In this document: one piece after another, positions 1 through 64,000 of the stretch
Layout: the number at the start of each line of letters is the position of its first letter
Numbering within the stretch: the stretch's first letter is position 1
Origin: a virus
Reading direction: 5' to 3' (one strand)
Length of the DNA stretch: 64,000 bases
IMG/VR virus record: IMGVR_UViG_3300013132_000018
Location: 1-64,000 of that record
Made by a program: the position numbers and the translations under genes
Notes under the pieces: generated by a model
The model's database searches: none
Told to the model about the DNA's origin: nothing
The model's input: the letters and a program-made list of their open reading frames with translations, nothing else

Positions 1-1
1 G

Positions 2-97
2 TATGGCAACGAAACGCCCCTCCAGATCATCATGCACTTCGCCGACATGATGTCCTCCCGGCTCGCCCGCCCACCCAAGGCCGTCGAGCCCGAGTGA
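2..97 (+). CDS. C-terminal end of an upstream protein (partial)
   Basis: Frame 2 is open from the window edge to a TGA and gives 31 residues. They contain IIMHFADMMSSRL and a Pro/Lys/Glu-rich tail ending KAVEPE. The codon use (many GCC, CTC, GAG third positions) looks coding. The start is outside the window and no family can be named. It is followed by the inverted-repeat array, so it is probably the last gene of its transcription unit. Confidence 0.5.
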   Translation, partial: YGNETPLQIIMHFADMMSSRLARPPKAVEPE

Positions 98-107
98 GGG
101 TGATTGT

Positions 108-360
108 CTCGTTAATGGCGTCCTACCCGCCATTAACGAGCAAATTCCAGGTGGAACAGAGGCGCGTCTGCTCGTTAATCCGGCAGCCGCACCTCCATTA
201 ACGAGCATCTGCTCGTTAATGAGTGCCAAAAGTGTGCCATACGCGAGACAAATGCTCATAAACGAGATTTGCGCAAACGTAGCAACTAATTGATTTGCAA
301 CGTGTTCCACGGGGAAACATCCAAATTGTGAACGATAAAGAGCAGGAAACGCTCGTTAAT
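108..360. repeat. CTCGTTAAT inverted-repeat array (operator- or origin-like)
   Basis: A 13-bp perfect inverted repeat (CTCGTTAATGGCG at 108-120, its complement at 128-140) is followed by further copies of the 9-mer CTCGTTAAT at 171-179, 212-220 and 352-360. An inverted copy at 197-205 pairs with 212-220 to make an 11-bp palindrome. A degenerate copy (CTCATAAACGAG) lies near 255, and a 10-bp palindrome TTTGCGCAAA at 268-277. At least five copies in 250 bp, in the only long non-coding stretch at this end, suggest repeated binding sites for one regulator or an initiator protein. The last copy lies inside the next gene. Confidence 0.6.
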
Positions 361-741
361 GCGAAGGGGGTCGGTTTGTGCGCGACATGCCGATTACACC
401 CTTCACGACCTCAACAGCGCACTTGCCTGGCCTGTCACGCCCTTCACGAGAGGGCATACTACCAGCGGCGCAAGGCCTACGTGCGCGAGCTTCAGGCGAT
501 CATCGACGGGCTGACCGGCAAGGACCCGGCGACCGAGGAGACCTGGCGCAAGGTCGTGGGCTCCCGGCATGTGCTGGTGGTGCCGCCGGATGATTCGTTC
601 GCGGACGTTTTCGCCGGCTTGGTGACGGGGTTTTTGCCTGATGGGTTGGTGCGGGTGACGGGTTACGATGGTGCCAGCCGGACAGCCCATGTGTTGCAGT
701 TGCGACCGGATGCGGGTAGAAAGCGGTTTTGGTATGACTAA
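328..741 (+). CDS. Cys-motif hypothetical protein
   Basis: 137 residues from GTG. The N-terminal part holds CATCRLHPSRPQQRTCLACH, a CxxC-x11-CxxC zinc-ribbon-like pair, followed by a basic helix (YYQRRKAYVREL). The C-terminal half looks like a small beta domain with an RVTGYDG turn. The GTG at 328 is chosen because GGGGAAA lies about 13 bases upstream; a TTG at 295 is an alternative. A CTCGTTAAT copy sits at its codons 9-11, so a regulator bound to the upstream array could also bind here. Function unknown; nucleic-acid binding is only an inference from the Cys motif. Confidence 0.6.
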   Translation: MNDKEQETLVNAKGVGLCATCRLHPSRPQQRTCLACHALHERAYYQRRKAYVRELQAIIDGLTGKDPATEETWRKVVGSRHVLVVPPDDSFADVFAGLVTGFLPDGLVRVTGYDGASRTAHVLQLRPDAGRKRFWYD

Positions 742-1072
742 CTCTTCAAGTTTTCGGTTTGTGCCTCTGGCTGAAGTTGTGATGACCGAGCACAAGTATC
801 AGTTCTTGCCGGAGGGTTCCGCGGCGTCTGTGGATAAGGGCACGCTCGTTAAGCTGTGGTGCGAGTCAGATAAACCCGGACGCCGCTCGGAGGTGTTCTG
901 GGTGCTGGTCACTCGGCGACTCGCATCTACCGCGCGAGGGTTGCAGTTTGAAGGTCGTGTGAATAACCGTCTCCAGCGCACGGATGAGCACGGGCTGTCC
1001 TACGAAGACGTGGTGCGGTTCACCGAGGATCAGATCGTGGACATCGCGCTCGGGCTAAAGGTGGCGACATGA
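734..1072 (+). CDS. Hypothetical protein
   Basis: 112 residues. ATG overlaps the end of the preceding gene (TATGACTAA), the usual arrangement in this window; a second ATG at 782 is also possible. The protein has a run of basic and aromatic residues (KLWCESDKPGRRSEVFWVLV) and ends in a short helical stretch. No family recognised. It overlaps the deoxyribonucleotidase start by 4 bases, so the two are probably co-translated. Confidence 0.55.
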   Translation: MTNSSSFRFVPLAEVVMTEHKYQFLPEGSAASVDKGTLVKLWCESDKPGRRSEVFWVLVTRRLASTARGLQFEGRVNNRLQRTDEHGLSYEDVVRFTEDQIVDIALGLKVAT

Positions 1073-1620
1073 AAGGACCCTGGCTCGATCTGGATGGTGT
1101 GCTCGTGGATGCCAACCGCGGCTTCGCGGAGGTTTTCGGCGTTGAGTTTCCGTCGTCTGGGATGGTGGAGCACGACTGGATACTGAGGGCCGGCGGAATC
1201 ACGCCGATGGAGTTCATGACGCGCATGGACGCATTGCCTATGGAGTTCTGGCGTGACCTTCCGCCGCTGCCGTGGGCCGCCGACCTGGTGCAGTTTTTGG
1301 ACCTGCGCTTCGACCAGTGGAGCATCGTTTCACATGCGGTCTGGTCGCCGGCATGCTGGCACGGCAAGGCGGAATGGGTGCGTCGCTTCCTCGGCCGTGC
1401 CCACCTTTCCCGGCTGCATTTGGTTGGTTACGGCAGCACCAAGGCCGCGCTGGCCTCGCCGGGTGCGCTGTTGGTGGACGACCGTGGTCAGAACTGTGTG
1501 GAGTGGAATGCCGCCGGAGGAAGGGCCTATCACTGGCGTCCGTTTGTGCCTGAGGATGCTCAGCACGCCGACGTGGTGGTTGAGTGCAAGGAATTTCTAC
1601 TTGGCGGTCTTGCCAGGTAG
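1069..1620 (+). CDS. 5'(3')-deoxyribonucleotidase, HAD superfamily (NT5C type)
   Basis: 183 residues, the usual size for the family. The N-terminus carries HAD motif I as DLDGVLVD (catalytic Asp nucleophile and acid/base Asp two residues later). Motif II is probably SHAV after a hydrophobic strand (WSIVSHA), and a Lys follows before the last motif. Motif IV is LLVDDRGQNCVEW, with the paired Asp that binds Mg. Family members dephosphorylate deoxynucleoside monophosphates such as dUMP and dTMP in the cytoplasm. With the dUTPase-like, DHFR and HD proteins further along it forms a nucleotide-pool set. ATG overlaps the previous stop (ACATGA); ends in TAG. Confidence 0.85.
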   Translation: MKGPWLDLDGVLVDANRGFAEVFGVEFPSSGMVEHDWILRAGGITPMEFMTRMDALPMEFWRDLPPLPWAADLVQFLDLRFDQWSIVSHAVWSPACWHGKAEWVRRFLGRAHLSRLHLVGYGSTKAALASPGALLVDDRGQNCVEWNAAGGRAYHWRPFVPEDAQHADVVVECKEFLLGGLAR

Positions 1621-1889
1621 GGTTAGCTTTCGGTCAGTTGCAGTCGCCGGTTCGCCGTGGTCCGCAGGCCTCAGGGCCGTTCAGGGCACAGCAAGAATGG
1701 CGATGCAAGTTCCGAACCGCCCCGGTCAGGGTAAAACCTGACCGGGGTTCTCGCTGCAATGGAGGTCGATTCAGTGCTATATGATTTTGGAGGAGCCGTC
1801 TTACGTTTAAGATCTGTGCTGCCTCCAGAACGGTCCTTACCTTTACCCCGCGGGTCTAGGCCGTCAACCATCACAGGGGAATCAACACC
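1621..1889 (+). other. Intergenic region with terminator and leader of the next gene
   Basis: 269 bases without a convincing gene. The first part holds the hairpin described separately. The second part (from about 1760) is more AT-rich and includes GTGCTATATGATTT, which could hold a -10 element, but no paired -35 is clear. A polypurine run AGGGGAA lies 8 bases before the ATG of the following gene and fits a ribosome-binding site. Confidence 0.4.
1720..1747 (+). terminator. Hairpin terminator after the deoxyribonucleotidase operon
   Basis: CCCCGGTCAGG (1720-1730), 6-base loop GTAAAA, CCTGACCGGGG (1737-1747): 11 perfect base pairs, followed by TTCTC rather than a long T run. It lies 100 bases after the stop codon. 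Confidence 0.6.
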
Positions 1890-2474
1890 ATGAACAGACA
1901 CCACATGCCGGAATCGCTTCTGGCTCGCGTAACCGCAATCCAAGCAACAGTGCAACAACCCTGGCCGGCTGAGGACGGGCCGGAGGTTTTGAAGGCCATT
2001 GACGTGGTTTTTCCGGCAGATGCAGGCACCAAGAAAGTGTTCAACCTGGCCTGCGCCAAGTTGATCTGGCTCCAGTTTGCAAAAGACAAGTCAGAGACCG
2101 CCCGGCTCAAGGTGGTGCGCGAGTCTCTCGCCACCATACTGGCTTTCATTGCGGCGTCCGGTATCGAGCTAGACGACGTTCTGGACTTGATCGTTGGACA
2201 GGTCGAAGAGGTTGGAGACGGCGCCCTGGTGACATCCGAAGACACTGCCAATCTCGACGTCCTGAACGACGAGATCCAGCGCGCAACCAGACTGGCTTTG
2301 CCGGCGGCCACCAAGCAGGCGCTGGTCAAGGCAGCGACGGACGCGTTCGCCGCCGAGATGGAGCATGTGCTTGCGGGGGTAACCGCACGCATGAAAGACA
2401 GCAACCCGCCCCGGCAGCGCGCTGAGGCGGCCATGGCGACACGATACCCGGGCTTGAAGCCGGCGGCGCTGTAG
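1890..2474 (+). CDS. Alpha-helical hypothetical protein
   Basis: 194 residues, almost entirely predicted helix by composition, with Ala- and Leu-rich stretches (LNDEIQRATRLALPAATKQA) and a basic C-terminus. ATG preceded by CAGGGGAATCAACACC, a fair ribosome-binding site. It stands between two terminator-like hairpins, so it is probably transcribed alone. A small virion or scaffold-like protein is possible, but nothing in the sequence identifies it. Confidence 0.6.
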   Translation: MNRHHMPESLLARVTAIQATVQQPWPAEDGPEVLKAIDVVFPADAGTKKVFNLACAKLIWLQFAKDKSETARLKVVRESLATILAFIAASGIELDDVLDLIVGQVEEVGDGALVTSEDTANLDVLNDEIQRATRLALPAATKQALVKAATDAFAAEMEHVLAGVTARMKDSNPPRQRAEAAMATRYPGLKPAAL

Positions 2475-2486
2475 GTTCAGAATCAC

Positions 2487-2518
2487 GCCGGCGGGCGGGA
2501 CAGCCACCGTCCGCCGGC
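2487..2518 (+). terminator. GC-rich hairpin terminator
   Basis: GCCGGCGG (2487-2494) pairs with CCGCCGGC (2511-2518), followed by ATCTATTTT. It lies 13 bases after the TAG of the preceding gene. Confidence 0.55.
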
Positions 2519-2522
2519 ATCT

Positions 2523-3206
2523 ATTTTCACAACCAAGAAAAGTTTTACGGCTTACTGCAAGAGTCAGGGCGGCGGGTCGCCGCGCAAGGATCTCGTTCAG
2601 CAGTTTTTGGACGGGCTGCACAAGCAGGTGCAGTTCGACAGCACTGAGGCGCGCTATTTCTGGAAGATGACTGCGGACGGGCTGCCGTCGGACAAGGACA
2701 GGCTGGATGTCTGTGTCTGCACCAACTCGGCCAGGCTGGTGGCGCGCAGGTTTGGCGGTGCACTACTGGGGTATTCGGCGCGAGACAACCCGGCAGCCGT
2801 GGTGTCGCCACATGACTTTGCGCTTTGCGGGACGCTGGTGGTTGACTACTGGTCCCGCTTTCCAGGAGCTAAGTCCGAGAGCGCGGTGCTGGATTTGTCC
2901 GACCTGTCGCAGCGGCGAGAGGCTTTGCGGCTTTACGGCGATCCGGAGCGCTGGCAGTTGGTCGAGCCTGTGCTGGTATTTCATCCGGAGCAGGCAGATC
3001 TACAGAAGGCGGTGCAGGAAGGCTACGACTGGTATGGCCGACCGACCCGGACGGTGCGTGAGATTTTGATCTGCATGTTCCGCTCCGAGGGTATGGACTA
3101 TGTGGCCGCCAGTGCGGCTGCGGTGCGGGCCATCGCAAAGATGAACCAGGGTTTCAACCAGTTCACTTATGGACGGTTCACGCTGAGCGTGCAGAAGAAT
3201 GGATAA
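2523..3206 (+). CDS. Hypothetical protein with no clear start codon
   Basis: The frame reads as a normal protein from about 2535 (KKSFTAYCKSQGGGSPRKDL) but has no ATG or GTG before it. An ATT at 2523 or a TTG at 2607 are the possible starts, so the product is 199-227 residues. The middle holds CVCTNSARL and a strand-rich segment. The C-terminus (KMNQGFNQFTYGRFTLSVQK) looks intact. The gene starts immediately after a terminator-like hairpin, so a lost ATG, a rare ATT start or an upstream deletion are all possible. Family not recognised. Confidence 0.5.
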   Translation: MFTTKKSFTAYCKSQGGGSPRKDLVQQFLDGLHKQVQFDSTEARYFWKMTADGLPSDKDRLDVCVCTNSARLVARRFGGALLGYSARDNPAAVVSPHDFALCGTLVVDYWSRFPGAKSESAVLDLSDLSQRREALRLYGDPERWQLVEPVLVFHPEQADLQKAVQEGYDWYGRPTRTVREILICMFRSEGMDYVAASAAAVRAIAKMNQGFNQFTYGRFTLSVQKNG

Positions 3207-3345
3207 GCATTCAGATGGAGGCTCTGCAGTCGCCGCGACTGCGGTGGTGGTTACGGGTCTGGCGGTGTTGATGTGCAAGCCGGTGATTTTGCTGCTCGGT
3301 GTAGCGTATCTGTGGCAGCGTTCAGAAGTATCAGACGATGAATAA
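3199..3345 (+). CDS. Small single-pass membrane protein
   Basis: 48 residues. A short acidic and serine N-terminus (MDKHSDGGSA) is followed by about 30 hydrophobic residues with one Lys-Pro break (VLMCKPVILLLG) and a charged tail RSEVSDDE. ATG lies in ATGGATAA, overlapping the upstream stop, and its own stop overlaps the next ATG (GATGAATAA). The double overlap and the clean hydrophobic pattern support a real gene. It could be a lysis accessory or envelope protein; that is not shown. Confidence 0.6.
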   Translation: MDKHSDGGSAVAATAVVVTGLAVLMCKPVILLLGVAYLWQRSEVSDDE

Positions 3346-3841
3346 CAATAGCAAGCTGTTGGAGTTGCTGGCCGTGGGTTATCCTGATGGTCAGTGCATT
3401 CTGGATTCTTACGACCACGACTCCGGGCAGGCCGTCCTGTTCGATGGCGATTCGCTGGCGCACTTTGTCGTGTCCGAGGCATTGTCGGTGACTGATGGCA
3501 AGACGGACCGGCCAAAAGATCCACTCGTCTTTGAAGTCGGTTTGGCCATGCAGAAGGCGTCCGCTGAACTGGCACGGCTGGCCGAGCATTGCCGGCAGGC
3601 TGGCATTCAGCAGATGGTCGATACGTTCTTGCGGGAGATGAAGGACTCCAAGCGACAGTCCTTCTCTGCCGCGACGTTGGAACAGTGGTTGTGCGTAATC
3701 GGCGACACGGACATGCTGCTCATGCAGGACGACATGCTGCTCTGCCTGTGGCGGCATTTTCCGGAGCAGACCCGCGGGACTGGTCCGTGGATTATCACCC
3801 GGGAGGACTTGCTCAATCTGAAGCTGCCGGATAAGGTGTGA
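3338..3841 (+). CDS. Hypothetical protein
   Basis: 167 residues from ATG inside the end of the small membrane-protein gene. Starts MNNNSKLLELLAVGYPDG, followed by an acidic strand-rich section and a helical C-terminal half containing LMQDDMLLCLWRHFPEQ. No recognisable family or catalytic motif. Part of the tightly packed run 3199-5568. Confidence 0.6.
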   Translation: MNNNSKLLELLAVGYPDGQCILDSYDHDSGQAVLFDGDSLAHFVVSEALSVTDGKTDRPKDPLVFEVGLAMQKASAELARLAEHCRQAGIQQMVDTFLREMKDSKRQSFSAATLEQWLCVIGDTDMLLMQDDMLLCLWRHFPEQTRGTGPWIITREDLLNLKLPDKV

Positions 3842-3844
3842 CCC

Positions 3845-4408
3845 ATGCCGGCACGATCTGGAAGCCAACAGCGGTTCATGGGTTTGGTGCATGCGGTGCA
3901 GTCTGGCCGCAAGCCGATGTCTGAAGTGTCACCTGAAGTGGCGCGGGTTGCGCGCACTATGACGCCCAAGGATGTCACGGAGTTTTCCAGCACCAAGCAT
4001 GACGACTTGCCGGCCAAGGTTCGCGCCGCCGAGGACGCGGACTCGCGCAAGTCTGCTCGTTGGACCCACAGCATGCGTCTGGGTTTGGTGATTTCGCCCT
4101 GGTTGATGTTCGGCTTGTCCAAGGCCGCTTCGTTGGAGGCGGCAGTCAAATCGACAGAGAAGCAGCTTAGGGCTGCACAGCAGTCGCGTGAGGCGTCGTT
4201 AAAGGCTCACGCTTCAGCTTTGCAGACGCGGCTGACGGCGGCGATGAACCGGGCGCAGACGGCAGAGCAGTCTGCGCAGCAGGCGCAGTCGGATGGCCAG
4301 GCGGCTCTGTCGGCCATGAGTCAGCCTGGCCCGCAGCCGCCTGCGGCGCAGGTGCCTTACGGGCAGATGCTGGCTGGTGGAGCGCAGATGACCGAGCAGC
4401 AAAAATGA
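3845..4408 (+). CDS. DUF3008-like protein with a coiled-coil C-terminal extension
   Basis: 187 residues. The N-terminus, MPARSGSQQRFMGLVHAVQ with EVSPEVARVARTM and the KDVTEF and HDDLP segments, closely follows the short DUF3008-type proteins common in phages and proteobacteria. The rest differs: residues about 85-150 form a long Ala/Gln-rich coiled coil (EKQLRAAQQSREASLKAHA), and the tail is Pro/Gln-rich. The single-domain family is about 60-70 residues, so this is an extended version. Function of the family is unknown. Confidence 0.65.
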   Translation: MPARSGSQQRFMGLVHAVQSGRKPMSEVSPEVARVARTMTPKDVTEFSSTKHDDLPAKVRAAEDADSRKSARWTHSMRLGLVISPWLMFGLSKAASLEAAVKSTEKQLRAAQQSREASLKAHASALQTRLTAAMNRAQTAEQSAQQAQSDGQAALSAMSQPGPQPPAAQVPYGQMLAGGAQMTEQQK

Positions 4409-5568
4409 TTGTTCAGTTCCCTTCCGGCCGGACGACTTCCTCCGGCCCATCGACAGGAGTGGAGTCAAAATTAGCCAAGGTCAACGGACGTGCGGCTGTT
4501 TTAGACCGGACGCCTGAGTTGGTGGTGCGCGGCCCGTTAAACGGCTATGCCAGCTACGGTCTGCTGGCGCACTGGCTGGTGAGCAGTTTTCTTGATCTTG
4601 GTGTTGATGCGGTGCTCGTGCCGACCAACGGAACTGTCTTCGACGAGAAGTTCGACGCGTTCATCCCCGAGCGGGTGAAGCGGGTGACCTCGTTCGGCGA
4701 TGTTCGGGCGGCGTTCGAGTTGCAGGTCTCGCCGCCTGGCTGGCCGGTAAGCCACGAACGGGCGGTGGTGATGACCATGCACGAGTCCACTAGACTGACC
4801 GGGACGCAGCGGGCAGAGTTGCGCAAGGCCGCTGCGCTGATCACCCCTACCAAGTGGAATGCCAACATGTTTCGGCGTGAGCTTGGAAAGCTGCCGGTTA
4901 ATGTAGTCCCACTTGGGGTGGATCTTTCGGTCTTCCGGCCCCGGGCACTGCCGGCAGGTCCGGCGTGTGTCTTTGGAACCGCCGGCAGGTTTGTCGGTGC
5001 TGGCACACGCAAGAATGTGGCGCAGGTCTTGCGGGTGTTCTTGCGGGAGTTTGACGGCAATCCAAGAGCGAGGCTGCAGGTGAAGTGTTTTCCGGATTGT
5101 CAGGTGGACACGCTTCGACACACCCAGGTGGAGTTTGTCCGCGAGTTTCTGTCTGGTCCGTCGCTGGCTGATTGGTATGCCCGCCAGCACTGCTTCGTTA
5201 GTTCCAGCGCTGGGGAGGGCTGGGGGCTGATGCTGCAGGAGGCCATGGCGGTCGGTCGTCCGGTGATTACCCCGCAGTTTGGCGGGGTAACGGCTTTCAC
5301 GTCGCCGGGTTCGTGCGAGACGGTGGACCATGCAGAGGTCGAAGTGCCGGACGGTGATGAGTATTACGCCGGCTGTCGTGCGGAGGTTTCAGATGATGCG
5401 CTGGCGGCAGGCATGCGCCAGATTTACTCCGAGTGGCAGTCTGGCGCGTTGCGTTGGCGTGGGTGGAAGGCGGCGCAGCAGGCGAGCAAGTTTCCGTGGA
5501 TGGCGTGCCCGCTGGGCGTGCTGGACGTGTTGTCGATGCAGGGGTTCCTACCGTCCCGGTCGGCTTGA
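4405..5568 (+). CDS. GT-B glycosyltransferase (group 1 family)
   Basis: 387 residues. The C-terminal half has the retaining GT-B signature: a VPLGVD segment at about residue 170, a strand-loop after it (FGTAGRF), and the donor-binding ExFG-like stretch SSSAGEGWGLMLQEAMAVG (about 270-288) with the conserved Glu residues and the VITP strand. The N-terminal acceptor half (NGYASYGLLAHWLV) resembles the Gly-rich first loop of these enzymes. A nucleotide-sugar donor is expected; the acceptor is unknown. One of three glycosyltransferases in the window. ATG overlaps the previous stop by 4 bases. Confidence 0.8.
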   Translation: MIVQFPSGRTTSSGPSTGVESKLAKVNGRAAVLDRTPELVVRGPLNGYASYGLLAHWLVSSFLDLGVDAVLVPTNGTVFDEKFDAFIPERVKRVTSFGDVRAAFELQVSPPGWPVSHERAVVMTMHESTRLTGTQRAELRKAAALITPTKWNANMFRRELGKLPVNVVPLGVDLSVFRPRALPAGPACVFGTAGRFVGAGTRKNVAQVLRVFLREFDGNPRARLQVKCFPDCQVDTLRHTQVEFVREFLSGPSLADWYARQHCFVSSSAGEGWGLMLQEAMAVGRPVITPQFGGVTAFTSPGSCETVDHAEVEVPDGDEYYAGCRAEVSDDALAAGMRQIYSEWQSGALRWRGWKAAQQASKFPWMACPLGVLDVLSMQGFLPSRSA

Positions 5569-5611
5569 AGTTACGCTTGGCCGAGGCGTTGACCTATGGC
5601 AGGCTGAACGC

Positions 5612-6676
5612 ATGACCGCACCTCCAGCGCTCGAACCTCCCGGCGTCAAGCTGAGCGACTGGGACGATTTTGACTCGCATAGAGATGCCATCTACACCCA
5701 GGCGCGCGAGGCGATGCTCAAGAAGTTCCCGCAGAGCTACGGTGGCGTCCGGCTTGAACTCCATGACCTCGATTACGAGGATCCTCCTCGGGCATCATTG
5801 GCCGAGCAGAAGCGCGCCATCCTTGAGAACCGGTATCTGCATCGCCGGCTGCGCGGCACCTGGCGCATGTTCGATGACAAGACCGGTGACCTGCTGGAAG
5901 AGCGGCGCAGCACGGTGATGAAAGTTCCCATGCTGACCGACCGAGGAACTTTCATCCATGGCGGCAACGAATACACGACGCTGCACCAGGCTCGCCTGAT
6001 GCCGGGCGTGTTCACCCGGCGGAAGGCCACCGGCGAACTGGAGACGCACTTCAACGTGCGGCGCGGCACGGGTTCTTCGTTCAGGGTTCATTTGGAGCCG
6101 GAGAGCGGTCTGTTCAAGCTGGACATTGGTCAGTCCAGCTTGCGGCTTTACTCGTTGCTGAAGGACATCGGCGTGTCTGACGAGGAGTTGGAGAAGCGCT
6201 GGGGTCCGGAGTTGCTGCAGACCAACCGTAACAAGTATGACGCGCGTGTCTTTGAAAAGGCGTATCAACGTCTGGTGCGGCAGCCAAAAGCCGAGGCCAC
6301 GCGCGAGGAAAAGGCACAGGCCATACGCGAGGCGATGATGCGCGCCAGGATGGATCGCCGGGTGGTGGAGCGGACGCTGCCAAACCTGTTCAACCGGAAG
6401 GTGGCCGCTGCATGGCAGCAGGGCCGCGACGACGATTTTGACCGGGCTGACTACATCATGCTTGCCCGGCTGCTGGACGAGAAGTTTGGGTCGGGCATAC
6501 CGACGGACTTGACCACATCAGAACTGGTGGAACGCCTTCGGACTGAGATGGGTGAGTTGCTGCCGCAGGTGGACGACCGTCTTCTGCGGCAATGGGTAGA
6601 AAATCAGAAAAATCATGAAACGACTACTGGCGACGTTGGTGGTGTTGGGTCTGACGCAGTTCTGTCATGGGTCTGA
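5612..6676 (+). CDS. RNA polymerase beta subunit, N-terminal fragment
   Basis: 354 residues. The segment VPMLTDRGTFIHGGNEY...LHQARLMPGVFTRRKATGE (about residues 105-140) matches the bacterial beta motif around [28 protein letters not shown]. The fragment covers the N-terminal part of beta and stops before the Rif region, which is encoded separately at 7625. It is the first of three pieces of one subunit that presumably assemble with each other and with a beta-prime partner, for which no NADFDGD motif was found in this window. ATG chosen as the first in-frame start after the preceding gene; the end overlaps the lysin gene by 62 bases. Confidence 0.85.
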   Translation: MTAPPALEPPGVKLSDWDDFDSHRDAIYTQAREAMLKKFPQSYGGVRLELHDLDYEDPPRASLAEQKRAILENRYLHRRLRGTWRMFDDKTGDLLEERRSTVMKVPMLTDRGTFIHGGNEYTTLHQARLMPGVFTRRKATGELETHFNVRRGTGSSFRVHLEPESGLFKLDIGQSSLRLYSLLKDIGVSDEELEKRWGPELLQTNRNKYDARVFEKAYQRLVRQPKAEATREEKAQAIREAMMRARMDRRVVERTLPNLFNRKVAAAWQQGRDDDFDRADYIMLARLLDEKFGSGIPTDLTTSELVERLRTEMGELLPQVDDRLLRQWVENQKNHETTTGDVGGVGSDAVLSWV

Positions 6677-7067
6677 GGCTGCGACCAGACAGGAACTCGT
6701 CCTGGCTTCGGTGCTGATTGGCGAGGCAGGCGGTGAAGGTCTGCGTGGTATGCAGGCCGTGGCCGACGTCATCCGCACGCGGGCTGGACTGGCCGGCACC
6801 GATGCTTACCAGGTGACGCGACGCAGGGCAGCGTTTTCCGTGCTGGGTAAGGGTGAGTCGCGCCTGTATCAGAAATCGCGACAGCACGTCCGGTTTCCCC
6901 AGGCGCTCGCATTGGCTCAGCAGTTGATGCGGCAGCCATCGAGCTTGCCATCCGTTGTTCCAGGCGCGACGCATTTCACTAATCGGCACGAGCGGCCCTA
7001 TTGGGCTCGTGGTCGCGCGCCGCTTTACGTGGCGGGTGAGCAGGCGTTTTGGAAGTTGAAGATCTAG
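6615..7067 (+). CDS. SleB-like cell-wall hydrolase (probable endolysin)
   Basis: 150 residues with an N-terminal signal- or anchor-like segment (MKRLLATLVVLGLTQFCHG). The mature part follows the SleB / Hydrolase_2 family: the conserved Glu in LIGEAGGEGLRGMQAVADVI (about residues 33-52) and the C-terminal block GATHFTNRHERPYWARG ending in a short aromatic strand. Family members cleave peptidoglycan, usually as lytic transglycosylases; the hydrophobic N-terminus fits Sec-dependent export. It lies between two fragments of RNA polymerase beta. Start ATG overlaps the beta N fragment. Confidence 0.8.
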   Translation: MKRLLATLVVLGLTQFCHGSEAATRQELVLASVLIGEAGGEGLRGMQAVADVIRTRAGLAGTDAYQVTRRRAAFSVLGKGESRLYQKSRQHVRFPQALALAQQLMRQPSSLPSVVPGATHFTNRHERPYWARGRAPLYVAGEQAFWKLKI

Positions 7068-7090
7068 CCAGTTGGTGGCAGCCTGACCGC

Positions 7091-7621
7091 ATGACGCGTG
7101 ATCAAGCACTCCAGCGGTGGCAGGCTATGGCGCCTGGCCGCAAGCAGGCTCTGGCCGACAACATCCTCAATCCCATCAGTCAGTTTGGCAGTGCCATGTC
7201 GCATCTGCCGCAGGTCTCCAATTTGCGTCCGATGGTCACCAAGGCGCCTCCTGAAACATTGGCGGGTGCAGCGGCCAATACCTTCTGGCGTGGTCCGATG
7301 GAGGGGGTCAAGTTCCTCGGGCATACTCTGCTGGGCAAGGGCGCTCTGCCGGCGGCTGGGCTTACGCCCAACCAGATCGGCAAGAATCCTGCGCACGGTC
7401 CTGGTGTGCTGGAGAACCTCGTGAATTATGGAATTGGCATGGCCAGTGGCCAGCGTGAGACTGTCGGACCTTTCTCGCGTGTGTTCACTGGGCCGATTCA
7501 ACGCGCCATGCCGCACGCTGAGCGTTACATGGATCTCACCGGCAGGCTTGGACAGAAAGCAGTGTGGGAGCCTATCGAGGCGGTCAAGCAGTGGTGGAAC
7601 GAGCCTATCTCCGTTTATTGA
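7091..7621 (+). CDS. Hypothetical protein, possibly virion or membrane associated
   Basis: 176 residues from ATG; a TTG at 7049 would add 14. Rich in Gly, Pro, Ala and short hydrophobic stretches (FLGHTLLGKGALPAAGLTPN) with a Trp-rich end (WEPIEAVKQWWNEPISVY). In style it resembles the larger protein at 17230. No family is recognised. Its position between the lysin and the second beta fragment means the beta gene is interrupted by two unrelated genes here. Confidence 0.5.
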   Translation: MTRDQALQRWQAMAPGRKQALADNILNPISQFGSAMSHLPQVSNLRPMVTKAPPETLAGAAANTFWRGPMEGVKFLGHTLLGKGALPAAGLTPNQIGKNPAHGPGVLENLVNYGIGMASGQRETVGPFSRVFTGPIQRAMPHAERYMDLTGRLGQKAVWEPIEAVKQWWNEPISVY

Positions 7622-7624
7622 ACC

Positions 7625-8302
7625 ATGCCGATAGCCCTCAGCAAGGTGCAGGCGGCGCTGGAAAAGTCGGCGTTGACTGCGCGTCCGAGAACACATGAGG
7701 AGCGGGATGACGATGTTCCTGCGGATGTGGACGCCCTGCTCGCTTCGACGGAGAAATTGTTGGCTGTAAGCCGCGGGGTGGCGGATGCGGATGAGCGCGA
7801 CAGTCTTGAGTTTCGACAGGTGCTACGTCCGGCCGATTTGCTGGCAGAGCGGGTGCATTTGGACGCGGACAAGGTGCTGCGCACAACCATGCGCCGGCTG
7901 GCCAAGCAGCGCAGCCTCAAAGCGGTTGGCCCTTCGCACTTCGACCGCTATGCCACCGGGCTGCTGATCGGGCATGAGTTGTCGGCTCCGCTGGAGGAGA
8001 TCAATCCGCTGCAGTTGGTCGAGCAGGCCCGGCGCATCACTCAGATGGGACCTGGCGGCCTGCCGTCGGAGGAATCCATCACCCCTGAGGCGCAGAATCT
8101 GCATCCATCGCAGTTTGGATTTTTGTCAACCACGGAAGGCCCTGAAAGTTCGAGAATTGGTATCGACACCAGGCTGGCCTGGGGCGCCAAGTATGGCAGT
8201 GACGGCAAGCTGTATCAGAAGTTTGTGGATCGCAAAGCTGGCCGAGCACGCTGGGTTTCTTATCCAGAGATCGCCGGCAGAACCATCGGTATTCCAAGAT
8301 AA
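7625..8302 (+). CDS. RNA polymerase beta subunit, middle (Rif-region) fragment
   Basis: 225 residues. After an acidic N-terminus it contains ADERDSLEFRQV, matching DDIDHLGNRRVR of beta. It then has the rifampicin-region core INPLQLV...RRITQMGPGGLPSEES, then LHPSQFGFLSTTEGPESSRIG, matching [24 protein letters not shown]. The fragment ends just after this block. Compared with E. coli it has Ala at position 513, Glu at 516, Gln at 526 and Thr at 531, with Arg529 kept. The missing C-terminal part is at 20670. Confident as beta; the E. coli numbering is by eye. Confidence 0.88.
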   Translation: MPIALSKVQAALEKSALTARPRTHEERDDDVPADVDALLASTEKLLAVSRGVADADERDSLEFRQVLRPADLLAERVHLDADKVLRTTMRRLAKQRSLKAVGPSHFDRYATGLLIGHELSAPLEEINPLQLVEQARRITQMGPGGLPSEESITPEAQNLHPSQFGFLSTTEGPESSRIGIDTRLAWGAKYGSDGKLYQKFVDRKAGRARWVSYPEIAGRTIGIPR

Positions 8303-8562
8303 TGGCCAGTAGTTACCGGCGTGTTCGCCGGCTTAGGGACGCAGCCAAGCTGCTGCGTCATTGGACAAGGAAGCTGCATGACACCACGGAAAGCTGGCAG
8401 GGCCGCATCGGCACTGAACTGGCCTACTTGTGTCACGCGGTGCTGAACAACCACAAGGTTGATTTGAAACACAATTCTCCTCTTTTGCGGAAGATGAACG
8501 AGGTGGATCCCGCGAGGGCATCCGACATCTGGTTCTTCATCTGCGAAGTCAACGACGAGTAG
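8302..8562 (+). CDS. Small basic hypothetical protein
   Basis: 86 residues with a basic N-terminus (SSYRRVRRLRDAAKLLRHW) and a helical body; ends SDIWFFICEVNDE. ATG overlaps the beta middle-fragment stop (AATGG). No family recognised. The short gap after it holds an imperfect hairpin (TGCCTGT / ACAGGCA). Confidence 0.5.
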   Translation: MASSYRRVRRLRDAAKLLRHWTRKLHDTTESWQGRIGTELAYLCHAVLNNHKVDLKHNSPLLRKMNEVDPARASDIWFFICEVNDE

Positions 8563-8621
8563 CGCGGTGTGCCGGCGCTGCCTGTCGTCATCAACACAGG
8601 CACGTTCGGAAAGCAAACCAC

Positions 8622-9068
8622 ATGAAAGCAGAAAAGCAGAAATCACAGGGGTTCTGGGCGTCGCTCGGGACCATCATAGCCGCGCCGTTCATGGCCGGCG
8701 TTGAGTTCATCGACACCCGCCCGGGTGGCAAGGCGGTGCGCCGCCATCTCGGCGACAAGAAGTTCGAGGTGGTGACGCAGGGCGAGGGTGACAGCCAGAC
8801 CTACACCATCGAATGCGTCAGCAAGCGCACCGGCAAGGTGCGTGAGCGCCTGCCGCGTGCCTTCGACAAGGGCGAACTCGCCGCCGCCTACGCGCTGGGC
8901 GCGCAGGATCTGGCGGACAGCGCCAGCAAGCTGCGTCGTCGCGCCATCAACGCGCACGAGCGCAACGTGGCCGAGGTGCTGAAGGCCGAGAAGAAGGCGA
9001 GCAAGAAAGCGGCGACCGAGCCGGCACCCGAGGTGCCCGATCCGCTGGCTGTCACCGCGGCGACCTGA
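8622..9068 (+). CDS. Hypothetical protein with a helical, Lys/Ala-rich tail
   Basis: 148 residues. Contains FWASLGTIIAAPFMAGVEF near the N-terminus, possibly a short membrane-association helix, then a soluble section and a Lys/Ala-rich C-terminus (KAEKKASKKAATEPAPEV). ATG after a short non-coding gap; followed directly by a strong terminator, so it closes this transcription unit. Confidence 0.55.
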   Translation: MKAEKQKSQGFWASLGTIIAAPFMAGVEFIDTRPGGKAVRRHLGDKKFEVVTQGEGDSQTYTIECVSKRTGKVRERLPRAFDKGELAAAYALGAQDLADSASKLRRRAINAHERNVAEVLKAEKKASKKAATEPAPEVPDPLAVTAAT

Positions 9069-9087
9069 GTCGGTTTGGCAATGTGAA

Positions 9088-9125
9088 GAGCGCCCCGGTC
9101 ATTGCGGACCGGGGCGCTCTGTTTT
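9088..9125 (+). terminator. Strong rho-independent terminator
   Basis: GAGCGCCCCGGTC (9088-9100), loop ATTGCG, GACCGGGGCGCTC (9107-9119): 13 perfect pairs, then TGTTTT. It separates the beta-fragment region from the DUF3150 / AAA module. Confidence 0.85.
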
Positions 9126-9161
9126 AGACGGCGATTGTTTAGCATGAAAGAAGAGACACGG

Positions 9162-10160
9162 ATGTTGGATGTGCTCACGCGCAACGGCGTGCTGGGTGCG
9201 GTGTGCATTGGCTTCTGGCGTGGGCGCAAGAAGCTCCGGGCCAAGGAGATTGGAATGTCGGAGTCGGATTCGGTGGCGGCGCTGGTGTCGGTCGGGCAGA
9301 AGCGCCTGGTCAAGACGGAGGTGCTGCATCCTTTGACGCTCATCGAAGGGAGGGCGCGCGACTACCTGGCGGTCAATTCGTTTCCATTCATGGATGGGCT
9401 GGCCAACTTCATCCCCAACATCAGGCTGGCTGAGACCCAGCAGCGAATGGATGCGTTCAAGGCCGAGTTTGAGTCGGAGCGCGACAAGTTCATGCAGCGC
9501 TACGACACGCTGCGTCAGGAGAGCGTCGAGGAGTGGCGCAAGACTGCCCCGGAGATCAACAAACAGAATCCTGAGTTCCTCGTGTCGGCCATCGAAGAGG
9601 CGTTTCCGGTGGCGGCTTACGTGCAGGCCAGTTTCAAGTTCGACTTCAAGCTGTTCTCAGTGGGTGTCCCGACCGAGGTGCAGGCCAGTGGTTTGACGAT
9701 GGTGGCAGTGGGTGACCAGTTGGCGGTGATGGAAGCCCGCAAGCGCGCCGCGGCCGAGGCCTCAGCCAAGATCCGGACAGATGCCGACCGGTTCGTCAGC
9801 GAGTGTGTCAAGAGCTTGCGCGAGCAGACGGCCATGCTGTGCTCCGAAATGCTGCAGAGCATCAACGACTCCGAGAGCGGGGTGCATCAGAAGACCCTGA
9901 ACCGGTTGCGCACGTTCATTGGGCATTTCAAGCAGATGAACTTCGTCAATGACACGCAGATGGACCGGATGCTGGCGCAGGCCGAGGCCGAGTTGCTGTC
10001 GAAGTCCGCCAAGGATTACCGGGACAGCAAGGACGCCCAGACCAGCTTGATCAACGGCCTGCAGGCGCTGCGCTCCAAGGCTCAGCAACTGGCGGCCGAG
10101 GATGTGACCGGAGTGGTCAGTCAGTTTGCTGAGGTTGGTTCCCGCAACATGCTGCTATGA
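9162..10160 (+). CDS. DUF3150-like protein
   Basis: 332 residues. The opening (IGFWRGRKKLRAKEIGM, then GQKRLVKTEVLHPLTLIEGRARDYL) fits my recollection of the DUF3150 family, and the rest is largely helical with a coiled-coil-like middle (ESERDKFMQRYDTLRQ). ATG at 9162 is preferred over 9144 because GAAGAG lies 6 bases upstream. The gene opens a run of overlapping genes that continues with DUF1257-, DUF2997- and Ycf46-like members. A role as partner of an AAA ATPase is inferred from this position. Confidence 0.6.
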   Translation: MLDVLTRNGVLGAVCIGFWRGRKKLRAKEIGMSESDSVAALVSVGQKRLVKTEVLHPLTLIEGRARDYLAVNSFPFMDGLANFIPNIRLAETQQRMDAFKAEFESERDKFMQRYDTLRQESVEEWRKTAPEINKQNPEFLVSAIEEAFPVAAYVQASFKFDFKLFSVGVPTEVQASGLTMVAVGDQLAVMEARKRAAAEASAKIRTDADRFVSECVKSLREQTAMLCSEMLQSINDSESGVHQKTLNRLRTFIGHFKQMNFVNDTQMDRMLAQAEAELLSKSAKDYRDSKDAQTSLINGLQALRSKAQQLAAEDVTGVVSQFAEVGSRNMLL

Positions 10161-10591
10161 GTCACGTTGACATGGTGGAGATCGAGGTGAAGTCGCTGCA
10201 GGCGCTCAAGGAAGCGTGTGCGGCGCTTGGGCTGTCGTTCCAGGACGGCAAGAAGACCTACGAGTGGTATGGCACGTCGGTGGGCGACTATCCGCTACCC
10301 AAGGGCATGACCAAGGCTGACCTGGGCAAGTGTGCGCACGCCATCAAAGTGCCAGGTGCGTCGTATGAGATCGGCGTGGTGCAGGACAAGCAGACCGGCC
10401 ATTTTGGGCTCGTCTATGACTTCTGGGGATCCAACCAGGGCGAGCCGATCATGAAGCGGTTGGGTAAAGGGCTGGAGAAGCTGAGGGCCGAATATGCGGC
10501 ACAGGCCGCTATCGAGCAGGCTCAGCGGCGTGGTCTTCGGGTCACTCGCACCCTGCTGCCGGATAACCGTCTGCGCCTGCGGATTCAATGA
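10157..10591 (+). CDS. DUF1257 (Ycf35-like) protein
   Basis: 144 residues. Pattern of the DUF1257 family: MSH start, LQALKEACAALGL helix, the IGVVQD...FGLVYDFWG block (about residues 70-95) and a C-terminal GLRVTRTLLPDNRLRLRI strand pair. The family is found next to DUF2997 and Ycf46-type AAA ATPases in cyanobacteria and phages, as here. Biochemical role unknown. Starts on ATGA overlapping the previous stop. Confidence 0.7.
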   Translation: MSHVDMVEIEVKSLQALKEACAALGLSFQDGKKTYEWYGTSVGDYPLPKGMTKADLGKCAHAIKVPGASYEIGVVQDKQTGHFGLVYDFWGSNQGEPIMKRLGKGLEKLRAEYAAQAAIEQAQRRGLRVTRTLLPDNRLRLRIQ

Positions 10592-10791
10592 GCAAACCCT
10601 ACATCGAAGTTACCATCGACCTGAACACTGCCGTCACCACTGTGGAGGCGCACGGGTTCAAGGGAAAATCCTGCGTGGAAGGCACGGCGGAGATTCTGGC
10701 GGCGCTCGGCAAGTCGGAGCAGCGCAAGCTGAAGTCCGACTATCACCAGCGCGAGGCCGTCAACGCTTCCCGGCTGAAAGCCGGCCGGTGA
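10588..10791 (+). CDS. DUF2997-like protein
   Basis: 67 residues, the usual family length. The block IEVTIDLNTAVTTVEAHGFK followed by GKSC and a short helix with a C-terminal YHQ segment is the DUF2997 pattern. It lies between the DUF1257-like gene and the AAA ATPase region with 4-base overlaps, which supports co-translation and a shared complex. Confidence 0.7.
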   Translation: MSKPYIEVTIDLNTAVTTVEAHGFKGKSCVEGTAEILAALGKSEQRKLKSDYHQREAVNASRLKAGR

Positions 10792-11042
10792 TGGATCTGT
10801 TCATTGATGCCGCCGGCAACATCACGGCGCTGCACTCTGATCTCATCCCGCTACCTGAACTTGGTCGCATGACCACGCGCCGGGTGTCCGACATACGGTG
10901 GTCGGACCCCCGGCAGGTATGGGAGGTGTTCGGATTGGCAGAAGGACGGGTTTTGTTCAGTGATCGGGACCGGTCGGTGTGCCTGTCCTGGGAGGTGGAG
11001 TATTTCAACGGAAAGATTTTGAATGAAGAAGTTCTCGGCTGA
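10791..11042 (+). CDS. Small hypothetical protein of the AAA module
   Basis: 83 residues from an ATG whose A is the last base of the preceding TGA. Starts MDLFIDAAGNITALHSDLIP and contains a RRVSDIRWSD segment, resembling small phage proteins of unknown function with a R.S.I pattern. Overlaps the AAA gene start by 20 bases. Confidence 0.55.
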   Translation: MDLFIDAAGNITALHSDLIPLPELGRMTTRRVSDIRWSDPRQVWEVFGLAEGRVLFSDRDRSVCLSWEVEYFNGKILNEEVLG

Positions 11043-12060
11043 GTTTGTCGGCAGTTACATCCAGTGCGGCAATCCAGGGCTGTTCCTGGTCACGTCGGAG
11101 CAGCAGCGGGTGGAGCATGACTTCTTGGCGCTGGTGCGCGGTAACGTCAAGCTGTCGAAGCACAAGGTGTTCTGTTGGAACATGGCGTCTGGTGTGATCG
11201 ACCGCAAGGAGTGCAAGCAGGTCTCCGAAGCAGCGGATCCGCTGGAGGTGCTTCAACTGTTCGTGTCTCCGGATGGACAGACGTTTCCCGCCAAGTCGGC
11301 AGTGCTGCTGATGGAGGATCTGCATCTGCACCTGGAGGGCGGTGTGCCCAACGCCATTCTGATCAGCGCCATCAAGCGCACGCTGCGCATCGCCAAGTCA
11401 CAGAACAAGACGCTGGTCATGACGGGTTGCCGGTTTGTCCTGCCGCCTGAGTTGGAGCGTGAACTGGTGATGGTGGATTACGCTCTGCCCGATGCTGTCA
11501 TGCTGGGGACGGTGCTGGACAATGTGGTGAAGTCCGCCAACACCGCCATCAAGGCTTCCGGTGGGGGTGAGATCAGCTTGGAGCCGACCGCGCGCGAGTC
11601 GATTGTCGCCTCGGCGAGCGGCATGACGGTAGCCGAGGCCGAGAACGCGTTCGCGCTGTCGCTGGTCCGTCACAAGTCGGTGGTCGCCACGGTTGTGGCG
11701 GAAGAGAAGGCCTCTGCCGTCCGCAAGAGTGGTGTGCTTGAACTCGTTAGCACGCAGCTTTCGCTGAGTGATGTCGGCGGGCTGGAGACCCTCAAGGAGT
11801 GGCTGCAGACCAGGCGGCGTGCGCTGACCAAGGAAGCACGAGACTTTGGCCTGCCGTCCTTGCGGGGCATCCTGCTGCTCGGTCCTCCCGGCACCGGTAA
11901 GTCACTGGTGGCCAAGGCCACGGCCGTGTCGTTTGATGTGCCATTGGTCAAGCTGGACTTCGGGCGTCTGTTCGGCAGTTTGATCGGACAGACGGAGCAG
12001 AATCTACGCAACGCTCTCAACACGGTGGAGGCCATTTCGCCGTGTGTGTTGTGGTGTGAT
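11023..12060 (+). CDS. Ycf46-like AAA ATPase, exon 1
   Basis: 346 codons. The N-terminal domain (about 1-230) is of the Ycf46 type, with a VLLMEDLHLHLEG strand-loop that looks like a degenerate first ATPase domain. The true Walker A is LLLGPPGTGKSLVAKAT (about residues 284-300). The exon ends in the first part of Walker B, PCVLWCD, after which the unspliced frame meets TGA. Joining GAT at 12058-12060 directly to GAA at 12958 restores WCDEIEKGLSG, the expected Walker B, and a 529-residue protein. It is the ATPase of the DUF3150/1257/2997 module; substrate unknown. Confidence 0.85.
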
Positions 12061-12957
12061 TGACATTTGGTCACACCTTAAAACTGTGTGAATTGCTGGA
12101 ACAGCCTTAGAGCCTTGTTACCCTTTGGGTCGAAAAAACAAGGATTGGCCAATCAGCAGCTAAGCCTTTTTGCTGGCGCAAGCTGGTGGATCGGAAAGTT
12201 CAACGACTAGGGCTACGGCCCGTAGCTCCGAAGACGGAGCGAAGCGCACAGGTATTTTGCTTGAAAAGGTTTCTCAACTTCTGCAGCCTGACTGCATGTG
12301 GTCAAGAAACCATAACTGTTGTGTGGTATGCAGTGGTGTCGATTCTCCGCACATGGCCGGTGGCCGGTGTAGTAAATGTTATCAGGCCATCTACAGAAGC
12401 CTCCACAAGGAGCAGATGGCTGAGAGCAAGCGTCGCTGGTATAAGCGTCACATGACTCCTGAGCTTATGCGCAGCATACGCGAGGAACGTCATTTTGGCT
12501 CTAACCGGACGCTGGCTTTGGAGAGAGATGGATTCAAGTGTCAGCTTTGCGAATGCCGCGATCTTAAAAAGCTCGTTGTGCACCACAAAGATGGACATGG
12601 AAGATCTACTGATGCTCCTAATAACGATTTGGATAATCTTCAGACGCTGTGTCGGAAACATCACATCAAGGTGCATTTAGCAGAGTTGCAACTGGCCAAG
12701 AAAGGCTTGCTTGTAATACCTGATAAGATGCGTAAAGGCAGCTACCGTCAGAGACCCATTTCTGGCTGGTCTAGGTTGTATGCGCACTGCGTCGTTTGTG
12801 AGAAATCTGACAGCCCGCACAAGGGAAGAGGTTGGTGTAACCGTTGCGCCCAGCGCAAGGATCTACACCATCTCTACGAGCAAAGTCCAAGATATAGTCT
12901 GAGCTTCAAGGAAACTTGAAGAGGGTGGCTGGTATCGAGCCATCCGAAACAAAACTG
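12061..12957 (+). other. Group I intron (897 nt) in the AAA ATPase gene
   Basis: Evidence for boundaries: the last exon base is U and the last intron base is G, as group I introns require. P1 can form between exon GGTGTGA (12053-12059) and intron TCACACC (12071-12077), with the U at 12060 paired to G12070 as the wobble. P10 can form between intron ATTT (12065-12068) and exon 2 AAAT (12959-12962). The core contains AGTTCAACGACTAG near 12197-12210, typical of P7, followed by two short hairpins. Splicing at these sites restores Walker B exactly. An HNH endonuclease gene lies in the 3' part. Confidence 0.87.
12296..12919 (+). CDS. Intron-encoded HNH homing endonuclease
   Basis: 207 residues. The centre has CQLCECRDLKKLVVHHKDG...NNDLDNLQTLCRKHHIKVH (about residues 82-125): HNH motif with paired Cys. 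A similar Cys cluster occurs at both ends: CVVCSGVDSPHMAGGRCSKC at the N-terminus and CVVCEKSDSPHKGRGWCNRC at the C-terminus, so the protein seems to carry a duplicated zinc-binding module around the nuclease. The codon use is more AT-rich than the neighbours, which fits acquisition. It would cut intronless alleles of the AAA gene near the Walker B site. The ATG has no clear ribosome-binding site; upstream starts are possible. Confidence 0.88.
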   Translation: MWSRNHNCCVVCSGVDSPHMAGGRCSKCYQAIYRSLHKEQMAESKRRWYKRHMTPELMRSIREERHFGSNRTLALERDGFKCQLCECRDLKKLVVHHKDGHGRSTDAPNNDLDNLQTLCRKHHIKVHLAELQLAKKGLLVIPDKMRKGSYRQRPISGWSRLYAHCVVCEKSDSPHKGRGWCNRCAQRKDLHHLYEQSPRYSLSFKET

Positions 12958-13509
12958 GAAATTGAGAAGGGGCTATCCGGCACCAAGTCCGGCGGGGCCT
13001 CTGATGGTGGCGTTATGGATCGCGTGTTCGGTGCGTTCCTTACCTGGCTCAACGAAAAGACGGTAGATGTTTTCGTGGTCGCCACGGCGAACAAGGCAGC
13101 GGAGTTGCCGCCTGAGTTCCTTCGTCCGGGCCGGTTTGACTCCCTGTTCTTCGTTGATCTTCCGACGGCGTCGGAGCGCGAGGTCATCTGGAAGATCCAG
13201 ATGGCCAAGTATGGGCGCAAGCTCAAGGGCTTCGACCTCAAGGAACTGGCGGTCAACACCAGTGGGTTCACCGGCGCCGAGATCGAGGCCATCCTGGTGG
13301 AGGGCCTGCACATGGCATTCGCGGCCGAGCGCGATCTCAAGCAAAACGACCTGCTGGAGGCGCGCAAGCAAATCTCCCCGGTGGCCAAGGTCATGGGCGA
13401 TCAGCTTGTGCAACTGCGCAACTGGGCCAAGGACCGGACCCGTCCGGCCGGGCTGGGTTTCGCTGAGACGCCGACGGCAGAACTTGGCGAGCGTGCACTG
13501 AGCGTATGA
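12958..13509 (+). CDS. Ycf46-like AAA ATPase, exon 2
   Basis: 183 codons plus stop, completing the protein begun at 11023. It opens with EIEKGLSG (rest of Walker B), then SDGGVMDRVFGAFLTWLNEK (with the sensor region VFVVATANK), the arginine-finger block LPPEFLRPGRFDSLFFVDLP and a C-terminal helical lid. All features of the Ycf46 group of AAA ATPases are present, so the spliced protein looks active. A reading from a TTG at 12916 would make an unspliced fragment that lacks Walker A and is not expected to be functional. Confidence 0.87.
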   Translation, partial: EIEKGLSGTKSGGASDGGVMDRVFGAFLTWLNEKTVDVFVVATANKAAELPPEFLRPGRFDSLFFVDLPTASEREVIWKIQMAKYGRKLKGFDLKELAVNTSGFTGAEIEAILVEGLHMAFAAERDLKQNDLLEARKQISPVAKVMGDQLVQLRNWAKDRTRPAGLGFAETPTAELGERALSV

Positions 13510-13979
13510 ACAGGTTTGCCCATCAAACGAGCGTGTCGCCCGACAAGTCCCGGGCTGAAATCCAGGCTGTGCTGACCCGCTATGGCGCCACGGCGTTCAT
13601 GTATGGGGAGCAAGGCGGACGCGCGCTGATCTGTTTCCAGGTCAATGCGCGGATGGTGAAGTTTGTGCTGGACCTGCCGGTGGCGTAGGAGCGTGAGTTC
13701 ACGCACACGCCCACCGGCAGGTTGCGGTCACAGGCAGAGCGGTTGAAGGCCCATGACCAGGAGGTGCGGCGCCGTTGGCGGGCGCTCTGCTTGGGCATCA
13801 AGGCCAAGCTGGAGTTTGTCCAGTCGGGCATCAGCGTGTTCGAGAAGGAGTTTCTCGCCCATCTGGTGCTGCCGTCGGGCGAACAGGTTGGCGATTACGT
13901 GCTGCGGCACGCTGATCGCCTGTTGTCGGATGCAGGCAGCAGCGCATTGCTGCTGGAGTTTGGACAGGAGCCGAAATGA
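13506..13979 (+). pseudogene. Conserved phage protein broken by an in-frame TAG
   Basis: The frame gives 60 residues (MNRFAHQTSVSPDKSRAEIQ...VNARMVKFVLDLPVA), a TAG at 13686-13688, and then continues in the same frame for 96 more residues (EREFTHTPTGRL...RRRWRALCLGIKAKLE...EKEFLAHLVLPSG). Together they match in order a common phage protein of about 155 residues whose middle reads DREFTHTP. TAG is used as a normal stop at many genes here, so general recoding is unlikely. A CAG, GAG or AAG codon changed by one base, or readthrough, would explain it. It overlaps the AAA exon 2 stop. Confidence 0.75.
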
Positions 13980-14737
13980 CACAACCAACATCACTGGCGG
14001 CATTCGCCAAGATGCAGGAGCGGAAGTTGCTGACCGGCTGGTATGTGGTGATCGCGGAGGCGGTCGCCCACCAGCCCGGCATGACACAGAACGAGATCGC
14101 CCAGTGGATCCGTGAAAGCGACAGCGAACTGGCCAAGCCGCGCGAGGTGCGACGCAAGGTCCAGCCACACACCATTAGCCCACGGTTCGCGGAGATGGTG
14201 CGGCGTGGTTCGCTGGTGGAGGTTGGTTTGAAGCGGTGCAGCGTTACGGGCGAAGAGGTGAAGACCTACGCGCTGCCGGAGACTCCGCCGGAGGCGTTGT
14301 CGCCTGGTGCGCGCAGGCAGTCCAAGCTCAAGGCAGCGCTTGTGCGGATTGTCGGCTTGGAGCAGCAGGTCATGCAGTTGCAGGTGCAGTTGCAGGATGC
14401 GACGCTACGTGAGCCGATGCCGGCACTGGAGTCGGATGACCTCGGGCTGCTGCGGCTCGGGGACCCGAACCCGCCGGCCAACTGGCGTGGTTACGTCATC
14501 AGCCAGTATGCCAAGTCACCCAATGCGGCGGGCTGGCGGGTGCTGGTCGGGACGATCTTCGCGCGCGAGTTCAGCAACATGCCGGTGCCGCTGGCCGATC
14601 TGCTGGAGATTACCCGGGCAGGCTTGCGGAATGCGCACACAGGCATCGTGGCCGCCACTGGTCTGGCGGATGAAGATCTGGCCAAGATTGAAGCGTGGCT
14701 GAACGAGGCGCTCGCCCAGGTCGCGCCTCCGGCCTGA
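13976..14737 (+). CDS. Winged-helix-like protein of the AAA module
   Basis: 253 residues. The N-terminal 110 residues look like a winged helix: helix GMTQNEIAQWI, then a recognition-type stretch HTISPRFAEMVRRGSLVEVG followed by RCSVTGEEVKTYALPE. A coiled coil with VMQLQVQLQD follows, and a C-terminal helical domain (ITRAGLRNAHTGIVAATGLADEDLAKIEAWL). A transcription or replication regulator is plausible from the fold; no specific family is named. ATG overlaps the preceding stop by 4 bases. Confidence 0.6.
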   Translation: MTQPTSLAAFAKMQERKLLTGWYVVIAEAVAHQPGMTQNEIAQWIRESDSELAKPREVRRKVQPHTISPRFAEMVRRGSLVEVGLKRCSVTGEEVKTYALPETPPEALSPGARRQSKLKAALVRIVGLEQQVMQLQVQLQDATLREPMPALESDDLGLLRLGDPNPPANWRGYVISQYAKSPNAAGWRVLVGTIFAREFSNMPVPLADLLEITRAGLRNAHTGIVAATGLADEDLAKIEAWLNEALAQVAPPA

Positions 14738-14907
14738 TAAGATTTGGACGAGCCTGCCTGGTAACGGGCAGGTCACGTCCGCGGGTCGGCTTTCGTGATG
14801 GTTGCGCCGACCCGCCACTTGCAGATGCACATGACGGCATGGCAACTCTGGGTCCAATTCCCAGAGTTGTCTTTTCGCCGGACTGTGTTAATCGTCACTC
14901 ACTTTAC
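14738..14907 (+). other. Structured non-coding stretch before the tmRNA
   Basis: 170 bases with three hairpins in a row: CCTGCC / GGGCAGG near 14752-14772, GCGGGTCGGC (14781-14790) with GCCGACCCGC (14806-14815), and a terminator at 14843-14869. No tRNA can be built from it: there is no T-arm GGTTCRA and no acceptor pairing. It could be a short structured RNA or simply several terminators. The bases between the last hairpin and the tmRNA leave little room for a promoter, with GTTAAT at 14886-14891 preceded by TG as a weak -10 candidate. Confidence 0.45.
14843..14875 (+). terminator. Rho-independent terminator upstream of the tmRNA
   Basis: CAACTCTGGG (14843-14852), loop TCCAATT, CCCAGAGTTG (14860-14869), then TCTTTT. 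Ten perfect pairs and a T run. It insulates the tmRNA gene from the AAA module. Confidence 0.8.
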
Positions 14908-15325
14908 GGGCCTGAATTGGTTTCGACTGCAGATTGTGCGCCGTGAGTTGCATGCCGTGGATGATCGTTGGCCACGCTAAACTTCGATCAAAAGTATCAG
15001 CCAACTCGCAAGAGGACGCTGGTCTGCTCGCCGAAGCGGCTCGCATCATGGGCAACCCTGATGCCGTGCTCGCCAAGTATGAGCAGGCTGTTCTGGCCTA
15101 ACCAAAGCCAGCCGTTCGCCGGGTGACACCTGCTGTCCCGGAACGAACGTCATCAGCAGGTTCAATCAGCAGCCAGGCGACCGGCTGTTGGGTGTGACTG
15201 TCAGGCGCAAACCTTGTCGGCCAGTTCTCCTGGTTCGAGTCGGCAAGTTACTAACCGGGAAAAGCATGTAGAGCTTGCGGTAGTCAGTGTGCAGGACCTC
15301 GGTTCAACCCCGAGCAGGTCCACCA
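14908..15325 (+). ncRNA. ssrA: tmRNA (transfer-messenger RNA)
   Basis: 418 nt. The tRNA-like domain is complete: acceptor GGGCCTG at the 5' end pairs with CAGGTCC (15315-15321, one G.U), discriminator A, encoded CCA; T-arm CTCGG-TTCAACC-CCGAG. The 5' part has the conserved TGAATTGGTTTCGACT, and the 3' part AAAGCATGTAGAGC, close to the bacterial AAGCATGTAGTACC. After AAAAGTATCA the frame GCC AAC TCG ... opens at 15000 and runs 33 codons to TAA at 15099. The tag starts ANSQEDAG and ends YEQAVLA, about three times the length of the ten-residue E. coli tag. It rescues stalled ribosomes with host SmpB; phage copies are known but uncommon. Confidence 0.9.
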
Positions 15326-15352
15326 ATTTGCCGGCCTCCCTGGGCTGGCTTG

Positions 15353-15387
15353 AACGCCGGTCACTTGTGTGTCCGGCGTTTCTTCTT
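15353..15387 (+). terminator. Terminator of the tmRNA gene
   Basis: AACGCCGG (15353-15360), 12-base loop, CCGGCGTT (15373-15380), then TCTTCTT. It lies 28 bases after the CCA end of the tmRNA. Confidence 0.8.
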
Positions 15388-15413
15388 CAGGGGTCATCAA
15401 CGGAATCATCACT

Positions 15414-16304
15414 ATGTTGGACGTGCTCGCCTGTTTAGCCGAAACCATCACACCGCCCGTCAGTCTGCCTTTACCGGCAGTTAGACCTCCGGCCTCTCCC
15501 GTCGTTACCGCCACTGCCCATGCTGGCAGGCAATCGCTACAGACCGGCATGCCCAAGAGCATACCGGCCCGCAATCTGCGCCCATCGCTTCCGCCGGCGG
15601 ATCCCAGCACATGGGGTCACACGGCGCCGCCCTTCTCCTTCATCCGTCCGGTCAAAGATGATCCCAATCAGTTCCACGTCACCCTTCGACAGGCATCTGG
15701 TCCCGGATTCGGCACCGGAACTGCCATCGTCAGGGCGGACGAGATTCCCCAGGATGGAGACCTTACTGGGATTCGCTGGTCGGTGGAGTGGGCGTTCTTT
15801 CCGTCCGACTTCCGGACTTACAGCTACGTCACCGAGAAGTGGCGGCTGGAAGAGTTGAAGAAACACCGCGGCGAACTCCGCAATTCCTTCATCCTAGAGC
15901 TTGCCTCCAACGAGGCAGTGCTGCGCGGCAGGATTCCGCCGATGGCCCGGTTGCTGACGCTGGATGGTCGCACGGCCGTCATGTGGCGCGAACTGGACGC
16001 GCTGGCATTCAAGCTGCCCATGTCGCCCCGGCATCGCGGTTACTGGATGTCGTTCATGGGGCGGATGCCGGACCACAACGTGTGGGTCACCAAGCGCAGG
16101 GAGCGTTCGGGCGCGGCCAAGGCGCAAGCCGCGGCGGCAGCCCGTGCTGTGCGTTTTGCTGCGGCGCCGCAGCCGGTGGGTGAAGGCCAGCGCGAGCATC
16201 ATGAGCGGCGGCGCCATGGTCTGCGCCATGCCGTGTTAGATGGATTGGTTGTGGATGGTCACACGGCCTCTGCCAGCGACCTCAAGCAACTGCTTGGGCT
16301 GTGA
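15414..16304 (+). CDS. Hypothetical protein, probable single gene unit
   Basis: 296 residues from ATG (a GTG-type start further upstream would place it in the terminator). The N-terminus is Pro/Ala-rich and extended (about 1-75), the centre holds an ordered beta/alpha section (FSFIRPVKDDPNQFHVTLRQ), and the C-terminus is Ala/Arg-rich with a basic HERRRHG segment. It lies alone between the tmRNA terminator and a perfect palindrome. No family recognised; a DNA- or virion-associated role is only a guess from the basic tail. Confidence 0.6.
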   Translation: MLDVLACLAETITPPVSLPLPAVRPPASPVVTATAHAGRQSLQTGMPKSIPARNLRPSLPPADPSTWGHTAPPFSFIRPVKDDPNQFHVTLRQASGPGFGTGTAIVRADEIPQDGDLTGIRWSVEWAFFPSDFRTYSYVTEKWRLEELKKHRGELRNSFILELASNEAVLRGRIPPMARLLTLDGRTAVMWRELDALAFKLPMSPRHRGYWMSFMGRMPDHNVWVTKRRERSGAAKAQAAAAARAVRFAAAPQPVGEGQREHHERRRHGLRHAVLDGLVVDGHTASASDLKQLLGL

Positions 16305-16315
16305 GTTGAACTGAC

Positions 16316-16345
16316 GAGGAGGCGTGGGAATTCCCACGCCTCCTC
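16316..16345 (+). terminator. Perfect 30-bp palindrome acting as terminator
   Basis: GAGGAGGCGTGGGAA (16316-16330) is followed directly by its exact complement (16331-16345). With no spacer the hairpin loop must come from the central AATT bases. Followed by TGGTTCTAGG, only moderately T-rich. Twelve bases after the stop of the preceding gene. A bidirectional terminator or a protein-binding palindrome are both possible. Confidence 0.6.
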
Positions 16346-16434
16346 TGGTTCTAGGTTCGGCTGATTGTTAGCTATTGGCTTGCTGACTAAGAACAAAGCC
16401 GTTAAATCCGTCCGGCAGCACTGTGAGTCTTCCG

Positions 16435-16761
16435 ATGGCTTACCGGGTCGGCGGGATGGCGGATCTTGGTGTTGGGTGTGGTCCGGCTGTAGTCGATCTG
16501 GGAAAGTCAGCCTGTTTGCTGGCCTGTGGTGCTGCCTTTGTTTTGCGCGTTGAGATTGAAATCGAAGACACGCTGGTGGCTGAAGGCGGGCAGACTCCCC
16601 GCCCAGGGCTGAGCGCCACTTGCTCGCGCTGCGACCACTGCGTTGAAGTAGCCGGCGAAGGCCCTTCAGCGGAGATGGCGCTGCAGACTTTGCTGCGCCG
16701 CACCTGTCCGTTGCGTGAGCAGAACCGGTATGTGACGCTGCCAGATGAGCGAATGGATTGA
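16435..16761 (+). CDS. Small protein with a CSRCDH-type zinc motif
   Basis: 108 residues if read from ATG; the conserved part probably begins near RVEIEIEDTLV. It contains CSRCDHCVEV...LLRRTCPLREQNRYV, with two Cys pairs, and resembles short bacterial and phage proteins with the pattern CSRC.H ... CP..E.N.Y. The N-terminal 35 residues are less convincing, so the true start may be a TTG near 16537. Function unknown. Confidence 0.55.
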   Translation: MAYRVGGMADLGVGCGPAVVDLGKSACLLACGAAFVLRVEIEIEDTLVAEGGQTPRPGLSATCSRCDHCVEVAGEGPSAEMALQTLLRRTCPLREQNRYVTLPDERMD

Positions 16762-16786
16762 ACCTCGGTCCCGCGCCTGCTACATT
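16758..16786 (+). promoter_or_regulatory. Candidate sigma70-type promoter with leaderless start
   Basis: TTGAAC (16758-16763), 17-base spacer, TACATT (16781-16786). The expected transcription start is about 16792-16794, exactly at the ATG of the acetyltransferase (16793), so a message from here would have no leader. It lies at the end of the preceding gene. Confidence 0.4.
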
Positions 16787-16792
16787 GGCCCC

Positions 16793-17233
16793 ATGTTCAA
16801 ATGCGCAGCAGTAGGACAAGACAGCCTGGGCGAAGCTGCCGGTATCTTGCGCGACATCTACAACGAGAATCCGAGCTACTGGCCGCACGGCCTGTCAGTC
16901 GGTCACTTTGACGGCGGGCTGTGGCTGGTTCGTGAGAAGTCTTCCAGCGCTCCGGTAGGTTTCGTCGGTTGGCAGGAGCGGCCTGAGCGTTCGGCGAGCG
17001 GCCTCCGCAAGATAGGCTACTATTCCATCGGAGTGCTGCCAGCCTATCGAGGCAACGGCTTTGCGCGCGAGGCGGTGGGCAAGCTACTGAGCTTTAAGTC
17101 CGCCGCTGTGGACGAGGTCAGGGCGCTGATCAAGCAGCACAATCTGCCGTCGTTGCGGCTGGCCGCCAGCCTGGCTGTGCCCGTGGTTAAACTTGCCAGC
17201 GCTGCTCCAGCAGGTAAGGTAGCCCGGCGATGA
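16793..17233 (+). CDS. GNAT-family N-acetyltransferase
   Basis: 146 residues from ATG; an ATG at 16745 would add 16. The acetyl-CoA site is IGYYSIGVLPAYRGNGFAREAVGKLL (R/Q-x-x-G-x-G/A motif with YRGNGFA), followed by a VRALIKQHNLPSLRLAASL segment in which HN and S-L-R fit the GNAT beta-alpha end. It would transfer an acetyl group to an amine; substrate unknown. Neither start has a clear ribosome-binding site, and a promoter-like sequence fits a leaderless message. Confidence 0.75.
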   Translation: MFKCAAVGQDSLGEAAGILRDIYNENPSYWPHGLSVGHFDGGLWLVREKSSSAPVGFVGWQERPERSASGLRKIGYYSIGVLPAYRGNGFAREAVGKLLSFKSAAVDEVRALIKQHNLPSLRLAASLAVPVVKLASAAPAGKVARR

Positions 17234-18702
17234 GCAGCCTGAACTACATCCCTTGGCTGGCCGGCGGTGTCGGCCTGGCTGCGTTGGAGAACAAGCTCAT
17301 TGCAGAGGAGATTCCTGACCCGCTGAAGACGGTCAACCTGGGTGTTGGGGCTGTGACCGGATTTCTGGGTGCTAACCCGACCACGCGGACGGCGGCGCTG
17401 AATAGTCTTCCGTTCAAGCAGCTAGGTCTGTTCGGTGTCGGCGCCATGGACAAGTTTCGCCGCCAGCAGCAGTCGTTGGTGGATACCAACCTGACGACGG
17501 CCAACATCAACAAGGACACGGCGCGGTTGCATCAAGATGACGCCGGTAATCGCAAGGCGATGGCTTTGGCCTTTTTGCTGCCGGCTTTGGTGGGTAGCGG
17601 GGCGCTGGCTTACTACGCCTACAACAAGGGGCAGCGGTCTTCGCCGGGATCTCGGTTTCAGACTGTGGACAGCAAGGGCGCTCCCAAGGGGCGTCGGCGG
17701 GTGAAGATCGAGGTGCCGGCGTCGGCCTTGCCGGATGAATTTTTCTCGTCTTTGATCAACGTGGACGACAATTCCAAGGCGTTCACCCGGGTGCAGGAGA
17801 AGAGCGAAGCTCCAGTGCGCAAGCGTGCTTCCGCTGACCGTTCTATTCCCGGCATGGTTTGGGACACAGCACAGGAGTTCACTGGACTACCTTCGGTGAC
17901 GCGCTCGCTACGGGAGGCAGGGCAGGCCACTGCGCAAGGCGTGGCTGGCAACTACGACGAGGCTGGTCGTTATGGTTTGGCCTCGGCGGGTAATCTGGCC
18001 ATTGGGGCGCTTGGTGCGCAGACCATGCCTTGGCTGCTGGGCAAGATGCTGACGCAGAAGCGGCTGGCTGACTGGCGCAACTCCCGCAAATTTTCACCGT
18101 CGGGATTTTTGGACCCCAAGTTGCCGCACATCGGCAACTGGATCTGGCGCCATTCGTTCGGCAATCAGTTGTCACCGCAGCAGGCCAAGGCGCGCAAGGC
18201 CATGTCGGCTACCAGCATGGCGGCCGGCGGTAAAGCCGTTGACATGCGTGGCGCGTTGGACCGTGCCCGGGACATCAAGTTTCGTTACGATCCCCGCCGG
18301 TTTGCGTGGAGTAATCCCGCGGCGGCAAAACCGTATTCCCTGGGTAGCGTGTTCAATCGACTGCTGACGGAGTCGCCAGGGGGAGCCAGCACCGGCATTC
18401 TTGGGCGTGCCGCCGACATCGGACGCTACGGGGCCAACCGCGCGGTCAATGCCGCCTACTGGACGCACCAGCTTGCCCGGCGCAATCCGATGGCGTCGTT
18501 GTTCGCGCTTGGCCTGCCTTTGTCTGGGCTTGGGTCCATCAAGGACGACGACAATTTGAACGCGGCCCGCGCAGCCGGCGCGGCCAATTCTTTCTTCACG
18601 GCGCCCAGCCGCAACGGTCGGCCGGTGAGCCAGACCTTGGACTCCATCCTCGGTTTGATCGGCGGCAACCAGCCGCATCCGGTGGTCGGACAGCTTCGTT
18701 GA
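17230..18702 (+). CDS. Large Ala/Gly-rich protein, possibly membrane or virion associated
   Basis: 490 residues. Starts MSSLNYIPWLAGGVGLAALE. Hydrophobic stretches of about 20 residues occur near positions 115-135 (ALAFLLPALVGSGALAYYAY), 250-265 and 420-440, separated by basic and Pro-rich sections; no signal peptide. Its composition (Ala, Gly, Arg, Asn) resembles the smaller protein at 7091. Membrane-embedded virion proteins of large phages are one possibility, but no homologue is recognised. Overlaps the acetyltransferase stop by 4 bases. Confidence 0.6.
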   Translation: MSSLNYIPWLAGGVGLAALENKLIAEEIPDPLKTVNLGVGAVTGFLGANPTTRTAALNSLPFKQLGLFGVGAMDKFRRQQQSLVDTNLTTANINKDTARLHQDDAGNRKAMALAFLLPALVGSGALAYYAYNKGQRSSPGSRFQTVDSKGAPKGRRRVKIEVPASALPDEFFSSLINVDDNSKAFTRVQEKSEAPVRKRASADRSIPGMVWDTAQEFTGLPSVTRSLREAGQATAQGVAGNYDEAGRYGLASAGNLAIGALGAQTMPWLLGKMLTQKRLADWRNSRKFSPSGFLDPKLPHIGNWIWRHSFGNQLSPQQAKARKAMSATSMAAGGKAVDMRGALDRARDIKFRYDPRRFAWSNPAAAKPYSLGSVFNRLLTESPGGASTGILGRAADIGRYGANRAVNAAYWTHQLARRNPMASLFALGLPLSGLGSIKDDDNLNAARAAGAANSFFTAPSRNGRPVSQTLDSILGLIGGNQPHPVVGQLR

Positions 18703-18708
18703 ATTCCG

Positions 18709-19761
18709 ATGAGGGTAATTACCATGACCGGGTGGCGGCGCCCGGAGCTTACGAATGCCGTGCTTGATTCCCTGGCCCAGTGCTGCGGCTCAGACCGTTA
18801 CGAGGTCTTGTTGCATCTTGAGCCAGGGCACGAGGCTGAGATTTTGAAGGTGGTCGGCAAACCGCGTCCGTTTGTGGTGCACACGTCCGTCAACAAGACT
18901 GTGCTTGGCATTTCTACCAACACGCTGGCGGCGTTGGAGCACGGTTTTGCCCGGTCAGAGTTTGTGGTCCACCTGGAGGATGACTCATTGCTGCTACCCA
19001 ATGCCCTGCGGTTCTTCGAGTGGTTCGACGATCGTCGGGCTTTGCGGGAGGTGCATCGGCTGGCGACTCTGTCGGCTTATTCGACGCACCAGGGATTGAA
19101 CCATGACACTGCTGCACCCGACGAGGTGTTTGTGCAGCGCTGGTTCAGTTGCTCTGCCTGGGCCACCTGGCGTGATACCTGGCAGGCCATGAAGCGTAGC
19201 TGGGGCGGCGACGCGCGCGGTTTTGCCCGCCACGTCTGCGGCTTTCAACTGCTGCACGACCTTCACCAGGCATATCCTGGCCAGTCCTTGTGCAAGAACA
19301 TAGGCTTTGGGGCTGCTGGTTCGGTCAACGCCGGGCAAGGCTTTACGATGCCGGGTCAGGTCTGCGACCACGTCGCGGTGCCTCGTGACTACTGGATCAG
19401 CCGTCTGCCATCAACGGCGCGGCCTAGCTTCATGGACGCGGACGTGACGCCGGCTGAAGCAGCCGTGGCTTTGCACTGGATTGCCTCCAGCATGCCGGAT
19501 GGCGGTTGGAGGTATCCGGGTTCAGTGCGGGGGCGCCCGTGGACTGCGCTTGGGGTGCTGCCTTCTGACGTTGGGCCGCTATTGCTGGACGACAGCATCG
19601 CGTGTCCGATGGATGCCAGCATGGCGTTGCTGGAGACTTGGCCTACCGTGGTGGTGGTATGCGGGACAGGCTGGCCGGCGGTGTTGGTGGAACGCGGCTA
19701 CCGACTGGAGTTCGAGCATTTGAACGAAGGTGCAGGAGTGCGGAAGTTTGTGCGGCAATGA
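18709..19761 (+). CDS. GT-A glycosyltransferase
   Basis: 350 residues. N-terminal GT-A fold: MTGWRRPELTNAVLDSLAQC (strand-helix of the donor site), then the metal-binding and donor region HLEDDSLLLPNALRFFEWF around residue 85-100, with an acidic DD in place of the usual DxD. Later LATLSAY and WFSCSAWATWRDTW are acceptor-side elements of GT2 / GnT-I-like enzymes. Nucleotide-sugar donor expected, acceptor unknown. Encoded 6 bases after the preceding gene. Confidence 0.75.
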   Translation: MRVITMTGWRRPELTNAVLDSLAQCCGSDRYEVLLHLEPGHEAEILKVVGKPRPFVVHTSVNKTVLGISTNTLAALEHGFARSEFVVHLEDDSLLLPNALRFFEWFDDRRALREVHRLATLSAYSTHQGLNHDTAAPDEVFVQRWFSCSAWATWRDTWQAMKRSWGGDARGFARHVCGFQLLHDLHQAYPGQSLCKNIGFGAAGSVNAGQGFTMPGQVCDHVAVPRDYWISRLPSTARPSFMDADVTPAEAAVALHWIASSMPDGGWRYPGSVRGRPWTALGVLPSDVGPLLLDDSIACPMDASMALLETWPTVVVVCGTGWPAVLVERGYRLEFEHLNEGAGVRKFVRQ

Positions 19762-20099
19762 AGGAGCATAATCTGGCGGACCTGAGGTCTGCCCTGAAGG
19801 CGTCGGGTGTGTCGGCCAGGGATCGCGGCACGGTCTTGGAGTTCAAGTTCTCCCGGAATTTCGTGAGGCAGTTGGAACTGTTTGCTCCTGGGTGTGGCAG
19901 CCGGACCCATGTTCCTGGCACGAATGGCGGACAGATGGAGTGTGGCGCCTGGCTGACTTGGATGGACGGAACTCGCATCCAGCAGTTCTGTGGTTACTGT
20001 GAGTCTCAACTGAATGCACCTGCAGTCGTTTGTTTATCGCAATGTCCGGTTTCGCAGCAAGGTAATGGCCGAGATGGCCTGGTGGTTGGACCGGTTTGA
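19758..20099 (+). CDS. Cys-rich hypothetical protein
   Basis: 113 residues; starts on ATGA overlapping the glycosyltransferase stop. A short basic helix is followed by APGCGSRTHVPGTNGGQMEC and FCGYCESQL, which together could bind zinc. The last 28 residues overlap the next gene by 86 bases, more than usual in this window, so the real end could be shorter or the next gene could start later. Confidence 0.5.
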   Translation: MKEHNLADLRSALKASGVSARDRGTVLEFKFSRNFVRQLELFAPGCGSRTHVPGTNGGQMECGAWLTWMDGTRIQQFCGYCESQLNAPAVVCLSQCPVSQQGNGRDGLVVGPV

Positions 20100-20673
20100 A
20101 CTGGGCTGGGCTTATGAGCCCGAAACTTTGGTTGATGGGCCGGTCTCGGTGACGCCCGACTTCTGGCTTCCCGACATCCAGACGCTGGTGTTTGTGCAGA
20201 CCCGTGTGCTGCCCAGCGACCACTGGGAGGCCAGCATGCGCATGGTGGGGACGCTTGGCCGTCGGACCGTGTTTCTGGAAATGGACCGGCACGTCGTTGG
20301 ACCGATGGAGGACATCCCCGATCCAGCGCGCCTGGTGACCTGCCTCGACGGGTTGTTCAAAGTTGAACCAAACACGGACTGCACCTTCGCCGAGCCGGGT
20401 CAGGGTTGGTTCTGGCACAGCCGCTTTGCCCAGTCCGTTTCGCACATCAAGCAGTTGGCCAGCGGCGCGCATGTGCTGCTGATTCGATGCACCGTGTGCG
20501 GCGTGGTGCATTGGACGCATCGGGCGGGCGACATGCTCTGTCCCCGGTGTCAGTTGGGCAATTCCAGCAAACCTGAGCGCTGGCAGAAGCACATCATTCC
20601 CGCGCTGCATCTTCGGACGATGGCTGAGGTGCACCGGCTGGTTGAACAGGCCCGCAGTTTTTCCGGCGCGTGA
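20014..20673 (+). CDS. Nuclease-fold protein with a zinc motif, catalytic residues doubtful
   Basis: 219 residues. The start follows a common nuclease-like pattern: FRSKVMAEMAWWLDRFELGWAYEPE, then VSVTPDFWLPDIQ (the PDFWLP block of restriction-endonuclease-like phage proteins). In active relatives the next strand carries ExK; here it reads VFVQTR, so the active site may be lost. A CTVCG...LCPRC zinc motif follows at about 150-175. DNA binding is likely; cleavage is uncertain. Confidence 0.6.
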   Translation: MHLQSFVYRNVRFRSKVMAEMAWWLDRFELGWAYEPETLVDGPVSVTPDFWLPDIQTLVFVQTRVLPSDHWEASMRMVGTLGRRTVFLEMDRHVVGPMEDIPDPARLVTCLDGLFKVEPNTDCTFAEPGQGWFWHSRFAQSVSHIKQLASGAHVLLIRCTVCGVVHWTHRAGDMLCPRCQLGNSSKPERWQKHIIPALHLRTMAEVHRLVEQARSFSGA

Positions 20674-23600
20674 CGCCGGCGTTAGCCGAGCCAGCCGGTG
20701 GGAAGTGGTTTGCCCCACCGGCTGGCTTTCAGCGGCTCGACAAACCGTCCGAGGTGGTGTGTCATGTGGACATGCCGACTGCAATCCAGACGCCCCGGCG
20801 GGCAGTGGTCCGTGGTAGCACGCTGACCGAGGCCGACGATACCGACGTAGAGTTTGAACTGGACAGTCCTGATCAGTTCTTCGGCTCCCACATCGGCCTC
20901 ATCCCATTGCGTTCCGCGGTGGCTGGTCCGCGGCTGTTCTACGGTGCACGGTTCTACAACCAGGCTCTTCCTTTGCCGCAGGCTGAAGCTCCGCTCGTGC
21001 AGGCGCTGGCCGACAAGGATGAGCAGGGCCGTTCGTTCGATGAGATTCTCGGCAAGGCGGCAGGCGCTAGGCTGGCCAAGGCTGACGGCGTGGTTCGGGA
21101 CGTGACGCCTGACTGGATTGAACTGGAGCTTTCAGACGGCAAACGTGAGCAGGTCGAGCTTTACAACAAGCTGCCGTTCAACCGCAAGACCAGCCTGACC
21201 AATACCCCGGTGGTGAAGCCCGGCGATCAAGTGCGCTCAGGACAGGTGCTGGCCAAGTCAAACTTCACGGATGCAGAAGGCCGGCTGGCGATGGGGTTGA
21301 ACGCGCGCATTGGGCTGGTGCCCTACCTTGGCAAGTCCATGGATGATGCCGTGGTGGTGAGCGATGCGTTCGCACGCCGGCTTTCCAGCGAGCACCTCTA
21401 CGGCTACGACCTGGACAACCGCAATGGCATCAAGTTCGGCAAGGCCCATTATGCCGGCATCTTCCCTGGACGTTTCATCAAGGACCAGTTGGAGAAGCTG
21501 GATGATGACGGGGTGGTGCGTCCTGGCATGCTGGTGCAGCCTGGCGATCCGCTCATCCTGGCTACCCGGCCTCGCGTAGTGTCCAGCACGTCCGCCCAGC
21601 TTGGTTTGCTCAGCAAGCACATGAAGAACGCGCGCACCAATGCCGCTTTGCTGTGGGATCACGACGAACCAGGGACAGTGACCGATGTGGTCCGCCTGCC
21701 CGACGGTTCGGCCAAGGTCAACGTGCAAGTCATTGAGCCTACGCGACTTGGCGATAAGATCGTAATGCGATCCGGGCAAAAAGGGATAATTTCCGAGATC
21801 CTCCCTGACGACCAGATGCCACGCACGGCTGACGGCCATCCGTTGGAGGTTCTGCTCAATCCGCTGGGCATCCCCTCGCGGGTGAACAACTCGCTGGTTT
21901 ATGAGCTTCTGCTCGGCAAGGCGGCACGCAAGAGCGGCAAGCCGTTCAAGCTGCCGGCGTTCCTGCCGGAAGGTCAGCAGTGGGACAAGATCGTTGAGCA
22001 GCATTTGAAGGATGCTGGGCTGACTGACACTGAGGAGGTCTATGACCCCAAGTTTGGGCGCAAGCTGGAGCGGCCGGTGACGGTGGGCGATGGTTACGTG
22101 CTCAAGCTTCATCACACGTCAGCATCTAAGATTTCTACTCGCGGACAAGGGAGCTACACTTGTTTTGATGATATTACTGAAGTGTGCACGCGTCGAGGCT
22201 GGGTGGCGTGGCCGGATGTAACAGCCGACGATGAGTTCGCGACTGCAGATGACGGCAAGCTTGTGTTCAGTAGGGCCAGCCGTATCACAAAAGAGTTTTA
22301 CTCTGGAGAATTGGTAGGGTTTGAGGGACGGTATTTGGATTGGCTTGTGACTCCGAACCATAACCTTTTGGTCAAGTTCAGAAAGCCATCTAGTCGATTG
22401 CGTATGGAGCGCGCTGATGCGCTGTTCGGTAGGTCGTTCTACGTGCCTCAGTTTGGGTTTGCTGAGTTGCATGGTAGAAATCCTCGGCGTTTTGTTTTGT
22501 CCGGTCGCGTAATTAGAGACACTCTTGGTAGGGTGTATAACACTCCTGGGTTTGAGTGCGAGTTTGAAGACTTTGCTGATTTTGCGGGATGGTGGTTGTC
22601 CGAAGGCGAGGTTCGTTTGACTGAAGGCAGAGTTAAGTTATACCAGTCAGAGAAAGCCAATCCTGCAAAGTTCCAACAGATTGAGTCGCTTTTGAAGCGG
22701 CTAGGCGTGGCCTTCAACGCTATCCGAAGGAATGGGGTGGGTGTAGGATGGCAGTTCGCCAATAAATCATTGGCTTTTTTTCTGGCTAGTGAATTCGGGT
22801 CTGGTTCTGTCAATAAGAAGATACCAGAGTTTATGCTTTCGGCGGGTTTGTCGGCGCGTCGTAGAATGTATTCCAGCATGATGCTAGGCGACGGGACTGC
22901 CGATTCATCCGGTATGGATGTGTGCTACAACACCTGCTCCAAGAGACTGGCTGATGATTTTCAGCGGCTGTGCATTGGGCTTGGGTTTGGGTCAGTGATA
23001 AGTTATAGACCGGCTACTACTAGTAGTGCTATTAGAGGCAGAGTAGTTCATTCTGGACCTATATGGCGTTGTGGTGTCAGCCTTCGTAGGAAGTTTGCCT
23101 TGGTCGAGAATTACAGCAATCGACCCACAAGGCATTATCGCCAGCACTATGAGGGATTTGTTTATTGCGCTACTATTCCTGTAACCGGCTTGTTGCTAGT
23201 CCGCAGAAATGGTAAGCCTATGTGGTCTGGTAATTCAAACGAGCAACCCGCCCACGGCGGCGGCGAAACGGCTCAGGCCAAGCGGTTGTCTGGACTGGAG
23301 TCGCGCGCTTTGATCTCGTCGGGGGCCTACAACGTCCTGCGCGAAGGAGCTACGCTGCGGGGCCAGCGCAACGACGAGTATTGGCGTCAACTGCGCATGG
23401 GCCTTCAACCCCGGGACCCAGGTCGTCCGTTCATGTTCTCGAAGTTCCTGGCCATGCTGTCCGGTGCCGGCTATCTGGCGCGCAAGCTGCCCAAGGACCG
23501 GTATCGGCTTCAGTTCATGACCGATCGTGATCTGGATGGGTTGAATCCAACGGAATTGTCCAACGGTGAGATAGTTGACATCGGCACGTTCGAGCCGGTA

Positions 23601-23837
23601 AAGGGCGGTCTGTTCGATCCGTCCATCACTGGCCGGCAAAGCTGGGGTGCCATCAGGCTGCCCCAGCCCATGCCGAATCCGGCAGCCGAGGATGTGATCA
23701 GAAAGCTGCTCGGGTTGACACAGAAAGAGTTTCGTTCGGTGCTGTCCGGCGAGATGGAGTTGCCGGTAGAGACGCTGCAGAGACTGAGACATGAACAACA
23801 AGGAGTTGGACGCGGCAGTGCTGGAAGCGGTGGATAA
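20670..23837 (+). CDS. RNA polymerase beta subunit, C-terminal fragment with intein
   Basis: 1055 residues from GTG, about 697 after removal of the intein. The N-extein holds IGLIPLRSAVAGPRLFYGA and LPLPQAEAPLV (beta around NMQRQAVP), then KSMDDAVVVSDAF and GDKIVMRSGQKGIISEILPDDQMP with LLNPLGIPSRVN (beta catalytic block; both Lys of GDK and QKG kept). YVLKLHHT follows, with the conserved His. After the intein come SNEQPAHGGGETAQAKRLSG and LESRALISSGAYNVLREGA, the beta C-terminal clamp segment. This is the third piece of the subunit begun at 5612 and 7625. Confidence 0.9.
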   Translation: MTPALAEPAGGKWFAPPAGFQRLDKPSEVVCHVDMPTAIQTPRRAVVRGSTLTEADDTDVEFELDSPDQFFGSHIGLIPLRSAVAGPRLFYGARFYNQALPLPQAEAPLVQALADKDEQGRSFDEILGKAAGARLAKADGVVRDVTPDWIELELSDGKREQVELYNKLPFNRKTSLTNTPVVKPGDQVRSGQVLAKSNFTDAEGRLAMGLNARIGLVPYLGKSMDDAVVVSDAFARRLSSEHLYGYDLDNRNGIKFGKAHYAGIFPGRFIKDQLEKLDDDGVVRPGMLVQPGDPLILATRPRVVSSTSAQLGLLSKHMKNARTNAALLWDHDEPGTVTDVVRLPDGSAKVNVQVIEPTRLGDKIVMRSGQKGIISEILPDDQMPRTADGHPLEVLLNPLGIPSRVNNSLVYELLLGKAARKSGKPFKLPAFLPEGQQWDKIVEQHLKDAGLTDTEEVYDPKFGRKLERPVTVGDGYVLKLHHTSASKISTRGQGSYTCFDDITEVCTRRGWVAWPDVTADDEFATADDGKLVFSRASRITKEFYSGELVGFEGRYLDWLVTPNHNLLVKFRKPSSRLRMERADALFGRSFYVPQFGFAELHGRNPRRFVLSGRVIRDTLGRVYNTPGFECEFEDFADFAGWWLSEGEVRLTEGRVKLYQSEKANPAKFQQIESLLKRLGVAFNAIRRNGVGVGWQFANKSLAFFLASEFGSGSVNKKIPEFMLSAGLSARRRMYSSMMLGDGTADSSGMDVCYNTCSKRLADDFQRLCIGLGFGSVISYRPATTSSAIRGRVVHSGPIWRCGVSLRRKFALVENYSNRPTRHYRQHYEGFVYCATIPVTGLLLVRRNGKPMWSGNSNEQPAHGGGETAQAKRLSGLESRALISSGAYNVLREGATLRGQRNDEYWRQLRMGLQPRDPGRPFMFSKFLAMLSGAGYLARKLPKDRYRLQFMTDRDLDGLNPTELSNGEIVDIGTFEPVKGGLFDPSITGRQSWGAIRLPQPMPNPAAEDVIRKLLGLTQKEFRSVLSGEMELPVETLQRLRHEQQGVGRGSAGSGG
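22161..23234 (+). other. Intein with LAGLIDADG endonuclease inside the beta fragment
   Basis: 358 residues. Block A: CFDDITEVCTRRGWVAWPDV, with Cys1 and T-E-V. Block B: LDWLVTPNHNLLV with the TxxH of splicing domains. C-terminal blocks: VYCATIPVTGLLLVRRNGKP and MWSGN, ending Asn with Ser as the first C-extein residue; the penultimate residue is Gly, not the common His. Two LAGLIDADG-type helices, DFAGWWLSEGEV and MMLGDGTAD, mark a homing endonuclease. Codon use in the intein is more AT-rich than in the exteins. Excision joins GSYT to SNEQP, a normal beta sequence. Confidence 0.93.
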
Positions 23838-24231
23838 CGGCCACGTTGCCCTGAAGCAGTTGAAGGAAAGGTTGGCGGAGGTGTTTAGGAACGACAAAGA
23901 CATCGGCAAGCCATCGTTTGGTGGGCGCGTAGATATGAGGATCGACGCGCTGGTTCAACGCGACCTGTTGCTTCGATTTGGCAAAGATCGATTCAAGCCC
24001 ACTGGGCGGCGTAGCTGGGAGGTTCACGTCTATGCTCGCCAGCATTCGGTCGATCCGATTGCCAAGTGGTTGATTGAAGATCGAACTGAGCGAGAGGCGC
24101 GCAAGGAGGCTGAGGCTGACATACGCCGGGAGTATCCTGCCGCTGAGGATTGGACGTTGAACGAAAGACCATGGAGCTTATGCAGATTACCCCGATCCAA
24201 GGTTTCAAAGCCATCACAGCCGTCTCGTTGA
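23791..24231 (+). CDS. Basic winged-helix-like hypothetical protein
   Basis: 146 residues; ATG lies 47 bases inside the end of the beta C fragment. Starts MNNKELDAAVLEAVDNGHVA, then DMRIDALVQRDLLLRFG and a strongly charged C-terminal helix (EDRTEREARKEAEADIRREY). A small DNA-binding fold is possible. It overlaps the DHFR gene by about 60 bases, so the C-terminal 20 residues are less certain. Confidence 0.5.
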   Translation: MNNKELDAAVLEAVDNGHVALKQLKERLAEVFRNDKDIGKPSFGGRVDMRIDALVQRDLLLRFGKDRFKPTGRRSWEVHVYARQHSVDPIAKWLIEDRTEREARKEAEADIRREYPAAEDWTLNERPWSLCRLPRSKVSKPSQPSR

Positions 24232-24701
24232 ACGGCTGCATCGGCAAGGATGGGCGACTACCGTGGCATTTGCCGGAAGACCTGCAGTGGTTCAAGGAAA
24301 CCACCCTGGGTGGAACCCTGGTGATGGGCCGCAAGACCTACGACTCGGTTGGCTGCCTGCCTGGTCGTGGGCTGGTGGTCGTCAGCCGTTCTGCGGTGGT
24401 CGCCAACTGCTGCGCTTTCGATGTTCCGCCTGCGCACTTGATCGAGCATGTGCGAACGCTGACCAGCGGAGGGCACCGGCTGTGGTTGTGCGGTGGTGCC
24501 CAGACTTATCGGGAGTTCTTGCCGTGGTGTGAGGAGCTTTACGTGACACTGGTGCGGCAGATGGTGGATGGCGACGCCTTCTTTCCGCCCGTCAGTGCAC
24601 GCGAGTTCCGGGTGCAGGAGGTGCTGCGGGACACGCCCGAGCTTCAGATTGTGAGGATGAGGAACGCAGCTTTGTTTGGTGACCATGGCCTACGAGATTG
24701 A
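24171..24701 (+). CDS. folA: Dihydrofolate reductase
   Basis: 176 residues from ATG (alternatives at 24150 and 24180), normal length for the enzyme. Motifs: FKAITAVSLNGCIGKDGRLPWHLPEDLQWFK, with the folate- and NADPH-site residues of bacterial DHFR, then GTLVMGRKTYDSVG, RGLVVVSRS and LWLCGGAQTY (NADPH-binding GG). It reduces dihydrofolate to tetrahydrofolate, needed for thymidylate synthesis. Directly follows the beta C-terminal fragment. Confidence 0.93.
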   Translation: MELMQITPIQGFKAITAVSLNGCIGKDGRLPWHLPEDLQWFKETTLGGTLVMGRKTYDSVGCLPGRGLVVVSRSAVVANCCAFDVPPAHLIEHVRTLTSGGHRLWLCGGAQTYREFLPWCEELYVTLVRQMVDGDAFFPPVSAREFRVQEVLRDTPELQIVRMRNAALFGDHGLRD

Positions 24702-25245
24702 AGTGTTGGATGGAGACGGTTGGACGGTGCAGATGCTGCTATACCTGCGGCTGAATAAAAGCCGATTCTGGGTGCATGAGATGCGGCGGTTTCCGCGTGG
24801 CAAAAGGTCGGTGGTGTCGCTGCACAAGATCCGACTGAAGCATTCCAAGGGCTACTGCGGCAATCATCCCGGCGCGTGCGCGTTGACGGGTGATGCTGCT
24901 CCGCATCGCCGGGGCAACTGGCTTGAGGGTGCTGATTGGGTGGCGTTTCACGACATGGTCAATGATATGCTGGATGCCGCGAAGGTGCAGGCCAACGTGC
25001 ATTCGGCGGGTCGGCGGTTTTGGATCCGTCGCGGCAATCAGCGCCGTGTCCGGTTCTGGGGGCGCAATCTGCTCACGCGCGCGGCAGAGTTCTTTCCAGA
25101 CGAGCCGGACAGTTACGTGGTCAATGTAGGTGGCAGTGGACTGCGCAGCGTATTTCCTCCAGGAACTCCTGGCATCCCAGAATGGCGGGTGGAAGCCGAA
25201 CAGATGCAACCTTATGTCGAATTGTTCAGAGCCGGTGTGCATTGA
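24685..25245 (+). CDS. Hypothetical protein
   Basis: 186 residues from the ATG in GACCATGGCC; an in-frame TTG/GTG lies just before. It starts MAYEIEVLDGDGWTVQMLLY and contains a Cys/His-rich stretch YCGNHPGACALTGDAAPHRR (residues about 55-75) that may bind metal. Overlaps the DHFR gene end by 17 bases. No family recognised. Confidence 0.55.
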   Translation: MAYEIEVLDGDGWTVQMLLYLRLNKSRFWVHEMRRFPRGKRSVVSLHKIRLKHSKGYCGNHPGACALTGDAAPHRRGNWLEGADWVAFHDMVNDMLDAAKVQANVHSAGRRFWIRRGNQRRVRFWGRNLLTRAAEFFPDEPDSYVVNVGGSGLRSVFPPGTPGIPEWRVEAEQMQPYVELFRAGVH

Positions 25246-25699
25246 GCCGGCGCGGTGGAGCAAGGACCATTGGTCCTGCTTGCTGTTCCTGGAGACGGTC
25301 ATCGTCGATCATCGCGGCACGTTTTCAGACCGGCTGCGCATGAGCATGCGAACTAACCCGGAGACGCATCCGGCGTATGGTTACTGGCTGCACGATGCGC
25401 CACGTTGGCGGGCTGAGTGGGGCACTCGTGTGTTCTACAGCGATGTGGGAACCAACCTGGTTCGCCTGGACGCGCATGATGACTGGGATTGCCTGGAAGA
25501 CATGGAGTCATCCGGTTTGCTGGTGAACCGTGGTTCTGCCATGAATCCGGCGCTGCGTCTGACTGACCGAGGGGTTCGTTTGCACGGCATGGCAAGGACG
25601 CATCGTGCCGATGGCAAGAAGTTGGTGGACTTCCGGATTTCTCCGGAGACGTGGGAAGGTCTGGTGCGAATTTATGATCAAGCAGAACGCGGGGTTTAA
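25214..25699 (+). CDS. Hypothetical protein
   Basis: 161 residues from ATG (MSNCSEPVCIEPARW). Contains a long, well-conserved-looking section with TVIVDHRGTFSDRLRMSMRT and a C-terminal RISPETWEGLVRIYDQA segment. Two Cys near the start only. Overlaps the previous gene by 32 bases and the dUTPase-like gene by 26. Family unknown. Confidence 0.55.
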   Translation: MSNCSEPVCIEPARWSKDHWSCLLFLETVIVDHRGTFSDRLRMSMRTNPETHPAYGYWLHDAPRWRAEWGTRVFYSDVGTNLVRLDAHDDWDCLEDMESSGLLVNRGSAMNPALRLTDRGVRLHGMARTHRADGKKLVDFRISPETWEGLVRIYDQAERGV

Positions 25700-26597
25700 G
25701 CATAAGCTCTCCAAGGAGGCTGTGGATGCGCTGTTCAAGCCGTGTCCGGTCTGTGCGGCACGGGCGCACTTGCATGTGCAGCGTGGGCGTCCGCTTGGCT
25801 GCCGTTGTGCCGATCAGGGCGATCTTTTGACGGCGCTGTATCGGCTGGCAGTGCCGGACTTCGACCGGTTTGAGAAGCTGCCCGGGTATCCGGTCGTCAA
25901 TCTGGCCACTGGCGACTACTTGATGCGGGCCTGGGTGCGTCGGGATCAGCGCCTGTCTCCGGACGTGATGGCGGGCGGCGCCTGGATGAACAGCGGGTTC
26001 TCGTCCCGCGAGCGCGTAGAGGTCACCGGCACGCTGCTGGACTTCGAGGTGTGGTTGCCAGAGTCGATGGTGATGTCGGCGCCGACGCCATCGGAAGTCG
26101 AGCCGACTCAGTCAGCCGTGACCATCGTGCCCGAACCTTTGAATCAGTTGCCAGTAACCATGACGACCAACCCGCAAGGTCAGATTGAAGCAGTTGTCAT
26201 CGGACACGGCTTATCGCCTGTCCTCGCTGATCAGCTACAGGAATTGTTCCGCATGCAGCGCCTGCTGAACCAGCGCATCGGCGTCAACACGGACTCGATG
26301 ACGGAAGAGGAGAAGACCAAGTGGCTCCTGAACTACACCCGCGCCATGCAGCAGGAGATGGCCGAACTGACCGACAGCGTCCCGTGGAAGTGGTGGGCCA
26401 AATACCAGAAGTTCGACGAGCAGAACGCGCGCGTGGAGGTTGTTGACCTGTTCCACTTCCTCATCAGCATGGCGCAGGTGCTTGGGATGAGCGCGGACGA
26501 CGTCTTCGCCGCCTACGTAAAGAAGAACGCGGTCAACTTCCAGCGCCAGGAGTCAGGCTACACGCAGAAGGACGCGAACGATTCCAAGCACATCTGA
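25674..26597 (+). CDS. Zinc-motif protein fused to a dimeric dUTPase-like (MazG-fold) domain
   Basis: 307 residues. Residues about 15-40 hold CPVCAARAHLHVQRGRPLGC, a CxxC-type zinc motif, followed by a strand-rich middle part. Residues about 190-300 match the all-alpha dimeric dUTPase family: KTKWLLNYTRAMQQEMAELT, then VPWKWWAKYQKFDEQNARVE (the WKWW and N-x-x-VE signatures), VDLFHFLIS and a VNFQRQ end. It should hydrolyse dUTP to dUMP and keep uracil out of DNA. The zinc half is unusual for this family, which is normally single-domain; an internal start is an alternative. Confidence 0.8.
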   Translation: MIKQNAGFKHKLSKEAVDALFKPCPVCAARAHLHVQRGRPLGCRCADQGDLLTALYRLAVPDFDRFEKLPGYPVVNLATGDYLMRAWVRRDQRLSPDVMAGGAWMNSGFSSRERVEVTGTLLDFEVWLPESMVMSAPTPSEVEPTQSAVTIVPEPLNQLPVTMTTNPQGQIEAVVIGHGLSPVLADQLQELFRMQRLLNQRIGVNTDSMTEEEKTKWLLNYTRAMQQEMAELTDSVPWKWWAKYQKFDEQNARVEVVDLFHFLISMAQVLGMSADDVFAAYVKKNAVNFQRQESGYTQKDANDSKHI

Positions 26598-26998
26598 TGA
26601 GCGACTGGGTTCTGGAGATGCGGCTGCGGTTGGCTGGCGATCCCGTGCAGATGCGGGAGCCGTTGCTGGCCGCAGCCGGCGATCCATGCAGCTTGCTGAA
26701 TGGCTGGGAGGACATGTCGGCGTCGGTTGTGTCCCAGAGCAAGTGTGACATCGAGTTCAAGCTGGCGCAGTGCGGCATGCCCGAGACGGCCATCGCCCAC
26801 AGTGCCCGGCTGGCCAGGCAGTTCTCCAGCACCAAGGTGACGCTGTATTGGCTGGCCGTTGAGCAATGCACGGTCGGACGGGTGATGTTTCGCCACGGCC
26901 AGCAGCAACTCAACGAGCGGTTCGCGGTGACCAGGAAGTTCCGCAGGATGACCAAAGCCTGGTTTCAAGTGGACCTGAGTCCTTCAGTTCAAAGCTAG
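26597..26998 (+). CDS. Hypothetical protein
   Basis: 133 residues; the ATG shares its A with the preceding TGA. Starts MSDWVLEMRLRLAGDPVQ; a central KCDIEFKLAQC segment has two Cys, and the end carries a basic stretch RKFRRMTKAW. It is the last + strand gene before the only minus-strand gene, whose 3' end overlaps it by 15 bases (convergent). Family unknown. Confidence 0.6.
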   Translation: MSDWVLEMRLRLAGDPVQMREPLLAAAGDPCSLLNGWEDMSASVVSQSKCDIEFKLAQCGMPETAIAHSARLARQFSSTKVTLYWLAVEQCTVGRVMFRHGQQQLNERFAVTRKFRRMTKAWFQVDLSPSVQS

Positions 26999-27337
26999 GT
27001 CTGGATCTTCACCACCTCGCCGGTGTGCCCAAGGCTGTTGTGGTAGTTTTGGGTTGCGCGGCTGGTTGAGTGGATCAGACAGCATCGGCACGGTCTGTCC
27101 GGCCAGATGATGGTCACAGTCTGGCAGGAATGCGATCTGCCCGTCTTTGATCCAGGCGTGGCACCGAGGGTTGGCTGGCAGCAGCAGTGACGGGCTGACT
27201 GTTGGCCGCTCAAGATCACCGTTCCAGGTCCAAATCCCTCCGGTGATGGGGTTGGGCTTGGTCACCCAGATGCCATGCAACTCCCGGCAGCCTGGACAGT
27301 GGAACACCAGAACATCGGAAACTATCGACAATACCAT
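26984..27337 (-). CDS. DUF6527-like zinc-motif protein, the only minus-strand gene
   Basis: 117 residues on the minus strand. It carries VFHCPGCRELHGIW, then TWNGDLERPTVSPSLLL, CHAWIKDGQIAFLPDCDHHL and AGQTV, in the order seen in a family of phage proteins that I would call DUF6527-like (CPGCG, WNGD, PTFSPS, C.ELADC.H). The Cys and His spacing suggests a zinc site. Its ATG at 27335-27337 shares the sequence CATG with the ATG of the + strand gene at 27336. It must be transcribed from a promoter inside the next gene. Confidence 0.72.
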   Translation of the reverse strand: MVLSIVSDVLVFHCPGCRELHGIWVTKPNPITGGIWTWNGDLERPTVSPSLLLPANPRCHAWIKDGQIAFLPDCDHHLAGQTVPMLSDPLNQPRNPKLPQQPWAHRRGGEDPDLALN

Positions 27338-27578
27338 GCCTGATAATGACAGAGGCGCTGAGCCAGCGAAAGACGAGGATGACGACGGTAAGCTGGAATG
27401 CTGCGAGTGCGGCAAGACGATAACCGAGGCCGAGGATGTCTCCAGCTTCTGCGGGTCTATCTGCGAAGAATGTGCGCCCAAGCACGCGCGCCAGTGCGGC
27501 GTATGCTGTAGTGATTTTCTGTCGCGGGGGTTGGTGGAAGAGGACGACCTGAAAGAATCAGTCAACGAACAAACATGA
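27336..27578 (+). CDS. Acidic zinc-ribbon protein, divergent partner
   Basis: 80 residues. A very acidic N-terminus (MPDNDRGAEPAKDEDDD) is followed by CCECGKTITEAEDV, CGSICEEC and CGVCC, four Cys pairs in order that suggest two zinc sites. The start codon overlaps that of the minus-strand gene. Ends in a short acidic tail overlapping the next ATG. A regulator of the divergent pair is conceivable but not shown. Confidence 0.6.
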   Translation: MPDNDRGAEPAKDEDDDGKLECCECGKTITEAEDVSSFCGSICEECAPKHARQCGVCCSDFLSRGLVEEDDLKESVNEQT

Positions 27579-27919
27579 GCGCTACCACGACGGTGGATCT
27601 GGCCAAGGTCAGCTACGCCACATTCTTCTTCGAGACTGCGGACGGTCAGTGTCGCGCGAAGCGCAGGCCGGCCAGCATGACCGTGCATGGTCGGCCTGTG
27701 GCTGAGCACGAGCCGGCGTTCCGGCTGGACAGTCATCCCGACGAGACGGTCGGCCAGCGGGCCGTCCGGCTTGGTCTGGTGGACCGGTGGATTCCGGTGG
27801 TGGTCCTGCGCATCTCCAGTGCGGACAAGCTCAGGTTCACCGGTGAGCGCGCCGAGAAGCTGTGGGATGCCTGGAACGCCCGGGTGTTCGGTGGAGGTCG
27901 AAAGGCGTCCCGTGGCTGA
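27575..27919 (+). CDS. Hypothetical protein
   Basis: 114 residues, mostly beta-strand-like (TVDLAKVSYATFFFETADGQ, WIPVVVLRISSADKLRF) with a helical end (EKLWDAWNARVFGG). ATG overlaps the previous stop by 4 bases. No family recognised. Confidence 0.55.
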   Translation: MSATTTVDLAKVSYATFFFETADGQCRAKRRPASMTVHGRPVAEHEPAFRLDSHPDETVGQRAVRLGLVDRWIPVVVLRISSADKLRFTGERAEKLWDAWNARVFGGGRKASRG

Positions 27920-28097
27920 CGGCGCTTTGTCTGCGGCTCTGCGCGTGGCGTTCGAGTCCTGGATTTCGCAGATGCCTTACGAGCGGTCGGTGGACCGCTG
28001 GCCGGACAACGAAATTGAATTTGCCTGGCCTGGTCAATACAAGGACATCTCGGTGCAACTGGCCTGGGAGGCCTGGCAGGAAGGAAGAAAACTGTGA
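27912..28097 (+). CDS. Small hypothetical protein
   Basis: 61 residues from GTG overlapping the preceding stop. Trp-rich: AFESWISQMPY, SVDRWPDNEIEFAWPGQ and LAWEAWQEGRKL. The pattern resembles small phage proteins with the W.....A..W.EGR ending. Function unknown. Confidence 0.55.
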   Translation: MADGALSAALRVAFESWISQMPYERSVDRWPDNEIEFAWPGQYKDISVQLAWEAWQEGRKL

Positions 28098-28399
28098 ATA
28101 AACTACACAACGATCTCGACACGGTGGACCGGGCCATGTCGTTTCAAACGGTGGCTTTTGTGCGCCGCGGCATGCTGCATCGGCGCGGCTTTGGTCTGGA
28201 CGCGGTCAAGGACTTGTGGGACTGGGTCAGTGATTTCACATCCACCGCCGCCGAAGGGCAGTTGGCCAACTGCATTGCGGTGTCTGAGTTGTTGAAGATC
28301 GAAGAGGACGACTGCTCGCCGGATGCCGCCAATCTTGCCCGGATGATCGGCATCATGGCCAAGGTGGGCGGGGCTGAGTCGGTTACCTTTGAACAGTGA
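28094..28399 (+). CDS. Hypothetical helical protein
   Basis: 101 residues, GTG start overlapping the previous stop. Helical, with ISxx-type acidic clusters (LLKIEEDDCSPDAANL) and a basic N-terminal section (VRRGMLHRRGFGLDAV). No recognisable family. Confidence 0.55.
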   Translation: MNKLHNDLDTVDRAMSFQTVAFVRRGMLHRRGFGLDAVKDLWDWVSDFTSTAAEGQLANCIAVSELLKIEEDDCSPDAANLARMIGIMAKVGGAESVTFEQ

Positions 28400-28401
28400 G
28401 C

Positions 28402-28773
28402 ATGGAAATTCTGCATATCCTTAAAGCGCCGGGTCAGCCGGTAGTTCGGCTCGCCGGTTTGACTGGTGACAAGTCGGGACCTCCGATCGGTGTCGATGTG
28501 GAGATCGGAGGTTATGGGCCAGTCATCGTGCTGCCGTTGAAGCAGCCTGAAGATCCGCACGGCACGGCCCAGGTAGTGGTGGACTACTTCAACGGCGGTC
28601 TTCAGGCACTGATCTATGACTCTCCGTGTGACGAGCAGGCGGTGGCCATACGTTACAAGGACGATGGCACCATTGCTGAGATTGCGGTTCGGTCCGATCT
28701 GCTGGGCAAGGTCATCAATAACGAGCGCGTGAGTGCATGGCAGGAGGCGCGCGACAAAGGAAAGGCAAGCTGA
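28402..28773 (+). CDS. Hypothetical protein
   Basis: 123 residues from ATG; a GTG at 28396 overlaps the previous stop and is an alternative start. Strand-rich first half (HILKAPGQPVVRLAGLTGD) and a charged second half ending AWQEARDKGKAS. Its stop overlaps the next ATG. Family unknown. Confidence 0.55.
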   Translation: MEILHILKAPGQPVVRLAGLTGDKSGPPIGVDVEIGGYGPVIVLPLKQPEDPHGTAQVVVDYFNGGLQALIYDSPCDEQAVAIRYKDDGTIAEIAVRSDLLGKVINNERVSAWQEARDKGKAS

Positions 28774-29027
28774 TGGCTGCGCGCACTTACGACGTGGTGC
28801 ACTTTGCCTACTGCGGTATGTCCATTCCGTTGCTGGAGGATGTGGACTACGAGTCGGCCCGGGAACGGTTCAAGCAGAGGATTGGCTATTTCCGGCGTCA
28901 GTTTGGTGGCGAGGTGGTGCACCGTGGCCGCAGTGAGGCCGAACTCTGCGAGCCTGAACAGTGCATGATGGTGCCGGATGCCTGCGGCACGCTGAAGATT
29001 GTCCGGCATGGAGAATGGAGCGCCTGA
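28773..29027 (+). CDS. Hypothetical protein
   Basis: 84 residues from ATG, which overlaps the previous TGA, with AAAGGAAAGG upstream as a likely ribosome-binding site. Starts MAARTYDVVHFAYCGMSIP; a GGEVVHRGRSEAELCEPEQC section has two Cys. Family unknown. Confidence 0.55.
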   Translation: MAARTYDVVHFAYCGMSIPLLEDVDYESARERFKQRIGYFRRQFGGEVVHRGRSEAELCEPEQCMMVPDACGTLKIVRHGEWSA

Positions 29028-29215
29028 TGCCAAAGCAAGTAGCGCTGGTTTTGACGGAAGAGCAAGTGCGTGACCTGGCTGACTGGCTGGCGTTTTGCCG
29101 GCGCAGGGTCGAGGCCGATCAGTCGCATACTTGCATGCTGAATTGTTTCAAGTCTTCGCTTGGACCGCTGCAGGATGTGGTTGGTTGTGCGGTCACCAAG
29201 CTGGTTGAATCATGA
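29027..29215 (+). CDS. Small helical protein
   Basis: 62 residues (MPKQVALVLTEEQVRDLADW...). An ATG at 29015 would add four residues. The section VLTEEQVRDLADWLAFCRRR is a clear helix with an acidic face. No family recognised; overlap with the previous gene is one base. Confidence 0.55.
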   Translation: MPKQVALVLTEEQVRDLADWLAFCRRRVEADQSHTCMLNCFKSSLGPLQDVVGCAVTKLVES

Positions 29216-29787
29216 GCGCAGATTCCTCTAAAGCAGTGTTTTACGGTCCGGAACGGTTGTTCGACCTGGAAGTCTTTCGGACGTTGCCCGAAGATCAGCG
29301 CACTGCTGTGTTTATGCTGATTCAGCAGCGCAGCCAGCAGTTGCGGCTACAACGGTGGAGCCAGGTGTCGGAGGACGTGCTTCATGCCGCGCTGAACATC
29401 TACCGGGCTGACGCTGGCGGATGTGTTCCAGACGATGAGATTGGTGACGATGTGAACAAGGCGGTCGAGACCAAGTTCTACGACTTCATGCACGTCGTCC
29501 GCGATCTGGCGGAGTGGAAACTTCGCCGCCGGCGTTACCGTCCGGCGTTAAACATCATCGTCTGGCCGTCCTACGAGGACAGCACCGTGTCAATCATCTA
29601 CGACCAGGACAAGCCGCTGTTCTACCTATGGCACTGTCAGAAAGCATGGACGTTCAATTTCTCGACCACTGAGGAGGTGGCCGTAGAACTGCTGCGCCTC
29701 GCCGGCAACGTCGAGCGCAGCTATGCCCGGTTAAGTAAGGTGCGTCGCAGTTTGCCGAGGCTCTTCTCGGCGACTTCGGCGATGTAG
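29212..29787 (+). CDS. Hypothetical protein
   Basis: 191 residues, ATG overlapping the previous stop. Long helical stretch around FMLIQQRSQQLRLQRWSQV, an acidic loop, then a strand-rich C-terminal part with VSIIYDQDKPLFYLWHCQ. Ends in TAG. Last gene of its overlapping run; 140 non-coding bases follow. Confidence 0.55.
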   Translation: MSADSSKAVFYGPERLFDLEVFRTLPEDQRTAVFMLIQQRSQQLRLQRWSQVSEDVLHAALNIYRADAGGCVPDDEIGDDVNKAVETKFYDFMHVVRDLAEWKLRRRRYRPALNIIVWPSYEDSTVSIIYDQDKPLFYLWHCQKAWTFNFSTTEEVAVELLRLAGNVERSYARLSKVRRSLPRLFSATSAM

Positions 29788-29927
29788 CTCCCTGGGAAAA
29801 CCATCATGCAAGCTAACCATCAAACGGCAGGGTGTGGAGTGATGAATGTGCGACGTTGAGCGTCCGACAGGCAAGATTTACGGGTGATATTTGGACCGGC
29901 CCCGCAGGGGCCAGGTTCTTTAGCTGT
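29788..29927 (+). other. Intergenic region with short hairpin
   Basis: 140 bases with no convincing gene. A possible 17-codon leader frame starts at the ATG near 29805. A GGCCCC / GGGGCC hairpin with a GCA loop near 29899-29913 precedes CTTTAG, like a weak terminator or leader element for the gene at 29928. Confidence 0.35.
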
Positions 29928-30281
29928 ATGCCGAAAGAAAGTTTTGCGGAGACGCTGCATCTGTCCACCAGCAAGATGCTGATGGATCTGGCACGCGAGA
30001 ATGAGGAAGGCGCCATCATCCTGGATGGGCTTGATGCTGCCGTGCTGGGGGTGGTTTCCAGATGCGGTCAGGCGCCGTGCCTGCTGTATTCCTCCGAGCG
30101 CATCGTGCGCATCCTGATGGAACGGGACGGCATGACTCGCGAGGACGCGGAGGAGTTCTTCGACTTCAACACCGCTGGAGCCTATATGGGAGAGCGCACG
30201 CCGCTTTTCCTGCATGATATTGAGTTCCCTGCGTTGCTGCGCTGGACCAACGAGAACGAAACTGAAAATGCCAAAAATTAA
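29928..30281 (+). CDS. Conserved phage protein (EDAEEFFDFN family)
   Basis: 117 residues. The C-terminal block MERDGMTREDAEEFFDFNTA followed by GAYMGERTPLFL matches a protein common in phages of proteobacteria, where it reads ...MSREDAEEHFSFNIEGAYLGE. The N-terminal half holds a LDGLDAAVLGVV helix. Function unknown. First gene after a non-coding gap, so it may begin a transcription unit. Confidence 0.65.
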   Translation: MPKESFAETLHLSTSKMLMDLARENEEGAIILDGLDAAVLGVVSRCGQAPCLLYSSERIVRILMERDGMTREDAEEFFDFNTAGAYMGERTPLFLHDIEFPALLRWTNENETENAKN

Positions 30282-30671
30282 GAAGCGGTATTCTCCAGCC
30301 CCAGTGCCTGAACTTCGCACAGTGGCGTTCATCCGGAGTGACCATAGTTATCCCGATGGCGTTGAAACGCTTGCCTTGCTACAGGTCCGCACACACGTCA
30401 CCAGCCGGGATGAACTTGCCGTTCGATTGCGCGAGGCTGTGCACCAGTGGACGCTCTGCACGGAGCTTGGTGCGCGGGTGCGCAAGGAGAGTTCAGAAGA
30501 CACCAACATCGGGGATCTTGCCAGCTACGACGTGCTGGATGTCCGCCGGTGCTGGACCGATTGCTGGATGAGCAGGGCTTGACTGAGGTGCGTCTGCTGG
30601 CGGTGTTTGATGACGGGCCTTCGCTGCCCTACGACATGCTGCTGATTCGCCCTACCGAAGATGAAAAGTGA
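30268..30671 (+). pseudogene. Conserved phage protein with an apparent frameshift
   Basis: From ATG at 30268 the frame gives 104 residues; its natural-looking sequence runs to SYDVLD, with SSEDTNIGDLASYD near residue 85, then ends in an unlikely VRRCWTDCWMSRA. The -1 frame continues sensibly from about 30540 (CPPVLDRLLDEQGLTEVRLLAVF...SYDMLLIRPTED) to a stop at 30671. Phage homologues in memory have D.NIGDL followed by a LL...GI... section in one frame. No slippery heptamer is visible near the shift point, so a one-base deletion or sequencing error is more likely than programmed frameshifting. A separate small gene from GTG at 30549 is the alternative. Confidence 0.6.
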
Positions 30672-30975
30672 TCCTGTTGTTTGGCTGCTCGCGCTGACTG
30701 GTCTCGTCTGCCTGTTCCATCTGCTCCAGCATGGGCCTCGTTCGACTTCTGAGGCTGTGCAGTCGGGATTTAGATGGGCCGGGTTGTTGGGGATCGCTCT
30801 GGTGCTGGCCGCACTTGGTGTGGCCTCGTTGGCGGTGCTGCTCTGCGCACTGCTTGCTGGAGCGGTCCTGCTGGTGGCGCTGCTGGTGCTAGTCCTGCTG
30901 ACCTGCATCTGCATGCTGCCTGTGTTTCTGCTGGGTAGCGTGTTGGTGGTTGGATCAATGGAGTTGTTACCATGA
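30661..30975 (+). CDS. Small membrane protein
   Basis: 104 residues with three hydrophobic spans: VVWLLALTGLVCLFHLL, WAGLLGIALVLAALGVASLA and VLLVALLVLVLLTCICMLPV (about residues 6-24, 38-60 and 66-100). Charge is low and located at the N-terminus. Probably an inner-membrane protein; a holin is possible but no lysin is adjacent. Confidence 0.65.
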   Translation: MKSDPVVWLLALTGLVCLFHLLQHGPRSTSEAVQSGFRWAGLLGIALVLAALGVASLAVLLCALLAGAVLLVALLVLVLLTCICMLPVFLLGSVLVVGSMELLP

Positions 30976-31187
30976 GCAAGAAATCTGGAAAGAGACGGCG
31001 GCTGACGGACAAGCAGTATGCCGCCTCTGGCGGTTCCATCTGCCCGTCATGCCGGACGGAGAACCAGCTTACGGCCGGCAGGCATGAGGCTGATGGCGAT
31101 CGGATTGAGTTCGAGGTGTGCTGTGAAAAGTGCGGCTTCGACTTCTTCGACATCTACCAACTGGTTGGCTACAGGAAGGCGGAATGA
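30972..31187 (+). CDS. Zinc-ribbon small protein
   Basis: 71 residues with a basic N-terminus (SKKSGKRRRLTDKQY) followed by ICPSCRTEN, then CCEKCGFDFFDI: two CxxC pairs 32 residues apart, a zinc-ribbon layout. Overlaps the membrane-protein stop by 4 bases. Function unknown; nucleic-acid binding is plausible. Confidence 0.65.
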   Translation: MSKKSGKRRRLTDKQYAASGGSICPSCRTENQLTAGRHEADGDRIEFEVCCEKCGFDFFDIYQLVGYRKAE

Positions 31188-31912
31188 AGCGCGCAGCATT
31201 TACACCCGACCAAGTCGCCCGGCTGATTGACAAGCCTGGCCGACGCAAGAACAAGCTGGAGGCGGTGTATCGGCTCAAGCTGTCGGACGAGGACTACCGG
31301 GAGGAGTTGGAGGCCGAGATTTATCGGGATCCGCTGGCCCGAGGCTTGGCGTTTGAGCAGGAGATTGCTGCGCACTTCCCCGCTGACCGTGGTGCCGAGG
31401 TGCCTGATGAGGGCGCCTGGGTGCTGGTGAAGCACGCGCCCAGAGTCGGCTTTCCGACGGGGAAATCGTTCCAACCTCCGCCACTCTCGATCTGGTTTGC
31501 CTTGGCGGAGTGGCGACCGTCAGCACGGATGCGCGGAACCGCCTTCCGGCATCTGGCCCGCATCCTGACCCCGGAAGGGGAGATGTGCCTGGAGCCGCAC
31601 GAGTATGTGGTGTTCAAGAGTGGTCTGAGCAATCTGCTTGGCGTTGACGACGACAATCAGGTGCGGATCCACTATCTGAGCGGCGATGCCGCCATCGATG
31701 AGGACAAGCTTTTCTATCTTCAGTCGCGTGGCATTCCCCGCAGCCGTGCCGTGCTGATGCTGGTGGATCATGTGCGCAACCAGAACTGGTGCTGGTTTTC
31801 GCTGCCCATCGAGTATGCCCAGATGTTTGGGTTTGATCGGGCTCCGCGTGGTATTGCTGAGCGTCGCCCGGCTGAGCTTGCCCCAGAAGAGGAGGAACTG
31901 ACACATGCCTGA
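31184..31912 (+). CDS. Hypothetical protein
   Basis: 242 residues from ATG overlapping the previous stop. A basic helical N-terminus (RKNKLEAVYRLKLSDEDYRE) is followed by a globular part and LFYLQSRGIPRSRAVLMLV near residue 180, which looks like the LFYL.SRG segment of SufB-type proteins. The match is one short motif; no other SufBD feature is seen, so this is not called as an Fe-S assembly protein. Confidence 0.6.
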   Translation: MKRAAFTPDQVARLIDKPGRRKNKLEAVYRLKLSDEDYREELEAEIYRDPLARGLAFEQEIAAHFPADRGAEVPDEGAWVLVKHAPRVGFPTGKSFQPPPLSIWFALAEWRPSARMRGTAFRHLARILTPEGEMCLEPHEYVVFKSGLSNLLGVDDDNQVRIHYLSGDAAIDEDKLFYLQSRGIPRSRAVLMLVDHVRNQNWCWFSLPIEYAQMFGFDRAPRGIAERRPAELAPEEEELTHA

Positions 31913-32153
31913 GAAAACGAACAAGCCTGCGCCTGGCTGGTCGGTGCTGCTGGTGCCGACGGAAGATGCCGAGCTTTTGATGGAGACGCTGAGCATGGAC
32001 GCCAAGTCCCGTCATTTCGACCGTGAGCTTCGGCTGAAGATCGAGAAGTCCTTGGACCAGGTAACTGAGTTCGAGGTCGCGCACGAGCAGGCGATGGCGG
32101 TTCAGACGCTGCTTCTACCCATCGTGCGCGGTGCATCCAGCCATGAAAGTTAG
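31905..32153 (+). CDS. Hypothetical helical protein
   Basis: 82 residues; starts MPEKTNKPAPGWSVLL. Helical with an acidic face (DAELLMETLSMDAKSRHF) and the basic RELRLKIEKS stretch. Overlaps the previous gene by 8 bases. Ends in TAG. No family recognised. Confidence 0.5.
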   Translation: MPEKTNKPAPGWSVLLVPTEDAELLMETLSMDAKSRHFDRELRLKIEKSLDQVTEFEVAHEQAMAVQTLLLPIVRGASSHES

Positions 32154-32640
32154 TTACCGACAACCGTTGTCCAACGTCCGCGCTTTGCTGTTGATGTGGT
32201 CGTTGATCATCATTCAGGGGCTGATTATCGCCAGCTTCGGTCTGGGCGTTCCGGTGTCCGCCTTGCTTGGTGGCATTGTCGGAGGTTTGACCGCCTGGCT
32301 GACTGCCGATTGGTGGCGTCGCGGGGTGCCTGTGTTCCGGCTGTTCGACGGCGCTCTTGTGCCTGACGTGTCGATGGTTGTGGATAACGGGCAGGCGTCC
32401 AAGCACGACCTTAACCGGTCTGCGCTGATGTGGGACTACGAGCGCACGCTGGCCGGATTGAACTCGCTGGTGATGGTGAGTTGGACGGAATGGGCATGCG
32501 CCGCCACGATCCAGTCTTCCCGGTCGGCGCTGCCTGAGGCCGGTCGGACGGCCAGTGTTGATGCACTGCTTTGGGAGATTCGGAGCAAGTTTGTTGAACT
32601 GTATGGAAGAGAGCCCATTATTGCCTGGGTCCGCCGGTGA
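32143..32640 (+). CDS. Two-span membrane-anchored protein
   Basis: 165 residues. LLLMWSLIIIQGLIIASFG and a second hydrophobic segment around VSALLGGIVGGLTAWLTAD (about residues 16-53) form two membrane helices; the rest is soluble with a Trp-rich cluster (VMVSWTEWACAATI). Overlaps the preceding gene by 11 bases. A membrane anchor with a cytoplasmic tail is the simplest topology. Confidence 0.6.
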   Translation: MKVSYRQPLSNVRALLLMWSLIIIQGLIIASFGLGVPVSALLGGIVGGLTAWLTADWWRRGVPVFRLFDGALVPDVSMVVDNGQASKHDLNRSALMWDYERTLAGLNSLVMVSWTEWACAATIQSSRSALPEAGRTASVDALLWEIRSKFVELYGREPIIAWVRR

Positions 32641-33301
32641 CGGCTATGCCGCGCTGGCGGACGAGTGGATGGTGATTGGCGACGGAAAGCGGTTCAACTT
32701 TCTGGACCCCAAGCCGGAGGACATCAACATTGCGGACATTGTTCGCGGGCTGTCCAAGCTGTGCCGGTATTGCGGTCAATGCAACGGCTTCTACAGCGTG
32801 GCCCAGCATAGTGTGCTGGTGGCCAAGTGCGTGCCGGCGAAGTTCAAGCTGGAGGCGCTGCTGCATGACGCCGCGGAGGCCTACCTGGGTGACATCATCC
32901 AACCGGTGAAGCGGTTCCTTCCGGAGTTCCGTCGGATGGAGCATCATGTCTGGAAGGCCATTGCCGCTGCCTTTGAACTGCCGGAGCAGACGTCACCCGA
33001 GGTGAAGGAGGCCGACCGGCGGATGATGGTGACCGAGAAGCGGTCGCTGTTTCCGGCCCTTACTCCGGTGTGGCAGTTGGAGAAGCAGGGGGTCGTGCCT
33101 TATCCCGCGCTGCGGATTGTCGGACTCTCGCATGAATCCGCACGCGAAGGTTTCCTGCTGTCATTCCACACGTATGTCCGGCTGCAGAAGGCGTTTCGGG
33201 ACGGTCGTGTGTCTGTGTGCGACCGCTGCACCGAACTTGCGGTCGAGGATGCTACCGGCGTCTGTTTCAGCCAGGTTTGCCTTCCTTACGACAAAAGATG
33301 A
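32603..33301 (+). CDS. HD-domain phosphohydrolase (YfbR-like)
   Basis: 232 residues. Contains CRYCGQCNGFYSVAQHSVLV, then LEALLHDAAEAYLGDIIQPV, the HD pair of the phosphohydrolase fold (metal-binding H...HD), and VKEADRRMMVTEKRSLF with the following Asp. This pattern matches phage nucleotidases and deoxynucleotide phosphohydrolases of the YfbR type. It would act on dNMPs and complements the deoxyribonucleotidase at 1069. The C-terminal CDRCTELAVEDATGVC adds a possible zinc site. Confidence 0.8.
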   Translation: MEESPLLPGSAGDGYAALADEWMVIGDGKRFNFLDPKPEDINIADIVRGLSKLCRYCGQCNGFYSVAQHSVLVAKCVPAKFKLEALLHDAAEAYLGDIIQPVKRFLPEFRRMEHHVWKAIAAAFELPEQTSPEVKEADRRMMVTEKRSLFPALTPVWQLEKQGVVPYPALRIVGLSHESAREGFLLSFHTYVRLQKAFRDGRVSVCDRCTELAVEDATGVCFSQVCLPYDKR

Positions 33302-34002
33302 GTGCTCAAATCGAGATGCCTGAATACTACCGGGCGCCGCTGACGGAGCGGGACGAAATAACGGCCTGGTTGCTGGATTACAACGCTCGGTCTTGGGACC
33401 GGCGAGGTGGTTTTGGCTACGAGGCGCAGCCGTTCTCCAAGGCAGGCTTCTCCCGCGGACCTTGGCTGTTCTGCTTCAACGTAAAGGTGCGCGCACATCT
33501 GGACTGGAGTCACGCTGGACTGCTGACCAGCGCGGTGCAGGCGGGTCACCTTGACCGTAAAACGGCGACCGATGCGCATTGGCTGTCCGAGACCGAACAG
33601 CGGCTGACCGATACGTCGGATGACGCCTTGTGGGATGCTGGCATTGAGGACAGCCGGGACGTGTTCTGCGGCCGGGACGGCAAGCCGGACGACGACGGCT
33701 ACTCCATGCTCTGGGATGGCACACACGTCGATACCCGGTTTGCCTTTCTCGGCAGGTCCGGCGGCTGGCTGGCGCTGACCGGTTTTGAAGGCCACCGGCT
33801 GGCTGGAGATGCGGAGGAGGTGCTGGCTGAAATGTCGGATGAGTGTTTGCGGCGGCTGTATGCCTTTTTGGTGATGCTGCAGCACGACCTGGTCGGTGAC
33901 CTACCCTCCCGGATGGTTCACGCAGCGGCGGCGTTTCACTTCTTCCACAATATCTGTGGCGACATCTGCCGGACGGAGGACTTGGTTGGAGCAGGAATCT
34001 GA
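33298..34002 (+). CDS. Conserved phage hypothetical protein
   Basis: 234 residues from ATG. A central section FNVKVRAHLDWSHAGLLTSA, then LGRSGGWLALTGFEGH, resembles a family of phage and bacterial proteins with the order HVDLAYAG ... RSGGWL. Its role is not known. Overlaps the HD gene stop by 4 bases. Confidence 0.6.
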   Translation: MSAQIEMPEYYRAPLTERDEITAWLLDYNARSWDRRGGFGYEAQPFSKAGFSRGPWLFCFNVKVRAHLDWSHAGLLTSAVQAGHLDRKTATDAHWLSETEQRLTDTSDDALWDAGIEDSRDVFCGRDGKPDDDGYSMLWDGTHVDTRFAFLGRSGGWLALTGFEGHRLAGDAEEVLAEMSDECLRRLYAFLVMLQHDLVGDLPSRMVHAAAAFHFFHNICGDICRTEDLVGAGI

Positions 34003-34005
34003 GGT

Positions 34006-34323
34006 ATGGAAGCTACTGAGATACTTAACAGTTATCTGAACGTGGCGGAACCAGTTGCCCGGCGTTTGCTGGAGCTTGCCCGAGCCCAGGCTCACACTGA
34101 CGCAGCGTGTAAGCAGGCGGCGGCTGAACTGGAAGTTTATCTGGAACGGTTCGACAATGACCGGTTGGTTCGCGATGCGGCCATCCGTGAACTGGCGGAG
34201 TCTAACTTGCCGCTGGCTGATGGTGAACTAGAGATGGACCCCAACGCTGTGGTCAGCGAAGGCGACGACAATGGTGCCTATGTCATGACGTGGTCGTGGG
34301 TGTCGTTTGCGGACACTGCCTAG
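34006..34323 (+). CDS. Conserved phage small protein
   Basis: 105 residues, nearly all helix until the end, where DDNGAYVMTWSWVSF is a motif found in short phage proteins (GAYV..WVWV). Acidic. Ends in TAG; 17 bases before the next gene. Confidence 0.55.
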   Translation: MEATEILNSYLNVAEPVARRLLELARAQAHTDAACKQAAAELEVYLERFDNDRLVRDAAIRELAESNLPLADGELEMDPNAVVSEGDDNGAYVMTWSWVSFADTA

Positions 34324-34340
34324 GACAAGGAAAAAGACTA

Positions 34341-34766
34341 ATGAACGGACACGTATTTAGGGAAGTGCATGGTGTCATGGTGCAGGAGTTTGATCCTGTG
34401 TCGTGCCGGGTGGTGGGTATGCGGTTTCAGCCGGACGACGGCGAACATCGCTCGCTGGATGCCGTGTTTGACGAGATTGGGTTTGATGCTTCGGTGGACC
34501 AGCGCAGCCGCAAGGCGCTGCTGGCGCAGGACCTGCGCAATCTGTTCATTCCGCGGCTGGTGGCCCAGACGGAGCGCAGCATGGTATGGCAGATCGACGA
34601 GCACATGGTCATGGTCGGACGGATAACCGCCACGGCTGACCGCAAGGCACAGGTGTTGCACGACGCTGCGCTCATCCCTGCGGCCGACTGGGAAGATCTC
34701 GGCTGGCCGGACGGACGCAAGCTGGATGCCTGGTGCAAAAAGAGATTCAAGCCGGCCAAGCCATGA
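34341..34766 (+). CDS. Hypothetical protein
   Basis: 141 residues from ATG. First half strand-rich (MVQEFDPVSCRVVGMRFQPD), second half with RLVAQTERSMVWQIDEHM and a C-terminal basic helix (WCKKRFKPAKP). No family recognised. Stop overlaps the next ATG. Confidence 0.55.
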   Translation: MNGHVFREVHGVMVQEFDPVSCRVVGMRFQPDDGEHRSLDAVFDEIGFDASVDQRSRKALLAQDLRNLFIPRLVAQTERSMVWQIDEHMVMVGRITATADRKAQVLHDAALIPAADWEDLGWPDGRKLDAWCKKRFKPAKP

Positions 34767-34909
34767 GTGCTCAGACTATCTTTGAAGCGCATCGCCGCGA
34801 GTGTCCACTGACGGATGCCGAGGCGGTGGATGTGCTGTTGGAATACATCGACAACCAGGAGTCGCCCGAGGGGTTTTCCGACTTCCTGGACAATCGACCG
34901 CCGGACTGA
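34763..34909 (+). CDS. Small acidic protein
   Basis: 48 residues: MSAQTIFEAHRRECPLTD then AVDVLLEYIDNQESP and an acidic end. ATG in CCATGAG overlaps the previous TGA by 4 bases; stop at TGA. Too short for most automatic gene finders but with normal codon use and the local overlap rule. Function unknown. Confidence 0.55.
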   Translation: MSAQTIFEAHRRECPLTDAEAVDVLLEYIDNQESPEGFSDFLDNRPPD

Positions 34910-34924
34910 TGTCATGCGTTAGCC

Positions 34925-35797
34925 ATGAACCAACCGATACTCGTTGTCCGCACTGATACCGGCACCAACCCGTCGTCGCTGTTCTCCTGGTCGGCTGAAC
35001 AGGCGGGGCTGCCGGCATGGAACCGGCTGTCAGCCACGCCATCCGTATTGCTGGACCATCTCAAGGCACAGGTCCTGCCGGATCTGTCGGACGATGACGT
35101 CCTGGTATGTCTGGATGGCACCAGCAGCCTCTGCGTGCGCCGCCTCTACGCCCCGGACGCGTTCGCCAAGCGGCTGCATCAGACGATGGATGAACTGTCG
35201 GCCGATGTGCTGCTGGCCTCCTGCGTCAACTGCTATCCAGCCACAGCCAAGCTGATGGCCGTCTGTGACCGCAGCTTCGGCAAGTTGAAGCGCAACCGGT
35301 ATCCTTCGGCAGATGGCTGGGCTGCCCGGGTTGGGGCGTTTCGGCGGCTGGTGCGCCGGCACGGAGCCCAGTCGCTGATGTCTGAGCGCTGGTGGGCGGA
35401 GGTGATCGAGGTGAACTGGGGCAATTACGGAAACCAGCCCCGGATCGTCATCGATCATGACTGCCATTTGTTTCAGCCGCTGGACGACATGGTGTTGGAC
35501 CTGGCGCCAGCCCCATTCTCGTTGCTGAACAGCCGCACGGGCGCGCAGCCGATGTTCCTGCAGCGGACGGGGGTGGCCAGCCTCGGGCCATGGATGGAGA
35601 TGATCTGGCCGACTGGGCCTGGCAAACCGTGGGAGCGCTTTCTCGGTGAATATGAGAAGCAGCGCGACGACGTGGTGCTGGATTCGGGCGAGATGTTACT
35701 GGACCTGTGGCCGAATGCCGGGCTGTTCGTGGATCATTCCGCGCAGGATCGGACGGTTGTGGGTGAACGGGTGGTTTGGTTGCGTCCCAGAACATGA
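34925..35797 (+). CDS. PLOD-like glycosyltransferase domain protein
   Basis: 290 residues. Starts with a GT-A-like strand (PILVVRTDTGTNPS). Then DDDVLVCLDGTSSLCVRRLY (about residues 55-75) resembles the metal-binding D-x-D region in procollagen-lysine glycosyltransferases and related bacterial and phage enzymes, and ASCVNCYPATAKLM follows at about residue 100. Later IVIDHDCHLFQPLDDM is the second acidic strand. Sugar donor and acceptor are unknown. One of three glycosyltransferases in the window. Confidence 0.65.
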   Translation: MNQPILVVRTDTGTNPSSLFSWSAEQAGLPAWNRLSATPSVLLDHLKAQVLPDLSDDDVLVCLDGTSSLCVRRLYAPDAFAKRLHQTMDELSADVLLASCVNCYPATAKLMAVCDRSFGKLKRNRYPSADGWAARVGAFRRLVRRHGAQSLMSERWWAEVIEVNWGNYGNQPRIVIDHDCHLFQPLDDMVLDLAPAPFSLLNSRTGAQPMFLQRTGVASLGPWMEMIWPTGPGKPWERFLGEYEKQRDDVVLDSGEMLLDLWPNAGLFVDHSAQDRTVVGERVVWLRPRT

Positions 35798-36093
35798 ATG
35801 CCGACCGAGGAAGGTCCACTGAGTTCGGCGCCTGCAACGGGTGCCGGACGCACCTCACTGCGCATGGAGTGGCGCCGCACGCCGTCACCCAGTTTTCTTT
35901 CAGCGATGGTTCGCTGCTGGGGCTGTGCGATGCGTGCTGCGAGCAGCTTCGTAACCTGATTGATGAGCAAACAAGAGCTAGAAATAAAACACCTGAGGCG
36001 GAAGCTCCGGCTCGCCAGAAGTGCTTTGTCGTTCGCGGCCGACTATCCGGCCAACAGCAACAGCGAGCCGGACGTGATGGGCGAGGCGGTTGA
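35794..36093 (+). CDS. Zinc-ribbon hypothetical protein
   Basis: 99 residues. The first half has FGACNGCRTHLTAHGV and LLGLCDACCEQL, two CxxC pairs in a zinc-ribbon layout. The second half overlaps the next gene by 131 bases and is Gln/Arg-rich (LSGQQQQRAGRDGRGG), so either the gene ends earlier or the overlap is unusually long. Confidence 0.5.
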   Translation: MNADRGRSTEFGACNGCRTHLTAHGVAPHAVTQFSFSDGSLLGLCDACCEQLRNLIDEQTRARNKTPEAEAPARQKCFVVRGRLSGQQQQRAGRDGRGG

Positions 36094-36181
36094 CCGGATC
36101 AGCCAGCAGGCTGTCTCGTGCCTGGCGGCCTGGGCTTGCCTGGACCGCCAGCATCGTCGAAAGTCTGCCAAGCATGGCTAA
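35963..36181 (+). CDS. Basic helical small protein
   Basis: 72 residues: a strongly basic helix (MSKQELEIKHLRRKLRLARS) then an Ala/Cys-rich helix (AVSCLAAWACLDRQH) and a basic end. The overlapped upstream frame has lower quality at its end, so this is the better gene in the shared region. Function unknown. Confidence 0.5.
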   Translation: MSKQELEIKHLRRKLRLARSALSFAADYPANSNSEPDVMGEAVDRISQQAVSCLAAWACLDRQHRRKSAKHG

Positions 36182-36530
36182 AGCCGTCATACCCGGATTT
36201 GCGACAACTTCGCTGTTCACGCCAACGGTGCTGCGCTTTGTGCGTGACCGTGCGATGGACTACCCGCGGCGGTCCCAGCGGCAGGTGGTCAACATGGTTC
36301 GACCACTGGCCCGCCGGCCTTTTGAAGAGCGCGTTGTCACCACTGAAGATGGCCTGCCGGTGCTGCATGTCGGCCAGCAGATAGTGCTGACCAGCACGGC
36401 GGACGGGCTGAATGTGCAGGTGCTCAACCGGTATGTCCGCCAATGTCCGGATGGTCAGCGCATTCCGCTGTCGATGGACATGGCGCAGTCGCTGGATGAG
36501 TTGCAGGGCGTAATGCCGCAGGAGAATTGA
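36174..36530 (+). CDS. Hypothetical protein
   Basis: 118 residues; ATG overlaps the previous stop. Starts MAKAVIPGFATTSLFTPTVL, then a basic section (DYPRRSQRQVVNMVRPLARR) and a strand-rich end. No family recognised. Confidence 0.55.
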   Translation: MAKAVIPGFATTSLFTPTVLRFVRDRAMDYPRRSQRQVVNMVRPLARRPFEERVVTTEDGLPVLHVGQQIVLTSTADGLNVQVLNRYVRQCPDGQRIPLSMDMAQSLDELQGVMPQEN

Positions 36531-36533
36531 GCT

Positions 36534-36839
36534 ATGGATGTTTCCAAAATGCCGTGGCAGTTGACGCTGCTGCCGCACGAAGACTGTGCGCCGAGCGAGA
36601 AAGAGGGCTGGCCAGACTATCTGGTAGGCGGGTTGACCCTGGCCCAGGCCGCGGTCCGGTTGGACCTGCGGGTGCTGGAGCAGACCGGCAACTTCCTGTC
36701 GGCGGCTGATGACGAGTTCTTCTTGCGACTACACCGGATCCGCAACGGCAAGGACGAGTCGCCGGCATGGGACGAGGAGCGGCAGAGCGGCTGGGTGCTG
36801 AAGGTGGTGCACCGTCCAAGCACTCCCGGACACGCATGA
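36534..36839 (+). CDS. Hypothetical protein
   Basis: 101 residues. Starts MDVSKMPWQLTLLPHEDCAP; the middle AQAAVRLDLRVLEQTGNFLS is helical, and the end basic. ATG 3 bases after the previous TGA. No family recognised. Confidence 0.5.
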   Translation: MDVSKMPWQLTLLPHEDCAPSEKEGWPDYLVGGLTLAQAAVRLDLRVLEQTGNFLSAADDEFFLRLHRIRNGKDESPAWDEERQSGWVLKVVHRPSTPGHA

Positions 36840-37075
36840 GCCGTTCAACCAGGCCCAGCCCTCAGATGCTGGCCATGCTGCGCAGCCTGCGTGACCATGG
36901 CGATTACGGTTATCATCTGCATGGGGCAGCCCAGCATGGCGGTGCGTCAGGCACGCTGTGCGCACTAATCCATCGCGGGTGGGTGTCCAACAGCGACCGG
37001 TGCAAGCTGGCGTTGACGGAGGCAGGACTAAAGATTCTCCAGGATCATGAGCAGAAAAGTCGAACTGGTGCTTGA
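36836..37075 (+). CDS. Winged-helix-like small protein
   Basis: 79 residues. Helix MLAMLRSLRDHGDYGYHL, then LCALIHRGWVS and LALTEAGLKIL, a helix-turn-helix plus wing order of small phage regulators. ATG overlaps the previous stop by 4 bases. DNA binding is an inference from the pattern. Confidence 0.55.
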   Translation: MSRSTRPSPQMLAMLRSLRDHGDYGYHLHGAAQHGGASGTLCALIHRGWVSNSDRCKLALTEAGLKILQDHEQKSRTGA

Positions 37076-37223
37076 AGTGAAGTTGGTGGTGGAGGTGGAT
37101 GAAGGAGTTTCGATGCAGACGGTGGTGGATGAGTTGGACTACGAGTTCAACAACCCCGACTCCGGAAGTTTCAACATCGTGGACACCGAGATCCGAGACT
37201 ACAAGGTGGTTGATTCCAAATGA
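37047..37223 (+). CDS. Small acidic protein
   Basis: 58 residues: MSRKVELVLEVKLVVEVDEG, then VDELDYEFNNPDSG and a charged end. ATG overlaps the preceding gene by 29 bases and the stop overlaps the next ATG by 4. Alternating hydrophobic residues suggest a beta hairpin. Function unknown. Confidence 0.55.
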   Translation: MSRKVELVLEVKLVVEVDEGVSMQTVVDELDYEFNNPDSGSFNIVDTEIRDYKVVDSK

Positions 37224-37723
37224 GCAAACCGAAGAAGGTCAAGCTGGTCCCGCCGGACTTGCAGCAGTGTCAGGCGGAAAAGGCTGACGGGTCGTTCATG
37301 ACGCTGGGACCGGTTCGCCGGGAACGGTGCAAGAACGTGCCCGTGGTGGTGGCCAAGGAACGCAAGCCTGGCGCGGATGGTCAGCGGGGCAGTATGTCGC
37401 TGTGCACTGAGTGCCGGCAGGTCTGCATCGACAGGCTTGGAAAGGGCTACGCCTCGTTCACCAAGATCAACCGCATCAAGGTATCCAGCCGAAGGTTCTA
37501 CCGCAGCCGGTTCTGGGTGGAGATCCTGTCCGAGGAGCCACTCCCGGACGTGTCGCTGCGCACGCTGATGGATGACTGCGAGAATGGTCCTTACAGCGGC
37601 GACAGCGGGCATAGCAAGACGGAAGAGATCGATGGGCCAAAAGCTGCCAGGTTGCTGCTGAAGCAGGGCAGCGATCCTGGGTTCTTCATGCTGACCAACA
37701 AGGGCGAGGACACGGAGGAATAA
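37220..37723 (+). CDS. Zinc-motif hypothetical protein
   Basis: 167 residues. After a basic start (KPKKVKLVPPDLQQCQ) it carries ERCKNVPVVV and SLCTECRQVC, a Cys set that may bind zinc, followed by a basic stretch (KVSSRRFYRSRFW) and an acidic end. No family recognised. Confidence 0.55.
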   Translation: MSKPKKVKLVPPDLQQCQAEKADGSFMTLGPVRRERCKNVPVVVAKERKPGADGQRGSMSLCTECRQVCIDRLGKGYASFTKINRIKVSSRRFYRSRFWVEILSEEPLPDVSLRTLMDDCENGPYSGDSGHSKTEEIDGPKAARLLLKQGSDPGFFMLTNKGEDTEE

Positions 37724-37724
37724 C

Positions 37725-37934
37725 ATGCCAGACGAGCAGATTATCAAGCTGGGCACGCGCCAGAAGAATGCGCTGCTGTGGGTGGCTGGACGGACGTCAG
37801 CCGCCAAGGTGACACCGTCGTCGCTGCAAGACCTGGTCCGGCTGAAGCTGATCGAGCGGGATGGCAGCGCACGCAGCGTGGCATTCAAGCTGACCACCAC
37901 AGGCCAGACGTGGCTGGACCAACACGCACCATGA
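37725..37934 (+). CDS. Small winged-helix-like protein
   Basis: 69 residues: KLGTRQKNALLWVAGR, SLQDLVRLKLIERDG and a strand pair VAFKLTTTGQTWL, the order of a winged-helix domain. One base after the previous stop. Could be a small transcriptional regulator; not proven. Confidence 0.55.
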   Translation: MPDEQIIKLGTRQKNALLWVAGRTSAAKVTPSSLQDLVRLKLIERDGSARSVAFKLTTTGQTWLDQHAP

Positions 37935-38410
37935 GCCACACCGATCCCGGCAGCTTGCCGCGTGATGTCCGGGTCAAGCTCCTGCAAATTCGCGCAGCGC
38001 TGCTGCAGAACGACATGCACGAAGCGCAGCACCTGCTTTATTCAATCGCAGACCCTGAGTTCCGCAGCATTGAGGCGTGGGAACGCCTGTCGGACGGCAT
38101 AACGGAGGTGGCGCCGGCGACAACGACGGAGGCCATGGACGCCCTAGTGTATCAGATCAATCGGCTTACCCATCGTCCCATCAAGGCATGGTTGGGAGGT
38201 GTGGTGTTGATCGGCAACCTGCATTGTCTGGGAGACGAGTCTTCTGGCGGCCTTCGGTATCGCTGTGTTGAGGTCATCAACCGCGAGGGAGTGGTCCGCG
38301 ATCATTTGAGTGGCTGGCACACGGAAGGTGAGATGGTGCTGGCGTTGAAGGTGGCATTGGAACACACACGGGACAAGTATGCACAGTCACGAAATAGAGA
38401 AGATGGTTGA
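37931..38410 (+). CDS. Hypothetical protein
   Basis: 159 residues from ATG overlapping the previous stop. A helical half (RVKLLQIRAALLQNDMHEAQ) precedes a strand section with WLGGVVLIGNLHCLGD. No recognisable family. The end overlaps the following gene by 32 bases. Confidence 0.5.
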   Translation: MSHTDPGSLPRDVRVKLLQIRAALLQNDMHEAQHLLYSIADPEFRSIEAWERLSDGITEVAPATTTEAMDALVYQINRLTHRPIKAWLGGVVLIGNLHCLGDESSGGLRYRCVEVINREGVVRDHLSGWHTEGEMVLALKVALEHTRDKYAQSRNREDG

Positions 38411-38771
38411 TGCCTTGAACAAGGCTGGGTTGATTGCCCCGACTCTCGTCAATGCGATCATCACCAGTTTGGAGGAATACTGGATCGACCGCATGGCCGT
38501 GGTCTGGACTACGGAGGATGTGCACCGGCAGTTAAATCAGCGTGGGCTGGTAATGGATGACGATCGGGCGGTGCAGATCCTGGGTCAACTGCTGGATGAC
38601 CATGACGCCAACCATGGCATCAACTGGAACACCATCGACTTCGCCCTGCCATCGGCAGACGACGAGGCTGTCCGCAAGCTCACCCCAGCACAGAAGCAGG
38701 CGGTGGAGAATGGCCACTGGTATCTGCTGGTGCCCAAAGGCAAGCGCCGGTTCTGCGAAAAGCGCGCGTAA
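38379..38771 (+). CDS. Hypothetical protein
   Basis: 130 residues from ATG; a later ATG at 38403 is possible. Helical, with ILGQLLDDHDANHGINWN and a basic C-terminus. Last gene before two terminator-like hairpins. Confidence 0.5.
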   Translation: MHSHEIEKMVDALNKAGLIAPTLVNAIITSLEEYWIDRMAVVWTTEDVHRQLNQRGLVMDDDRAVQILGQLLDDHDANHGINWNTIDFALPSADDEAVRKLTPAQKQAVENGHWYLLVPKGKRRFCEKRA

Positions 38772-38966
38772 CACCAGACCAGTCCGTGTCATAAGTCTTT
38801 GGGAGACGTCCTCTCCCATTTAACCAGACAGTGAACGCGGCTTGTTGGCCGCAGCCCGCCCCGGACTTGATCGGTCTGGGGCGGGCCTTTTCATGTCCTG
38901 GCTGCAGGCCCGTCACCAGGGCCTGGTCCAACCGGGTTATCCGGAAGCGTGGGAGGCGCCGCCTGC
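38772..38966 (+). other. Intergenic region with two hairpins
   Basis: 195 bases without a gene. A short hairpin TGGGAGA (38800-38806) / TCTCCCA (38812-38818) followed by TTTAACC, and a stronger one described separately. The AT-poor stretch after it may hold the promoter for 38967, but no clear -35/-10 pair is seen. Confidence 0.4.
38854..38892 (+). terminator. Rho-independent terminator
   Basis: GCCCGCCCC (38854-38862), 15-base loop, GGGGCGGGC (38878-38886), then CTTTTC. Nine GC-only pairs and a T run. Confidence 0.75.
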
Positions 38967-39329
38967 ATGGCGGCATCACTGCACATGGCAAAATCCCTGA
39001 ACCTCGACAAGAAGAAGACCCAACGCATCCTGCCGGCGAGTGATCCGGTGGACTTCAGCAGCTTGTCGCCCGACGAGGCGATGATGTTGAAGGAGGAGTT
39101 GGCCATCGCTACCTCATCGGTGGACCCAAGACACCTGTGGTTCGCCGCCCAGGAGCAGTCCGGCCCACTGCCCCGTTCGGCGGTGGCACCCACAAAGGAA
39201 GGCGACCGCGCGCTGCGGTTGCAACTCTACATCGTCCGGCACGGCGGCCAGGCGAAGCCGGTCGTCAAGGACACGGCGTTCGGCATGCTGACGGCCGCTT
39301 CGGCTGTGCTCGGGTTTAACCGGGCCTAA
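38967..39329 (+). CDS. Hypothetical protein
   Basis: 120 residues from ATG with GGAGG about 10 bases upstream; an ATG at 38985 is the alternative. Contains KSLNLDKKKTQRILPASDP and a LRLQLYIVRHGGQAKPVV section. Flanked by terminators on both sides, so it is a one-gene unit. No family recognised. Confidence 0.6.
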   Translation: MAASLHMAKSLNLDKKKTQRILPASDPVDFSSLSPDEAMMLKEELAIATSSVDPRHLWFAAQEQSGPLPRSAVAPTKEGDRALRLQLYIVRHGGQAKPVVKDTAFGMLTAASAVLGFNRA

Positions 39330-39337
39330 ACCATCAT

Positions 39338-39372
39338 CCTCCCGTGGGCTGCCAGCGACAGCCCACGGGAGG
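39338..39372 (+). terminator. Perfect 14-bp hairpin terminator
   Basis: CCTCCCGTGGGCTG (39338-39351), loop CCAGCGA, CAGCCCACGGGAGG (39359-39372). Located directly after the preceding gene; the T run after it is weak (TATCC). Confidence 0.7.
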
Positions 39373-39394
39373 TATCCAACTGCTGCCGAATTTT

Positions 39395-39556
39395 ATGCCC
39401 GATACTCCCGATGAACCAGTGCTGTGTCCGTTCTGCTGCGGGGACAAGCTTTTCGTGTGCGTTCAGTGGACCGCCGTAAGCGAACAAGATCCCCACCACA
39501 GCGAGGCACTGACCGAGCATCAATGTCGTGATTGTGCACGGTCGTTCTGGGTGTGA
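39395..39556 (+). CDS. Small zinc-ribbon protein
   Basis: 53 residues. LCPFCCGDKLFVCV and then HQCRDCARSFWV form two CxxC pairs about 30 residues apart, a compact zinc ribbon. Starts right after a terminator, at the ATG in TTTATGCCC; lies alone before a non-coding stretch. Function unknown. Confidence 0.6.
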   Translation: MPDTPDEPVLCPFCCGDKLFVCVQWTAVSEQDPHHSEALTEHQCRDCARSFWV

Positions 39557-39650
39557 CACACCTCATTCACGAGCACCCCTGCAGCCAAAAACGAGCAGGG
39601 TGGCGAAAACTTGAAAACCCCACCAAGGGCGCGGCTGCTCAAATTTAACC

Positions 39651-39947
39651 ATGTCTGCATCACCGTTCACTGAAGAAGAGTTGCAGTTCATCTGCCAGGC
39701 TGGCTGGGCCTGCCTCATCAGCAGCCCAGGTGCCATGCCTAACCCGATTGCCCGGTTGACGCCGGAGGCGCATACCGCGCTGGCACGCAAGCTGGAGTTG
39801 GCACTGGGCAAGGGCAAGCCAGGCGCGGTGCACCTGAAACCGGATGGCTGGTATTTCTGGGACGAGACAGGTGCGCATGCCCTGGGGCCGTTCGCCACCA
39901 GCGACGAGGCGGCGCACATGCTGAAGCGCTACGCTGACAGCCTTTGA
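39651..39947 (+). CDS. Hypothetical protein
   Basis: 98 residues. Starts MSASPFTEEELQFICQAGWA; ends with the block GWYFWDETGAHALGPFATSDEAAHMLKRYA, a pattern seen in short phage proteins that respond to a D.G..GP....EA...L layout. Lone gene between hairpin-bearing gaps. Function unknown. Confidence 0.6.
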   Translation: MSASPFTEEELQFICQAGWACLISSPGAMPNPIARLTPEAHTALARKLELALGKGKPGAVHLKPDGWYFWDETGAHALGPFATSDEAAHMLKRYADSL

Positions 39948-40038
39948 CACTTTACCCAGCGTGGCCGCCTATCACCGGCGCGCTGGGTCAACTAACAAAC
40001 AGTGATGGCTGGCGAAGGAGTCTCCGCTGGACGGGCGA
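39948..40038 (+). terminator. Intergenic gap with a hairpin terminator
   Basis: ACCCAGCG near 39956 pairs with CGCTGGGT near 39982 around a long loop (about 18 bases). Followed by CAACTAACAAAC, not T-rich. This gap separates the small-protein genes from the larger one at 40039. Confidence 0.5.
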
Positions 40039-40932
40039 ATGCCAAGCAGTGCTCCAAAACAAACAAACGGTATGATGAAAGAGAACAAGATGGTGATCGC
40101 GGTCACGTTGACCGCACCCCTGCTGGGCGGGCTGCCCTTCAGCGACATTGCGCAGGACCACCTGCGCGTCAAGACGGAGAAGGAGAACAAGAAGGACCTC
40201 TCCAACCTGGAGCCTCGCGTCGCGGAGGAACTGGCCGTCGCTGCTGCCCAGGCCGAGCAGCGCCGGTTGCAACTCCTGGCCGCTGGGCTGGACGCCGAAG
40301 AGGCGCGCGGCACCACCGGGTTTGCCCGTGACGACATGGGCTTGTTCGTGTGGGACTATTGGTTCCGTGGCTTCATCAAGGAAGCCCTGGAGACGGTGAT
40401 CGAGTGCGGCTGTGCACCCGCCGGCTTCAACCCCTGGAACCGCAAGAAGAAGGTCGATCAGTTGATCTTCGTGGAGCCGCGGCGCATCTATCTGCGCAAG
40501 CCGTCAGCGGAGCGCACGGCGTCATCGTCCACGGTCTGGACCGAATCCCCCGGTTTCAACACCCGGCCGATCCGGACGGAGGATCAGCGCACTGGCGCCC
40601 AGCGCACGGCCATCGCGCGCAGCGAGGAAGTGCCGGAAGGCACCTGGTTCGTGGCCGAGTTGGTGTATCTTGGGCCGGAGGAGGTCAAGGTCAGCAAGAG
40701 CGGCAAGTCGCAACCGATCGTGACCAAGGAGTTGATCGCAGACATCCTCACCTACGGCCGCCGAAAGGGTCTCGGTCAGTGGCGGTCTGGTGGCTGGGGC
40801 ACGTTCGACTGGCAGGAGTTGCCGGACAACAAGCTGGTGATCAAGGCGTCCCGTGGTGTCGCCTCCGTGCCCAAGCAGGGCATCCACATCGAATGCACTC
40901 CCGGCTGTCCCCAGCCGGCCGTTGCGGTCTAG
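40039..40932 (+). CDS. Conserved phage protein (unknown function)
   Basis: 297 residues from ATG; ATGs at 40072 and 40075 are alternatives. The N-terminus VIAVTLTAPLLGGLPFS, the section GFARDDMGLFVWDYWFRGFIKEAL, and the later LFVEPRRI followed by EEVPEGTWF...IADILTYGRRKGLGQWRSGGWG resemble, in order, a phage protein family that I recall as about 220 residues long and whose function is not established. Ends in TAG. Alone between hairpins, a transcription unit by itself. Confidence 0.65.
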   Translation: MPSSAPKQTNGMMKENKMVIAVTLTAPLLGGLPFSDIAQDHLRVKTEKENKKDLSNLEPRVAEELAVAAAQAEQRRLQLLAAGLDAEEARGTTGFARDDMGLFVWDYWFRGFIKEALETVIECGCAPAGFNPWNRKKKVDQLIFVEPRRIYLRKPSAERTASSSTVWTESPGFNTRPIRTEDQRTGAQRTAIARSEEVPEGTWFVAELVYLGPEEVKVSKSGKSQPIVTKELIADILTYGRRKGLGQWRSGGWGTFDWQELPDNKLVIKASRGVASVPKQGIHIECTPGCPQPAVAV

Positions 40933-40950
40933 TTGTCGAGCACAGCACCC

Positions 40951-40981
40951 AGCCGGCCGGAGCATTTGCTTCCGGCCGGCT
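40951..40981 (+). terminator. Rho-independent terminator
   Basis: AGCCGGCCGGA (40951-40961), 9-base loop, TCCGGCCGGCT (40971-40981). Eleven perfect pairs, then GGTCTGCT. Located 19 bases after the TAG of the preceding gene. Confidence 0.75.
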
Positions 40982-41000
40982 GGTCTGCTAGTCTGAGCAC

Positions 41001-41255
41001 ATGCAAAACGACATTGGTCTCCCTACTGTAGTCCTGGCTGTGCTGGTGGTGGTCCAACTCTTGTGGATTGTCCGGCAGACGGACTTCGGCAAGCTGGTCA
41101 AGCGCAGCAATCAACTGCCCAAGTTCGGCGCCAACCCGGACTATCATTGGGTGCAGATTCGGCGTGAGGGCGGCGCGGCCTGGCTGGCGCTGACTGACGT
41201 GGAACTCGACACTGCCATCAAACGGGCCGAGGCCAACGACGAAGATCGACCATGA
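41001..41255 (+). CDS. Single-span membrane protein
   Basis: 84 residues. A hydrophobic N-terminal segment LPTVVLAVLVVVQLLWIVRQ (about residues 7-26) then a soluble, charged part (WVQIRREGGAAWLALTDVEL). Probably anchored in the inner membrane. First gene after a terminator. Confidence 0.6.
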   Translation: MQNDIGLPTVVLAVLVVVQLLWIVRQTDFGKLVKRSNQLPKFGANPDYHWVQIRREGGAAWLALTDVELDTAIKRAEANDEDRP

Positions 41256-41728
41256 CCAAACAACAGGCCGCGCGCGTGCGGCAACTGATCCGGGCCTTGC
41301 GCTCGGGCAAATTCAAGCAGTGCCGAAACCGTCTTCGCTCTGTGAGGGGTGACCGGTTTTGTGCTTCTGGGGTGGCTTGCGAGCTTTATTCCCGGAACAT
41401 GAAAGGCACGGACGGAGTCTGGCAGATGTCGGAGGATGGTGATGAGCAGGAGTTTCAATCTGGGCCACAGTCGAACTGCCAGACGCTGCCGTATCTGGTG
41501 CGGCAGTGGTTAGGCTTCCCCGATGACACCCAGGCTTTCATCGGGGCTGCGTTCGTGCATGAGTGGAATCTGGATCCGAATCTTGATGTGGAACGGGTTG
41601 GCTTGGAGTTGCTGAACGATGGCGTTCGACAGAGTGCTGGATTTTCCAAAAGTCACCGCGGCATGAACTTCAAGCAGATCGCCTGTGTGCTGGAGCGCTG
41701 GCTTCGCCACCAGCCCATTTCGGACTGA
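41252..41728 (+). CDS. Cys-motif phage protein, paralogue of 51102
   Basis: 158 residues. Opens with RVRQLIRALRSGKFKQCRNR, then GDRFCASGVACELYSR and later a helical section with WLGFPDDTQAFIGA. The F-C-x-x-G-V-A-C/E block and its overall layout match the protein at 51102, which reads CCLGVAEM. The family is common in phages; its role is not known. ATG overlaps the previous stop by 4 bases. Confidence 0.65.
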   Translation: MTKQQAARVRQLIRALRSGKFKQCRNRLRSVRGDRFCASGVACELYSRNMKGTDGVWQMSEDGDEQEFQSGPQSNCQTLPYLVRQWLGFPDDTQAFIGAAFVHEWNLDPNLDVERVGLELLNDGVRQSAGFSKSHRGMNFKQIACVLERWLRHQPISD

Positions 41729-41733
41729 CTCCT

Positions 41734-41937
41734 ATGCTCACGCTTACTGATAAGTCTCCCTGCCCTGTGCAAGGCAAGCATCACAACAAGCCAATGGAGA
41801 AGGTGCCGGCGGATTATCTGGACTGGCTTGTGGGACAGCCCTGGTGCCGGAGCAAGTATCCGGAGGTGGACGACTACGTGACGCGCAACCGCAAGGCGCT
41901 CGACATGGAGTTGCGGCAGATGGGCAAGCTGGACTGA
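41734..41937 (+). CDS. ExoX C-terminal-like small protein
   Basis: 67 residues. The block GKHHNKPMEKVPADYLDWL matches the C-terminal motif of exonuclease X-type proteins (GK..GKP...VPADYL.WL). The exonuclease domain itself is absent, so this is a stand-alone copy of the motif. A DNA-repair-linked role can only be guessed. Confidence 0.6.
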   Translation: MLTLTDKSPCPVQGKHHNKPMEKVPADYLDWLVGQPWCRSKYPEVDDYVTRNRKALDMELRQMGKLD

Positions 41938-41940
41938 CGC

Positions 41941-42621
41941 ATGAACATCAACACCAATCTCTACGACGGCTACGAGGTGCATCCCTGCCGGCTCGTGATG
42001 AAGAACGGCACGGTTGTCGCCCGAGGCTCCACCTGGCAACCCCGGCTGGACCGGTGGATCGCGGTGGAGGTCAACCACGAGCAAGACCAGCATCCGGAGC
42101 ACACCTGGTTCTGGTGCCTGTATGGGCACGGGTTCAGCGGCGGGCTGACGGACATCGCAGACGCGCCAACCAAGGACGAAGTCCTGTCGATAGCCAGCTA
42201 CCTGAACGAGCACAAGCTGCTGCCGCCCTATGCGCGTCTGCTGTCTGCTGGCGACTTCTCGGCGCTGTTCCGCTACTCCCGGGTGGTGGTTCATCCGTTC
42301 AAGCTGGCGAAGCGTGGTGGCAGTTCCATCTACTTCAAGCGGGGCATGCACGTCCGGCACGGGATGCCGTCGGAGGCCACGGTCTGTGCGCCTGACGACA
42401 AGCATCTGTTCGCCTACGGCTTGTATGGTGTGCTGAGTGAGGGCGAGTGGCTTCAGGGTCGCCGACCGTCCGGAACGGCTGGTCCTTCAGAGTCTCTGGT
42501 CGATGACCGAGGAAAGGAAGAGCACCTGCTGGACTTCGCCACTGCCGATGAAGCCGAACGTGCGGCCTGCTATGTGGCGACGCATGGCGTCCTTCCACCC
42601 ATCCTCAAATGGCTGCGTTGA
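41941..42621 (+). CDS. Hypothetical protein
   Basis: 226 residues. Starts MNINTNLYDGYEVHPCRLVM; a EVNHEQDQHPEHTWFWCLYG section is His/Cys-rich. Second half with FSALFRYSRVVVHPF and a helical end. No family recognised. Overlaps the next gene by 13 bases. Confidence 0.6.
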   Translation: MNINTNLYDGYEVHPCRLVMKNGTVVARGSTWQPRLDRWIAVEVNHEQDQHPEHTWFWCLYGHGFSGGLTDIADAPTKDEVLSIASYLNEHKLLPPYARLLSAGDFSALFRYSRVVVHPFKLAKRGGSSIYFKRGMHVRHGMPSEATVCAPDDKHLFAYGLYGVLSEGEWLQGRRPSGTAGPSESLVDDRGKEEHLLDFATADEAERAACYVATHGVLPPILKWLR

Positions 42622-42995
42622 ACTCGGCGGGCCTGGTCGATGTGTTTGAGATGTTGCTGGCCGTCAGCCGGTTGCTTCCGGAGGGGCATCAACTGGACTT
42701 TGCGGTTTCTCCGCATTGCATCCATCTGCACCTGATCGGCAGGGCTGGAGAGGATGTGGCGACGAGCCTGCATGAACTGGACGGACGTCCAGAACAGGTT
42801 CAGGAAATGCAGGACAGCCTGGCCGGACTGCTGCGCAAAGTGGCGGCACCAGAAAAGCTGAGCCCGCAGTCTGGCCTGCAGTCAGTGATGGCTGGTCTGC
42901 AGGCTTGGGTGGACGACGACAAACTGCCGGCTGCGTTCCGGCACAAGGCCGGGCTGATGCTGGCTGGAGTGAGAGAACTGAATGCTAAATCTTGA
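42609..42995 (+). CDS. Hypothetical helical protein
   Basis: 128 residues, mainly helical (LLAVSRLLPEGHQLDFAVS) with a Gln/Glu-rich central part and a C-terminal helix. ATG overlaps the previous stop by 13 bases. No family recognised. Confidence 0.5.
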   Translation: MAALNSAGLVDVFEMLLAVSRLLPEGHQLDFAVSPHCIHLHLIGRAGEDVATSLHELDGRPEQVQEMQDSLAGLLRKVAAPEKLSPQSGLQSVMAGLQAWVDDDKLPAAFRHKAGLMLAGVRELNAKS

Positions 42996-43461
42996 AAAGG
43001 ATGAACACCGGCTGTGGGAACTGGCCGCGGCGTTTGCTGCTGCCAACGCAGGCGCTGGCGCAGCCTGTCAGATAGCGGATGAACTGGTGCTCGCGTTTCG
43101 CGCCCGGCGGCAGCACTCCGTAGGTCACTCGGGTCCGCCACCTGCAGGCAGGCCGGCACCGGCGGCTCCGCCCCAGTCTGCGCGACAGCCTGAACCAACC
43201 GCTCCGCCAGTCTGGAAAGGCCCTAGCAACGATCCGCCGGTCAAGGCGGCTCCGTTGCCGGGTGCTGCTGCGCCCAAGCCATCGGCGCGTCGCGGCAAAG
43301 CGTTGGCGGACATGTCCATCAACGAAAAGCTGGCTGAATTACAGCGGCTGCAGGCCAGGTTCACCGAGTCACCCACTAGCCTTAACCCGGAGGAGATGCA
43401 GGACATGGTGGTCTTGACGAATGACGAACTGCTGAAACGCATCACTCCCGCCCATGCCTAA
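42982..43461 (+). CDS. Pro/Ala-rich hypothetical protein
   Basis: 159 residues. A helical N-terminus (WELAAAFAAANAGAGAACQI), a long Pro/Ala linker around residues 50-90 and a C-terminal helix (NEKLAELQRLQARFTESP). Linker and helix suggest a flexible adaptor. Overlaps neighbours on both sides. Confidence 0.5.
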   Translation: MLNLEKDEHRLWELAAAFAAANAGAGAACQIADELVLAFRARRQHSVGHSGPPPAGRPAPAAPPQSARQPEPTAPPVWKGPSNDPPVKAAPLPGAAAPKPSARRGKALADMSINEKLAELQRLQARFTESPTSLNPEEMQDMVVLTNDELLKRITPAHA

Positions 43462-43684
43462 AGCTGCGCCGTTGATGACGGCCAAGTCCAGCCCGCTGCG
43501 ACGTAGTCTCAACCAACTGGCCAGGAAGTTTTACCAGGCGCATGGCTACACAGTGTCGTCAGAGTATGACTTCGAGCGCGCGGTGCATCCGCAAGAGGCC
43601 GGGATGTGGAGCTTGGCGGTAATTGCCCACGAGCATTTCACTGGCGATACGCCGGACCCTGGAGAACTGGAGGACCTACCATGA
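43454..43684 (+). CDS. Small hypothetical protein
   Basis: 76 residues. Starts MPKAAPLMTAKSSPLRRSLN and contains HEHFTGDTPDPGELED at the end. ATG overlaps the previous stop by 8 bases. No family recognised. Confidence 0.5.
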   Translation: MPKAAPLMTAKSSPLRRSLNQLARKFYQAHGYTVSSEYDFERAVHPQEAGMWSLAVIAHEHFTGDTPDPGELEDLP

Positions 43685-44082
43685 TCGATGTGTTTGACCT
43701 GACAGGTTTGGATCCGACAGTGACGCCACGGGAGCACGCGCTGCTGGACAAGCTGGACCGTGCGGAAGCGTCGCTGGTTGACTTGCTGCAGTTCATCCAG
43801 GCGCAGACCGACTTGCCCGATGGGCTGGCGGCGCAGGTGCGCGAGGATCTGGCGGCCATAAAAGTGTCGCTGCACGAGTCCGGATTCAACTACCAGCACT
43901 ATCCGGAACTGCGGGACGAACTGCCCGTCTATTCGATGACGGACCAGCCGCCTACCTGCCCCAAGTGCGGGACCAGGATCAAGGTCTGGCTGCAGGGGGA
44001 AACTGGAAATAAGCAGGTGGTGAAGTGCCGTCCGTGCAACTTCATCTACCGGCTGGAGGAAGACGAAGACGATCATGATTAA
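43681..44082 (+). CDS. Zinc-ribbon-tailed hypothetical protein
   Basis: 133 residues. Helical N-terminal part (LDKLDRAEASLVDLLQFIQ) and a C-terminal ribbon PTCPKCGTRIKVW ... VKCRPCNFIYRL, two CxxC pairs about 25 residues apart. ATG in CCATGATC overlaps the previous stop by 4 bases. A regulator of transcription is possible. Confidence 0.6.
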   Translation: MIDVFDLTGLDPTVTPREHALLDKLDRAEASLVDLLQFIQAQTDLPDGLAAQVREDLAAIKVSLHESGFNYQHYPELRDELPVYSMTDQPPTCPKCGTRIKVWLQGETGNKQVVKCRPCNFIYRLEEDEDDHD

Positions 44083-44596
44083 GCTTAGGAAAGGTGACAA
44101 GGTGGTGTGGTGGGACGGAGAGCCAGGACATCTCGGCACGCGGCATTACGGACGGGTGGAACGGACGAAGCTGAAGAACAAGAACGGCGTGCCATTGGAC
44201 TTCACGGCGGTGTTCCCGCGTCCTGGTGGCAAGCTGCACAAGCGGTTCAGCCAGCTTGACCGCGACACGGTGCTGCTGCTGGCGCCCCGTAGCGAGTGGG
44301 CCTCGTTCCTTACGTTCAAGCTGCCGGAACATGTCGAGGTGGCCAGGATTCCCGGCTGTGCGCAGCCGACTTACGGGCTCTTCAACATGAACGTGGCCGG
44401 GGTTGGCTGGTCGCAGTTGCACGGGGTCATGCGGTCTGAGCAGGAGATCCCGCTGGAGTTCTGGCGCCACGGCAGGACCAAGCGCGATCTGGATTGGTGT
44501 CTTCGTGCCGGCGAGAGCGAGGTAAAGCTCGACTGGCCCTGGCCCATCAATGGCGCCATTGCGGCAGCGCTGAAGGGAGTGGACATACATGAGTGA
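44075..44596 (+). CDS. Hypothetical protein
   Basis: 173 residues. Starts with a basic segment MIKLRKGDKVVWWDGEPGHL (possible nucleic-acid-binding start), then TAVFPRPGGKLHKRF and a globular second half ending DWPWPINGAIAAALKGV. No family recognised. Confidence 0.6.
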   Translation: MIKLRKGDKVVWWDGEPGHLGTRHYGRVERTKLKNKNGVPLDFTAVFPRPGGKLHKRFSQLDRDTVLLLAPRSEWASFLTFKLPEHVEVARIPGCAQPTYGLFNMNVAGVGWSQLHGVMRSEQEIPLEFWRHGRTKRDLDWCLRAGESEVKLDWPWPINGAIAAALKGVDIHE

Positions 44597-44885
44597 CCGC
44601 CTGTTCGCCTACTATCTGGTAACAGTGTCGGAGGCTGGCGATGTCCTGGAGCGTGGGTTCAGCAGTCCGCACGACGATCTGGCGCAGCGGCCGTATTCTG
44701 ACGACTGCCCGGTCGTGGTCGGCTCAAATCAGGCGGTGCGGCGGGTGGACAGCAGGGCAGAACTGGACATGCCGCCCTGTCTAAACCCTGATTGCGGCAG
44801 GTCCATTTCCTATTTTGCCTGTGACCGCTGCGACATGTGTGGCGAGAAAGTGCTGCCGCTGGGGTCGGTCTTGGTTGTCCCATGA
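44589..44885 (+). CDS. Zinc-motif hypothetical protein
   Basis: 98 residues. The C-terminal part CLNPDCGRSISYFACDRCDM followed by CGEKVLPLG has at least five Cys in CxxC spacing, a zinc-binding layout. ATG overlaps the previous stop. Function unknown. Confidence 0.6.
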   Translation: MSDRLFAYYLVTVSEAGDVLERGFSSPHDDLAQRPYSDDCPVVVGSNQAVRRVDSRAELDMPPCLNPDCGRSISYFACDRCDMCGEKVLPLGSVLVVP

Positions 44886-45229
44886 AGCCGCCTTGCCATG
44901 CCTGCAGGGCGGTCTGCTGCAGGGACACGGGTGCTTGGCCGTTTGCCTGCGTGCTGAGCAGCCGTGATCTGCGGCAGCCGCATCTCCGCTCGGTGGCGGT
45001 GTGGCACGCCGGCGGCAGCTTGGCGGTGCTGCCTTACAAGCACGGTCGCTGCGTGTTTCTGAACCCGAAGACCAACCTGTGCCGGACTTACGCCGACAGA
45101 CCGGAGGCCTGCCGTGACTTCGACTGCACGCAGTGCATTCCGGAGGGAGCGTTCCTGAAGACCAACCCTAAGGTGATCGACCTGATTGAAAATGAGCGAC
45201 GAAAAGCTAAACCCAGAACAGGTCCGTGA
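44882..45229 (+). CDS. YkgJ-like cysteine-cluster protein
   Basis: 115 residues. CHACRAVCCRDTGAWPFACV at the N-terminus, then HGRCVFLNPKTNLCRTYADR and PEACRDFDCTQC follow the YkgJ / UPF0153 pattern of a Cys cluster that may bind zinc or iron. Biological role is unknown. ATG overlaps the previous stop by 4 bases. Confidence 0.75.
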   Translation: MKPPCHACRAVCCRDTGAWPFACVLSSRDLRQPHLRSVAVWHAGGSLAVLPYKHGRCVFLNPKTNLCRTYADRPEACRDFDCTQCIPEGAFLKTNPKVIDLIENERRKAKPRTGP

Positions 45230-45776
45230 GGCCATCCTGTCCGAGATGGCCCGGACGTTCTTTGTCACCGCCTACGCGGACGCGTGGGACAACAAGGAGC
45301 TTCCACCAACTGCACCTCACGCAGGGCCTGGCGACGAGTGGTTCGCTTGCGCTCCCGAGGAGACACCCCGCGCTGCGAGGGTGCTGGCTGAAAGCCTGGT
45401 GACGGCCATCGAGACACATGACGATGTGAAGGTGGAGGAGGTCTTTCAGCGCAACGCGGACCTGACCGAAGGCCATCTGAGCGAACCCACTCCGGACAGC
45501 TTCGGGTATTGCCTGGCCATGGAGTGCCTTGGGCATGGCGTTGGCTGGGGTGATGACCATCCGGAGCACAACCTCAACCTGCCGTATCTGGAGTGCTGGC
45601 TGGAGATCAGCATTCCGCCTTTGCCGATCACTGTGCGCAGTGACTGGATACTTCTGGACTCTCTGGAGGGTGGTCCTCTTTGGCTGACTATCGACCACAC
45701 TGGCCACCGGTTCTTCGGCGATGAGGGCGTTCCGCCGCCGTTTCAGACTGTCTGCCGACCAGCCACCAAGCCATGA
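45192..45776 (+). CDS. Hypothetical protein
   Basis: 194 residues. Starts MSDEKLNPEQVREAILSEMA; a segment with FGYCLAMECLGHGVGWGDDH is His/Cys-rich, and the end LWLTIDHTGHRFFGDEG is strand-like. Overlaps the YkgJ-like gene by 38 bases. No family recognised. Confidence 0.55.
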   Translation: MSDEKLNPEQVREAILSEMARTFFVTAYADAWDNKELPPTAPHAGPGDEWFACAPEETPRAARVLAESLVTAIETHDDVKVEEVFQRNADLTEGHLSEPTPDSFGYCLAMECLGHGVGWGDDHPEHNLNLPYLECWLEISIPPLPITVRSDWILLDSLEGGPLWLTIDHTGHRFFGDEGVPPPFQTVCRPATKP

Positions 45777-45943
45777 TCCACATCGAAGTCATGGTTGAAT
45801 CGCACCCGACGCTGATCTGCTGCCTTCACCGGCTGCCTGATGGCGATCTGTTCAAACGCAAATACATCGGATACGGGCGGCGGGCCGCGGTGGCGCAGTT
45901 TCGTCGGGAAGTGCGGGAAGAACTGAGAAAGTTGAAAGCATGA
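45773..45943 (+). CDS. Small basic protein
   Basis: 56 residues: MIHIEVMVESHPTLICCLHR, then LFKRKYIGYGRRAAVAQFRR and a helical EVREELRKLKA end. ATG and TGA both overlap neighbours by 4 bases. Basic composition suggests nucleic-acid contact. Function unknown. Confidence 0.55.
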   Translation: MIHIEVMVESHPTLICCLHRLPDGDLFKRKYIGYGRRAAVAQFRREVREELRKLKA

Positions 45944-46401
45944 GCAATCCATTGGTCGAGAAGTTGAACGAGCAGGTGAAGTCGCTGTGCCAGTGCTGCC
46001 AAGACCGGCTGTGCGACATCGCCAGGCACGAGTCGGCCGTCAGACTGTGGCGGGACGAGTTTTGGCCAGGCACCCGGCTGGACACTGTGCGCGAACGGCT
46101 CCGTGAGGCGTTTGTTGGCATGGACCTGCGGCAGGGCACGCCCTATTTCCGGCTGCATGGTCGCCCAGTCATCAAATCGCCTGTCGAGCATCTGCCGGTG
46201 GCTCAGCTTACGGGTAGCCTGGCCGACACGCTGATATGGCTGGAGTTCCGCAAAAGTCAGCGGGACAAGCGGCAGGTCGCTGAAGCGGCTGCCATGCGGC
46301 GTGGCATCATTAGCCGGGAGCGGGATTGGCGGCGGCTGCCGCTGGCCATCCGCACGGCGGCAGCCGCCATCATTGAGGAACAAGAACATGCCACTGGCTA
46401 A
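45940..46401 (+). CDS. Hypothetical protein with an N-terminal Cys pair
   Basis: 153 residues; SLCQCCQDRLCDIARH near the start, then a basic helical body (LRKSQRDKRQV-type segment) and an Ala-rich end. ATG overlaps the previous stop by 4 bases. No family recognised. Confidence 0.55.
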   Translation: MSNPLVEKLNEQVKSLCQCCQDRLCDIARHESAVRLWRDEFWPGTRLDTVRERLREAFVGMDLRQGTPYFRLHGRPVIKSPVEHLPVAQLTGSLADTLIWLEFRKSQRDKRQVAEAAAMRRGIISRERDWRRLPLAIRTAAAAIIEEQEHATG

Positions 46402-46822
46402 GAAGTGCTGGCGCGCTCGGGTGCGCGAGATCTACGACAGTCCCGAGGAGTTGGAGGCGTATGACCGCAACTACCGCATCTGTGCCCGGCTGGGATTCTT
46501 AGATGTGGCTGAACTGTGGGAGACCAACCCTAAGATCGAAGGTTCGGTTTATCCTGCTGACTTGCGCGTGGTGCCTTCGCCAGACGCCAAGCGACAGCCG
46601 GTAAAGGTGCAGATCGAGCCGGAAGGTGCCGCGGGTCCGTATCTGGTTGGGCTGTTGCCGAAGTCGATGAGCGGGGTGTCGGCGCGGGATATTGTGTTCC
46701 GGGTCAAGACGCGCAAGGACGACGGCTTCAAGATTCTCCAGGTGCTTACGGAGGGTCGTTGGCGTCCGGTGTGGGCCTGCAATCCGACATTCTTCAAGCA
46801 GCACTTCCGAGCAGTCAAATGA
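46388..46822 (+). CDS. Hypothetical protein
   Basis: 144 residues from ATG. Starts MPLAKKCWRARVREIYDSPE; second half contains PYLVGLLPKSMSGVSARDIV and VWACNPTFFKQHFRAVK. No family recognised. Overlaps the previous gene by 14 bases. Confidence 0.55.
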   Translation: MPLAKKCWRARVREIYDSPEELEAYDRNYRICARLGFLDVAELWETNPKIEGSVYPADLRVVPSPDAKRQPVKVQIEPEGAAGPYLVGLLPKSMSGVSARDIVFRVKTRKDDGFKILQVLTEGRWRPVWACNPTFFKQHFRAVK

Positions 46823-47058
46823 GCAGAAAAACTCACAGGCAGGACGCGTGGCGTGCGCATGAGGAGATGGCGGCGGCGCTGGCCAATGACATTGCCGAGG
46901 GGATCGATAATGGCGAGTCACGCAGGAAGCTGCGACAGGCCGTCACCTACTTCGCCATGAAGGCACATTACGAGCAGCAGGCCCGTCTGCTGGTTGAGAG
47001 CCGGCTGAAGGTCATGACACTCGGGTTGGAGTTGATGCAGTCGGTGGTGGTTAGATAA
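46819..47058 (+). CDS. Helical small protein
   Basis: 79 residues, helical throughout (AHEEMAAALANDIAEGIDNG, LRQAVTYFAMKAHYEQQARLL). ATG overlaps the previous stop by 4 bases. No family recognised. Confidence 0.5.
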   Translation: MSRKTHRQDAWRAHEEMAAALANDIAEGIDNGESRRKLRQAVTYFAMKAHYEQQARLLVESRLKVMTLGLELMQSVVVR

Positions 47059-47071
47059 ACGAAGTAAAACC

Positions 47072-47260
47072 ATGTCAGAATACGATGTAGAAGTGACCCG
47101 CACGGCGGCTGAAACAAAGACGTTTCGCGTGATGGCCGAGGACGCCGAAGCGGCCAAGGACAAGGCCGTGGAAGCCGCGGCCAACACGGTATTCAACAAC
47201 CCCGGATGTCCGACCTACGAGGCGCTGCTTCCTTACCGTGTCTTGGGCCATCAAAAGTAG
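47072..47260 (+). CDS. Small protein, beta/alpha
   Basis: 62 residues: MSEYDVEVTRTAAETKTFRV then a helix EDAEAAKDKAVEAAA and a NPGCPTYEALLPYR end. Short phage proteins with EDAEEAKDKA helices are common; function unknown. Confidence 0.55.
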   Translation: MSEYDVEVTRTAAETKTFRVMAEDAEAAKDKAVEAAANTVFNNPGCPTYEALLPYRVLGHQK

Positions 47261-47261
47261 C

Positions 47262-47639
47262 ATGAGCGAAACGACCAAGTTCAAAATGGAGTGCCTGGCC
47301 GAGAATGCGGCGCTGTTCCTGGAATGGCTACGCACGCGCGGCGGGCTGGCGATCTGGGAGAGTGCTGACTTTGGCCGGGCTGGTGAGTCTTGGACAACAC
47401 CTGCCCGGACGGTCTGCGGAAAGGTCATGCAGAAGCCGTATTGGTTCTGCAAATCCGAGCCGAAGCAGATCGTTGCAGATCCGGCCGAGGTGGGCGTGTT
47501 CACGGCGGCGCTGTTCAAGGAGTTTCCGGTGCGGTTGCGTGCTGCCCGAGGTGGATTGGTGTTCAAGCTGCAGGACTCCAGCCAGCGCAGCCTGGACCGG
47601 GTCATGCAGTCGTGTCGCAACAAGCATCCCGGTTGTTAG
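47262..47639 (+). CDS. Hypothetical protein
   Basis: 125 residues. Starts MSETTKFKMECLAENAALFL; the second half has VQKPYWFCK-like and FPVRLRAARGGLVFKL sections. ATG two bases after the previous gene; ends in TAG. No family recognised. Confidence 0.55.
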   Translation: MSETTKFKMECLAENAALFLEWLRTRGGLAIWESADFGRAGESWTTPARTVCGKVMQKPYWFCKSEPKQIVADPAEVGVFTAALFKEFPVRLRAARGGLVFKLQDSSQRSLDRVMQSCRNKHPGC

Positions 47640-47750
47640 GTGTATTGGGAACGTGGCGGCATCGAAATAACGGATCGGCCGGCCATGCGTGTCTATTACG
47701 TCACCGGCGTGAGGCCATTGCTGGAATGGGCGGCAGAGAAAGGATTGTGA
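47640..47750 (+). CDS. Very small protein
   Basis: 36 residues from GTG directly after the previous TAG: ERGGIEITDRPAMRVYYVTG and RPLLEWAAEKGL. The frame is open from stop to stop with coding-like composition, but at this length it is not certain. No function can be suggested. Confidence 0.4.
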   Translation: MYWERGGIEITDRPAMRVYYVTGVRPLLEWAAEKGL

Positions 47751-47753
47751 CTT

Positions 47754-48140
47754 ATGAGAATTCGATTGAGCCAGCAACATGGAGTCGCTCCGATGCTGAC
47801 CTGCTGCCAGTTGTGCGGCGGGGATACGAACGAGTTGCTGTTGTTGGGCGCCAGTGCTGACAAGGTGTGTCGGGAGACGTTCGGCCAGTCTTATAGCGGC
47901 AGCAGTTGCCAGCGCATTCCGCACGGCATCTGCGACAAGTGCAAGGCGATGCTGGACGGCGGCGCTGCGTGCTACATCTGCCCTGAGCGCCAGGCTATCC
48001 TGATGTTCTCCGCGGAGTGCGTCAGCCGCAACGGCTGGCCCGGCGCTGGCAAGGTCTCCCGGCTTCGGCCTGAAGACATGGCGAAGCTGCAGGCGATGGT
48101 GGCTGAAGCGCCGGCACCTGGTGTCGAGCATGCAGCATGA
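47754..48140 (+). CDS. Cys-rich hypothetical protein
   Basis: 128 residues; a later ATG at 47793 is possible. CCQLCGGDTNELLLL, HGICDKCKAM and CYICPERQA give several CxxC pairs, likely two zinc sites. ATG overlaps no neighbour. Ends at TGA overlapping the next ATG. Confidence 0.55.
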   Translation: MRIRLSQQHGVAPMLTCCQLCGGDTNELLLLGASADKVCRETFGQSYSGSSCQRIPHGICDKCKAMLDGGAACYICPERQAILMFSAECVSRNGWPGAGKVSRLRPEDMAKLQAMVAEAPAPGVEHAA

Positions 48141-48508
48141 AGACTACCGCAGAACGGTTCGCGGCCTTGTCGGGTCTGATTCATGGACGCGTGGGCAAGA
48201 CGTCGGCAGGGCTGGGTCTGGTTGACTATCCGGTTATCGAACTGGAGATGGAGCGCGACGATCAGCCGCAATTTCCATCACGTTACGTGATCTTTGCCCT
48301 GCGGCTGGATGATCGACGGGTCTGTTACGAGGTCACACCCATGCTTAAACCCGAGCATGGAGATGCCAGCCAGGATGTCTGGCGTTCGGCGCGCGAGCAC
48401 CAGCGGTTTTGCCGGATCGTCCGCGGCTGGCGTGACTGGCTGCGTCCCCGGCTGCGCAAGCTCGGTCTGCGGCTTGGGAGACGGGTCGAGAGTGTCTATT
48501 TAACATGA
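48137..48508 (+). CDS. Basic hypothetical protein
   Basis: 123 residues. First half strand-rich (VDYPVIELEMERDDQPQFPS), second half strongly basic (CRIVRGWRDWLRPRLRKLGL). Starts with a helical AERFAALSGLIHGR segment. Overlaps the previous stop by 4 bases. Nucleic-acid binding is plausible. Confidence 0.55.
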   Translation: MKTTAERFAALSGLIHGRVGKTSAGLGLVDYPVIELEMERDDQPQFPSRYVIFALRLDDRRVCYEVTPMLKPEHGDASQDVWRSAREHQRFCRIVRGWRDWLRPRLRKLGLRLGRRVESVYLT

Positions 48509-48753
48509 ACAATAGCTTGATGGATCTGGCCCGCCGCCGGGCTTGGGTTTGGCTGCCGGTTTTCCTGGCGGCAGTGCTGATAAACCCGTTTCTCCACGCA
48601 GGCCACCCCTGGAAAGGGCGCAGGGAAAGCCTGGATAGCTGGCGTGAGTATGGCACTGAACTAGCCCTCGGCTTTGCGCTGATCTTCTGGTGGTGCGCAC
48701 TGCTGAGCCTGGCGTGCATCATCAAGATACTCGCGGTCCGCGCTGGACAATGA
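48505..48753 (+). CDS. Two-span membrane protein
   Basis: 82 residues. AWVWLPVFLAAVLINPFL and a second span LALGFALIFWWCALLSLACI (about residues 52-71), separated by a basic loop (HPWKGRRESLDSWREY). Starts on ATG overlapping the previous gene. Probably inner membrane. Confidence 0.65.
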   Translation: MNNSLMDLARRRAWVWLPVFLAAVLINPFLHAGHPWKGRRESLDSWREYGTELALGFALIFWWCALLSLACIIKILAVRAGQ

Positions 48754-48864
48754 CTTTCGGCGCCCCTGCACGGGTGCCGGTAAATACGCGGCAGTCACCT
48801 GGCCGCAACTAGGGCGATAAAGCCCGATGGTGAGGAAAGCCACCCGCTGGGGAGCAATCATCAC
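48754..48864 (+). other. Structured 111-base leader before 48865
   Basis: Contains GCGG...CCGC and GGGC-GATAAA-GCCC hairpins near 48788-48807 and 48813-48826, plus an upstream GGCGCCCC segment. No terminator T run and no clear promoter. It could be a small regulatory RNA or leader, but no known riboswitch pattern is seen. Confidence 0.4.
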
Positions 48865-49065
48865 ATGGCAAGAAAACACAAGGGATCGGTTCGTCACAAC
48901 AGCGTGGTAGCGGCCTACAAGTTCACGCCGCCACCGCGCAGCACCACCCCGCCGGCCGTCATTGCGCCGTCGCATCTGATTTCGGCGCATGCCGACATCA
49001 AGGGTATCACCTTCCGCAGCCTCGGGCGCGGCGGGGTTATCCGTTCGCAGACCCAGGCCTGGTAG
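48865..49065 (+). CDS. Basic small protein
   Basis: 66 residues: MARKHKGSVRHNSVVAAYKF then a Pro-rich stretch and FRSLGRGGVIRSQT at the end. ATG at 48865; followed by a terminator. Possibly a DNA- or RNA-associated small protein; no family recognised. Confidence 0.5.
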   Translation: MARKHKGSVRHNSVVAAYKFTPPPRSTTPPAVIAPSHLISAHADIKGITFRSLGRGGVIRSQTQAW

Positions 49066-49080
49066 GCCGCAACCATCAAC

Positions 49081-49122
49081 GGCTGCCCGGGATCGCGCTG
49101 GCGGTTCCGGGCAGCCGTCTTT
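49081..49122 (+). terminator. Rho-independent terminator
   Basis: GGCTGCCCGG (49081-49090), 16-base loop, CCGGGCAGCC (49107-49116), then GTCTTT. Ten pairs. It lies just before the ATG of the next gene (49123). Confidence 0.75.
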
Positions 49123-49341
49123 ATGTTCAAGATCGAGCACTTTTTTCTGAGCGGCTGGGAGGATGCTGGTTGGATTGAGACGGGTGCGGATGATGCGGAT
49201 CGCCCGTCGCGATTTGCGACTTTGGAGGCGGCCAACCAGGCCATCGACGAGTTTATCGCCGACAGCGTGGCTGCCCATGCTGCAGGGGATTTATCCGCTG
49301 CTTACGACCGCGCGGAGTTCCGGGCGGTTACTGTTGAATGA
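49123..49341 (+). CDS. Conserved phage small protein
   Basis: 72 residues. The sequence FKIEHFFLSGWEDAGW, then ANQAIDEFIADSVAAHAAGD and a final Y.R..F pattern matches a family of short phage proteins of unknown function (FKIEHLF.YGWDDAGW...). Starts directly after a terminator, so it should have its own promoter or be translated from read-through. Confidence 0.65.
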   Translation: MFKIEHFFLSGWEDAGWIETGADDADRPSRFATLEAANQAIDEFIADSVAAHAAGDLSAAYDRAEFRAVTVE

Positions 49342-50261
49342 GCTACCCAATTTTAGATTTTACCTCGCCTGGTCCAGGGCTTGAGCCAGACGCCGACCGG
49401 TCGTCGTTGATGATCGTGCCAGGTCCCAAGGACCTGGTGCTCTACCACTGGAAGGACTTTGAGCATAAGGCACCGCGCGACCGCAGTATTTCGCCCATGA
49501 CTTGGGCGGAGTTCATGGACTTTTGCCAGGAACGCTGCGATCTGCCTTACCAGTGCGTCGATACGGTGTGCTTCAGCGGCGGCAAGCTGCTGGTGGATGC
49601 CTGGTGTGACAACTACAAGTGGGGCCGGGCACGCTCCCGCTACACGCGCGGACTGGTGCCCATGCTGACGCGTGTGTGCGACGCCGGTCTGATTGATCGA
49701 AGTCGGACCCCGGTGTGTCTGGGTAACTGGGCTAATGGCGAGGCGTATGAGCCGCTGGGAACACTGGCCGAGATCGTGGATGACTTGATGTCAGCCCGGA
49801 CGATGGTGCTGTGGCACGGCACCACTTCCCTTAACGCCAAGCGGATCGCCAAGCAGGGGTTCAAGCTGGATACGGTCAGCCTCAACAAGAGCAAGAAAGA
49901 AGCGATCTACTTTTCTGCCTCGGCATTCCGGGCCAGCTATTTTGCCCGTGATGCGGTGGTGCGGCAGCGCAAGCTGTTGAAGAAGGAAGCGCCGGCTGAT
50001 TGGAGCAAGCAGAAGCTGGCGGCTATCGAGCCCTGCGTGATTCGGTGTCTGTTCGATCGTGCTGAGGTGCTGCCGCATCTGCTGCCGGATGACGACTGGT
50101 TATCGCTGGCCAGTCATGAGGGAATTGACCCAGGTCGTGGGTTTGCCAGCCTGGCTGAGTTCGGACAGGTGGCTATGCGGGAAGTGCCAGAACACAGTCG
50201 GGACATCTGGATGTTGGACAAGCTCAGCCACGACCGAGGAGAAATCCGGAATGAAGATTAA
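49338..50261 (+). CDS. ADP-ribosyltransferase-like protein
   Basis: 307 residues. Residues about 150-210 hold VLWHGTTSLNAKRIAKQGF and EAIYFSASAFRASYFARDAV, the HGT and Y-F-S elements of the ART / PARP-type fold. Downstream CVIRCLFDR could supply the third element, but a clear catalytic Glu is not identified. The N-terminal half is unknown. If active it would transfer ADP-ribose to a host or phage target. ATG overlaps the preceding stop by 4 bases. Confidence 0.6.
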   Translation: MSYPILDFTSPGPGLEPDADRSSLMIVPGPKDLVLYHWKDFEHKAPRDRSISPMTWAEFMDFCQERCDLPYQCVDTVCFSGGKLLVDAWCDNYKWGRARSRYTRGLVPMLTRVCDAGLIDRSRTPVCLGNWANGEAYEPLGTLAEIVDDLMSARTMVLWHGTTSLNAKRIAKQGFKLDTVSLNKSKKEAIYFSASAFRASYFARDAVVRQRKLLKKEAPADWSKQKLAAIEPCVIRCLFDRAEVLPHLLPDDDWLSLASHEGIDPGRGFASLAEFGQVAMREVPEHSRDIWMLDKLSHDRGEIRNED

Positions 50262-50517
50262 GTTCGCCGACATAGCCAACGGCACGCGGGTGACGGTCAC
50301 TAACGAACCATGGGGCGCCGATGAGGAAGTGATGCCCAAGGTGGAGGTGTCTGGCGTGCTGGTCCTGGCTGATCCGAGAGATTCGTCTGACTCGCACTTT
50401 GTCCGGGTGAAGGAGGATGGGGACGGCGTGTCCGGGGTGAGCTTCAACTCTGATGATGTGCGGGAGGTGGAGGTGCTACCTAGCGGTAGAATCGTGGTGT
50501 CGCTTCAATTCACATGA
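50251..50517 (+). CDS. Small beta-rich protein
   Basis: 88 residues with GAGGAGAAA 5-10 bases before the ATG, a strong ribosome-binding site. Beta-strand pattern (MKIKFADIANGTRVTVTNEP) and an acidic HFVRVKEDGDGVSG section. Overlaps the previous gene end by 11 bases. No family recognised. Confidence 0.6.
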   Translation: MKIKFADIANGTRVTVTNEPWGADEEVMPKVEVSGVLVLADPRDSSDSHFVRVKEDGDGVSGVSFNSDDVREVEVLPSGRIVVSLQFT

Positions 50518-50762
50518 ACGGATTCATCGTGGTGGTCCGGCCGTATGACGATCTGGCGCTGCTGCCGGACCTCTGGCTGGTGCATGGTCTGGCTACGAAG
50601 CAGCGCCAGGCCAAGTTTGAGCAGGCGTTCAACTCAGCCCTGGCGAAGTGCAAGCAGCGCGACCCGGACGAGTGGAACATCGACGATGTCCGGCGTGAAC
50701 TGCAGGGCTCGCGGCGCTGGGAAATAACAACGCTGGAGACAGGCGTTTCAGTGACCTACTGA
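50514..50762 (+). CDS. Hypothetical protein
   Basis: 82 residues. Starts MNGFIVVVRPYDDLALLPDL and has a basic helix ALAKCKQRDPDEWNIDD. ATG overlaps the previous stop by 4 bases. No family recognised. Confidence 0.5.
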   Translation: MNGFIVVVRPYDDLALLPDLWLVHGLATKQRQAKFEQAFNSALAKCKQRDPDEWNIDDVRRELQGSRRWEITTLETGVSVTY

Positions 50763-50769
50763 GACTGGC

Positions 50770-51105
50770 ATGCCCAACGAGTTTATCTACAACATGGCTA
50801 CTAAAGTCGTGGCGCGGGTGTGGACGTTCGTCTCGGACTCCAACCCCGACAAGGAATACGAGACGCTCCAATACACGGACGCCTCTACGTCCTGCAACTG
50901 CCCAGGCTGGACCCGTCGGGTGACCGCTGACGGCCAGCGCACCTGCAAGCATACCCGGCTGGTGGACCAGGGGCGTGCCGACGCGGTGGCGGTGTCGTCG
51001 CAGAACTATCAGGCGGTGAACCGACCGACCCCATCGGCAGCCAAACCCAAGAGCAAGAAGGCCGAAGGGTTCAGTGAACCAGGCAAGCGGGAGTTTGTGT
51101 TGTGA
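50770..51105 (+). CDS. SWIM-type zinc-finger protein
   Basis: 111 residues. SCNCPGWTRRVTADGQRTCK followed by H fits the SWIM pattern CxC...CxH (about residues 42-62). The C-terminal third is Lys/Pro/Ala-rich (AAKPKSKKAEGF). SWIM domains bind DNA or proteins. Starts on ATG 8 bases after the previous stop. Confidence 0.65.
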   Translation: MPNEFIYNMATKVVARVWTFVSDSNPDKEYETLQYTDASTSCNCPGWTRRVTADGQRTCKHTRLVDQGRADAVAVSSQNYQAVNRPTPSAAKPKSKKAEGFSEPGKREFVL

Positions 51106-51578
51106 AACTGACCGAAGCACAAGAGCGCTGGCTGGCCGCGCTGGAGAGCGAACAGTATGCGCAATACACCGGCGCTCTTTGTCGTGTGGATGATGATGAC
51201 TCCCGCAGCTATTGCTGCCTGGGCGTGGCTGAGATGTCGCTCGGGACCGAGACGGCCGGCCCGGTGGTGAGTGACGGTAAAAGGGTCATGTCGTTCTTGT
51301 CGCGTGACGAGGACGGCGATGTGGAGGATTCGGCACGATGTGCTGTGTTGTCTGAGTCTGTGTGTCGGCTCGGGTTGAGGTCTCCGACAGGGGAGATAGC
51401 ACGGGAACACAAGGACGCATTTGACGCCGCGTTGCTGCGCCACAGTCCTGACCTGCCGTTCAAGGAGCTAAAGCTGGCGGGTTGCCTGGCCAGTCTAAAC
51501 GACAAGGTAAGGCCTCCGTTCAAAACCATCGCAGCGGCCATCCGTGAGGTTCCCGAAGCAGTGTTTGAAGTATGCTAA
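51102..51578 (+). CDS. Cys-motif phage protein, paralogue of 41252
   Basis: 158 residues. YCCLGVAEMSL near residue 45, after an N-terminal helix (LTEAQERWLAALESEQYAQY), is the same block as FCASGVACEL at 41252. Both proteins are 158 residues with a similar second half. Function of the family is unknown. GTG start overlapping the SWIM gene stop. Confidence 0.65.
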   Translation: MKLTEAQERWLAALESEQYAQYTGALCRVDDDDSRSYCCLGVAEMSLGTETAGPVVSDGKRVMSFLSRDEDGDVEDSARCAVLSESVCRLGLRSPTGEIAREHKDAFDAALLRHSPDLPFKELKLAGCLASLNDKVRPPFKTIAAAIREVPEAVFEVC

Positions 51579-52084
51579 AACCAAGTTTGTTCTACACCCG
51601 GCAGCCGCACGACGCGGTGATGTCGTCGAATGAGGCCCAGGTAACGGCCAGGCTGTGCATGAAGTGGCTGATGGAGCAGGGCGATCGCTGGCAGAAGATT
51701 CCTCTGCTGTTGATCAACCGCTTTTACCAGGAGGCTGGCGGCGACCGTAAGCTGTCGATGGATGAGCGGAAGGAGTTTCGCCGCTGGTGCGCCAGTCCCT
51801 GGCGGGCCATGGCGTTCTCGCCGGTTTGGTTGAACCTTGGACTGGACAAGCTGAGCGTCTTCTTCGCGGCAGCACAGCCAGACGAGCTTCAGGCGTTCCT
51901 GGAGTTCCGCCGGCAAGGACTGCATCTGGTCGAGGTGGCCGAATTGGCCCGGCTGGCGCTGGCGGACGGTGACATGTTCGACAGCGCGGCGGATCAGATG
52001 GACTTGTCTGACGCCTACATGAAGAAGGTGCAGACTGGTCTGCATTACTTCTGCGGTCCCGACCATGGACGCCCCTACCGTTAA
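51572..52084 (+). CDS. Hypothetical helical protein
   Basis: 170 residues. Starts MLKPSLFYTRQPHDAVMSSN; helical, with WMEQGDR-like and FLEFRRQGLHLVEVAELARL sections. ATG overlaps the previous stop by 7 bases. No family recognised. Confidence 0.5.
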   Translation: MLKPSLFYTRQPHDAVMSSNEAQVTARLCMKWLMEQGDRWQKIPLLLINRFYQEAGGDRKLSMDERKEFRRWCASPWRAMAFSPVWLNLGLDKLSVFFAAAQPDELQAFLEFRRQGLHLVEVAELARLALADGDMFDSAADQMDLSDAYMKKVQTGLHYFCGPDHGRPYR

Positions 52085-52262
52085 GGAACTGCTGCCGGTC
52101 ATCACGGCGTTTGCCAACCGGCAGCCGATTCAGTTCCGCGAGCGCAAGACGGATGGCCTGGCCAAGCCGGGCCAGTGGGTTGATGTGAATCCCGACACCA
52201 CGCAGTTCAGGCTGACGGAGTATGATCTGCTGGTGAGGGACTGGAGGGTTAAACCTCAATGA
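52065..52262 (+). CDS. Small hypothetical protein
   Basis: 65 residues. ATG inside the end of the previous gene (20 bases overlap). Pattern PVITAFANRQPIQFRERKTD and a strand-like end. No family recognised. Confidence 0.5.
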   Translation: MDAPTVKELLPVITAFANRQPIQFRERKTDGLAKPGQWVDVNPDTTQFRLTEYDLLVRDWRVKPQ

Positions 52263-52489
52263 GCAGAAAGCGCAGTCCAGCGAATAAACGTCGGCCGCGT
52301 GAGCAGGCGTTCAAGGTGGTGTGGGAGCTAGACCTGGTTATGGCGCGGACCCCGCGCGCCGCCGCCGAACAGGCGTTCAAGATCATCCAGGAGCCGGGCA
52401 CGGAGTGCACGGTGTTCCAGGTGCGCGATCAGTCGGGCAAAGTGCACGACATCGATCTGTCGGTTGCGGAAGAAGATACAAGCAAATGA
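52259..52489 (+). CDS. Small basic hypothetical protein
   Basis: 76 residues: MSRKRSPANKRRPREQAFKV then a helix TPRAAAEQAFKIIQEPG and VFQVRDQSGKVHDIDLS, a common small phage protein style. ATG overlaps the previous stop by 4 bases. Function unknown. Confidence 0.55.
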   Translation: MSRKRSPANKRRPREQAFKVVWELDLVMARTPRAAAEQAFKIIQEPGTECTVFQVRDQSGKVHDIDLSVAEEDTSK

Positions 52490-53019
52490 ACAATCCGAAC
52501 GAAGCAGAAAAATCTGGGGCCAAGATGCTGGCCGACATCCAGGTCTGGTTGAAGGCGACCGGGATCGATGCCGCGATGGCGCTTATCGATCTGGTCCGGC
52601 GCGGAGAGATCGGTTCGTCCACGGCGGTTGATCCTGAGCATGGCACCGTGTTTTTGCTGGCCATGGCGCCAGCGAACCGGCTCGGCTCGCTGGCAGGCAT
52701 GCCGACCGGGATCCCGGGTGACACCCTGATTCCGATGCCGGTGGCGCAGCTACTCACGGGCGAACAGGCGCAACAGGTTTCTCAGGCCGGTGCCTCTGGC
52801 CGCATGGTGCTCTTCGATGCCACCGCGGCTACCCGCCAGCCCGCGGCGAATGAGCCGCCTGCGCCGTTCAGCAGCGAGCAGACGCAGGACTGGCGTTACG
52901 AGGTGGCCAACGGTGACACTGTGCTGGGTCTTTCGGAGTGGTGTGCCCATCAGCGGGAGAGCCGTGTCGCAGACAACGCCCAGCCAACGAATGAGCAAAC
53001 CAAGTCCGGACAGCCGTGA
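52486..53019 (+). CDS. Hypothetical protein
   Basis: 177 residues from ATG. Starts MNNPNEAEKSGAKMLADIQV; Ala/Met/Pro-rich middle with GIPGDTLIPMPVAQLLTGEQ; Gln/Asn-rich end. No family recognised. The last 29 bases overlap the next gene. Confidence 0.5.
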   Translation: MNNPNEAEKSGAKMLADIQVWLKATGIDAAMALIDLVRRGEIGSSTAVDPEHGTVFLLAMAPANRLGSLAGMPTGIPGDTLIPMPVAQLLTGEQAQQVSQAGASGRMVLFDATAATRQPAANEPPAPFSSEQTQDWRYEVANGDTVLGLSEWCAHQRESRVADNAQPTNEQTKSGQP

Positions 53020-53554
53020 GCAGATGCAGGAGGTCATGGTCAGGATGCAGGTTTCCCTGACCGTGCCGGCTCGGCTGTCCACCGACGAAGTTCGCCGGCT
53101 GGTGCAGCGGGGGCTGAACGGAATGTTTCCGGCTTACCACCGCCACTACCACCGGACGCAGTTCGCCGAGGAGGCCGACATCTACCGTCCGGAGACGGCC
53201 CACACGCGCTGGCACGAGGTGTTCCAGGCGGCAGAAGCAGGCCAGGACTGTTCGCTTACCCTGACGGAGGCCCTGGAGGCCCTGCGTCGTCCGCTGTCGA
53301 TTACGGCCGCAGAGTGGCCAGCCGGCACGTCTTTGACGGATGCCTGCCGCAAGGTGGAGAATCAACGGCTGCAGATGTGGCAGCATGTCATGGACACGCT
53401 GGGCGAGGCGCTGCCGTCGGTCTGGGAAACCATGCCGGGTGAGGCGGCGCGCTGCGTGTTTGTGGGCACCATGCAAGAGGTCAAGGAGTTCCTGGCAGGG
53501 CTTACTCCCCGAGAGGGAGCAAAGTTGGAGATCAGGCACAAAGGGACAGCGTAA
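52991..53554 (+). CDS. Hypothetical protein
   Basis: 187 residues from ATG. A YHRHYHRTQF histidine cluster near residue 50, then WHEVFQAAEAGQDCSLTLTE and a C-terminal KEFLAGLTPREGAKL segment. No family recognised. Confidence 0.55.
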   Translation: MSKPSPDSREQMQEVMVRMQVSLTVPARLSTDEVRRLVQRGLNGMFPAYHRHYHRTQFAEEADIYRPETAHTRWHEVFQAAEAGQDCSLTLTEALEALRRPLSITAAEWPAGTSLTDACRKVENQRLQMWQHVMDTLGEALPSVWETMPGEAARCVFVGTMQEVKEFLAGLTPREGAKLEIRHKGTA

Positions 53555-53555
53555 C

Positions 53556-53864
53556 ATGAGCAAACCAACAGTCAGGTCGGTGAAGATGTGGGCGCCGGTT
53601 ATCTGGAACGGCAAGAAGCGCGAGCCGGACTTCTCCACGCTCAGCCGCCGGCGCAAGGACGCCGAGCAGGTCAGCAATTATCCGCCGGTCCAGGTGGTGG
53701 TGCAGTGGGACGGCAAGATCGGCGGCTCCAGCTTCGTCACCCGGGTGATCTGGGTGCATCAGGTCGAGCTTGCCTTTGCCGGCGGCGAGAAGTTCCTGGG
53801 TATTGAGGCGGTGTGTCGCGGGCCGGTTGACCTGGGTCGCGGGGTCGCGGGGTCAAGGGGCTGA
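53556..53864 (+). CDS. Hypothetical protein
   Basis: 102 residues. Starts MSKPTVRSVKMWAPVIWNGK; a basic RRRKDAEQVS stretch and a strand-rich end FVTRVIWVHQVELAFAGGEK. One base after the previous stop. No family recognised. Confidence 0.5.
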   Translation: MSKPTVRSVKMWAPVIWNGKKREPDFSTLSRRRKDAEQVSNYPPVQVVVQWDGKIGGSSFVTRVIWVHQVELAFAGGEKFLGIEAVCRGPVDLGRGVAGSRG

Positions 53865-54079
53865 TGGTGCGCAGTCCCATTACCGGCCAGGAGTATGTGG
53901 TCGAGGCTTCGGCGGGCGGCCTCGTCGGCACTTCTGTGGCTGTCATCAAGGCGGCTCTGGCGGGATGCAGCCGGGCTGAGGTCAAGGCGCAGCTTGCCAA
54001 AGGCCGGGAGCAGTTGCAGCGGGTCAGCCTGGCCGGCACGCCGGAGTTTTGGTGGGCGGTGGAGAAGATCGTTGGGTGA
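53864..54079 (+). CDS. Small hypothetical protein
   Basis: 71 residues: SPITGQEYVVEASAGGLVGT then a helix KAALAGCSRAEVKAQLAKGR. ATG shares its first base with the end of the previous gene. Last gene before a long non-coding stretch. Confidence 0.5.
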   Translation: MVRSPITGQEYVVEASAGGLVGTSVAVIKAALAGCSRAEVKAQLAKGREQLQRVSLAGTPEFWWAVEKIVG

Positions 54080-54496
54080 TGGCGAGGCAGCGGCAGGTTC
54101 TGTTGCTCATTGGTAAGGTCCGTTAATGTCCGGCGCTGTGGAGTAAAGTGACGGTGAGGCTGGGCTGGGTCACGCATGGTGTTGGTATCGTCCCGATAGG
54201 TTACGTTCAGCAAGGTAGCGTGAAGGTGCAGCGCCGGTATGTCGGCGCCTGGTTTGATCTGGTCTTGCGCAGGTGGTGATCCGTAGCGTCAGGTGAAGTT
54301 TCGTCCGGGTGTGGCTCGTCAATGTCGCGCACTGTTCAGCGAAGGCACTGTGGATCTGGGCCTCGTTCTGTGGCGGTGTTGTGTTGTCCCGTGAGGTTTC
54401 GTATTGGTGCGGTAATGCACGCCTCGGCGCAGTGCCGGCAGGCTACGGTTAGGCCGGGCAATACAAGGCAACGCTTAGCAAAGGTTCAGCAACGCA
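54080..54496 (+). other. Gene-poor stretch in otherwise packed DNA
   Basis: 417 bases with no recognised gene apart from a possible 43-residue frame. Several short GTG-started frames (VKFRPGVARQCRALFSEG type; VRFRIGAVMHASAQCRQATV type) look vaguely similar, which could be decayed gene remnants. No strong hairpin or promoter pair seen. Confidence 0.45.
54148..54279 (+). CDS. Possible very small protein
   Basis: 43 residues from GTG, with GGAG upstream. Basic and aromatic pattern: VTHGVGIVPIGYVQQGSVKV then RRYVGAWFDLVLRRW. It is in a region with no other gene, and its composition is only moderately coding-like; a spurious frame remains possible. Confidence 0.35.
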   Translation: MTVRLGWVTHGVGIVPIGYVQQGSVKVQRRYVGAWFDLVLRRW

Positions 54497-54796
54497 ATGA
54501 GCATATTCAATCCCAACGCACTCCCAGACCGGTCACCGATGGCCGCCATCCGGCCTGAGCACTGGCCGGAAACGCTGGCCGAGTTGTCCTGCCATGACGT
54601 GGTCGTGAACTCGGTGCTGCAGGCCAGCGGCCCGCATTATGCAAACCTGTCGGAGCAGGAATCACTGCGGCTGATGGTGGTGCTGATGGCGCAGCGGCAT
54701 CAGCATGTGCTGGCGGAAGCCATAACGCAGGAATTCAAACGTGCTCCGCAGCCAATCGTGCTACCCCACAAACGAGATGATCAGAAAGTTCGGTGA
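54497..54796 (+). CDS. Hypothetical protein
   Basis: 99 residues. Starts MSIFNPNALPDRSPMAAIRP; LSEQESLRLMVVLMAQRHQH and a basic end. First gene after a gene-poor gap. No family recognised. Confidence 0.55.
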   Translation: MSIFNPNALPDRSPMAAIRPEHWPETLAELSCHDVVVNSVLQASGPHYANLSEQESLRLMVVLMAQRHQHVLAEAITQEFKRAPQPIVLPHKRDDQKVR

Positions 54797-55103
54797 AGGA
54801 CTCAGCACCCGGCGCGAGACGCACGAGGAACTGGGCGGCGGCTACGGACCAGACAAGCACAAACCGCTGGTGGCGGAGTTCATCGCCAACGACCAGGTGC
54901 AGATCTGGCCCAAGCGTTCCAGCCGCAAAGTGCAGATCGGCCTGCTGGATCTCTACGCCATTATCGTGCGCAAGAACGCCAACCTGGCCACCCTGGAGAA
55001 GGCGCGGGATCGGAAAGCTAAAAAGGAGAGCCAGCGAAAGGCGCGGCAGATTGCCGCCGCGGATCGACGGCTGCGCAAGGCGGCCAAAACAAACCTATGT
55101 TGA
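54777..55103 (+). CDS. Basic coiled-coil-tailed protein
   Basis: 108 residues. Globular first half (FGEGLSTRRETHEELGG), then a very basic helix EKARDRKAKKESQRKARQ and AADRRLRKAAKTNLC at the end. DNA or RNA binding is plausible. ATG inside the previous gene (20 bases). Confidence 0.55.
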   Translation: MIRKFGEGLSTRRETHEELGGGYGPDKHKPLVAEFIANDQVQIWPKRSSRKVQIGLLDLYAIIVRKNANLATLEKARDRKAKKESQRKARQIAAADRRLRKAAKTNLC

Positions 55104-55444
55104 GTGAACAAGAGCGGCTGTGCTACCGGTCGCTGAAGGAAGGCGAAATCATCCAGCATGGTGATTTGGAGCTTGGTGGCGGTGAGCACGACCACTGGAC
55201 GCCCGTCCTTCATCGGATCGGAAGCCCAGCCCCAGCGCCGGAATATCCGGCCCACAGCAAGTTCCTGCGACGCATCCTGTGCGCCTGGAAAGCCGACGAT
55301 GACGGTGTCCTGCATGCCGCCTGCGGACAGGCGTATTGCTTCGAGCACGAGTTCACCGTTGGTGGTGCCTACCAGTTCTGCCCAGGATGTGGAAAACCCA
55401 TTCGCCTATGCCCACCAACCTTGATCCCGGAAAGCGAGAGTTGA
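55097..55444 (+). CDS. Cys/His zinc-ribbon protein
   Basis: 115 residues. ACGQAYCFEHEFTVGGAYQF followed by CPGCGKPIRLCP gives a zinc-ribbon pattern near the C-terminus. ATG overlaps the preceding stop. Function unknown. Confidence 0.6.
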   Translation: MLSEQERLCYRSLKEGEIIQHGDLELGGGEHDHWTPVLHRIGSPAPAPEYPAHSKFLRRILCAWKADDDGVLHAACGQAYCFEHEFTVGGAYQFCPGCGKPIRLCPPTLIPESES

Positions 55445-55869
55445 AGCGCACCCAGCGCACCAAGCCATGCCACGACTGCCCGTTTGCCAAGCACACGGCA
55501 CCTGGTGCGTTGGGCGGTTCCACCCCTGAGGTGTATATGGGGCAGATCCAGGGTCCGTTCTGGCTGCCCTGTCACAACAGCAGCGGCTACGAGGAAAGCC
55601 GACGCGACCCGGGACATGAGCAGTGCGCGGGTGCTGCCATCTTCCGGGCTAATACGGGGCTGGAGCAGTTGATGCCTTCGGCCTTGCTGCATCTGCCTGC
55701 GGATGACAGCCAGGTGTTCCGAGGACCGGTGGAGTTCCTGCAGCACCATCTGGGCTTTACGCCGGAGCAGGTGCTGGCCTGGTTTCGCGCCAACCCGCCA
55801 CAGAAGCTGCTGCAGGACGAGCTTGCCAAACAGGAAGCACAGGTGATGTTGCTGCCCAAGAAACCATGA
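55408..55869 (+). CDS. CxDCPF phage protein, paralogue of 63606
   Basis: 153 residues from ATG. PCHDCPFAKHTAPGALGGST then GPFWLPCHNSSGYEE and EQCAGAAIFRANTGLE share the order C.DCP ... C.GAAI.R with the protein at 63606 (CRECPWRR ... CAGIAIYRTNV). Four or five conserved Cys suggest a metal site. The family occurs in phages; its function is unknown. Overlaps the previous gene by 37 bases. Confidence 0.65.
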   Translation: MPTNLDPGKRELKRTQRTKPCHDCPFAKHTAPGALGGSTPEVYMGQIQGPFWLPCHNSSGYEESRRDPGHEQCAGAAIFRANTGLEQLMPSALLHLPADDSQVFRGPVEFLQHHLGFTPEQVLAWFRANPPQKLLQDELAKQEAQVMLLPKKP

Positions 55870-56147
55870 GCGACCTCAAAACCTACGGCAAAGGCACCCG
55901 GGTCATGTGCGACCACCATTTCAGCGGCAAGCCGCGCGGCGTGGTGGTGGCCGTGCTGGAGCCTGGGCGGGGTAGCAGTGCCACGGAAGGCCGGATTCAG
56001 GTTCGGCTGACTGAGACGGTTGGGCCTTGGAAGAAAGGCGAGCTTCGGGAACTGCCGGCCTGGCTGGCGGTGCCACTGGCTCAGCTTCGTCCGCCGCGCG
56101 CTGGCGAGTTTTTCACCCGCGTCCTCACCGACTATCAATGGGCATGA
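55866..56147 (+). CDS. Hypothetical protein
   Basis: 93 residues. Starts MSDLKTYGKGTRVMCDHHFS; strand-rich KPRGVVVAVLEPGR and GRIQVRLTETVGPW. ATG overlaps the previous stop by 4 bases. No family recognised. Confidence 0.5.
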   Translation: MSDLKTYGKGTRVMCDHHFSGKPRGVVVAVLEPGRGSSATEGRIQVRLTETVGPWKKGELRELPAWLAVPLAQLRPPRAGEFFTRVLTDYQWA

Positions 56148-56353
56148 AACAACTGAGCGACCTACAGCCGGAGCCATCCGTGGTGGATGCCAAGGTGGAT
56201 GAGGTGCTCATGCCTGGCCAACTGAGCCAGGCGGAAGTGAAGCAGGCCGCCGACAAGGCGGGTCGTGACAAGCTGCGCGTCCAGGGTGCGGCGATACGGA
56301 TGATTTTCAGTGGCCTTGGTCCGACGAACGACTGGTTTTCTCATTATGACTGA
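56144..56353 (+). CDS. Small hypothetical protein
   Basis: 69 residues: MKQLSDLQPEPSVVDAKVDE then a helix LSQAEVKQAADKAGRDKLRV and an aromatic end. ATGA overlaps the previous stop by 4 bases. No family recognised. Confidence 0.5.
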   Translation: MKQLSDLQPEPSVVDAKVDEVLMPGQLSQAEVKQAADKAGRDKLRVQGAAIRMIFSGLGPTNDWFSHYD

Positions 56354-56594
56354 CCGAAAGTTTTACTACCGGGAGTTTCTCATCCGGGTTGTCTCACCTG
56401 AGCCGGTGGATTCCATTGATGCGCTGCAGCGGGTGCTGAACGATGAGCAGATGGGTGTCTGGTGCTCGCGCGAGCCTCAGCCCGCCCGTATGCTGGACGG
56501 CAAACAGACGGCTGACGAATTGAAGCAGATGGGGGCCACGCCACCGCTCTTCGACCTCGACGACGCCGGCAACGATCTCGATCCGGACGAGTGA
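56346..56594 (+). CDS. Small hypothetical protein
   Basis: 82 residues from ATG overlapping the previous gene by 8 bases. YYREFLIRVVSPEPVDSIDA then an acidic end (LFDLDDAGNDLDPDE). No family recognised. Confidence 0.5.
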   Translation: MTDRKFYYREFLIRVVSPEPVDSIDALQRVLNDEQMGVWCSREPQPARMLDGKQTADELKQMGATPPLFDLDDAGNDLDPDE

Positions 56595-56917
56595 ACACCA
56601 TTTTCGATGTTTATCGCCATGGCGCCAACCTCGGTTGGTCGGCTGACCAGGTGGTGACGGAGGTGCAGCGGCGGTTTAAGGCTGGCACCAAGCTGGGCGC
56701 CAACCATCTGCGCAAGCAGTATGCCGACACGGTGATGATGGACCGGATCCAACTGCTGGCCATGTGCAAGGACCTGCGGGCCGTGTTGCACAGCTTCAGC
56801 CCGGACGGTCGTCCGCATGTGCCGTCGCTGGAAGATCCAGCCTGGCCGATGGTGCCGGCGGCGCTGCAGTCCAGCGCGGAACTGATTCAGAAACTAACCC
56901 CGACCGAAAATGAGTGA
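56591..56917 (+). CDS. Hypothetical helical protein
   Basis: 108 residues from GTG. Starts with NTIFDVYRHGANLGWSADQV and a helical middle (RRFKAGTKLGANHLRKQYAD). Overlaps neighbours by 4-8 bases. No family recognised. Confidence 0.5.
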   Translation: MNTIFDVYRHGANLGWSADQVVTEVQRRFKAGTKLGANHLRKQYADTVMMDRIQLLAMCKDLRAVLHSFSPDGRPHVPSLEDPAWPMVPAALQSSAELIQKLTPTENE

Positions 56918-57623
56918 TCCGATTGAGCATGCCGTGGCCGGACTGTTACAGAAGGCCATCGACGAAGGCACCAAGGAAGCGACCCATGCTGCGGTGGAGA
57001 TGATGTCGGCGGCCTGTGGTTACCTGCTGCCCCGGGTTTCTTCCGTGGACGTGAACTTGAAGAACGGGCATGCGCGCATCGAGTTTCATTCTCCATGGCG
57101 GTCGCTCAACCGCAAGCCGTTGCCGAAGACGCAGCAGCGGGTGGCTTTACTGAAGGTGCGGCTTGCCCTGACCAGGTATTTCCGGCTGTTCCCACAGTCT
57201 GCCGTGCCTCCGATCTCGGTGGTCAACTGCCCGACATGTATCGGCCGAGCGCCCATCAAATGTGCGGAAATGGCCTGGCAGGAGTGGCGTCAGCGGTGCA
57301 CCAAGGTGGTGCAGGACGCCATCGACCAGAAGGGCTGGGTGGCTGGCTCGCTGGATGTGGACAAGGCCCATGGGCGGCGGGTGGAGATTCACGGCTATCT
57401 GATCGACGCCAAGACCGCCAAGCCGGTGAGCGCCGTCGAATGGGAGGCGTTTGCGCAGATGTTCGATGCTGCGCTGTTGGGACCGGACCAGCAGAAGATC
57501 CAGGTGGTGCGGTGCCAGAAGTGTGCCAGGAAGTCCGCGGCTATCATGAATGGCATCGAGCAGGCCGATCGTCCGTCTCCGGACGCGCAGGATAGTTGTG
57601 GTAGCCAGAGTTTCGCCGCATGA
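56910..57623 (+). CDS. Hypothetical protein with C-terminal Cys pairs
   Basis: 237 residues. N-terminal helices (HAVAGLLQKAIDEGTKEATH), a middle with NCPTCIGRAPIKCAEMAWQE (Cys pair near residue 108) and a late VVRCQKCARKS pair. Possible zinc site from the four Cys. No family recognised. Confidence 0.55.
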   Translation: MSDPIEHAVAGLLQKAIDEGTKEATHAAVEMMSAACGYLLPRVSSVDVNLKNGHARIEFHSPWRSLNRKPLPKTQQRVALLKVRLALTRYFRLFPQSAVPPISVVNCPTCIGRAPIKCAEMAWQEWRQRCTKVVQDAIDQKGWVAGSLDVDKAHGRRVEIHGYLIDAKTAKPVSAVEWEAFAQMFDAALLGPDQQKIQVVRCQKCARKSAAIMNGIEQADRPSPDAQDSCGSQSFAA

Positions 57624-58210
57624 AGGGGCTGCATCGCTGGATCCGGCATGTGGTGGTGCGCCAGCCGGAGATGAAGCAACAGCAGAGGTTTCCTGGACGC
57701 GGCGGGTTCAGGCTGCTGGCTGACGCCCTGCTGTTCATCGAAGCACACGCTCCGCTCTGGAAGCTGGATTACGCGCCGCCAGGGGTGGAGTCGATCGGCA
57801 GCCCAGCCTATTTACCAGGCTTCAGCTATTGTCCCGGTCGTGCGTTGTCGGAGGTGCAGCGGGAGCTTGATTACATGCTGGCCTGGCGGCATCCGGCTGG
57901 GTCGATCAGCCGATGGGGTGTGGTGTCAACGGACCATGCGCGACTGACGAACCTGGCCGACGAACTGCACATGCTATTCCCGCATCTGGTGCACCGGGTG
58001 GTGGAGGTCCCAGAGTTGGCGGAAGTCCCGTGGAGTTCCTGGGACGAGCCGGTGGACGGCACGCATCCGCTGTGGAAGCTGCCGCAGGTTCCGCTGGGAA
58101 TTCAAGTTGTGCTGGGCGGACGCTGGATGAAGCACTCCGTGCCGGTGCCTACGCCGGCAGGGGCGGATGCGCAGACGGGTGAGTTGGGTGAGCGAAGCAT
58201 GATTCTATGA
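57620..58210 (+). CDS. Hypothetical protein
   Basis: 196 residues. Starts MKGLHRWIRHVVVRQPEMKQ; aromatic-rich (GFSYCPGRALSEVQRELDYM) with a Pro-rich end. ATG overlaps the previous stop by 4 bases. No family recognised. Confidence 0.55.
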   Translation: MKGLHRWIRHVVVRQPEMKQQQRFPGRGGFRLLADALLFIEAHAPLWKLDYAPPGVESIGSPAYLPGFSYCPGRALSEVQRELDYMLAWRHPAGSISRWGVVSTDHARLTNLADELHMLFPHLVHRVVEVPELAEVPWSSWDEPVDGTHPLWKLPQVPLGIQVVLGGRWMKHSVPVPTPAGADAQTGELGERSMIL

Positions 58211-58629
58211 TGAGTGAACCGTTGGCGGAAGGTCATCTGAGACTGAGAGACAGGGAGGGCTGTGACCACGGAGTGCTGGAGGATCTGTTCAGCCGCATCT
58301 CCCGGCATCTGCTGAAGCAGAACGCCAAGGCCAAGAACGACAAGGGCGCCTGCCGGTATTTTCAGCCCGACACCGGGCGCAAGTGTGCGGTGGGCTGCCT
58401 CATCCGGCCGGACACCTACGTGGAGACCATTGAGGGCTGCGAAGTGGACAGCGATGAAGTTCGTCAGGTGCTGGAACACTCTGGCGTGAGTGTCGCCCAT
58501 CGGGCGGTTCGTGATCTGCTGATCCTGCTGCAGCGGGTGCACGATCACGAGGATGTCGAGGACTGGGCGCATGTGCTGACGCACATGGCCAAGGAAAACG
58601 GATTTGAAATGCCATGCCTAAAGAACTGA
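58207..58629 (+). CDS. Cys-motif protein, paralogue of 62519
   Basis: 140 residues. LEDLFSRISRHLLKQNAKAK, then CRYFQPDTGRKCAVGCLIRP and a VRDLLILLQRVHDHEDVEDW end. The protein at 62519 has the same order: HLLKQARRA, CRYRLCDGRACAVGCLITD and LLEALQHVHDI. Metal binding by the C..C pairs is possible. Function unknown. Confidence 0.65.
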   Translation: MMSEPLAEGHLRLRDREGCDHGVLEDLFSRISRHLLKQNAKAKNDKGACRYFQPDTGRKCAVGCLIRPDTYVETIEGCEVDSDEVRQVLEHSGVSVAHRAVRDLLILLQRVHDHEDVEDWAHVLTHMAKENGFEMPCLKN

Positions 58630-58823
58630 CTTACGGCGATCTGCTCAGCCAGACCGGCACCGCGGGTCCGCGGCCGTTCCTGCACTGCCCAGCGTGCGAT
58701 ACGCGCTACTCGGCCAACGCGGCCGACTACTGGGATCGCGACAAGTGCGAGGTCATCCGCTGTTGGCGCTGTGAAGAGCCGTTGCTGCGGGTCCGAGAGG
58801 AAACCAGACTGGTGGAGACTTGA
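58614..58823 (+). CDS. Small zinc-ribbon protein
   Basis: 69 residues. HCPACDTRYSANAADY then IRCWRCEEPLLRVRE: two CxxC pairs about 24 residues apart. Starts inside the previous gene (16-base overlap). Function unknown. Confidence 0.6.
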   Translation: MPKELTYGDLLSQTGTAGPRPFLHCPACDTRYSANAADYWDRDKCEVIRCWRCEEPLLRVREETRLVET

Positions 58824-58825
58824 GC

Positions 58826-59125
58826 ATGAACTTGCATATCGACGCGGAAGATCTGGTCAGTGCGTTTGGACGGCAGTTGCTGGGTGTCCGGGTGTTTGTC
58901 CTTGAACCCCGGGGCGAGGTGCCTGCTGGTTGGGCCACGATCCGGCAAGTTGTGCCTGACAAAGAGGAGCCAACCATCGTGCTGCAGGTGACCCAGGACA
59001 ACTACGGGTCGATCGGTGTTTTTGACAACGAGCGGCTGATGGTCCCCATCAAGAAGGGGAAACGGCCAGGACAGTTCCAACTGTTGCATGCCGTGCCGTC
59101 CAAGCGTAAAGCCCGAAAAGCATGA
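58826..59125 (+). CDS. Small hypothetical protein
   Basis: 99 residues. Starts MNLHIDAEDLVSAFGRQLLG; strand-rich middle and a basic end VPIKKGKRPGQFQLL ... KRKARKA. ATG 3 bases after the previous stop. No family recognised. Confidence 0.5.
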   Translation: MNLHIDAEDLVSAFGRQLLGVRVFVLEPRGEVPAGWATIRQVVPDKEEPTIVLQVTQDNYGSIGVFDNERLMVPIKKGKRPGQFQLLHAVPSKRKARKA

Positions 59126-59769
59126 AGCCAAAATTCTACACCCCGCCGAAGTTCGAGTGGGACGGCCCTTATGACGGAGGCAAAAGCCCGCGCTGGTGCT
59201 GCCAGCACAAGGAACTGCGAGGGTTGGATGTGGTCGAGCCGCTGGGGAACAACAAAGGCTGTCTGCTGGTCTATTTCCGAAACGACCACCTGCAGGACTT
59301 GTTTGGCGAAGGCACAGGCGGTTCTACGCTGCTGGATGGAGACCAGTTCAAGGACAAGGACGAGCTTGCGGGGTTCGCCCTGCGGCTGGTCCGCTGGCAC
59401 GCCAAGGCGGTGGAGAAGGTGCCGGTGCCGACCGAGGTCAAGGCGCTGGTGGGCCGAATCCGCCACGAACTGCACGCGCAGGCGCAGAAGCTGCGCGAGC
59501 AGTGCGTCTATCACGAGATCCTGCGCCAGGCTGTGGACCGCGTGCTGCCGACCGTCGGGCTGGAGCCTTACGACGAACCAGGAGACCTGGCCGCCAATCT
59601 AATCCGCAAGCTCAACGAGTTCGTCCTGCCCTGCGATCCGCCCAAGTCGCCGCCCTTCTTCAGCGAGGGCAAGCTCTACGACCTGCTCGGCAAGACTGAT
59701 GCCCGGGATGTGCTCAGCCTGATCGCCGAGGTGAAGCGCCGACTGGACCCGGTGAGAGGTGCGCTATGA
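59122..59769 (+). CDS. Hypothetical protein
   Basis: 215 residues. Starts MKPKFYTPPKFEWDGPYDGG; CCQHKELRGLDVV near residue 30; helical second half (HELHAQAQKLREQCVYHEIL). No family recognised. ATG overlaps the previous stop by 4 bases. Confidence 0.55.
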   Translation: MKPKFYTPPKFEWDGPYDGGKSPRWCCQHKELRGLDVVEPLGNNKGCLLVYFRNDHLQDLFGEGTGGSTLLDGDQFKDKDELAGFALRLVRWHAKAVEKVPVPTEVKALVGRIRHELHAQAQKLREQCVYHEILRQAVDRVLPTVGLEPYDEPGDLAANLIRKLNEFVLPCDPPKSPPFFSEGKLYDLLGKTDARDVLSLIAEVKRRLDPVRGAL

Positions 59770-60392
59770 AAGGCAAGCACAAGGACCGTCAGCCGGACAC
59801 CATCCGGGCGGAGATCAAGCGCTGGGAAGATTACCTGGCGCAGCGCCTTCAGCAGCAGGTGGCCCGCGATGAGGAGTTGAAGCGCCTGCGGATGGAGGAA
59901 GAGCAGGTGAACAAGGAATGGCGGGCCAGGCAGGCCGAGTTTCGTGCTGCAGGCAGCCGGCGGTTTCAGTTACTGCAGGAGTTGGTCCGCCGGGACAACG
60001 CAGCAGTGCTGGAAAAGCTGACCGGATTGCGGAGCCAGCTTGCCCTGTCTGAGCGGGTGGCGGAAGGGTCACCACGGGTGCAGGCGTTCATCAAGGTCAT
60101 CTCTCGCGGCATCGACTGGAGCGGGCGGTGGGTCTGTGTCTGGGAACAGGGTGACTTCTGCATACTCACCAAGCGCACCGGGTCGGTGTTCGCCGGCATC
60201 GGCTGTCGGGCCGTGGCGCCGGCCCTGCATGGACTCTACGACCTGCGGAGGCTGGACCAGCCTGCTGACCACGGTGGTATCGCTGTTGGTCAGGCGCTGG
60301 AGCGGAAGTGCTGTCTGGCCAAGCAGGAGGGCGGTCGCCTGACTCCGACCATGAAGCAGGAGTGGATCAAGGTGGCGGAAAGGAGTGCGTGA
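59766..60392 (+). CDS. Basic coiled-coil protein
   Basis: 208 residues. A long coiled coil (RWEDYLAQRLQQQVARDEEL to about residue 85), then a globular second half with FIKVISRGIDWSGRWVCVWE. ATG overlaps the previous stop by 4 bases. No family recognised. Confidence 0.55.
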   Translation: MKGKHKDRQPDTIRAEIKRWEDYLAQRLQQQVARDEELKRLRMEEEQVNKEWRARQAEFRAAGSRRFQLLQELVRRDNAAVLEKLTGLRSQLALSERVAEGSPRVQAFIKVISRGIDWSGRWVCVWEQGDFCILTKRTGSVFAGIGCRAVAPALHGLYDLRRLDQPADHGGIAVGQALERKCCLAKQEGGRLTPTMKQEWIKVAERSA

Positions 60393-60394
60393 GC

Positions 60395-60685
60395 ATGGCA
60401 AAACCAACCATCTATCAAAAGGCCGTGGGCAAGTGCCCCGTCTGCGGCCGGTATCCAACCTGGTTCAACGACGTGCCGCTGACGGCCTTCTGCTGGGGAC
60501 CGACCAAGGGCAGGCGCAACCACGAGAACCGCGAGGCCAGGTGCATCGTTCCCGGAAAGGCGCAGCCTTATGGGCGTGGTCCGAGGAAGGCGGTGTGGGC
60601 AGTGCAAGCAGCAATATGGATAAAGAAATCGAAGCAAGCTTCCACCAGCAGATCGAAGCGTTCCGTCAGTGTCGGACGAGGTTGA
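60395..60685 (+). CDS. Small protein with a CPVCG motif
   Basis: 96 residues. MAKPTIYQKAVGKCPVCGRY then a Trp/Cys-rich section and a basic Ser/Lys end (KKSKQASTSRSKRS). One zinc-type CxxC pair. The end overlaps the next gene start. No family recognised. Confidence 0.5.
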   Translation: MAKPTIYQKAVGKCPVCGRYPTWFNDVPLTAFCWGPTKGRRNHENREARCIVPGKAQPYGRGPRKAVWAVQAAIWIKKSKQASTSRSKRSVSVGRG

Positions 60686-61131
60686 TCGACTACAAGGCGC
60701 AGGTGTTTCCCAGGGAGCAGCCGGTGCAGGTGAACTGTGCACGGTATCAGGGCACGGCCATTGTCATCCTGGACGCGGAGTGTCCGCCTGACATGCTGGC
60801 GGTGGGTCTGCCCAATGGAAACCACCACTGGTATCCGTTGGAGGCATGCACGCCGGCGAATTGGCCTGACCCCGAGCCGCCGGTCAGCGCGGGGACGGCG
60901 CTGTTGAAGTTCGGCGCACCGCCGGCTCGCCTACTCACCCGACCAATCATCTCAGTGGATCGCCGCACGGGCATGCTGGGAATCTTTGACGAGTTCGACC
61001 TGATCTGGGGTTTCCGGGCGTTCGAGGACGAGGCGCATGCCGTAGAGATGGCCAAGCTCTGGCTCAAGTCCTTCTGCAACCTGGATCCGGAGGTGGTGCA
61101 TCCCAACGTGACCAAGATGAAAGTGAACTGA
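60616..61131 (+). CDS. Hypothetical protein
   Basis: 171 residues from ATG. Starts MDKEIEASFHQQIEAFRQCR; a strand section VQVNCARYQGTAIVILDAEC; and IISVDRRTGMLGIFDEFDLI. No family recognised. Overlaps the preceding gene by 70 bases. Confidence 0.55.
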   Translation: MDKEIEASFHQQIEAFRQCRTRLIDYKAQVFPREQPVQVNCARYQGTAIVILDAECPPDMLAVGLPNGNHHWYPLEACTPANWPDPEPPVSAGTALLKFGAPPARLLTRPIISVDRRTGMLGIFDEFDLIWGFRAFEDEAHAVEMAKLWLKSFCNLDPEVVHPNVTKMKVN

Positions 61132-61622
61132 TGACCAAAATGCCGATGGTAGTTCCGCGCATGCCGCTGGATGACGCCAAGCCCGACGGTTACATGGAGA
61201 GTCTTGACGACTGGATCAAGGCCAACCTGGAGGCGGTGAAGTGGTTCTTGGAGAACGCCACCGCGGTTAGCACGACTATGTCACCGGCCGTGCGCCTGGT
61301 GGTCATCCATTACCACTCCAAACCCGACCGTGCTGGTAACGTCTATTGGGCGTTCCGCTGCATCGAGCCGAGCACGGGTGGAATGGTGGAGGGCCGGCAC
61401 GGCGGCGGCGACCCGAACCTGACCCAGGCGCTCTGGCGCATGGCTGATGACAACTCTCCCGGCAGCAAGGTGCTGAGGATTCCAAAGGAACTGGGCATCC
61501 GTCAGTTTGCCCGGATGATCGACGAACCTGGCTGCGACATGGCCGGCACGTCCGGCGGTCAGATCTTGGACTACATCTCCAGCCGGATGCCGGCTGGCTT
61601 CTTGGAAAGGTTCAGAGCATGA
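61131..61622 (+). CDS. Hypothetical protein
   Basis: 163 residues. Starts MTKMPMVVPRMPLDDAKPDG; a helical KANLEAVKWFLENATAV stretch; RLVVIHYHSKPDRAGNVYWA; and a FARMIDEPGCDMAGTSGGQI end. ATG shares its A with the previous TGA. No family recognised. Confidence 0.55.
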   Translation: MTKMPMVVPRMPLDDAKPDGYMESLDDWIKANLEAVKWFLENATAVSTTMSPAVRLVVIHYHSKPDRAGNVYWAFRCIEPSTGGMVEGRHGGGDPNLTQALWRMADDNSPGSKVLRIPKELGIRQFARMIDEPGCDMAGTSGGQILDYISSRMPAGFLERFRA

Positions 61623-61753
61623 CGGACAAGGAAGAAATCGAACGGTGGTTGGCCACGCTGCCCGACGGCATGCCGGTGGGTGTCGATGAAGGCGGCCTGA
61701 CGCTGGTGGCAGAGGATGGGTCGTATTTGGAAGTCGGAGGAATATCAGGATGA
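61619..61753 (+). CDS. Small acidic protein
   Basis: 44 residues: MTDKEEIERWLATLPDGMPV then an acidic VDEGGLTLVAEDGSYLEVGG end. ATG and stop both overlap neighbours by 4 bases. Function unknown. Confidence 0.5.
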   Translation: MTDKEEIERWLATLPDGMPVGVDEGGLTLVAEDGSYLEVGGISG

Positions 61754-62514
61754 GCACTCCAAAATGGGTGGCGCCCGCCGGCAGCCAGGAAGGGTATCAG
61801 GTGGCCCGGACCAAATTCGTAGCCCACGCACTGCTGGCCGAGTTCGTGTTACAGAAAGCGCAGCAGGAAGATCGGCCGCTTGAGGTGCTGTCATTTCCCG
61901 GCACGTCTTTTCAGTGGGAGCACATGCTGCATGCGGCATCGTCCGGAGAGATCCGGCTGACCGGGCTTGAGTCCAATCCGAAGGTGTTTCTGAAAGGCGA
62001 AACCAAGCTGGAGGCGCTGCAGATGCCGATGCGCTACATCCACACTACGGACCTGAACTTCTGGAAGCAGGAAGGCGCGCAGAAGGACGTGGTGTGGCTG
62101 GACTACTGCGGACCGTGGTCCAAGCTCAAGATGGCCTCGGTCAAGGCCATGATAGCCAATCGGCGGCTACGTCACGGCCAGACCGGACCCTTGCTGGCCG
62201 TTACGCTCATGGATGGGATGGACTTCCAGACCATCGGCGAACTGATGTTGCTGGCCAACACGAAGACCCGGCGATTCAAGGCCCGAGTGGGCGGGATACC
62301 GAAGTGGATTGACCAGGTGGCGCGCGAGCATGGCGGCGCGGCGGAGTTGAAGTTTCTGCTGCATTATCGTGATGGTTTGCGCAAGGCCACGCCCATGCTG
62401 ACGTTCGTGCTTCAGTTGCACGACCGGCCGAAGAAATTCGATGTTTGGAATGCTGCCACGATGGATCTTCTACAGGATCGCCTGACCGCCATCATCAACC
62501 GAATAGGAAGGTAG
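61750..62514 (+). CDS. Rossmann-like (methyltransferase-like) protein
   Basis: 254 residues. PLEVLSFPGTSFQWEHML (about residues 42-60), then IRLTGLESNPKVF, DVVWLDYCGPWSKL (about 112-125) and PLLAVTLMDGMDF: three hydrophobic strands followed by acidic turns, in the order of a class I SAM-binding fold. The methyltransferase call is an inference; no substrate motif is seen. ATG overlaps the previous TGA. Confidence 0.6.
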   Translation: MSTPKWVAPAGSQEGYQVARTKFVAHALLAEFVLQKAQQEDRPLEVLSFPGTSFQWEHMLHAASSGEIRLTGLESNPKVFLKGETKLEALQMPMRYIHTTDLNFWKQEGAQKDVVWLDYCGPWSKLKMASVKAMIANRRLRHGQTGPLLAVTLMDGMDFQTIGELMLLANTKTRRFKARVGGIPKWIDQVAREHGGAAELKFLLHYRDGLRKATPMLTFVLQLHDRPKKFDVWNAATMDLLQDRLTAIINRIGR

Positions 62515-62518
62515 CTGC

Positions 62519-62980
62519 ATGAACTACATCTCGGACGGGACAGTGATCGATCAGCGCACCTACGACGGGCTGTGTGACATCTTCAACCGGGTGGCGAGCC
62601 ATCTGCTGAAGCAGGCCCGGCGAGCCGTTGCGCACTCGGCCACGGGCGGGATGGGCTGCCGCTATCGGTTGTGCGACGGACGGGCCTGCGCGGTCGGTTG
62701 TCTCATCACCGATCAGAATTATCATGACGGGCTGGAGCGCAAGAATTCCGATGACCCGCTGGTTGTTTCCGCCGTGACGGCCAGCCTCGGCCGGTCGCTC
62801 ACCAAGCATGAGCAGCAGTTGCTGGAAGCGCTGCAGCATGTGCATGACATCGACCTGGCGACCTGGGGCGATGATTCCGGCATCCCAGCTTGGTCGATCG
62901 TGGCGTCGCTGAACCGGGTGGCGCACCGGTTTGACCTGCCTGGACTACCGAAACCCAAAGACGCACCAGCCGGCGTATGA
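62519..62980 (+). CDS. Cys-motif protein, paralogue of 58207
   Basis: 153 residues. HLLKQARRAVAHSATGGMGC then CRYRLCDGRACAVGCLITD and a helical end. Same order as 58207 with the CAVGCLI core unchanged. The two genes are 4.3 kb apart, so this looks like gene duplication or a dispersed family. ATG is 5 bases after the previous stop. Confidence 0.65.
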   Translation: MNYISDGTVIDQRTYDGLCDIFNRVASHLLKQARRAVAHSATGGMGCRYRLCDGRACAVGCLITDQNYHDGLERKNSDDPLVVSAVTASLGRSLTKHEQQLLEALQHVHDIDLATWGDDSGIPAWSIVASLNRVAHRFDLPGLPKPKDAPAGV

Positions 62981-63357
62981 GCACTCCGAGACTGGAAATT
63001 CGGCAGCTTGGTCTGACGCACGTCACCCAAAGCTGCCCGTGGGGCCTCTACAGCCGTCACGGGCATCGACTGCTGTGCTCGGACGGACAGGTGCGCGCCG
63101 CCACTCTCGCCTCTACCCCGGACACGTTCTTCAGCGTGCCGGCGTCGGTGCGGGTGAAGGGCAAGACTGTCTCGGGCTACATGACGGTTGAGGAGGCTGG
63201 TGGCGGCAAGCTGCGTGCCTACGTGTTCCGCCATCATACGGCTCACCGGGACAAGCTGCCGGCCTGGCCTGACCGGTTCACTCCGGAGCATGAGAGGCTG
63301 GTGAACAGTGTGATTACGCATGATCAATCAAAAGGAACTGACCGCGCTGGTCGCTGA
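62977..63357 (+). CDS. Hypothetical protein
   Basis: 126 residues. Starts MSTPRLEIRQLGLTHVTQSC; a strand-rich centre and a His-rich AYVFRHHTAHRDKL end. ATG overlaps the previous stop by 4 bases. No family recognised. Confidence 0.5.
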   Translation: MSTPRLEIRQLGLTHVTQSCPWGLYSRHGHRLLCSDGQVRAATLASTPDTFFSVPASVRVKGKTVSGYMTVEEAGGGKLRAYVFRHHTAHRDKLPAWPDRFTPEHERLVNSVITHDQSKGTDRAGR

Positions 63358-63634
63358 GGGGGCGACGCTGCTGGCGGTGTATCGGTTGCGGGAGGATGGC
63401 GATGGCGATTTCATCGCCTTGTTCGACATCGAGAACTGCGCGGAGCGGTTCGCCGACAATACCGGCGACGGTGCGGCTGTGTTGGCTGCCGTTGTTCAGG
63501 CCGGCCTTGCGGACGACGGCGAGGAAGCCGTGTGGGTCTGCTTCCAACGGATGGCTGATGTGGTGGACATTCTGGAGGGAGCCCAGGAACGGTGGGAAGC
63601 TCAACGTGAAAAGCCGCACAACCCCGTGCCGTGA
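63320..63634 (+). CDS. Hypothetical acidic protein
   Basis: 104 residues. VYRLREDGDGDFIALFDIEN then GLADDGEEAVWVCFQRMADV and a basic end. ATG inside the previous gene (38 bases). No family recognised. Confidence 0.5.
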   Translation: MINQKELTALVAEGATLLAVYRLREDGDGDFIALFDIENCAERFADNTGDGAAVLAAVVQAGLADDGEEAVWVCFQRMADVVDILEGAQERWEAQREKPHNPVP

Positions 63635-63914
63635 ATGTCCCTGGCGCCGAGCTTCGGCGCCAGGATGGCTGGGTAGCGAGCAGACGCCGGAGGAGTGGGT
63701 GAAGACAGCGCATGGTGAGGTGACCGTGGAATGCCACACGGAAGCGCCCAAGCTGTGTGCTGGCATCGCCATTTACCGCACCAACGTCGCCAAGAAACTT
63801 CGCAACGCCAGCGTGCCCATCCTGTCCGGCGATAAGTCTAAGGTGTTTGCTACGCCGGCGGAGTTCATCCAACACCACCGGTCTGGTGTGGTCAGCAGTG
63901 AGATCAAAACATGA
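63606..63914 (+). CDS. CxECPW phage protein, paralogue of 55408
   Basis: 102 residues from GTG. CRECPWRRASAPGWLG then VTVECHTEAPKLCAGIAIYR and KVFATPAEFIQHHRS share the order and Cys positions of 55408. Shorter by about 50 residues. Function unknown. It overlaps the preceding gene by 29 bases. Confidence 0.65.
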   Translation: MKSRTTPCRECPWRRASAPGWLGSEQTPEEWVKTAHGEVTVECHTEAPKLCAGIAIYRTNVAKKLRNASVPILSGDKSKVFATPAEFIQHHRSGVVSSEIKT

Positions 63915-64000
63915 GCAAACTTGATGCAGCGGTCGAAGAAGTGCAGCGCGCTTTGGAAGGGTTCACCGAGGACTGCTTGACCAATCATCCGGAACAACGG
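63911..64000 (+). CDS. N-terminus of a protein cut by the window end
   Basis: 30 residues from ATG overlapping the previous stop by 4 bases: MSKLDAAVEEVQRALEGFTE. It continues beyond the window. Function unknown. Confidence 0.5.
   Translation, partial: MSKLDAAVEEVQRALEGFTEDCLTNHPEQR

Follow-up and report, generated by a model that had tools for sequence, protein, structure and literature searches.

Introduction

Group I introns are spliced in two steps initiated by guanosine, and homing is the usual role of the HNH ORFs that they carry. In phages such introns occur in conserved protein genes, where their endonucleases target the codons of critical residues (PMC3984707). Such elements usually insert at active-site motifs (PMC3984707, PMC11620839, PMC5050341), and introns and inteins at the catalytic motifs of phage genes are an already known pattern. 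The DNA polymerase introns of the Bacillus phages SPO1, SP82 and Bastille and of the cyanophage Pf-WMP3 (I-HmuI, I-HmuII, I-BasI, and I-PfoP3I) have a core of subgroup IA2, an HNH-type ORF and a short P10, which is 4 bp long in Pf-WMP3, and the subgroup criterion stated for Pf-WMP3 is the presence of P7.1 and P7.2 joined by GUA (PMC3428280). In PhiPA3, the group I intron of gp210, which likewise holds an HNH homing endonuclease, sits just after two conserved Asp residues of a virion RNA polymerase beta subunit (PMC11620839). Further, the Walker B motif of mycobacteriophage terminases, which are ATPases, is the site of another selfish element, the TerL1-e intein (PMC5050341).

The locus described here lies in the window, that is, the whole stretch of 64,000 nt that was analysed (positions 1 to 64,000 of IMG/VR record IMGVR_UViG_3300013132_000018). 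It shares with the DNA polymerase introns the IA2 core with P7.1-GUA-P7.2, a phage protein gene as host, an HNH-type ORF and a short P10, whereas its host gene encodes an AAA ATPase and its HNH ORF lies in P8 rather than starting in P6a as in Pf-WMP3. As in PhiPA3, the insertion directly follows a functionally important Asp, although the gene is a different one, and homing and competition, which are experimental in PhiPA3, are deductions from sequence in the window. The position within Walker B recalls TerL1-e, but the latter depends on protein splicing and interrupts a different ATPase family.

Results

The host contig and the interrupted ATPase gene

The intron-bearing gene is encoded by the + strand of a viral contig of 167,647 bp. 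The contig is assigned to a virus of bacteria without placement, and its viral status rests on the IMG/VR classification and a phage-like RNA polymerase; searches of the contig for hallmark genes with two terminase models, sheath and phrog_2 found none. Several other elements of this virus were observed. An RNA polymerase beta-like frame (Rpb2 domain 6; window 20670-23837, +) is interrupted at the conserved KISTRGQGSYT/SNEQPAHGGGETAQAKRLSGLE by an in-frame, intein-like insert that begins with CFDD, ends with WSGN and has a LAGLIDADG-like domain, so that an intein seems to accompany the intron in this virus. Outside the window, a frame of 1322 aa at contig position 80233 weakly matches RNA polymerase beta-prime, which makes a multisubunit RNA polymerase likely. 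A virus-encoded tmRNA (window 14908-15325, +; Rfam 108 bits) has an unusually long tag frame of 33 aa, ANSQEDAGLLAEAARIMGNPDAVLAKYEQAVLA, and a DUF3150 protein (window 9102-10160, +) is encoded a few genes 5′ of the ATPase.

The ATPase gene is present as two pieces. Exon 1 (11023-12060, +) runs from the start codon to the Walker B aspartate D346, with an open frame, a Walker A motif GPPGTGKS and full-length homology to phage relatives, and exon 2 (12958-13509, +) runs from the Walker B glutamate E347 to the stop, with the sensor N391 and the arginines of PGRFD intact. Read alone, the upstream frame spans 11023-12063 and closes with UGA directly after the Walker B aspartate, while the downstream frame is without a proper start. 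When 12060 is joined to 12958, a single open frame of 529 aa (...VLWCDEIEKGLSG...) with an intact Walker B (WCD/EIEK) is produced, which scores 92.9 bits against the AAA domain PF00004 (cut-off 21.2), holds a lid domain as well, and includes the Walker A, Walker B, sensor and arginine finger that mark an AAA ATPase. The protein had been proposed, tentatively, to be Ycf46-like; its named matches were AAA (PF00004), phrog_8638, and CDC48-type models, and full-length relatives on cyanobacterial plasmids are annotated simply as AAA family ATPase. In an alignment of the window with seven phage relatives, D346, E347 and K350 were invariant in all eight sequences, so that the insert does fall between the catalytic Asp and Glu of Walker B, as had been proposed; N391, R402 and R405, which are encoded 3′ of the insert, were likewise invariant. 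Because the catalytic residues on both sides are conserved in this way, both exons look functional.

Identity and boundaries of the intron

The whole window was searched on both strands with the Rfam model of the group I catalytic intron, RF00028, and positions 12034-12921 were matched with 67.4 bits (E 6e-15), above the curated cut-off of 50 bits. The intron, 897 nt at 12061-12957 (+), has a GC content of 49.5% vs. 61.3% for the exons. Exon 1 ends with GAU at 12060, the intron ends with its terminal guanosine (omega G) at 12957 (+), and exon 2 begins with GAA at 12958. The U-terminal exon, the G-terminal intron and the one restored open frame place both splice sites exactly where the original prediction had put them. 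Shifting both sites by +1 (U12061/G12958) would also give a U.G pair and a terminal G, but this alternative was rejected since it creates GAU-UAA, a stop, and the proposed sites are therefore the only sensible ones.

The first intron codon, UGA at 12061-12063 (+), is in frame with exon 1, so translation of unspliced RNA would end at the Walker B Asp, in agreement with the earlier view that the gene would depend on splicing. The same codon bears on whether the insert could be an intein or another in-frame protein insertion: inteins do occur at phage ATPase motifs (PMC5050341), and the RNA polymerase beta gene of the same virus seems to have one, but here the frame of exon 1 closes at the very first codon of the insert, which already refutes a protein insertion, and the insert has a strong group I score and no intein match. 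The probability left to an intein is close to nil.

The ribozyme core

Each helix was checked base by base. P1 (12053-12077, +) is formed by the exon sequence GGUGUGAU and the internal guide GGUCACACC with 10/10 pairs and has the anticipated wobble, U12060.G12070, at the 5′ splice site. A P10 had also been anticipated, and its strand AUUU (12065-12068, +) pairs with AAAU of exon 2 (12959-12962) in 4/4 bp, although it is short and leaves a G-G mismatch at exon position +1. P3 (12084-12251, +; 12084-12090 with 12245-12251, 7/7) encloses P4, P5, P5a, P5b and P6, in which all pairs stand, with 6/6 pairs in P4 and 3/3 in P5 plus 11/11 in its extension. The guanosine-binding helix P7 (12205-12899, +) pairs GACUA (12205-12209) with UAGUC (12895-12899) in 5/5 positions, which bears out the predicted P7 core and agrees with RF00028. 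Between P7 and P3, positions 12210-12240 (+) form two hairpins, GGGCUACGGCCC-GUA-GCUCCGAAGACGGAGC, namely P7.1 (GGGC and GCCC around UACG), the GUA linker, and P7.2 (GCUCCG and CGGAGC around AAGA), which is the mark of subgroup IA2. P8 (12254-12886, +; 12254-12263 with 12877-12886) has 10 bp, all of them paired (10/10), and most of the endonuclease ORF lies within its loop. P9 (12904-12921, +), with a GAAA tetraloop, is paired in 7/7 positions, as RF00028 and the alignment also indicate, and P9.1 (12923-12945, +; 8 bp) in 8/8. The core without the ORF loop folded better than 200/200 shuffles (z -3.2). Neither the subgroup nor the endonuclease ORF in P8 had been part of the original prediction.

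As the source is a metagenomic viral contig, the insert might be a disruption that does not splice, either a dead ribozyme or an assembly chimera, and the ATPase a pseudogene. However, all core helices are intact, joining at the splice sites restores the frame with single-base precision, the catalytic residues of exon 2 are kept, and a chimera would not have a guide complementary to its own exon, which makes such a disruption very improbable.

Covariation with other phage and viral introns

A pattern search located, in another viral record (L171; IMGVR_UViG_3300012209_000063, 1140-1360), an intron that lacks an ORF and whose core (GUUCAACGACUAG ... GCGCACAGG) closely resembles the present one. 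It scores 95.9 bits with RF00028 and lies in a gene different from that of the window, probably a capsid gene. Core similarity was also detected by blastn in Acinetobacter phage P577, Pseudomonas phage KIL1, and Staphylococcus phage PT1-4, all above the RF00028 cut-off. In P577 (L173, 1439-2046), two group I introns lie within about 600 bases that have no annotated genes. In KIL1 (L174, 267-489 and 1948-2263), group I introns are located at the terminase and portal genes, each of which is annotated as two joined pieces. In PT1-4 (L175, 1974-2246), the lysin annotation consists of two amidase genes separated by an HNH gene, a split that a group I intron would explain.

The cores of seven introns, that of the window and six other phage or viral ones, were aligned by MAFFT. 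Over the 43 pairs of the structure, 91.5% of the cells in the seven introns were paired, and two-sided changes were found in 24/43 pairs, a count that 0/500 shuffles reached; when the partners were slid by one to three columns, pairing fell to 34-48%. P7 was invariant across the seven introns, while compensatory changes were located in P3, P5, P6, P7.2, and P9. The structure was derived from the window, itself one of the aligned sequences, which somewhat favours the score, yet a window-derived structure alone would not explain the compensatory changes in these five helices. Further, the MAFFT alignment is faulty in the P3/P7.2 region of PT1-4 and in places along the KIL1 terL intron, errors that lower rather than raise the pair counts. 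Helices and covariation thus agree with the RF00028 score and the exact restoration of the frame, and at the level of sequence analysis the insert is confirmed as a real group I intron of subgroup IA2.

The site is empty in relatives

Both exons were compared by tblastn with 167 homologous loci, comprising about 140 distinct IMG/VR contigs and seven named phages. The exon junction was continuous in 167/167 loci (0 to -12 nt), so that the 897 nt are found in the window only; consistently, the named phage records match the ATPase in one piece. No second genome with an intron at the same site was present among the 167 loci, from limited collections in which identity to the nearest relatives is just about 40%. 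The query of a second IMG/VR search was exon 1 alone, ending at the Walker B Asp, so that intron-bearing relatives were as findable as empty ones. No close relative of exon 1 was found in a single-protein search of IMG/VR.

The HNH ORF

An ORF for a putative HNH endonuclease, of 207 aa from its first ATG, occupies 12296-12919 (+). Its frame is open from TTG 12170 and the start is uncertain, no clear Shine-Dalgarno sequence precedes ATG 12296, and its 3′ part overlaps P8, P7 and P9, ending at 12919 inside P9. The ORF matched the PHROG HNH families phrog_119, 8048, 1271 and others (E 3e-9 to 7e-6), and was below the Pfam cut-off (HNH_3, 6.7 bits vs. 24.8). By reading, the H-N-H pattern is kept (VHHKDG...NNDLDNLQTLC..HH). 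The endonuclease has an unusual architecture, in that the HNH core lies between two copies of one CxxC...SPH...CxxC finger (15/29 identical, E 4e-9). Structure prediction without an alignment was uninformative (pLDDT 38).

No PDB chain was matched at E values up to 10, solved homing endonucleases of the I-HmuI type included, and no similarity was found to the ORFs near the P577, KIL1 and PT1-4 introns. Single-protein searches of IMG/VR and GTDB gave no close relatives. The best relatives overall (34%) are HNH genes that stand alone on plasmids of Pseudomonas aeruginosa. Since the ORF is without a match in the PDB, shows no kinship with the ORFs near introns of similar core and has free-standing plasmid genes as its best relatives, ribozyme and ORF probably have different histories. 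The sole IMG/VR match, on viral contig L003, was rejected as a related intron; on that contig, a group I intron-like stretch (2153-2416) is followed by a polymerase-like frame (2458-4527) that holds the HNH in an intein-like insert.

Given the intact HNH-type ORF in P8, the intron is probably a mobile element capable of homing, and it is this ORF that makes mobility likely. It is conceivable instead that the ribozyme splices but is no longer mobile, the ORF being untranslated or its product non-cutting, with the intron inherited vertically. The absence of an intron at this site among the relatives, of a strong ribosome-binding site before ATG 12296 and of a close HNH relative in the viral and genome collections would fit such a loss, while an ORF that is open throughout and keeps the H-N-H pattern and both finger copies is unlike a decaying gene. 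Loss of mobility is thus the less probable outcome, though one with an appreciable chance.

Discussion

As a whole, the locus is very probably best explained by a self-splicing group IA2 intron that restores Walker B and homes by means of its HNH ORF. Direct support comes from the sequence, the structure, the covariation, the open frame, and the empty site in relatives. From these we infer splicing activity, an effect of the stop codon, DNA cleavage and mobility, in the following scheme. P1 and P10 would hold the splice sites in the transcript, a free guanosine bound in P7 would attack after U12060, and the new 3′ OH of the exon would then attack after G12957, joining the exons and restoring the D-E of Walker B. 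The UGA that opens the intron may stop ribosomes before the ribozyme is disturbed, while in unspliced RNA it would truncate the protein at the Walker B Asp; it fits the view that ribosome stalling at an early in-frame stop helps the intron to fold (PMC3984707). The most likely role of the nuclease encoded in P8 is to cut or nick alleles without the intron at the conserved site, after which recombination repair would copy the intron in.

Splicing could in addition act as a switch, with unspliced RNA giving a 346-aa protein that may serve as an inhibitory subunit until splicing is favoured. If true, this product would be a nucleotide-binding half without the catalytic Glu or the arginine fingers, but we consider such a role very unlikely.

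In the literature covered by our incomplete search, no report of a group I intron in this AAA ATPase family was found, and the Cdc48-like AAA ATPase (phrog_8638) is probably a new host gene for phage group I introns. The finding probably enlarges the small set of phage genes that harbour such introns, and an endonuclease without kinship to the ORFs of introns whose cores are similar is in line with separate histories of ribozyme and endonuclease. In this clean case of a selfish element, the insertion point falls precisely between the catalytic Asp and Glu of Walker B, and exact loss would be the only escape tolerated there; the case also suggests that the ATPase matters to the virus.

What the first reader, a model, noticed from the sequence alone, without database searches (positions are those of the whole stretch)
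14908..15325. Phage-encoded tmRNA with an unusually long tag frame
All landmarks of a bacterial tmRNA are present, with encoded CCA and a terminator. The tag frame begins with the usual Ala resume codon (GCC) after AAAAGTATCA and runs 33 codons, about three times the ten-residue E. coli tag, ending in AVLA. A phage with its own tmRNA could rescue ribosomes on phage messages or change which proteins are tagged for degradation.
Basis: partly seen in the sequence, partly recalled or inferred. Interest (0 to 1): 0.85.

Follow-up and report, generated by a model that had tools for sequence, protein, structure and literature searches.

The report
Phage tmRNA with conserved long tag
This uncultured phage carries its own ribosome-rescue RNA (tmRNA), and the 33-residue tag it would add to stalled proteins is three times the usual length and recurs, recognisably the same, in two other unrelated groups of uncultured phages, which suggests a phage-specific tag kept by selection.

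Summary
ARAGORN and Rfam RF00023 (108 bits, cut-off 47) both place a complete one-piece tmRNA at 14908-15325. It has a G3-U70 acceptor stem, encoded CCA, PK1, a GCC resume codon with U at -5 and A at -4, and a 33-codon tag ANSQEDAGLLAEAARIMGNPDAVLAKYEQAVLA ending in TAA. Phage tmRNAs are known and tags of 8-35 residues are on record, so neither fact alone is new. Comparison adds something new. Twelve IMG/VR contigs from two other phage lineages, otherwise essentially unrelated (GC 32% and 60% against 62% here), carry tmRNAs with homologous 31-32-residue tags. Shared residues are A1, LAEA, I, N, DA, E and a terminal Ala. First and second codon positions are kept while third positions drift, so selection acts on the peptide in the proposed frame. 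A scan of about 85,000 bacterial and archaeal species genomes for the tag core gave no hit recognised as a tmRNA. None of the phages examined encodes SmpB. Best reading: a functional trans-translation RNA using host SmpB, AlaRS and ribosomes, with a conserved phage-specific long tag that probably routes products to host proteases. Proteolysis, host and purpose are inferred. New variant of a known kind.

The parts
14908..15325 (+). tmRNA gene (ssrA), one-piece standard form, 418 nt
   Evidence: ARAGORN; RF00023 108.1 bits, model 1-374 of 374
14908..14914 (+). 5' half of the acceptor stem GGGCCUG; pairs with 15315-15321; third pair is G-U (alanine identity)
   Evidence: pairs GC GC GU CG CG UA GC listed
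14956..14989 (+). Pseudoknot PK1: CGUGG 14956-14960 with CCACG 14972-14976; GAUCG 14963-14967 with CGAUC 14985-14989
   Evidence: sequence; the U-A pair in window/L134/L129 is A-U in L135/L010/L187
14990..14999 (+). Sequence upstream of the resume codon, AAAAGUAUCA: U at -5 and A at -4
   Evidence: sequence; role of these positions in frame choice from PMC2481249
15000..15098 (+). Tag reading frame, 33 codons from resume codon GCC, ANSQEDAGLLAEAARIMGNPDAVLAKYEQAVLA
   Evidence: homologous tags
15024..15065 (+). Conserved tag core LLAEAARIMGNPDA (invariant LAEA, I, N, DA across three phage lineages)
   Evidence: alignments A1 and A3; codon-position test
15099..15101 (+). Tag stop codon TAA
15298..15325 (+). 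T arm (CUCGG-UUCAACC-CCGAG), 3' half of the acceptor stem, encoded CCA
   Evidence: sequence; RF00023 alignment
14843..14876 (+). Upstream hairpin (10 bp) plus TCTTTT, probable terminator of the preceding gene
   Evidence: inverted repeat; T-rich tail seen in the sequence; not reported by the consensus scan
15353..15387 (+). Downstream hairpin (12-nt arms, 92% complementary) plus TCTTCTT, probable tmRNA terminator
   Evidence: sequence; the consensus scan picks an overlapping alternative hairpin

Best explanation
This is a functional phage tmRNA that performs ordinary trans-translation with host SmpB, alanyl-tRNA synthetase, EF-Tu and ribosomes, and carries a phage-specific, selectively maintained 33-residue tag in place of the usual ~10-residue one. 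It would be transcribed between two hairpin terminators, charged with Ala, enter ribosomes stalled without a stop codon, resume at GCC (15000), add Ala plus 33 residues and terminate at TAA. The tag probably keeps a degron function at its C-terminus (AVLA here; AVA, LLAA or LLTA in relatives). The conserved internal stretch LLAEAxxIxxNPDA, predicted as helix-hinge-helix, probably contacts a host AAA+ protease or adaptor, so that stalled products are removed in any host. Shown by sequence: the tmRNA anatomy, the frame, and peptide-level conservation across three lineages. Inferred: expression, charging, tagging, degradation, and the role of the internal stretch.
For: Complete tmRNA by two programs, with G3-U70 and CCA and PK1 with a compensatory pair. 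Homologous 31-32-residue tags in whole tmRNAs on 12 IMG/VR contigs (L135 by RF00023 at 127.4 bits). Local alignment score of the window tag to the L010 tag is 49, none of 2000 shuffles reach it, and the next best tag scores 22. Over 15 core codons, positions 1 and 2 are identical in 10-14 cases and position 3 in 5-9. The three phage lineages share almost no proteins: 1 weak helicase hit G0/G1, none G0/G2, four weak G1/G2 pairs, with GC 62, 32 and 60%. No SmpB, ClpP or Lon in the window's record and no SmpB in 11 records with homologous or other long tags, so host partners are needed. Predicted helices 2-18 and 20-32 with mean pLDDT 86.
Against: No expression, charging or tagging data. No sigma-70-like promoter was found, though this phage has its own RNA polymerase subunits. 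The penultimate Leu of AVLA differs from the usual -AA end. Another, unrelated long tag is also partly helical in AlphaFold2, so the predicted fold is weak evidence. The host is unknown, so the host tag could not be compared.
Confidence: 0.68

Rival explanations
1. The tmRNA works in ribosome rescue, but the long tag is not mainly a degron. It delays or prevents degradation, or occupies host proteases or adaptors as a decoy, so that rescue is kept while the host's tag-directed proteolysis is dampened.
For: The tag differs strongly from canonical ANDENYALAA-type tags; its core is conserved away from the C-terminus; it is predicted helical rather than unstructured; and lambda-immP22 growth needs ribosome release rather than degradation of the tagged product (PMC2481249).
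Against: The C-termini remain small and hydrophobic and end in Ala in every homologue (AVLA, AVA, LLAA, LLTA), as degrons do.
Confidence: 0.2
2. The conservation of the tag region is RNA-level (folding of the mRNA-like domain or protein S1 binding), and the long frame is a by-product.
For: The tag region folds in the single-strand model, and the mRNA-like domain is known to be structured.
Against: Third codon positions vary about twice as much as positions 1 and 2, and identity is highest in the proposed frame for five of six pairs, tied in the sixth. Most within-group changes in group 2 are synonymous (for example 7 synonymous and 1 replacement, L129/L134).
Confidence: 0.07
3. The gene is a captured or decaying host ssrA, or an attachment-site remnant, with no function in the phage.
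For: Prophages often integrate in ssrA and carry its 3' fragment.
Against: The gene is complete from end to end, all stems tested are kept, the tag is under selection, and it recurs in unrelated phages. No bacterial tmRNA with this tag was found.
Confidence: 0.03

Closest known systems
Standard one-piece bacterial tmRNA (ssrA, Rfam RF00023)
   Same: Whole architecture: tRNA-like domain with G3-U70 and CCA, PK1, resume codon with A at -4, tag frame, stop.
   Different: The tag is 33 residues, against a most frequent length of 10 (PMC11915505), and its sequence is unrelated to ANDENYALAA-type tags.
Previously described phage tmRNAs (Bacillus phage G, cluster C mycobacteriophages and Wildcat, marine methylophage Melnitz)
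   Same: Phage-encoded tmRNA; no smpB was found here in the window's record or the related records.
   Different: Phage G's tag, by ARAGORN here, is AKLNITNNELQVA, 13 residues. Melnitz is a two-piece form with a riboswitch (PMC9004378). None matched this tag in the phage collection (only near-identical tags would have been found).
Long tags of Mollicutes (about 27 residues; Mesoplasma florum, degraded by its Lon) [length from own knowledge]
   Same: Tag well over 20 residues.
   Different: Different sequence; bacterial rather than phage. No Lon in this phage record.
Other long phage tags found here (L107, L048, L187; two-piece L070, L100)
   Same: Phage tmRNAs with tags of 26-34 residues (L048 re-read).
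   Different: L048 and L107 do not align significantly with the window tag; L187 looks unlike it by eye. The two-piece ones look like a usual ~10-residue tag with an N-terminal extension.

Membership tests
tmRNA (ssrA), standard one-piece form | Covariance score over the RF00023 cut-off across the full model | tested here: met
   108.1 bits against 47, model 1-374 of 374
tmRNA (ssrA), standard one-piece form | tRNA-like domain: 7-bp acceptor with G3-U70, T arm, CCA, no anticodon arm | tested here: met
tmRNA (ssrA), standard one-piece form | Pseudoknot PK1 upstream of the tag | tested here: met
   both stems present; compensatory U-A/A-U change among relatives
tmRNA (ssrA), standard one-piece form | Pseudoknots PK2-PK4 downstream of the tag | tested here: inconclusive
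   the CM aligns this region with low posterior probability; not dissected
tmRNA (ssrA), standard one-piece form | Resume codon set by conserved A at -4 (and U at -5) | tested here: met
   GUAUCA before GCC at 15000; rule from PMC2481249
tmRNA (ssrA), standard one-piece form | Tag frame closed by a stop and conserved as a peptide | tested here: met
tmRNA (ssrA), standard one-piece form | SmpB partner available | not testable with these tools
   none in the phage record; the host is unknown
tmRNA (ssrA), standard one-piece form | Charging with Ala, tagging of stalled chains, proteolysis of the product | not testable with these tools
   needs experiment
Phage long-tag group (LLAEA..I..N.DA tag) defined here | Homologous 31-33-residue tag in a whole tmRNA of an otherwise unrelated phage | tested here: met

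The most novel reading that the evidence does not exclude
A phage-specific, horizontally shared class of tmRNA whose long, folded tag is a distinct degradation or recruitment signal: phages use it to redirect the host's trans-translation to a chosen protease or adaptor, independently of the host's own tag recognition.
Probability: 0.3. Interest if true: 0.8.

Novelty: new variant of a known kind. Interest (0 to 1): 0.5.

Why it matters
Why phages carry tmRNAs is open. A tag that unrelated phages share and conserve at the peptide level, and that was not found in a bacterial tmRNA here, says the tag itself is the selected product rather than ribosome release alone, and gives a short, testable peptide. 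It may also be a new degron for controlled proteolysis. It also shows that ARAGORN misses or misplaces some long phage tags.

Tried and rejected
Searches with neighbouring genes (13976-14734, 12916-13506) found no relative in viral contigs, and none of the window's genes recurs beside the related tmRNAs, so no shared neighbour gene explains the tag. Link to the CDC48/p97-like AAA+ ATPase upstream (11023-13509): considered as a phage unfoldase for the tag, rejected as evidence because G1 and G2 show no BLAST homologue of it. Phage-encoded SmpB, ClpP or Lon: none. Tag against PDB sequences and Pfam: nothing (a Vsr hit at E = 0.13 is chance). Tag-like segments in phage proteins: only 6-20-residue chance matches. 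Tag search in GenBank phages and plasmids: no match, but a local test shows a 58%-identical tag gives about 31 bits, too weak for databases of that size, so these negatives exclude only near-identical tags. Named phages with the nearest RNA polymerase (Arash, D69, Carin-5, YerA41) have no tmRNA over cut-off, so the gene was probably gained in, or lost outside, this lineage. L048 and L107 tags are not demonstrably homologous. The AlphaFold2 helices are weak support, since the unrelated L107 tag is also partly helical.

Full report
OBSERVATION. The window lies in a 167,647-base virus record. ARAGORN and Rfam agree on one complete, one-piece tmRNA at 14908-15325 on the + strand, and it is the only tmRNA in the record. 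The acceptor stem is GGGCCUG/CAGGUCC with G-U at the third pair, the alanine identity element, and CCA is encoded. PK1 is formed by CGUGG/CCACG and GAUCG/CGAUC. Among relatives the central U-A pair of the first stem becomes A-U. The resume codon GCC at 15000 follows GUAUCA, giving the U at -5 and A at -4 that set the frame in E. coli (PMC2481249). The tag runs 33 codons to TAA at 15099. Hairpins with T-rich tails stand on both sides (14843-14869 and 15353-15380), suggesting a separate transcription unit. The consensus scanner reports neither of these two and no sigma-70-like promoter.

IS THE LENGTH REAL? A 33-codon open stretch is not rare by chance in a 62% GC genome, so comparison has to decide. 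An unselected scan of viral contigs with a tmRNA 3'-end pattern gave L010, whose tag ADEEYRDLLAEAEQIFNNADAYVPEEALLAA aligns with the window tag at a score that no shuffle reached in 2000. A scan with the degenerate tag core brought whole tmRNAs with the same kind of tag on ten further contigs, plus L135, which ARAGORN missed but RF00023 finds at 127.4 bits. With L010 that makes twelve contigs, in three sets. Group 1 is the 31-residue tag above (L010, L123, L124, L125, L136, L138). Group 2 is AEQEEADLLAEAEAIFNNPDAFLVQEEALLAA and near variants (L128, L129, L133, L134, L139). L135 alone has ANRLSDESVLAEAEAILANPDAFLPAEVEAVA. Two later scans added no further member of this tag family. Invariant columns are A1, LAEA, I, N, DA, E and a terminal Ala.

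PEPTIDE-LEVEL SELECTION. Over 15 aligned core codons, the window against L134 keeps 11 and 12 of 15 first and second positions but only 5 third positions, and the other pairs behave alike. Amino-acid identity is highest in the proposed frame for five of six pairs and tied with one other frame for window/L135. In group 2 most codon differences are synonymous; group 1 is invariant and tells nothing. Tag frame, start and stop are therefore supported independently of the gene finder.

PHAGES. The window's phage (GC 62%) encodes RNA polymerase beta-like pieces, NAD-dependent DNA ligase, an SbcC-like protein and a helicase. Its nearest named relatives by RNA polymerase are Salmonella phage Arash, Vibrio phage D69 and others at about 30% identity, and those tested carry no tmRNA over cut-off. 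The record holding L134 (GC 32%) is a contractile-tailed phage with tail sheath, portal and DNA polymerase. The record holding L135 (GC 60%) is another, with tail sheath and major head protein and 13 tRNA genes. Across them only one weak helicase match links G0 to G1, none G0 to G2, and four weak pairs G1 to G2. Groups 1 and 2 belong to one lineage, many of whose proteins are still 31-65% identical between the groups. The homologous tag therefore occurs in three phage lineages, consistent with exchange of the tmRNA gene between phages long ago.

NOT SEEN IN BACTERIA, WITHIN LIMITS. The tag-core pattern matched 16 places in one genome for each of 84,980 bacterial and archaeal species. None was called a tmRNA by ARAGORN, and the five also checked with Rfam gave none. 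The test is an exact-pattern test, ARAGORN can miss a tmRNA (it missed L135), and contigs under 3 kb are not held. GenBank phage and plasmid searches were negative but insensitive for short peptides.

MECHANISM. The record encodes no SmpB, ClpP or Lon, and no SmpB was found in 11 other records with such tmRNAs; several of those records are fragments. If active, the RNA must use host SmpB and host proteases. Trans-translation itself follows from the anatomy. That the tag is a degron is inferred from its conserved small hydrophobic, Ala-ending C-terminus. The internal conserved stretch is predicted as two helices hinged at Asn-Pro (mean pLDDT 86); an unrelated long tag gave weaker helices at 75, so this carries modest weight. 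A binding site for a protease or adaptor is the likeliest reason for its conservation, but no sequence match in Pfam or PDB identifies it.

COMPARISON WITH THE KNOWN. Tags of 8-35 residues are on record (PMC8012679), ten is the commonest length and 97,179 tmRNAs are catalogued (PMC11915505), and 402 of 18,146 phage genomes carried a tmRNA in 2021 (PMC9004378). The RNA is thus an ordinary member of the tmRNA family. The new part is the conserved, shared long tag. Papers found here do not describe it, though the full tmRNA database could not be searched.

VERDICT.

Noticed in passing
window 11023-13509, intron 12034-12921 (+): A CDC48/p97-like AAA+ ATPase gene is split by a group I intron (RF00028, 67.4 bits) that carries an HNH endonuclease ORF (12170-12919); the two exons match phrog_8638 at 31-371 and 372-539 without a gap.
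   Followed up: partly
window 20670-23837 (+): RNA polymerase beta-like protein (Rpb2 domain 6) whose C-terminal half has a LAGLIDADG match and matches to profiles of unrelated proteins, looking like an intein insertion.
   Followed up: no
L048 4476-4886 (-): ARAGORN starts the tag at AREEYDNL; reading from the GCC preceded by U at -5 and A at -4 gives a 34-residue tag AEGYYSIEELLEAAREEYDNLVQFEQAEELEMVA. Long phage tags are misplaced by standard tools.
   Followed up: partly
L187 1151-1551 (-) and L188 7565-7890 (+): Two tmRNAs share the 23-base PK1 pattern with L135. By the -5/-4 rule, L187 would encode a 26-residue Gly-starting tag (GKSNVDFCLAFGALCYANARQDIAVI) and L188 an 8-residue tag (DNGYKMAA): similar scaffolds with swapped tags.
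   Followed up: partly
L070 5668-6137 (-), L100 4587-5039 (+): Two-piece phage tmRNAs whose long tags look like a normal tag (ANDEAFALAA, ANDSRFALAA) with a 16-21-residue N-terminal extension.
   Followed up: no
whole record G000 (167,647 bases) and G001 (170,908 bases): Both phages carry a tmRNA but no tRNA gene by ARAGORN, whereas G002 carries 13 tRNAs (ARAGORN missed its tmRNA).
   Followed up: partly
window 9102-10160 (+): DUF3150 protein (PF11348, 79 bits) upstream of the AAA+ ATPase gene.
   Followed up: no
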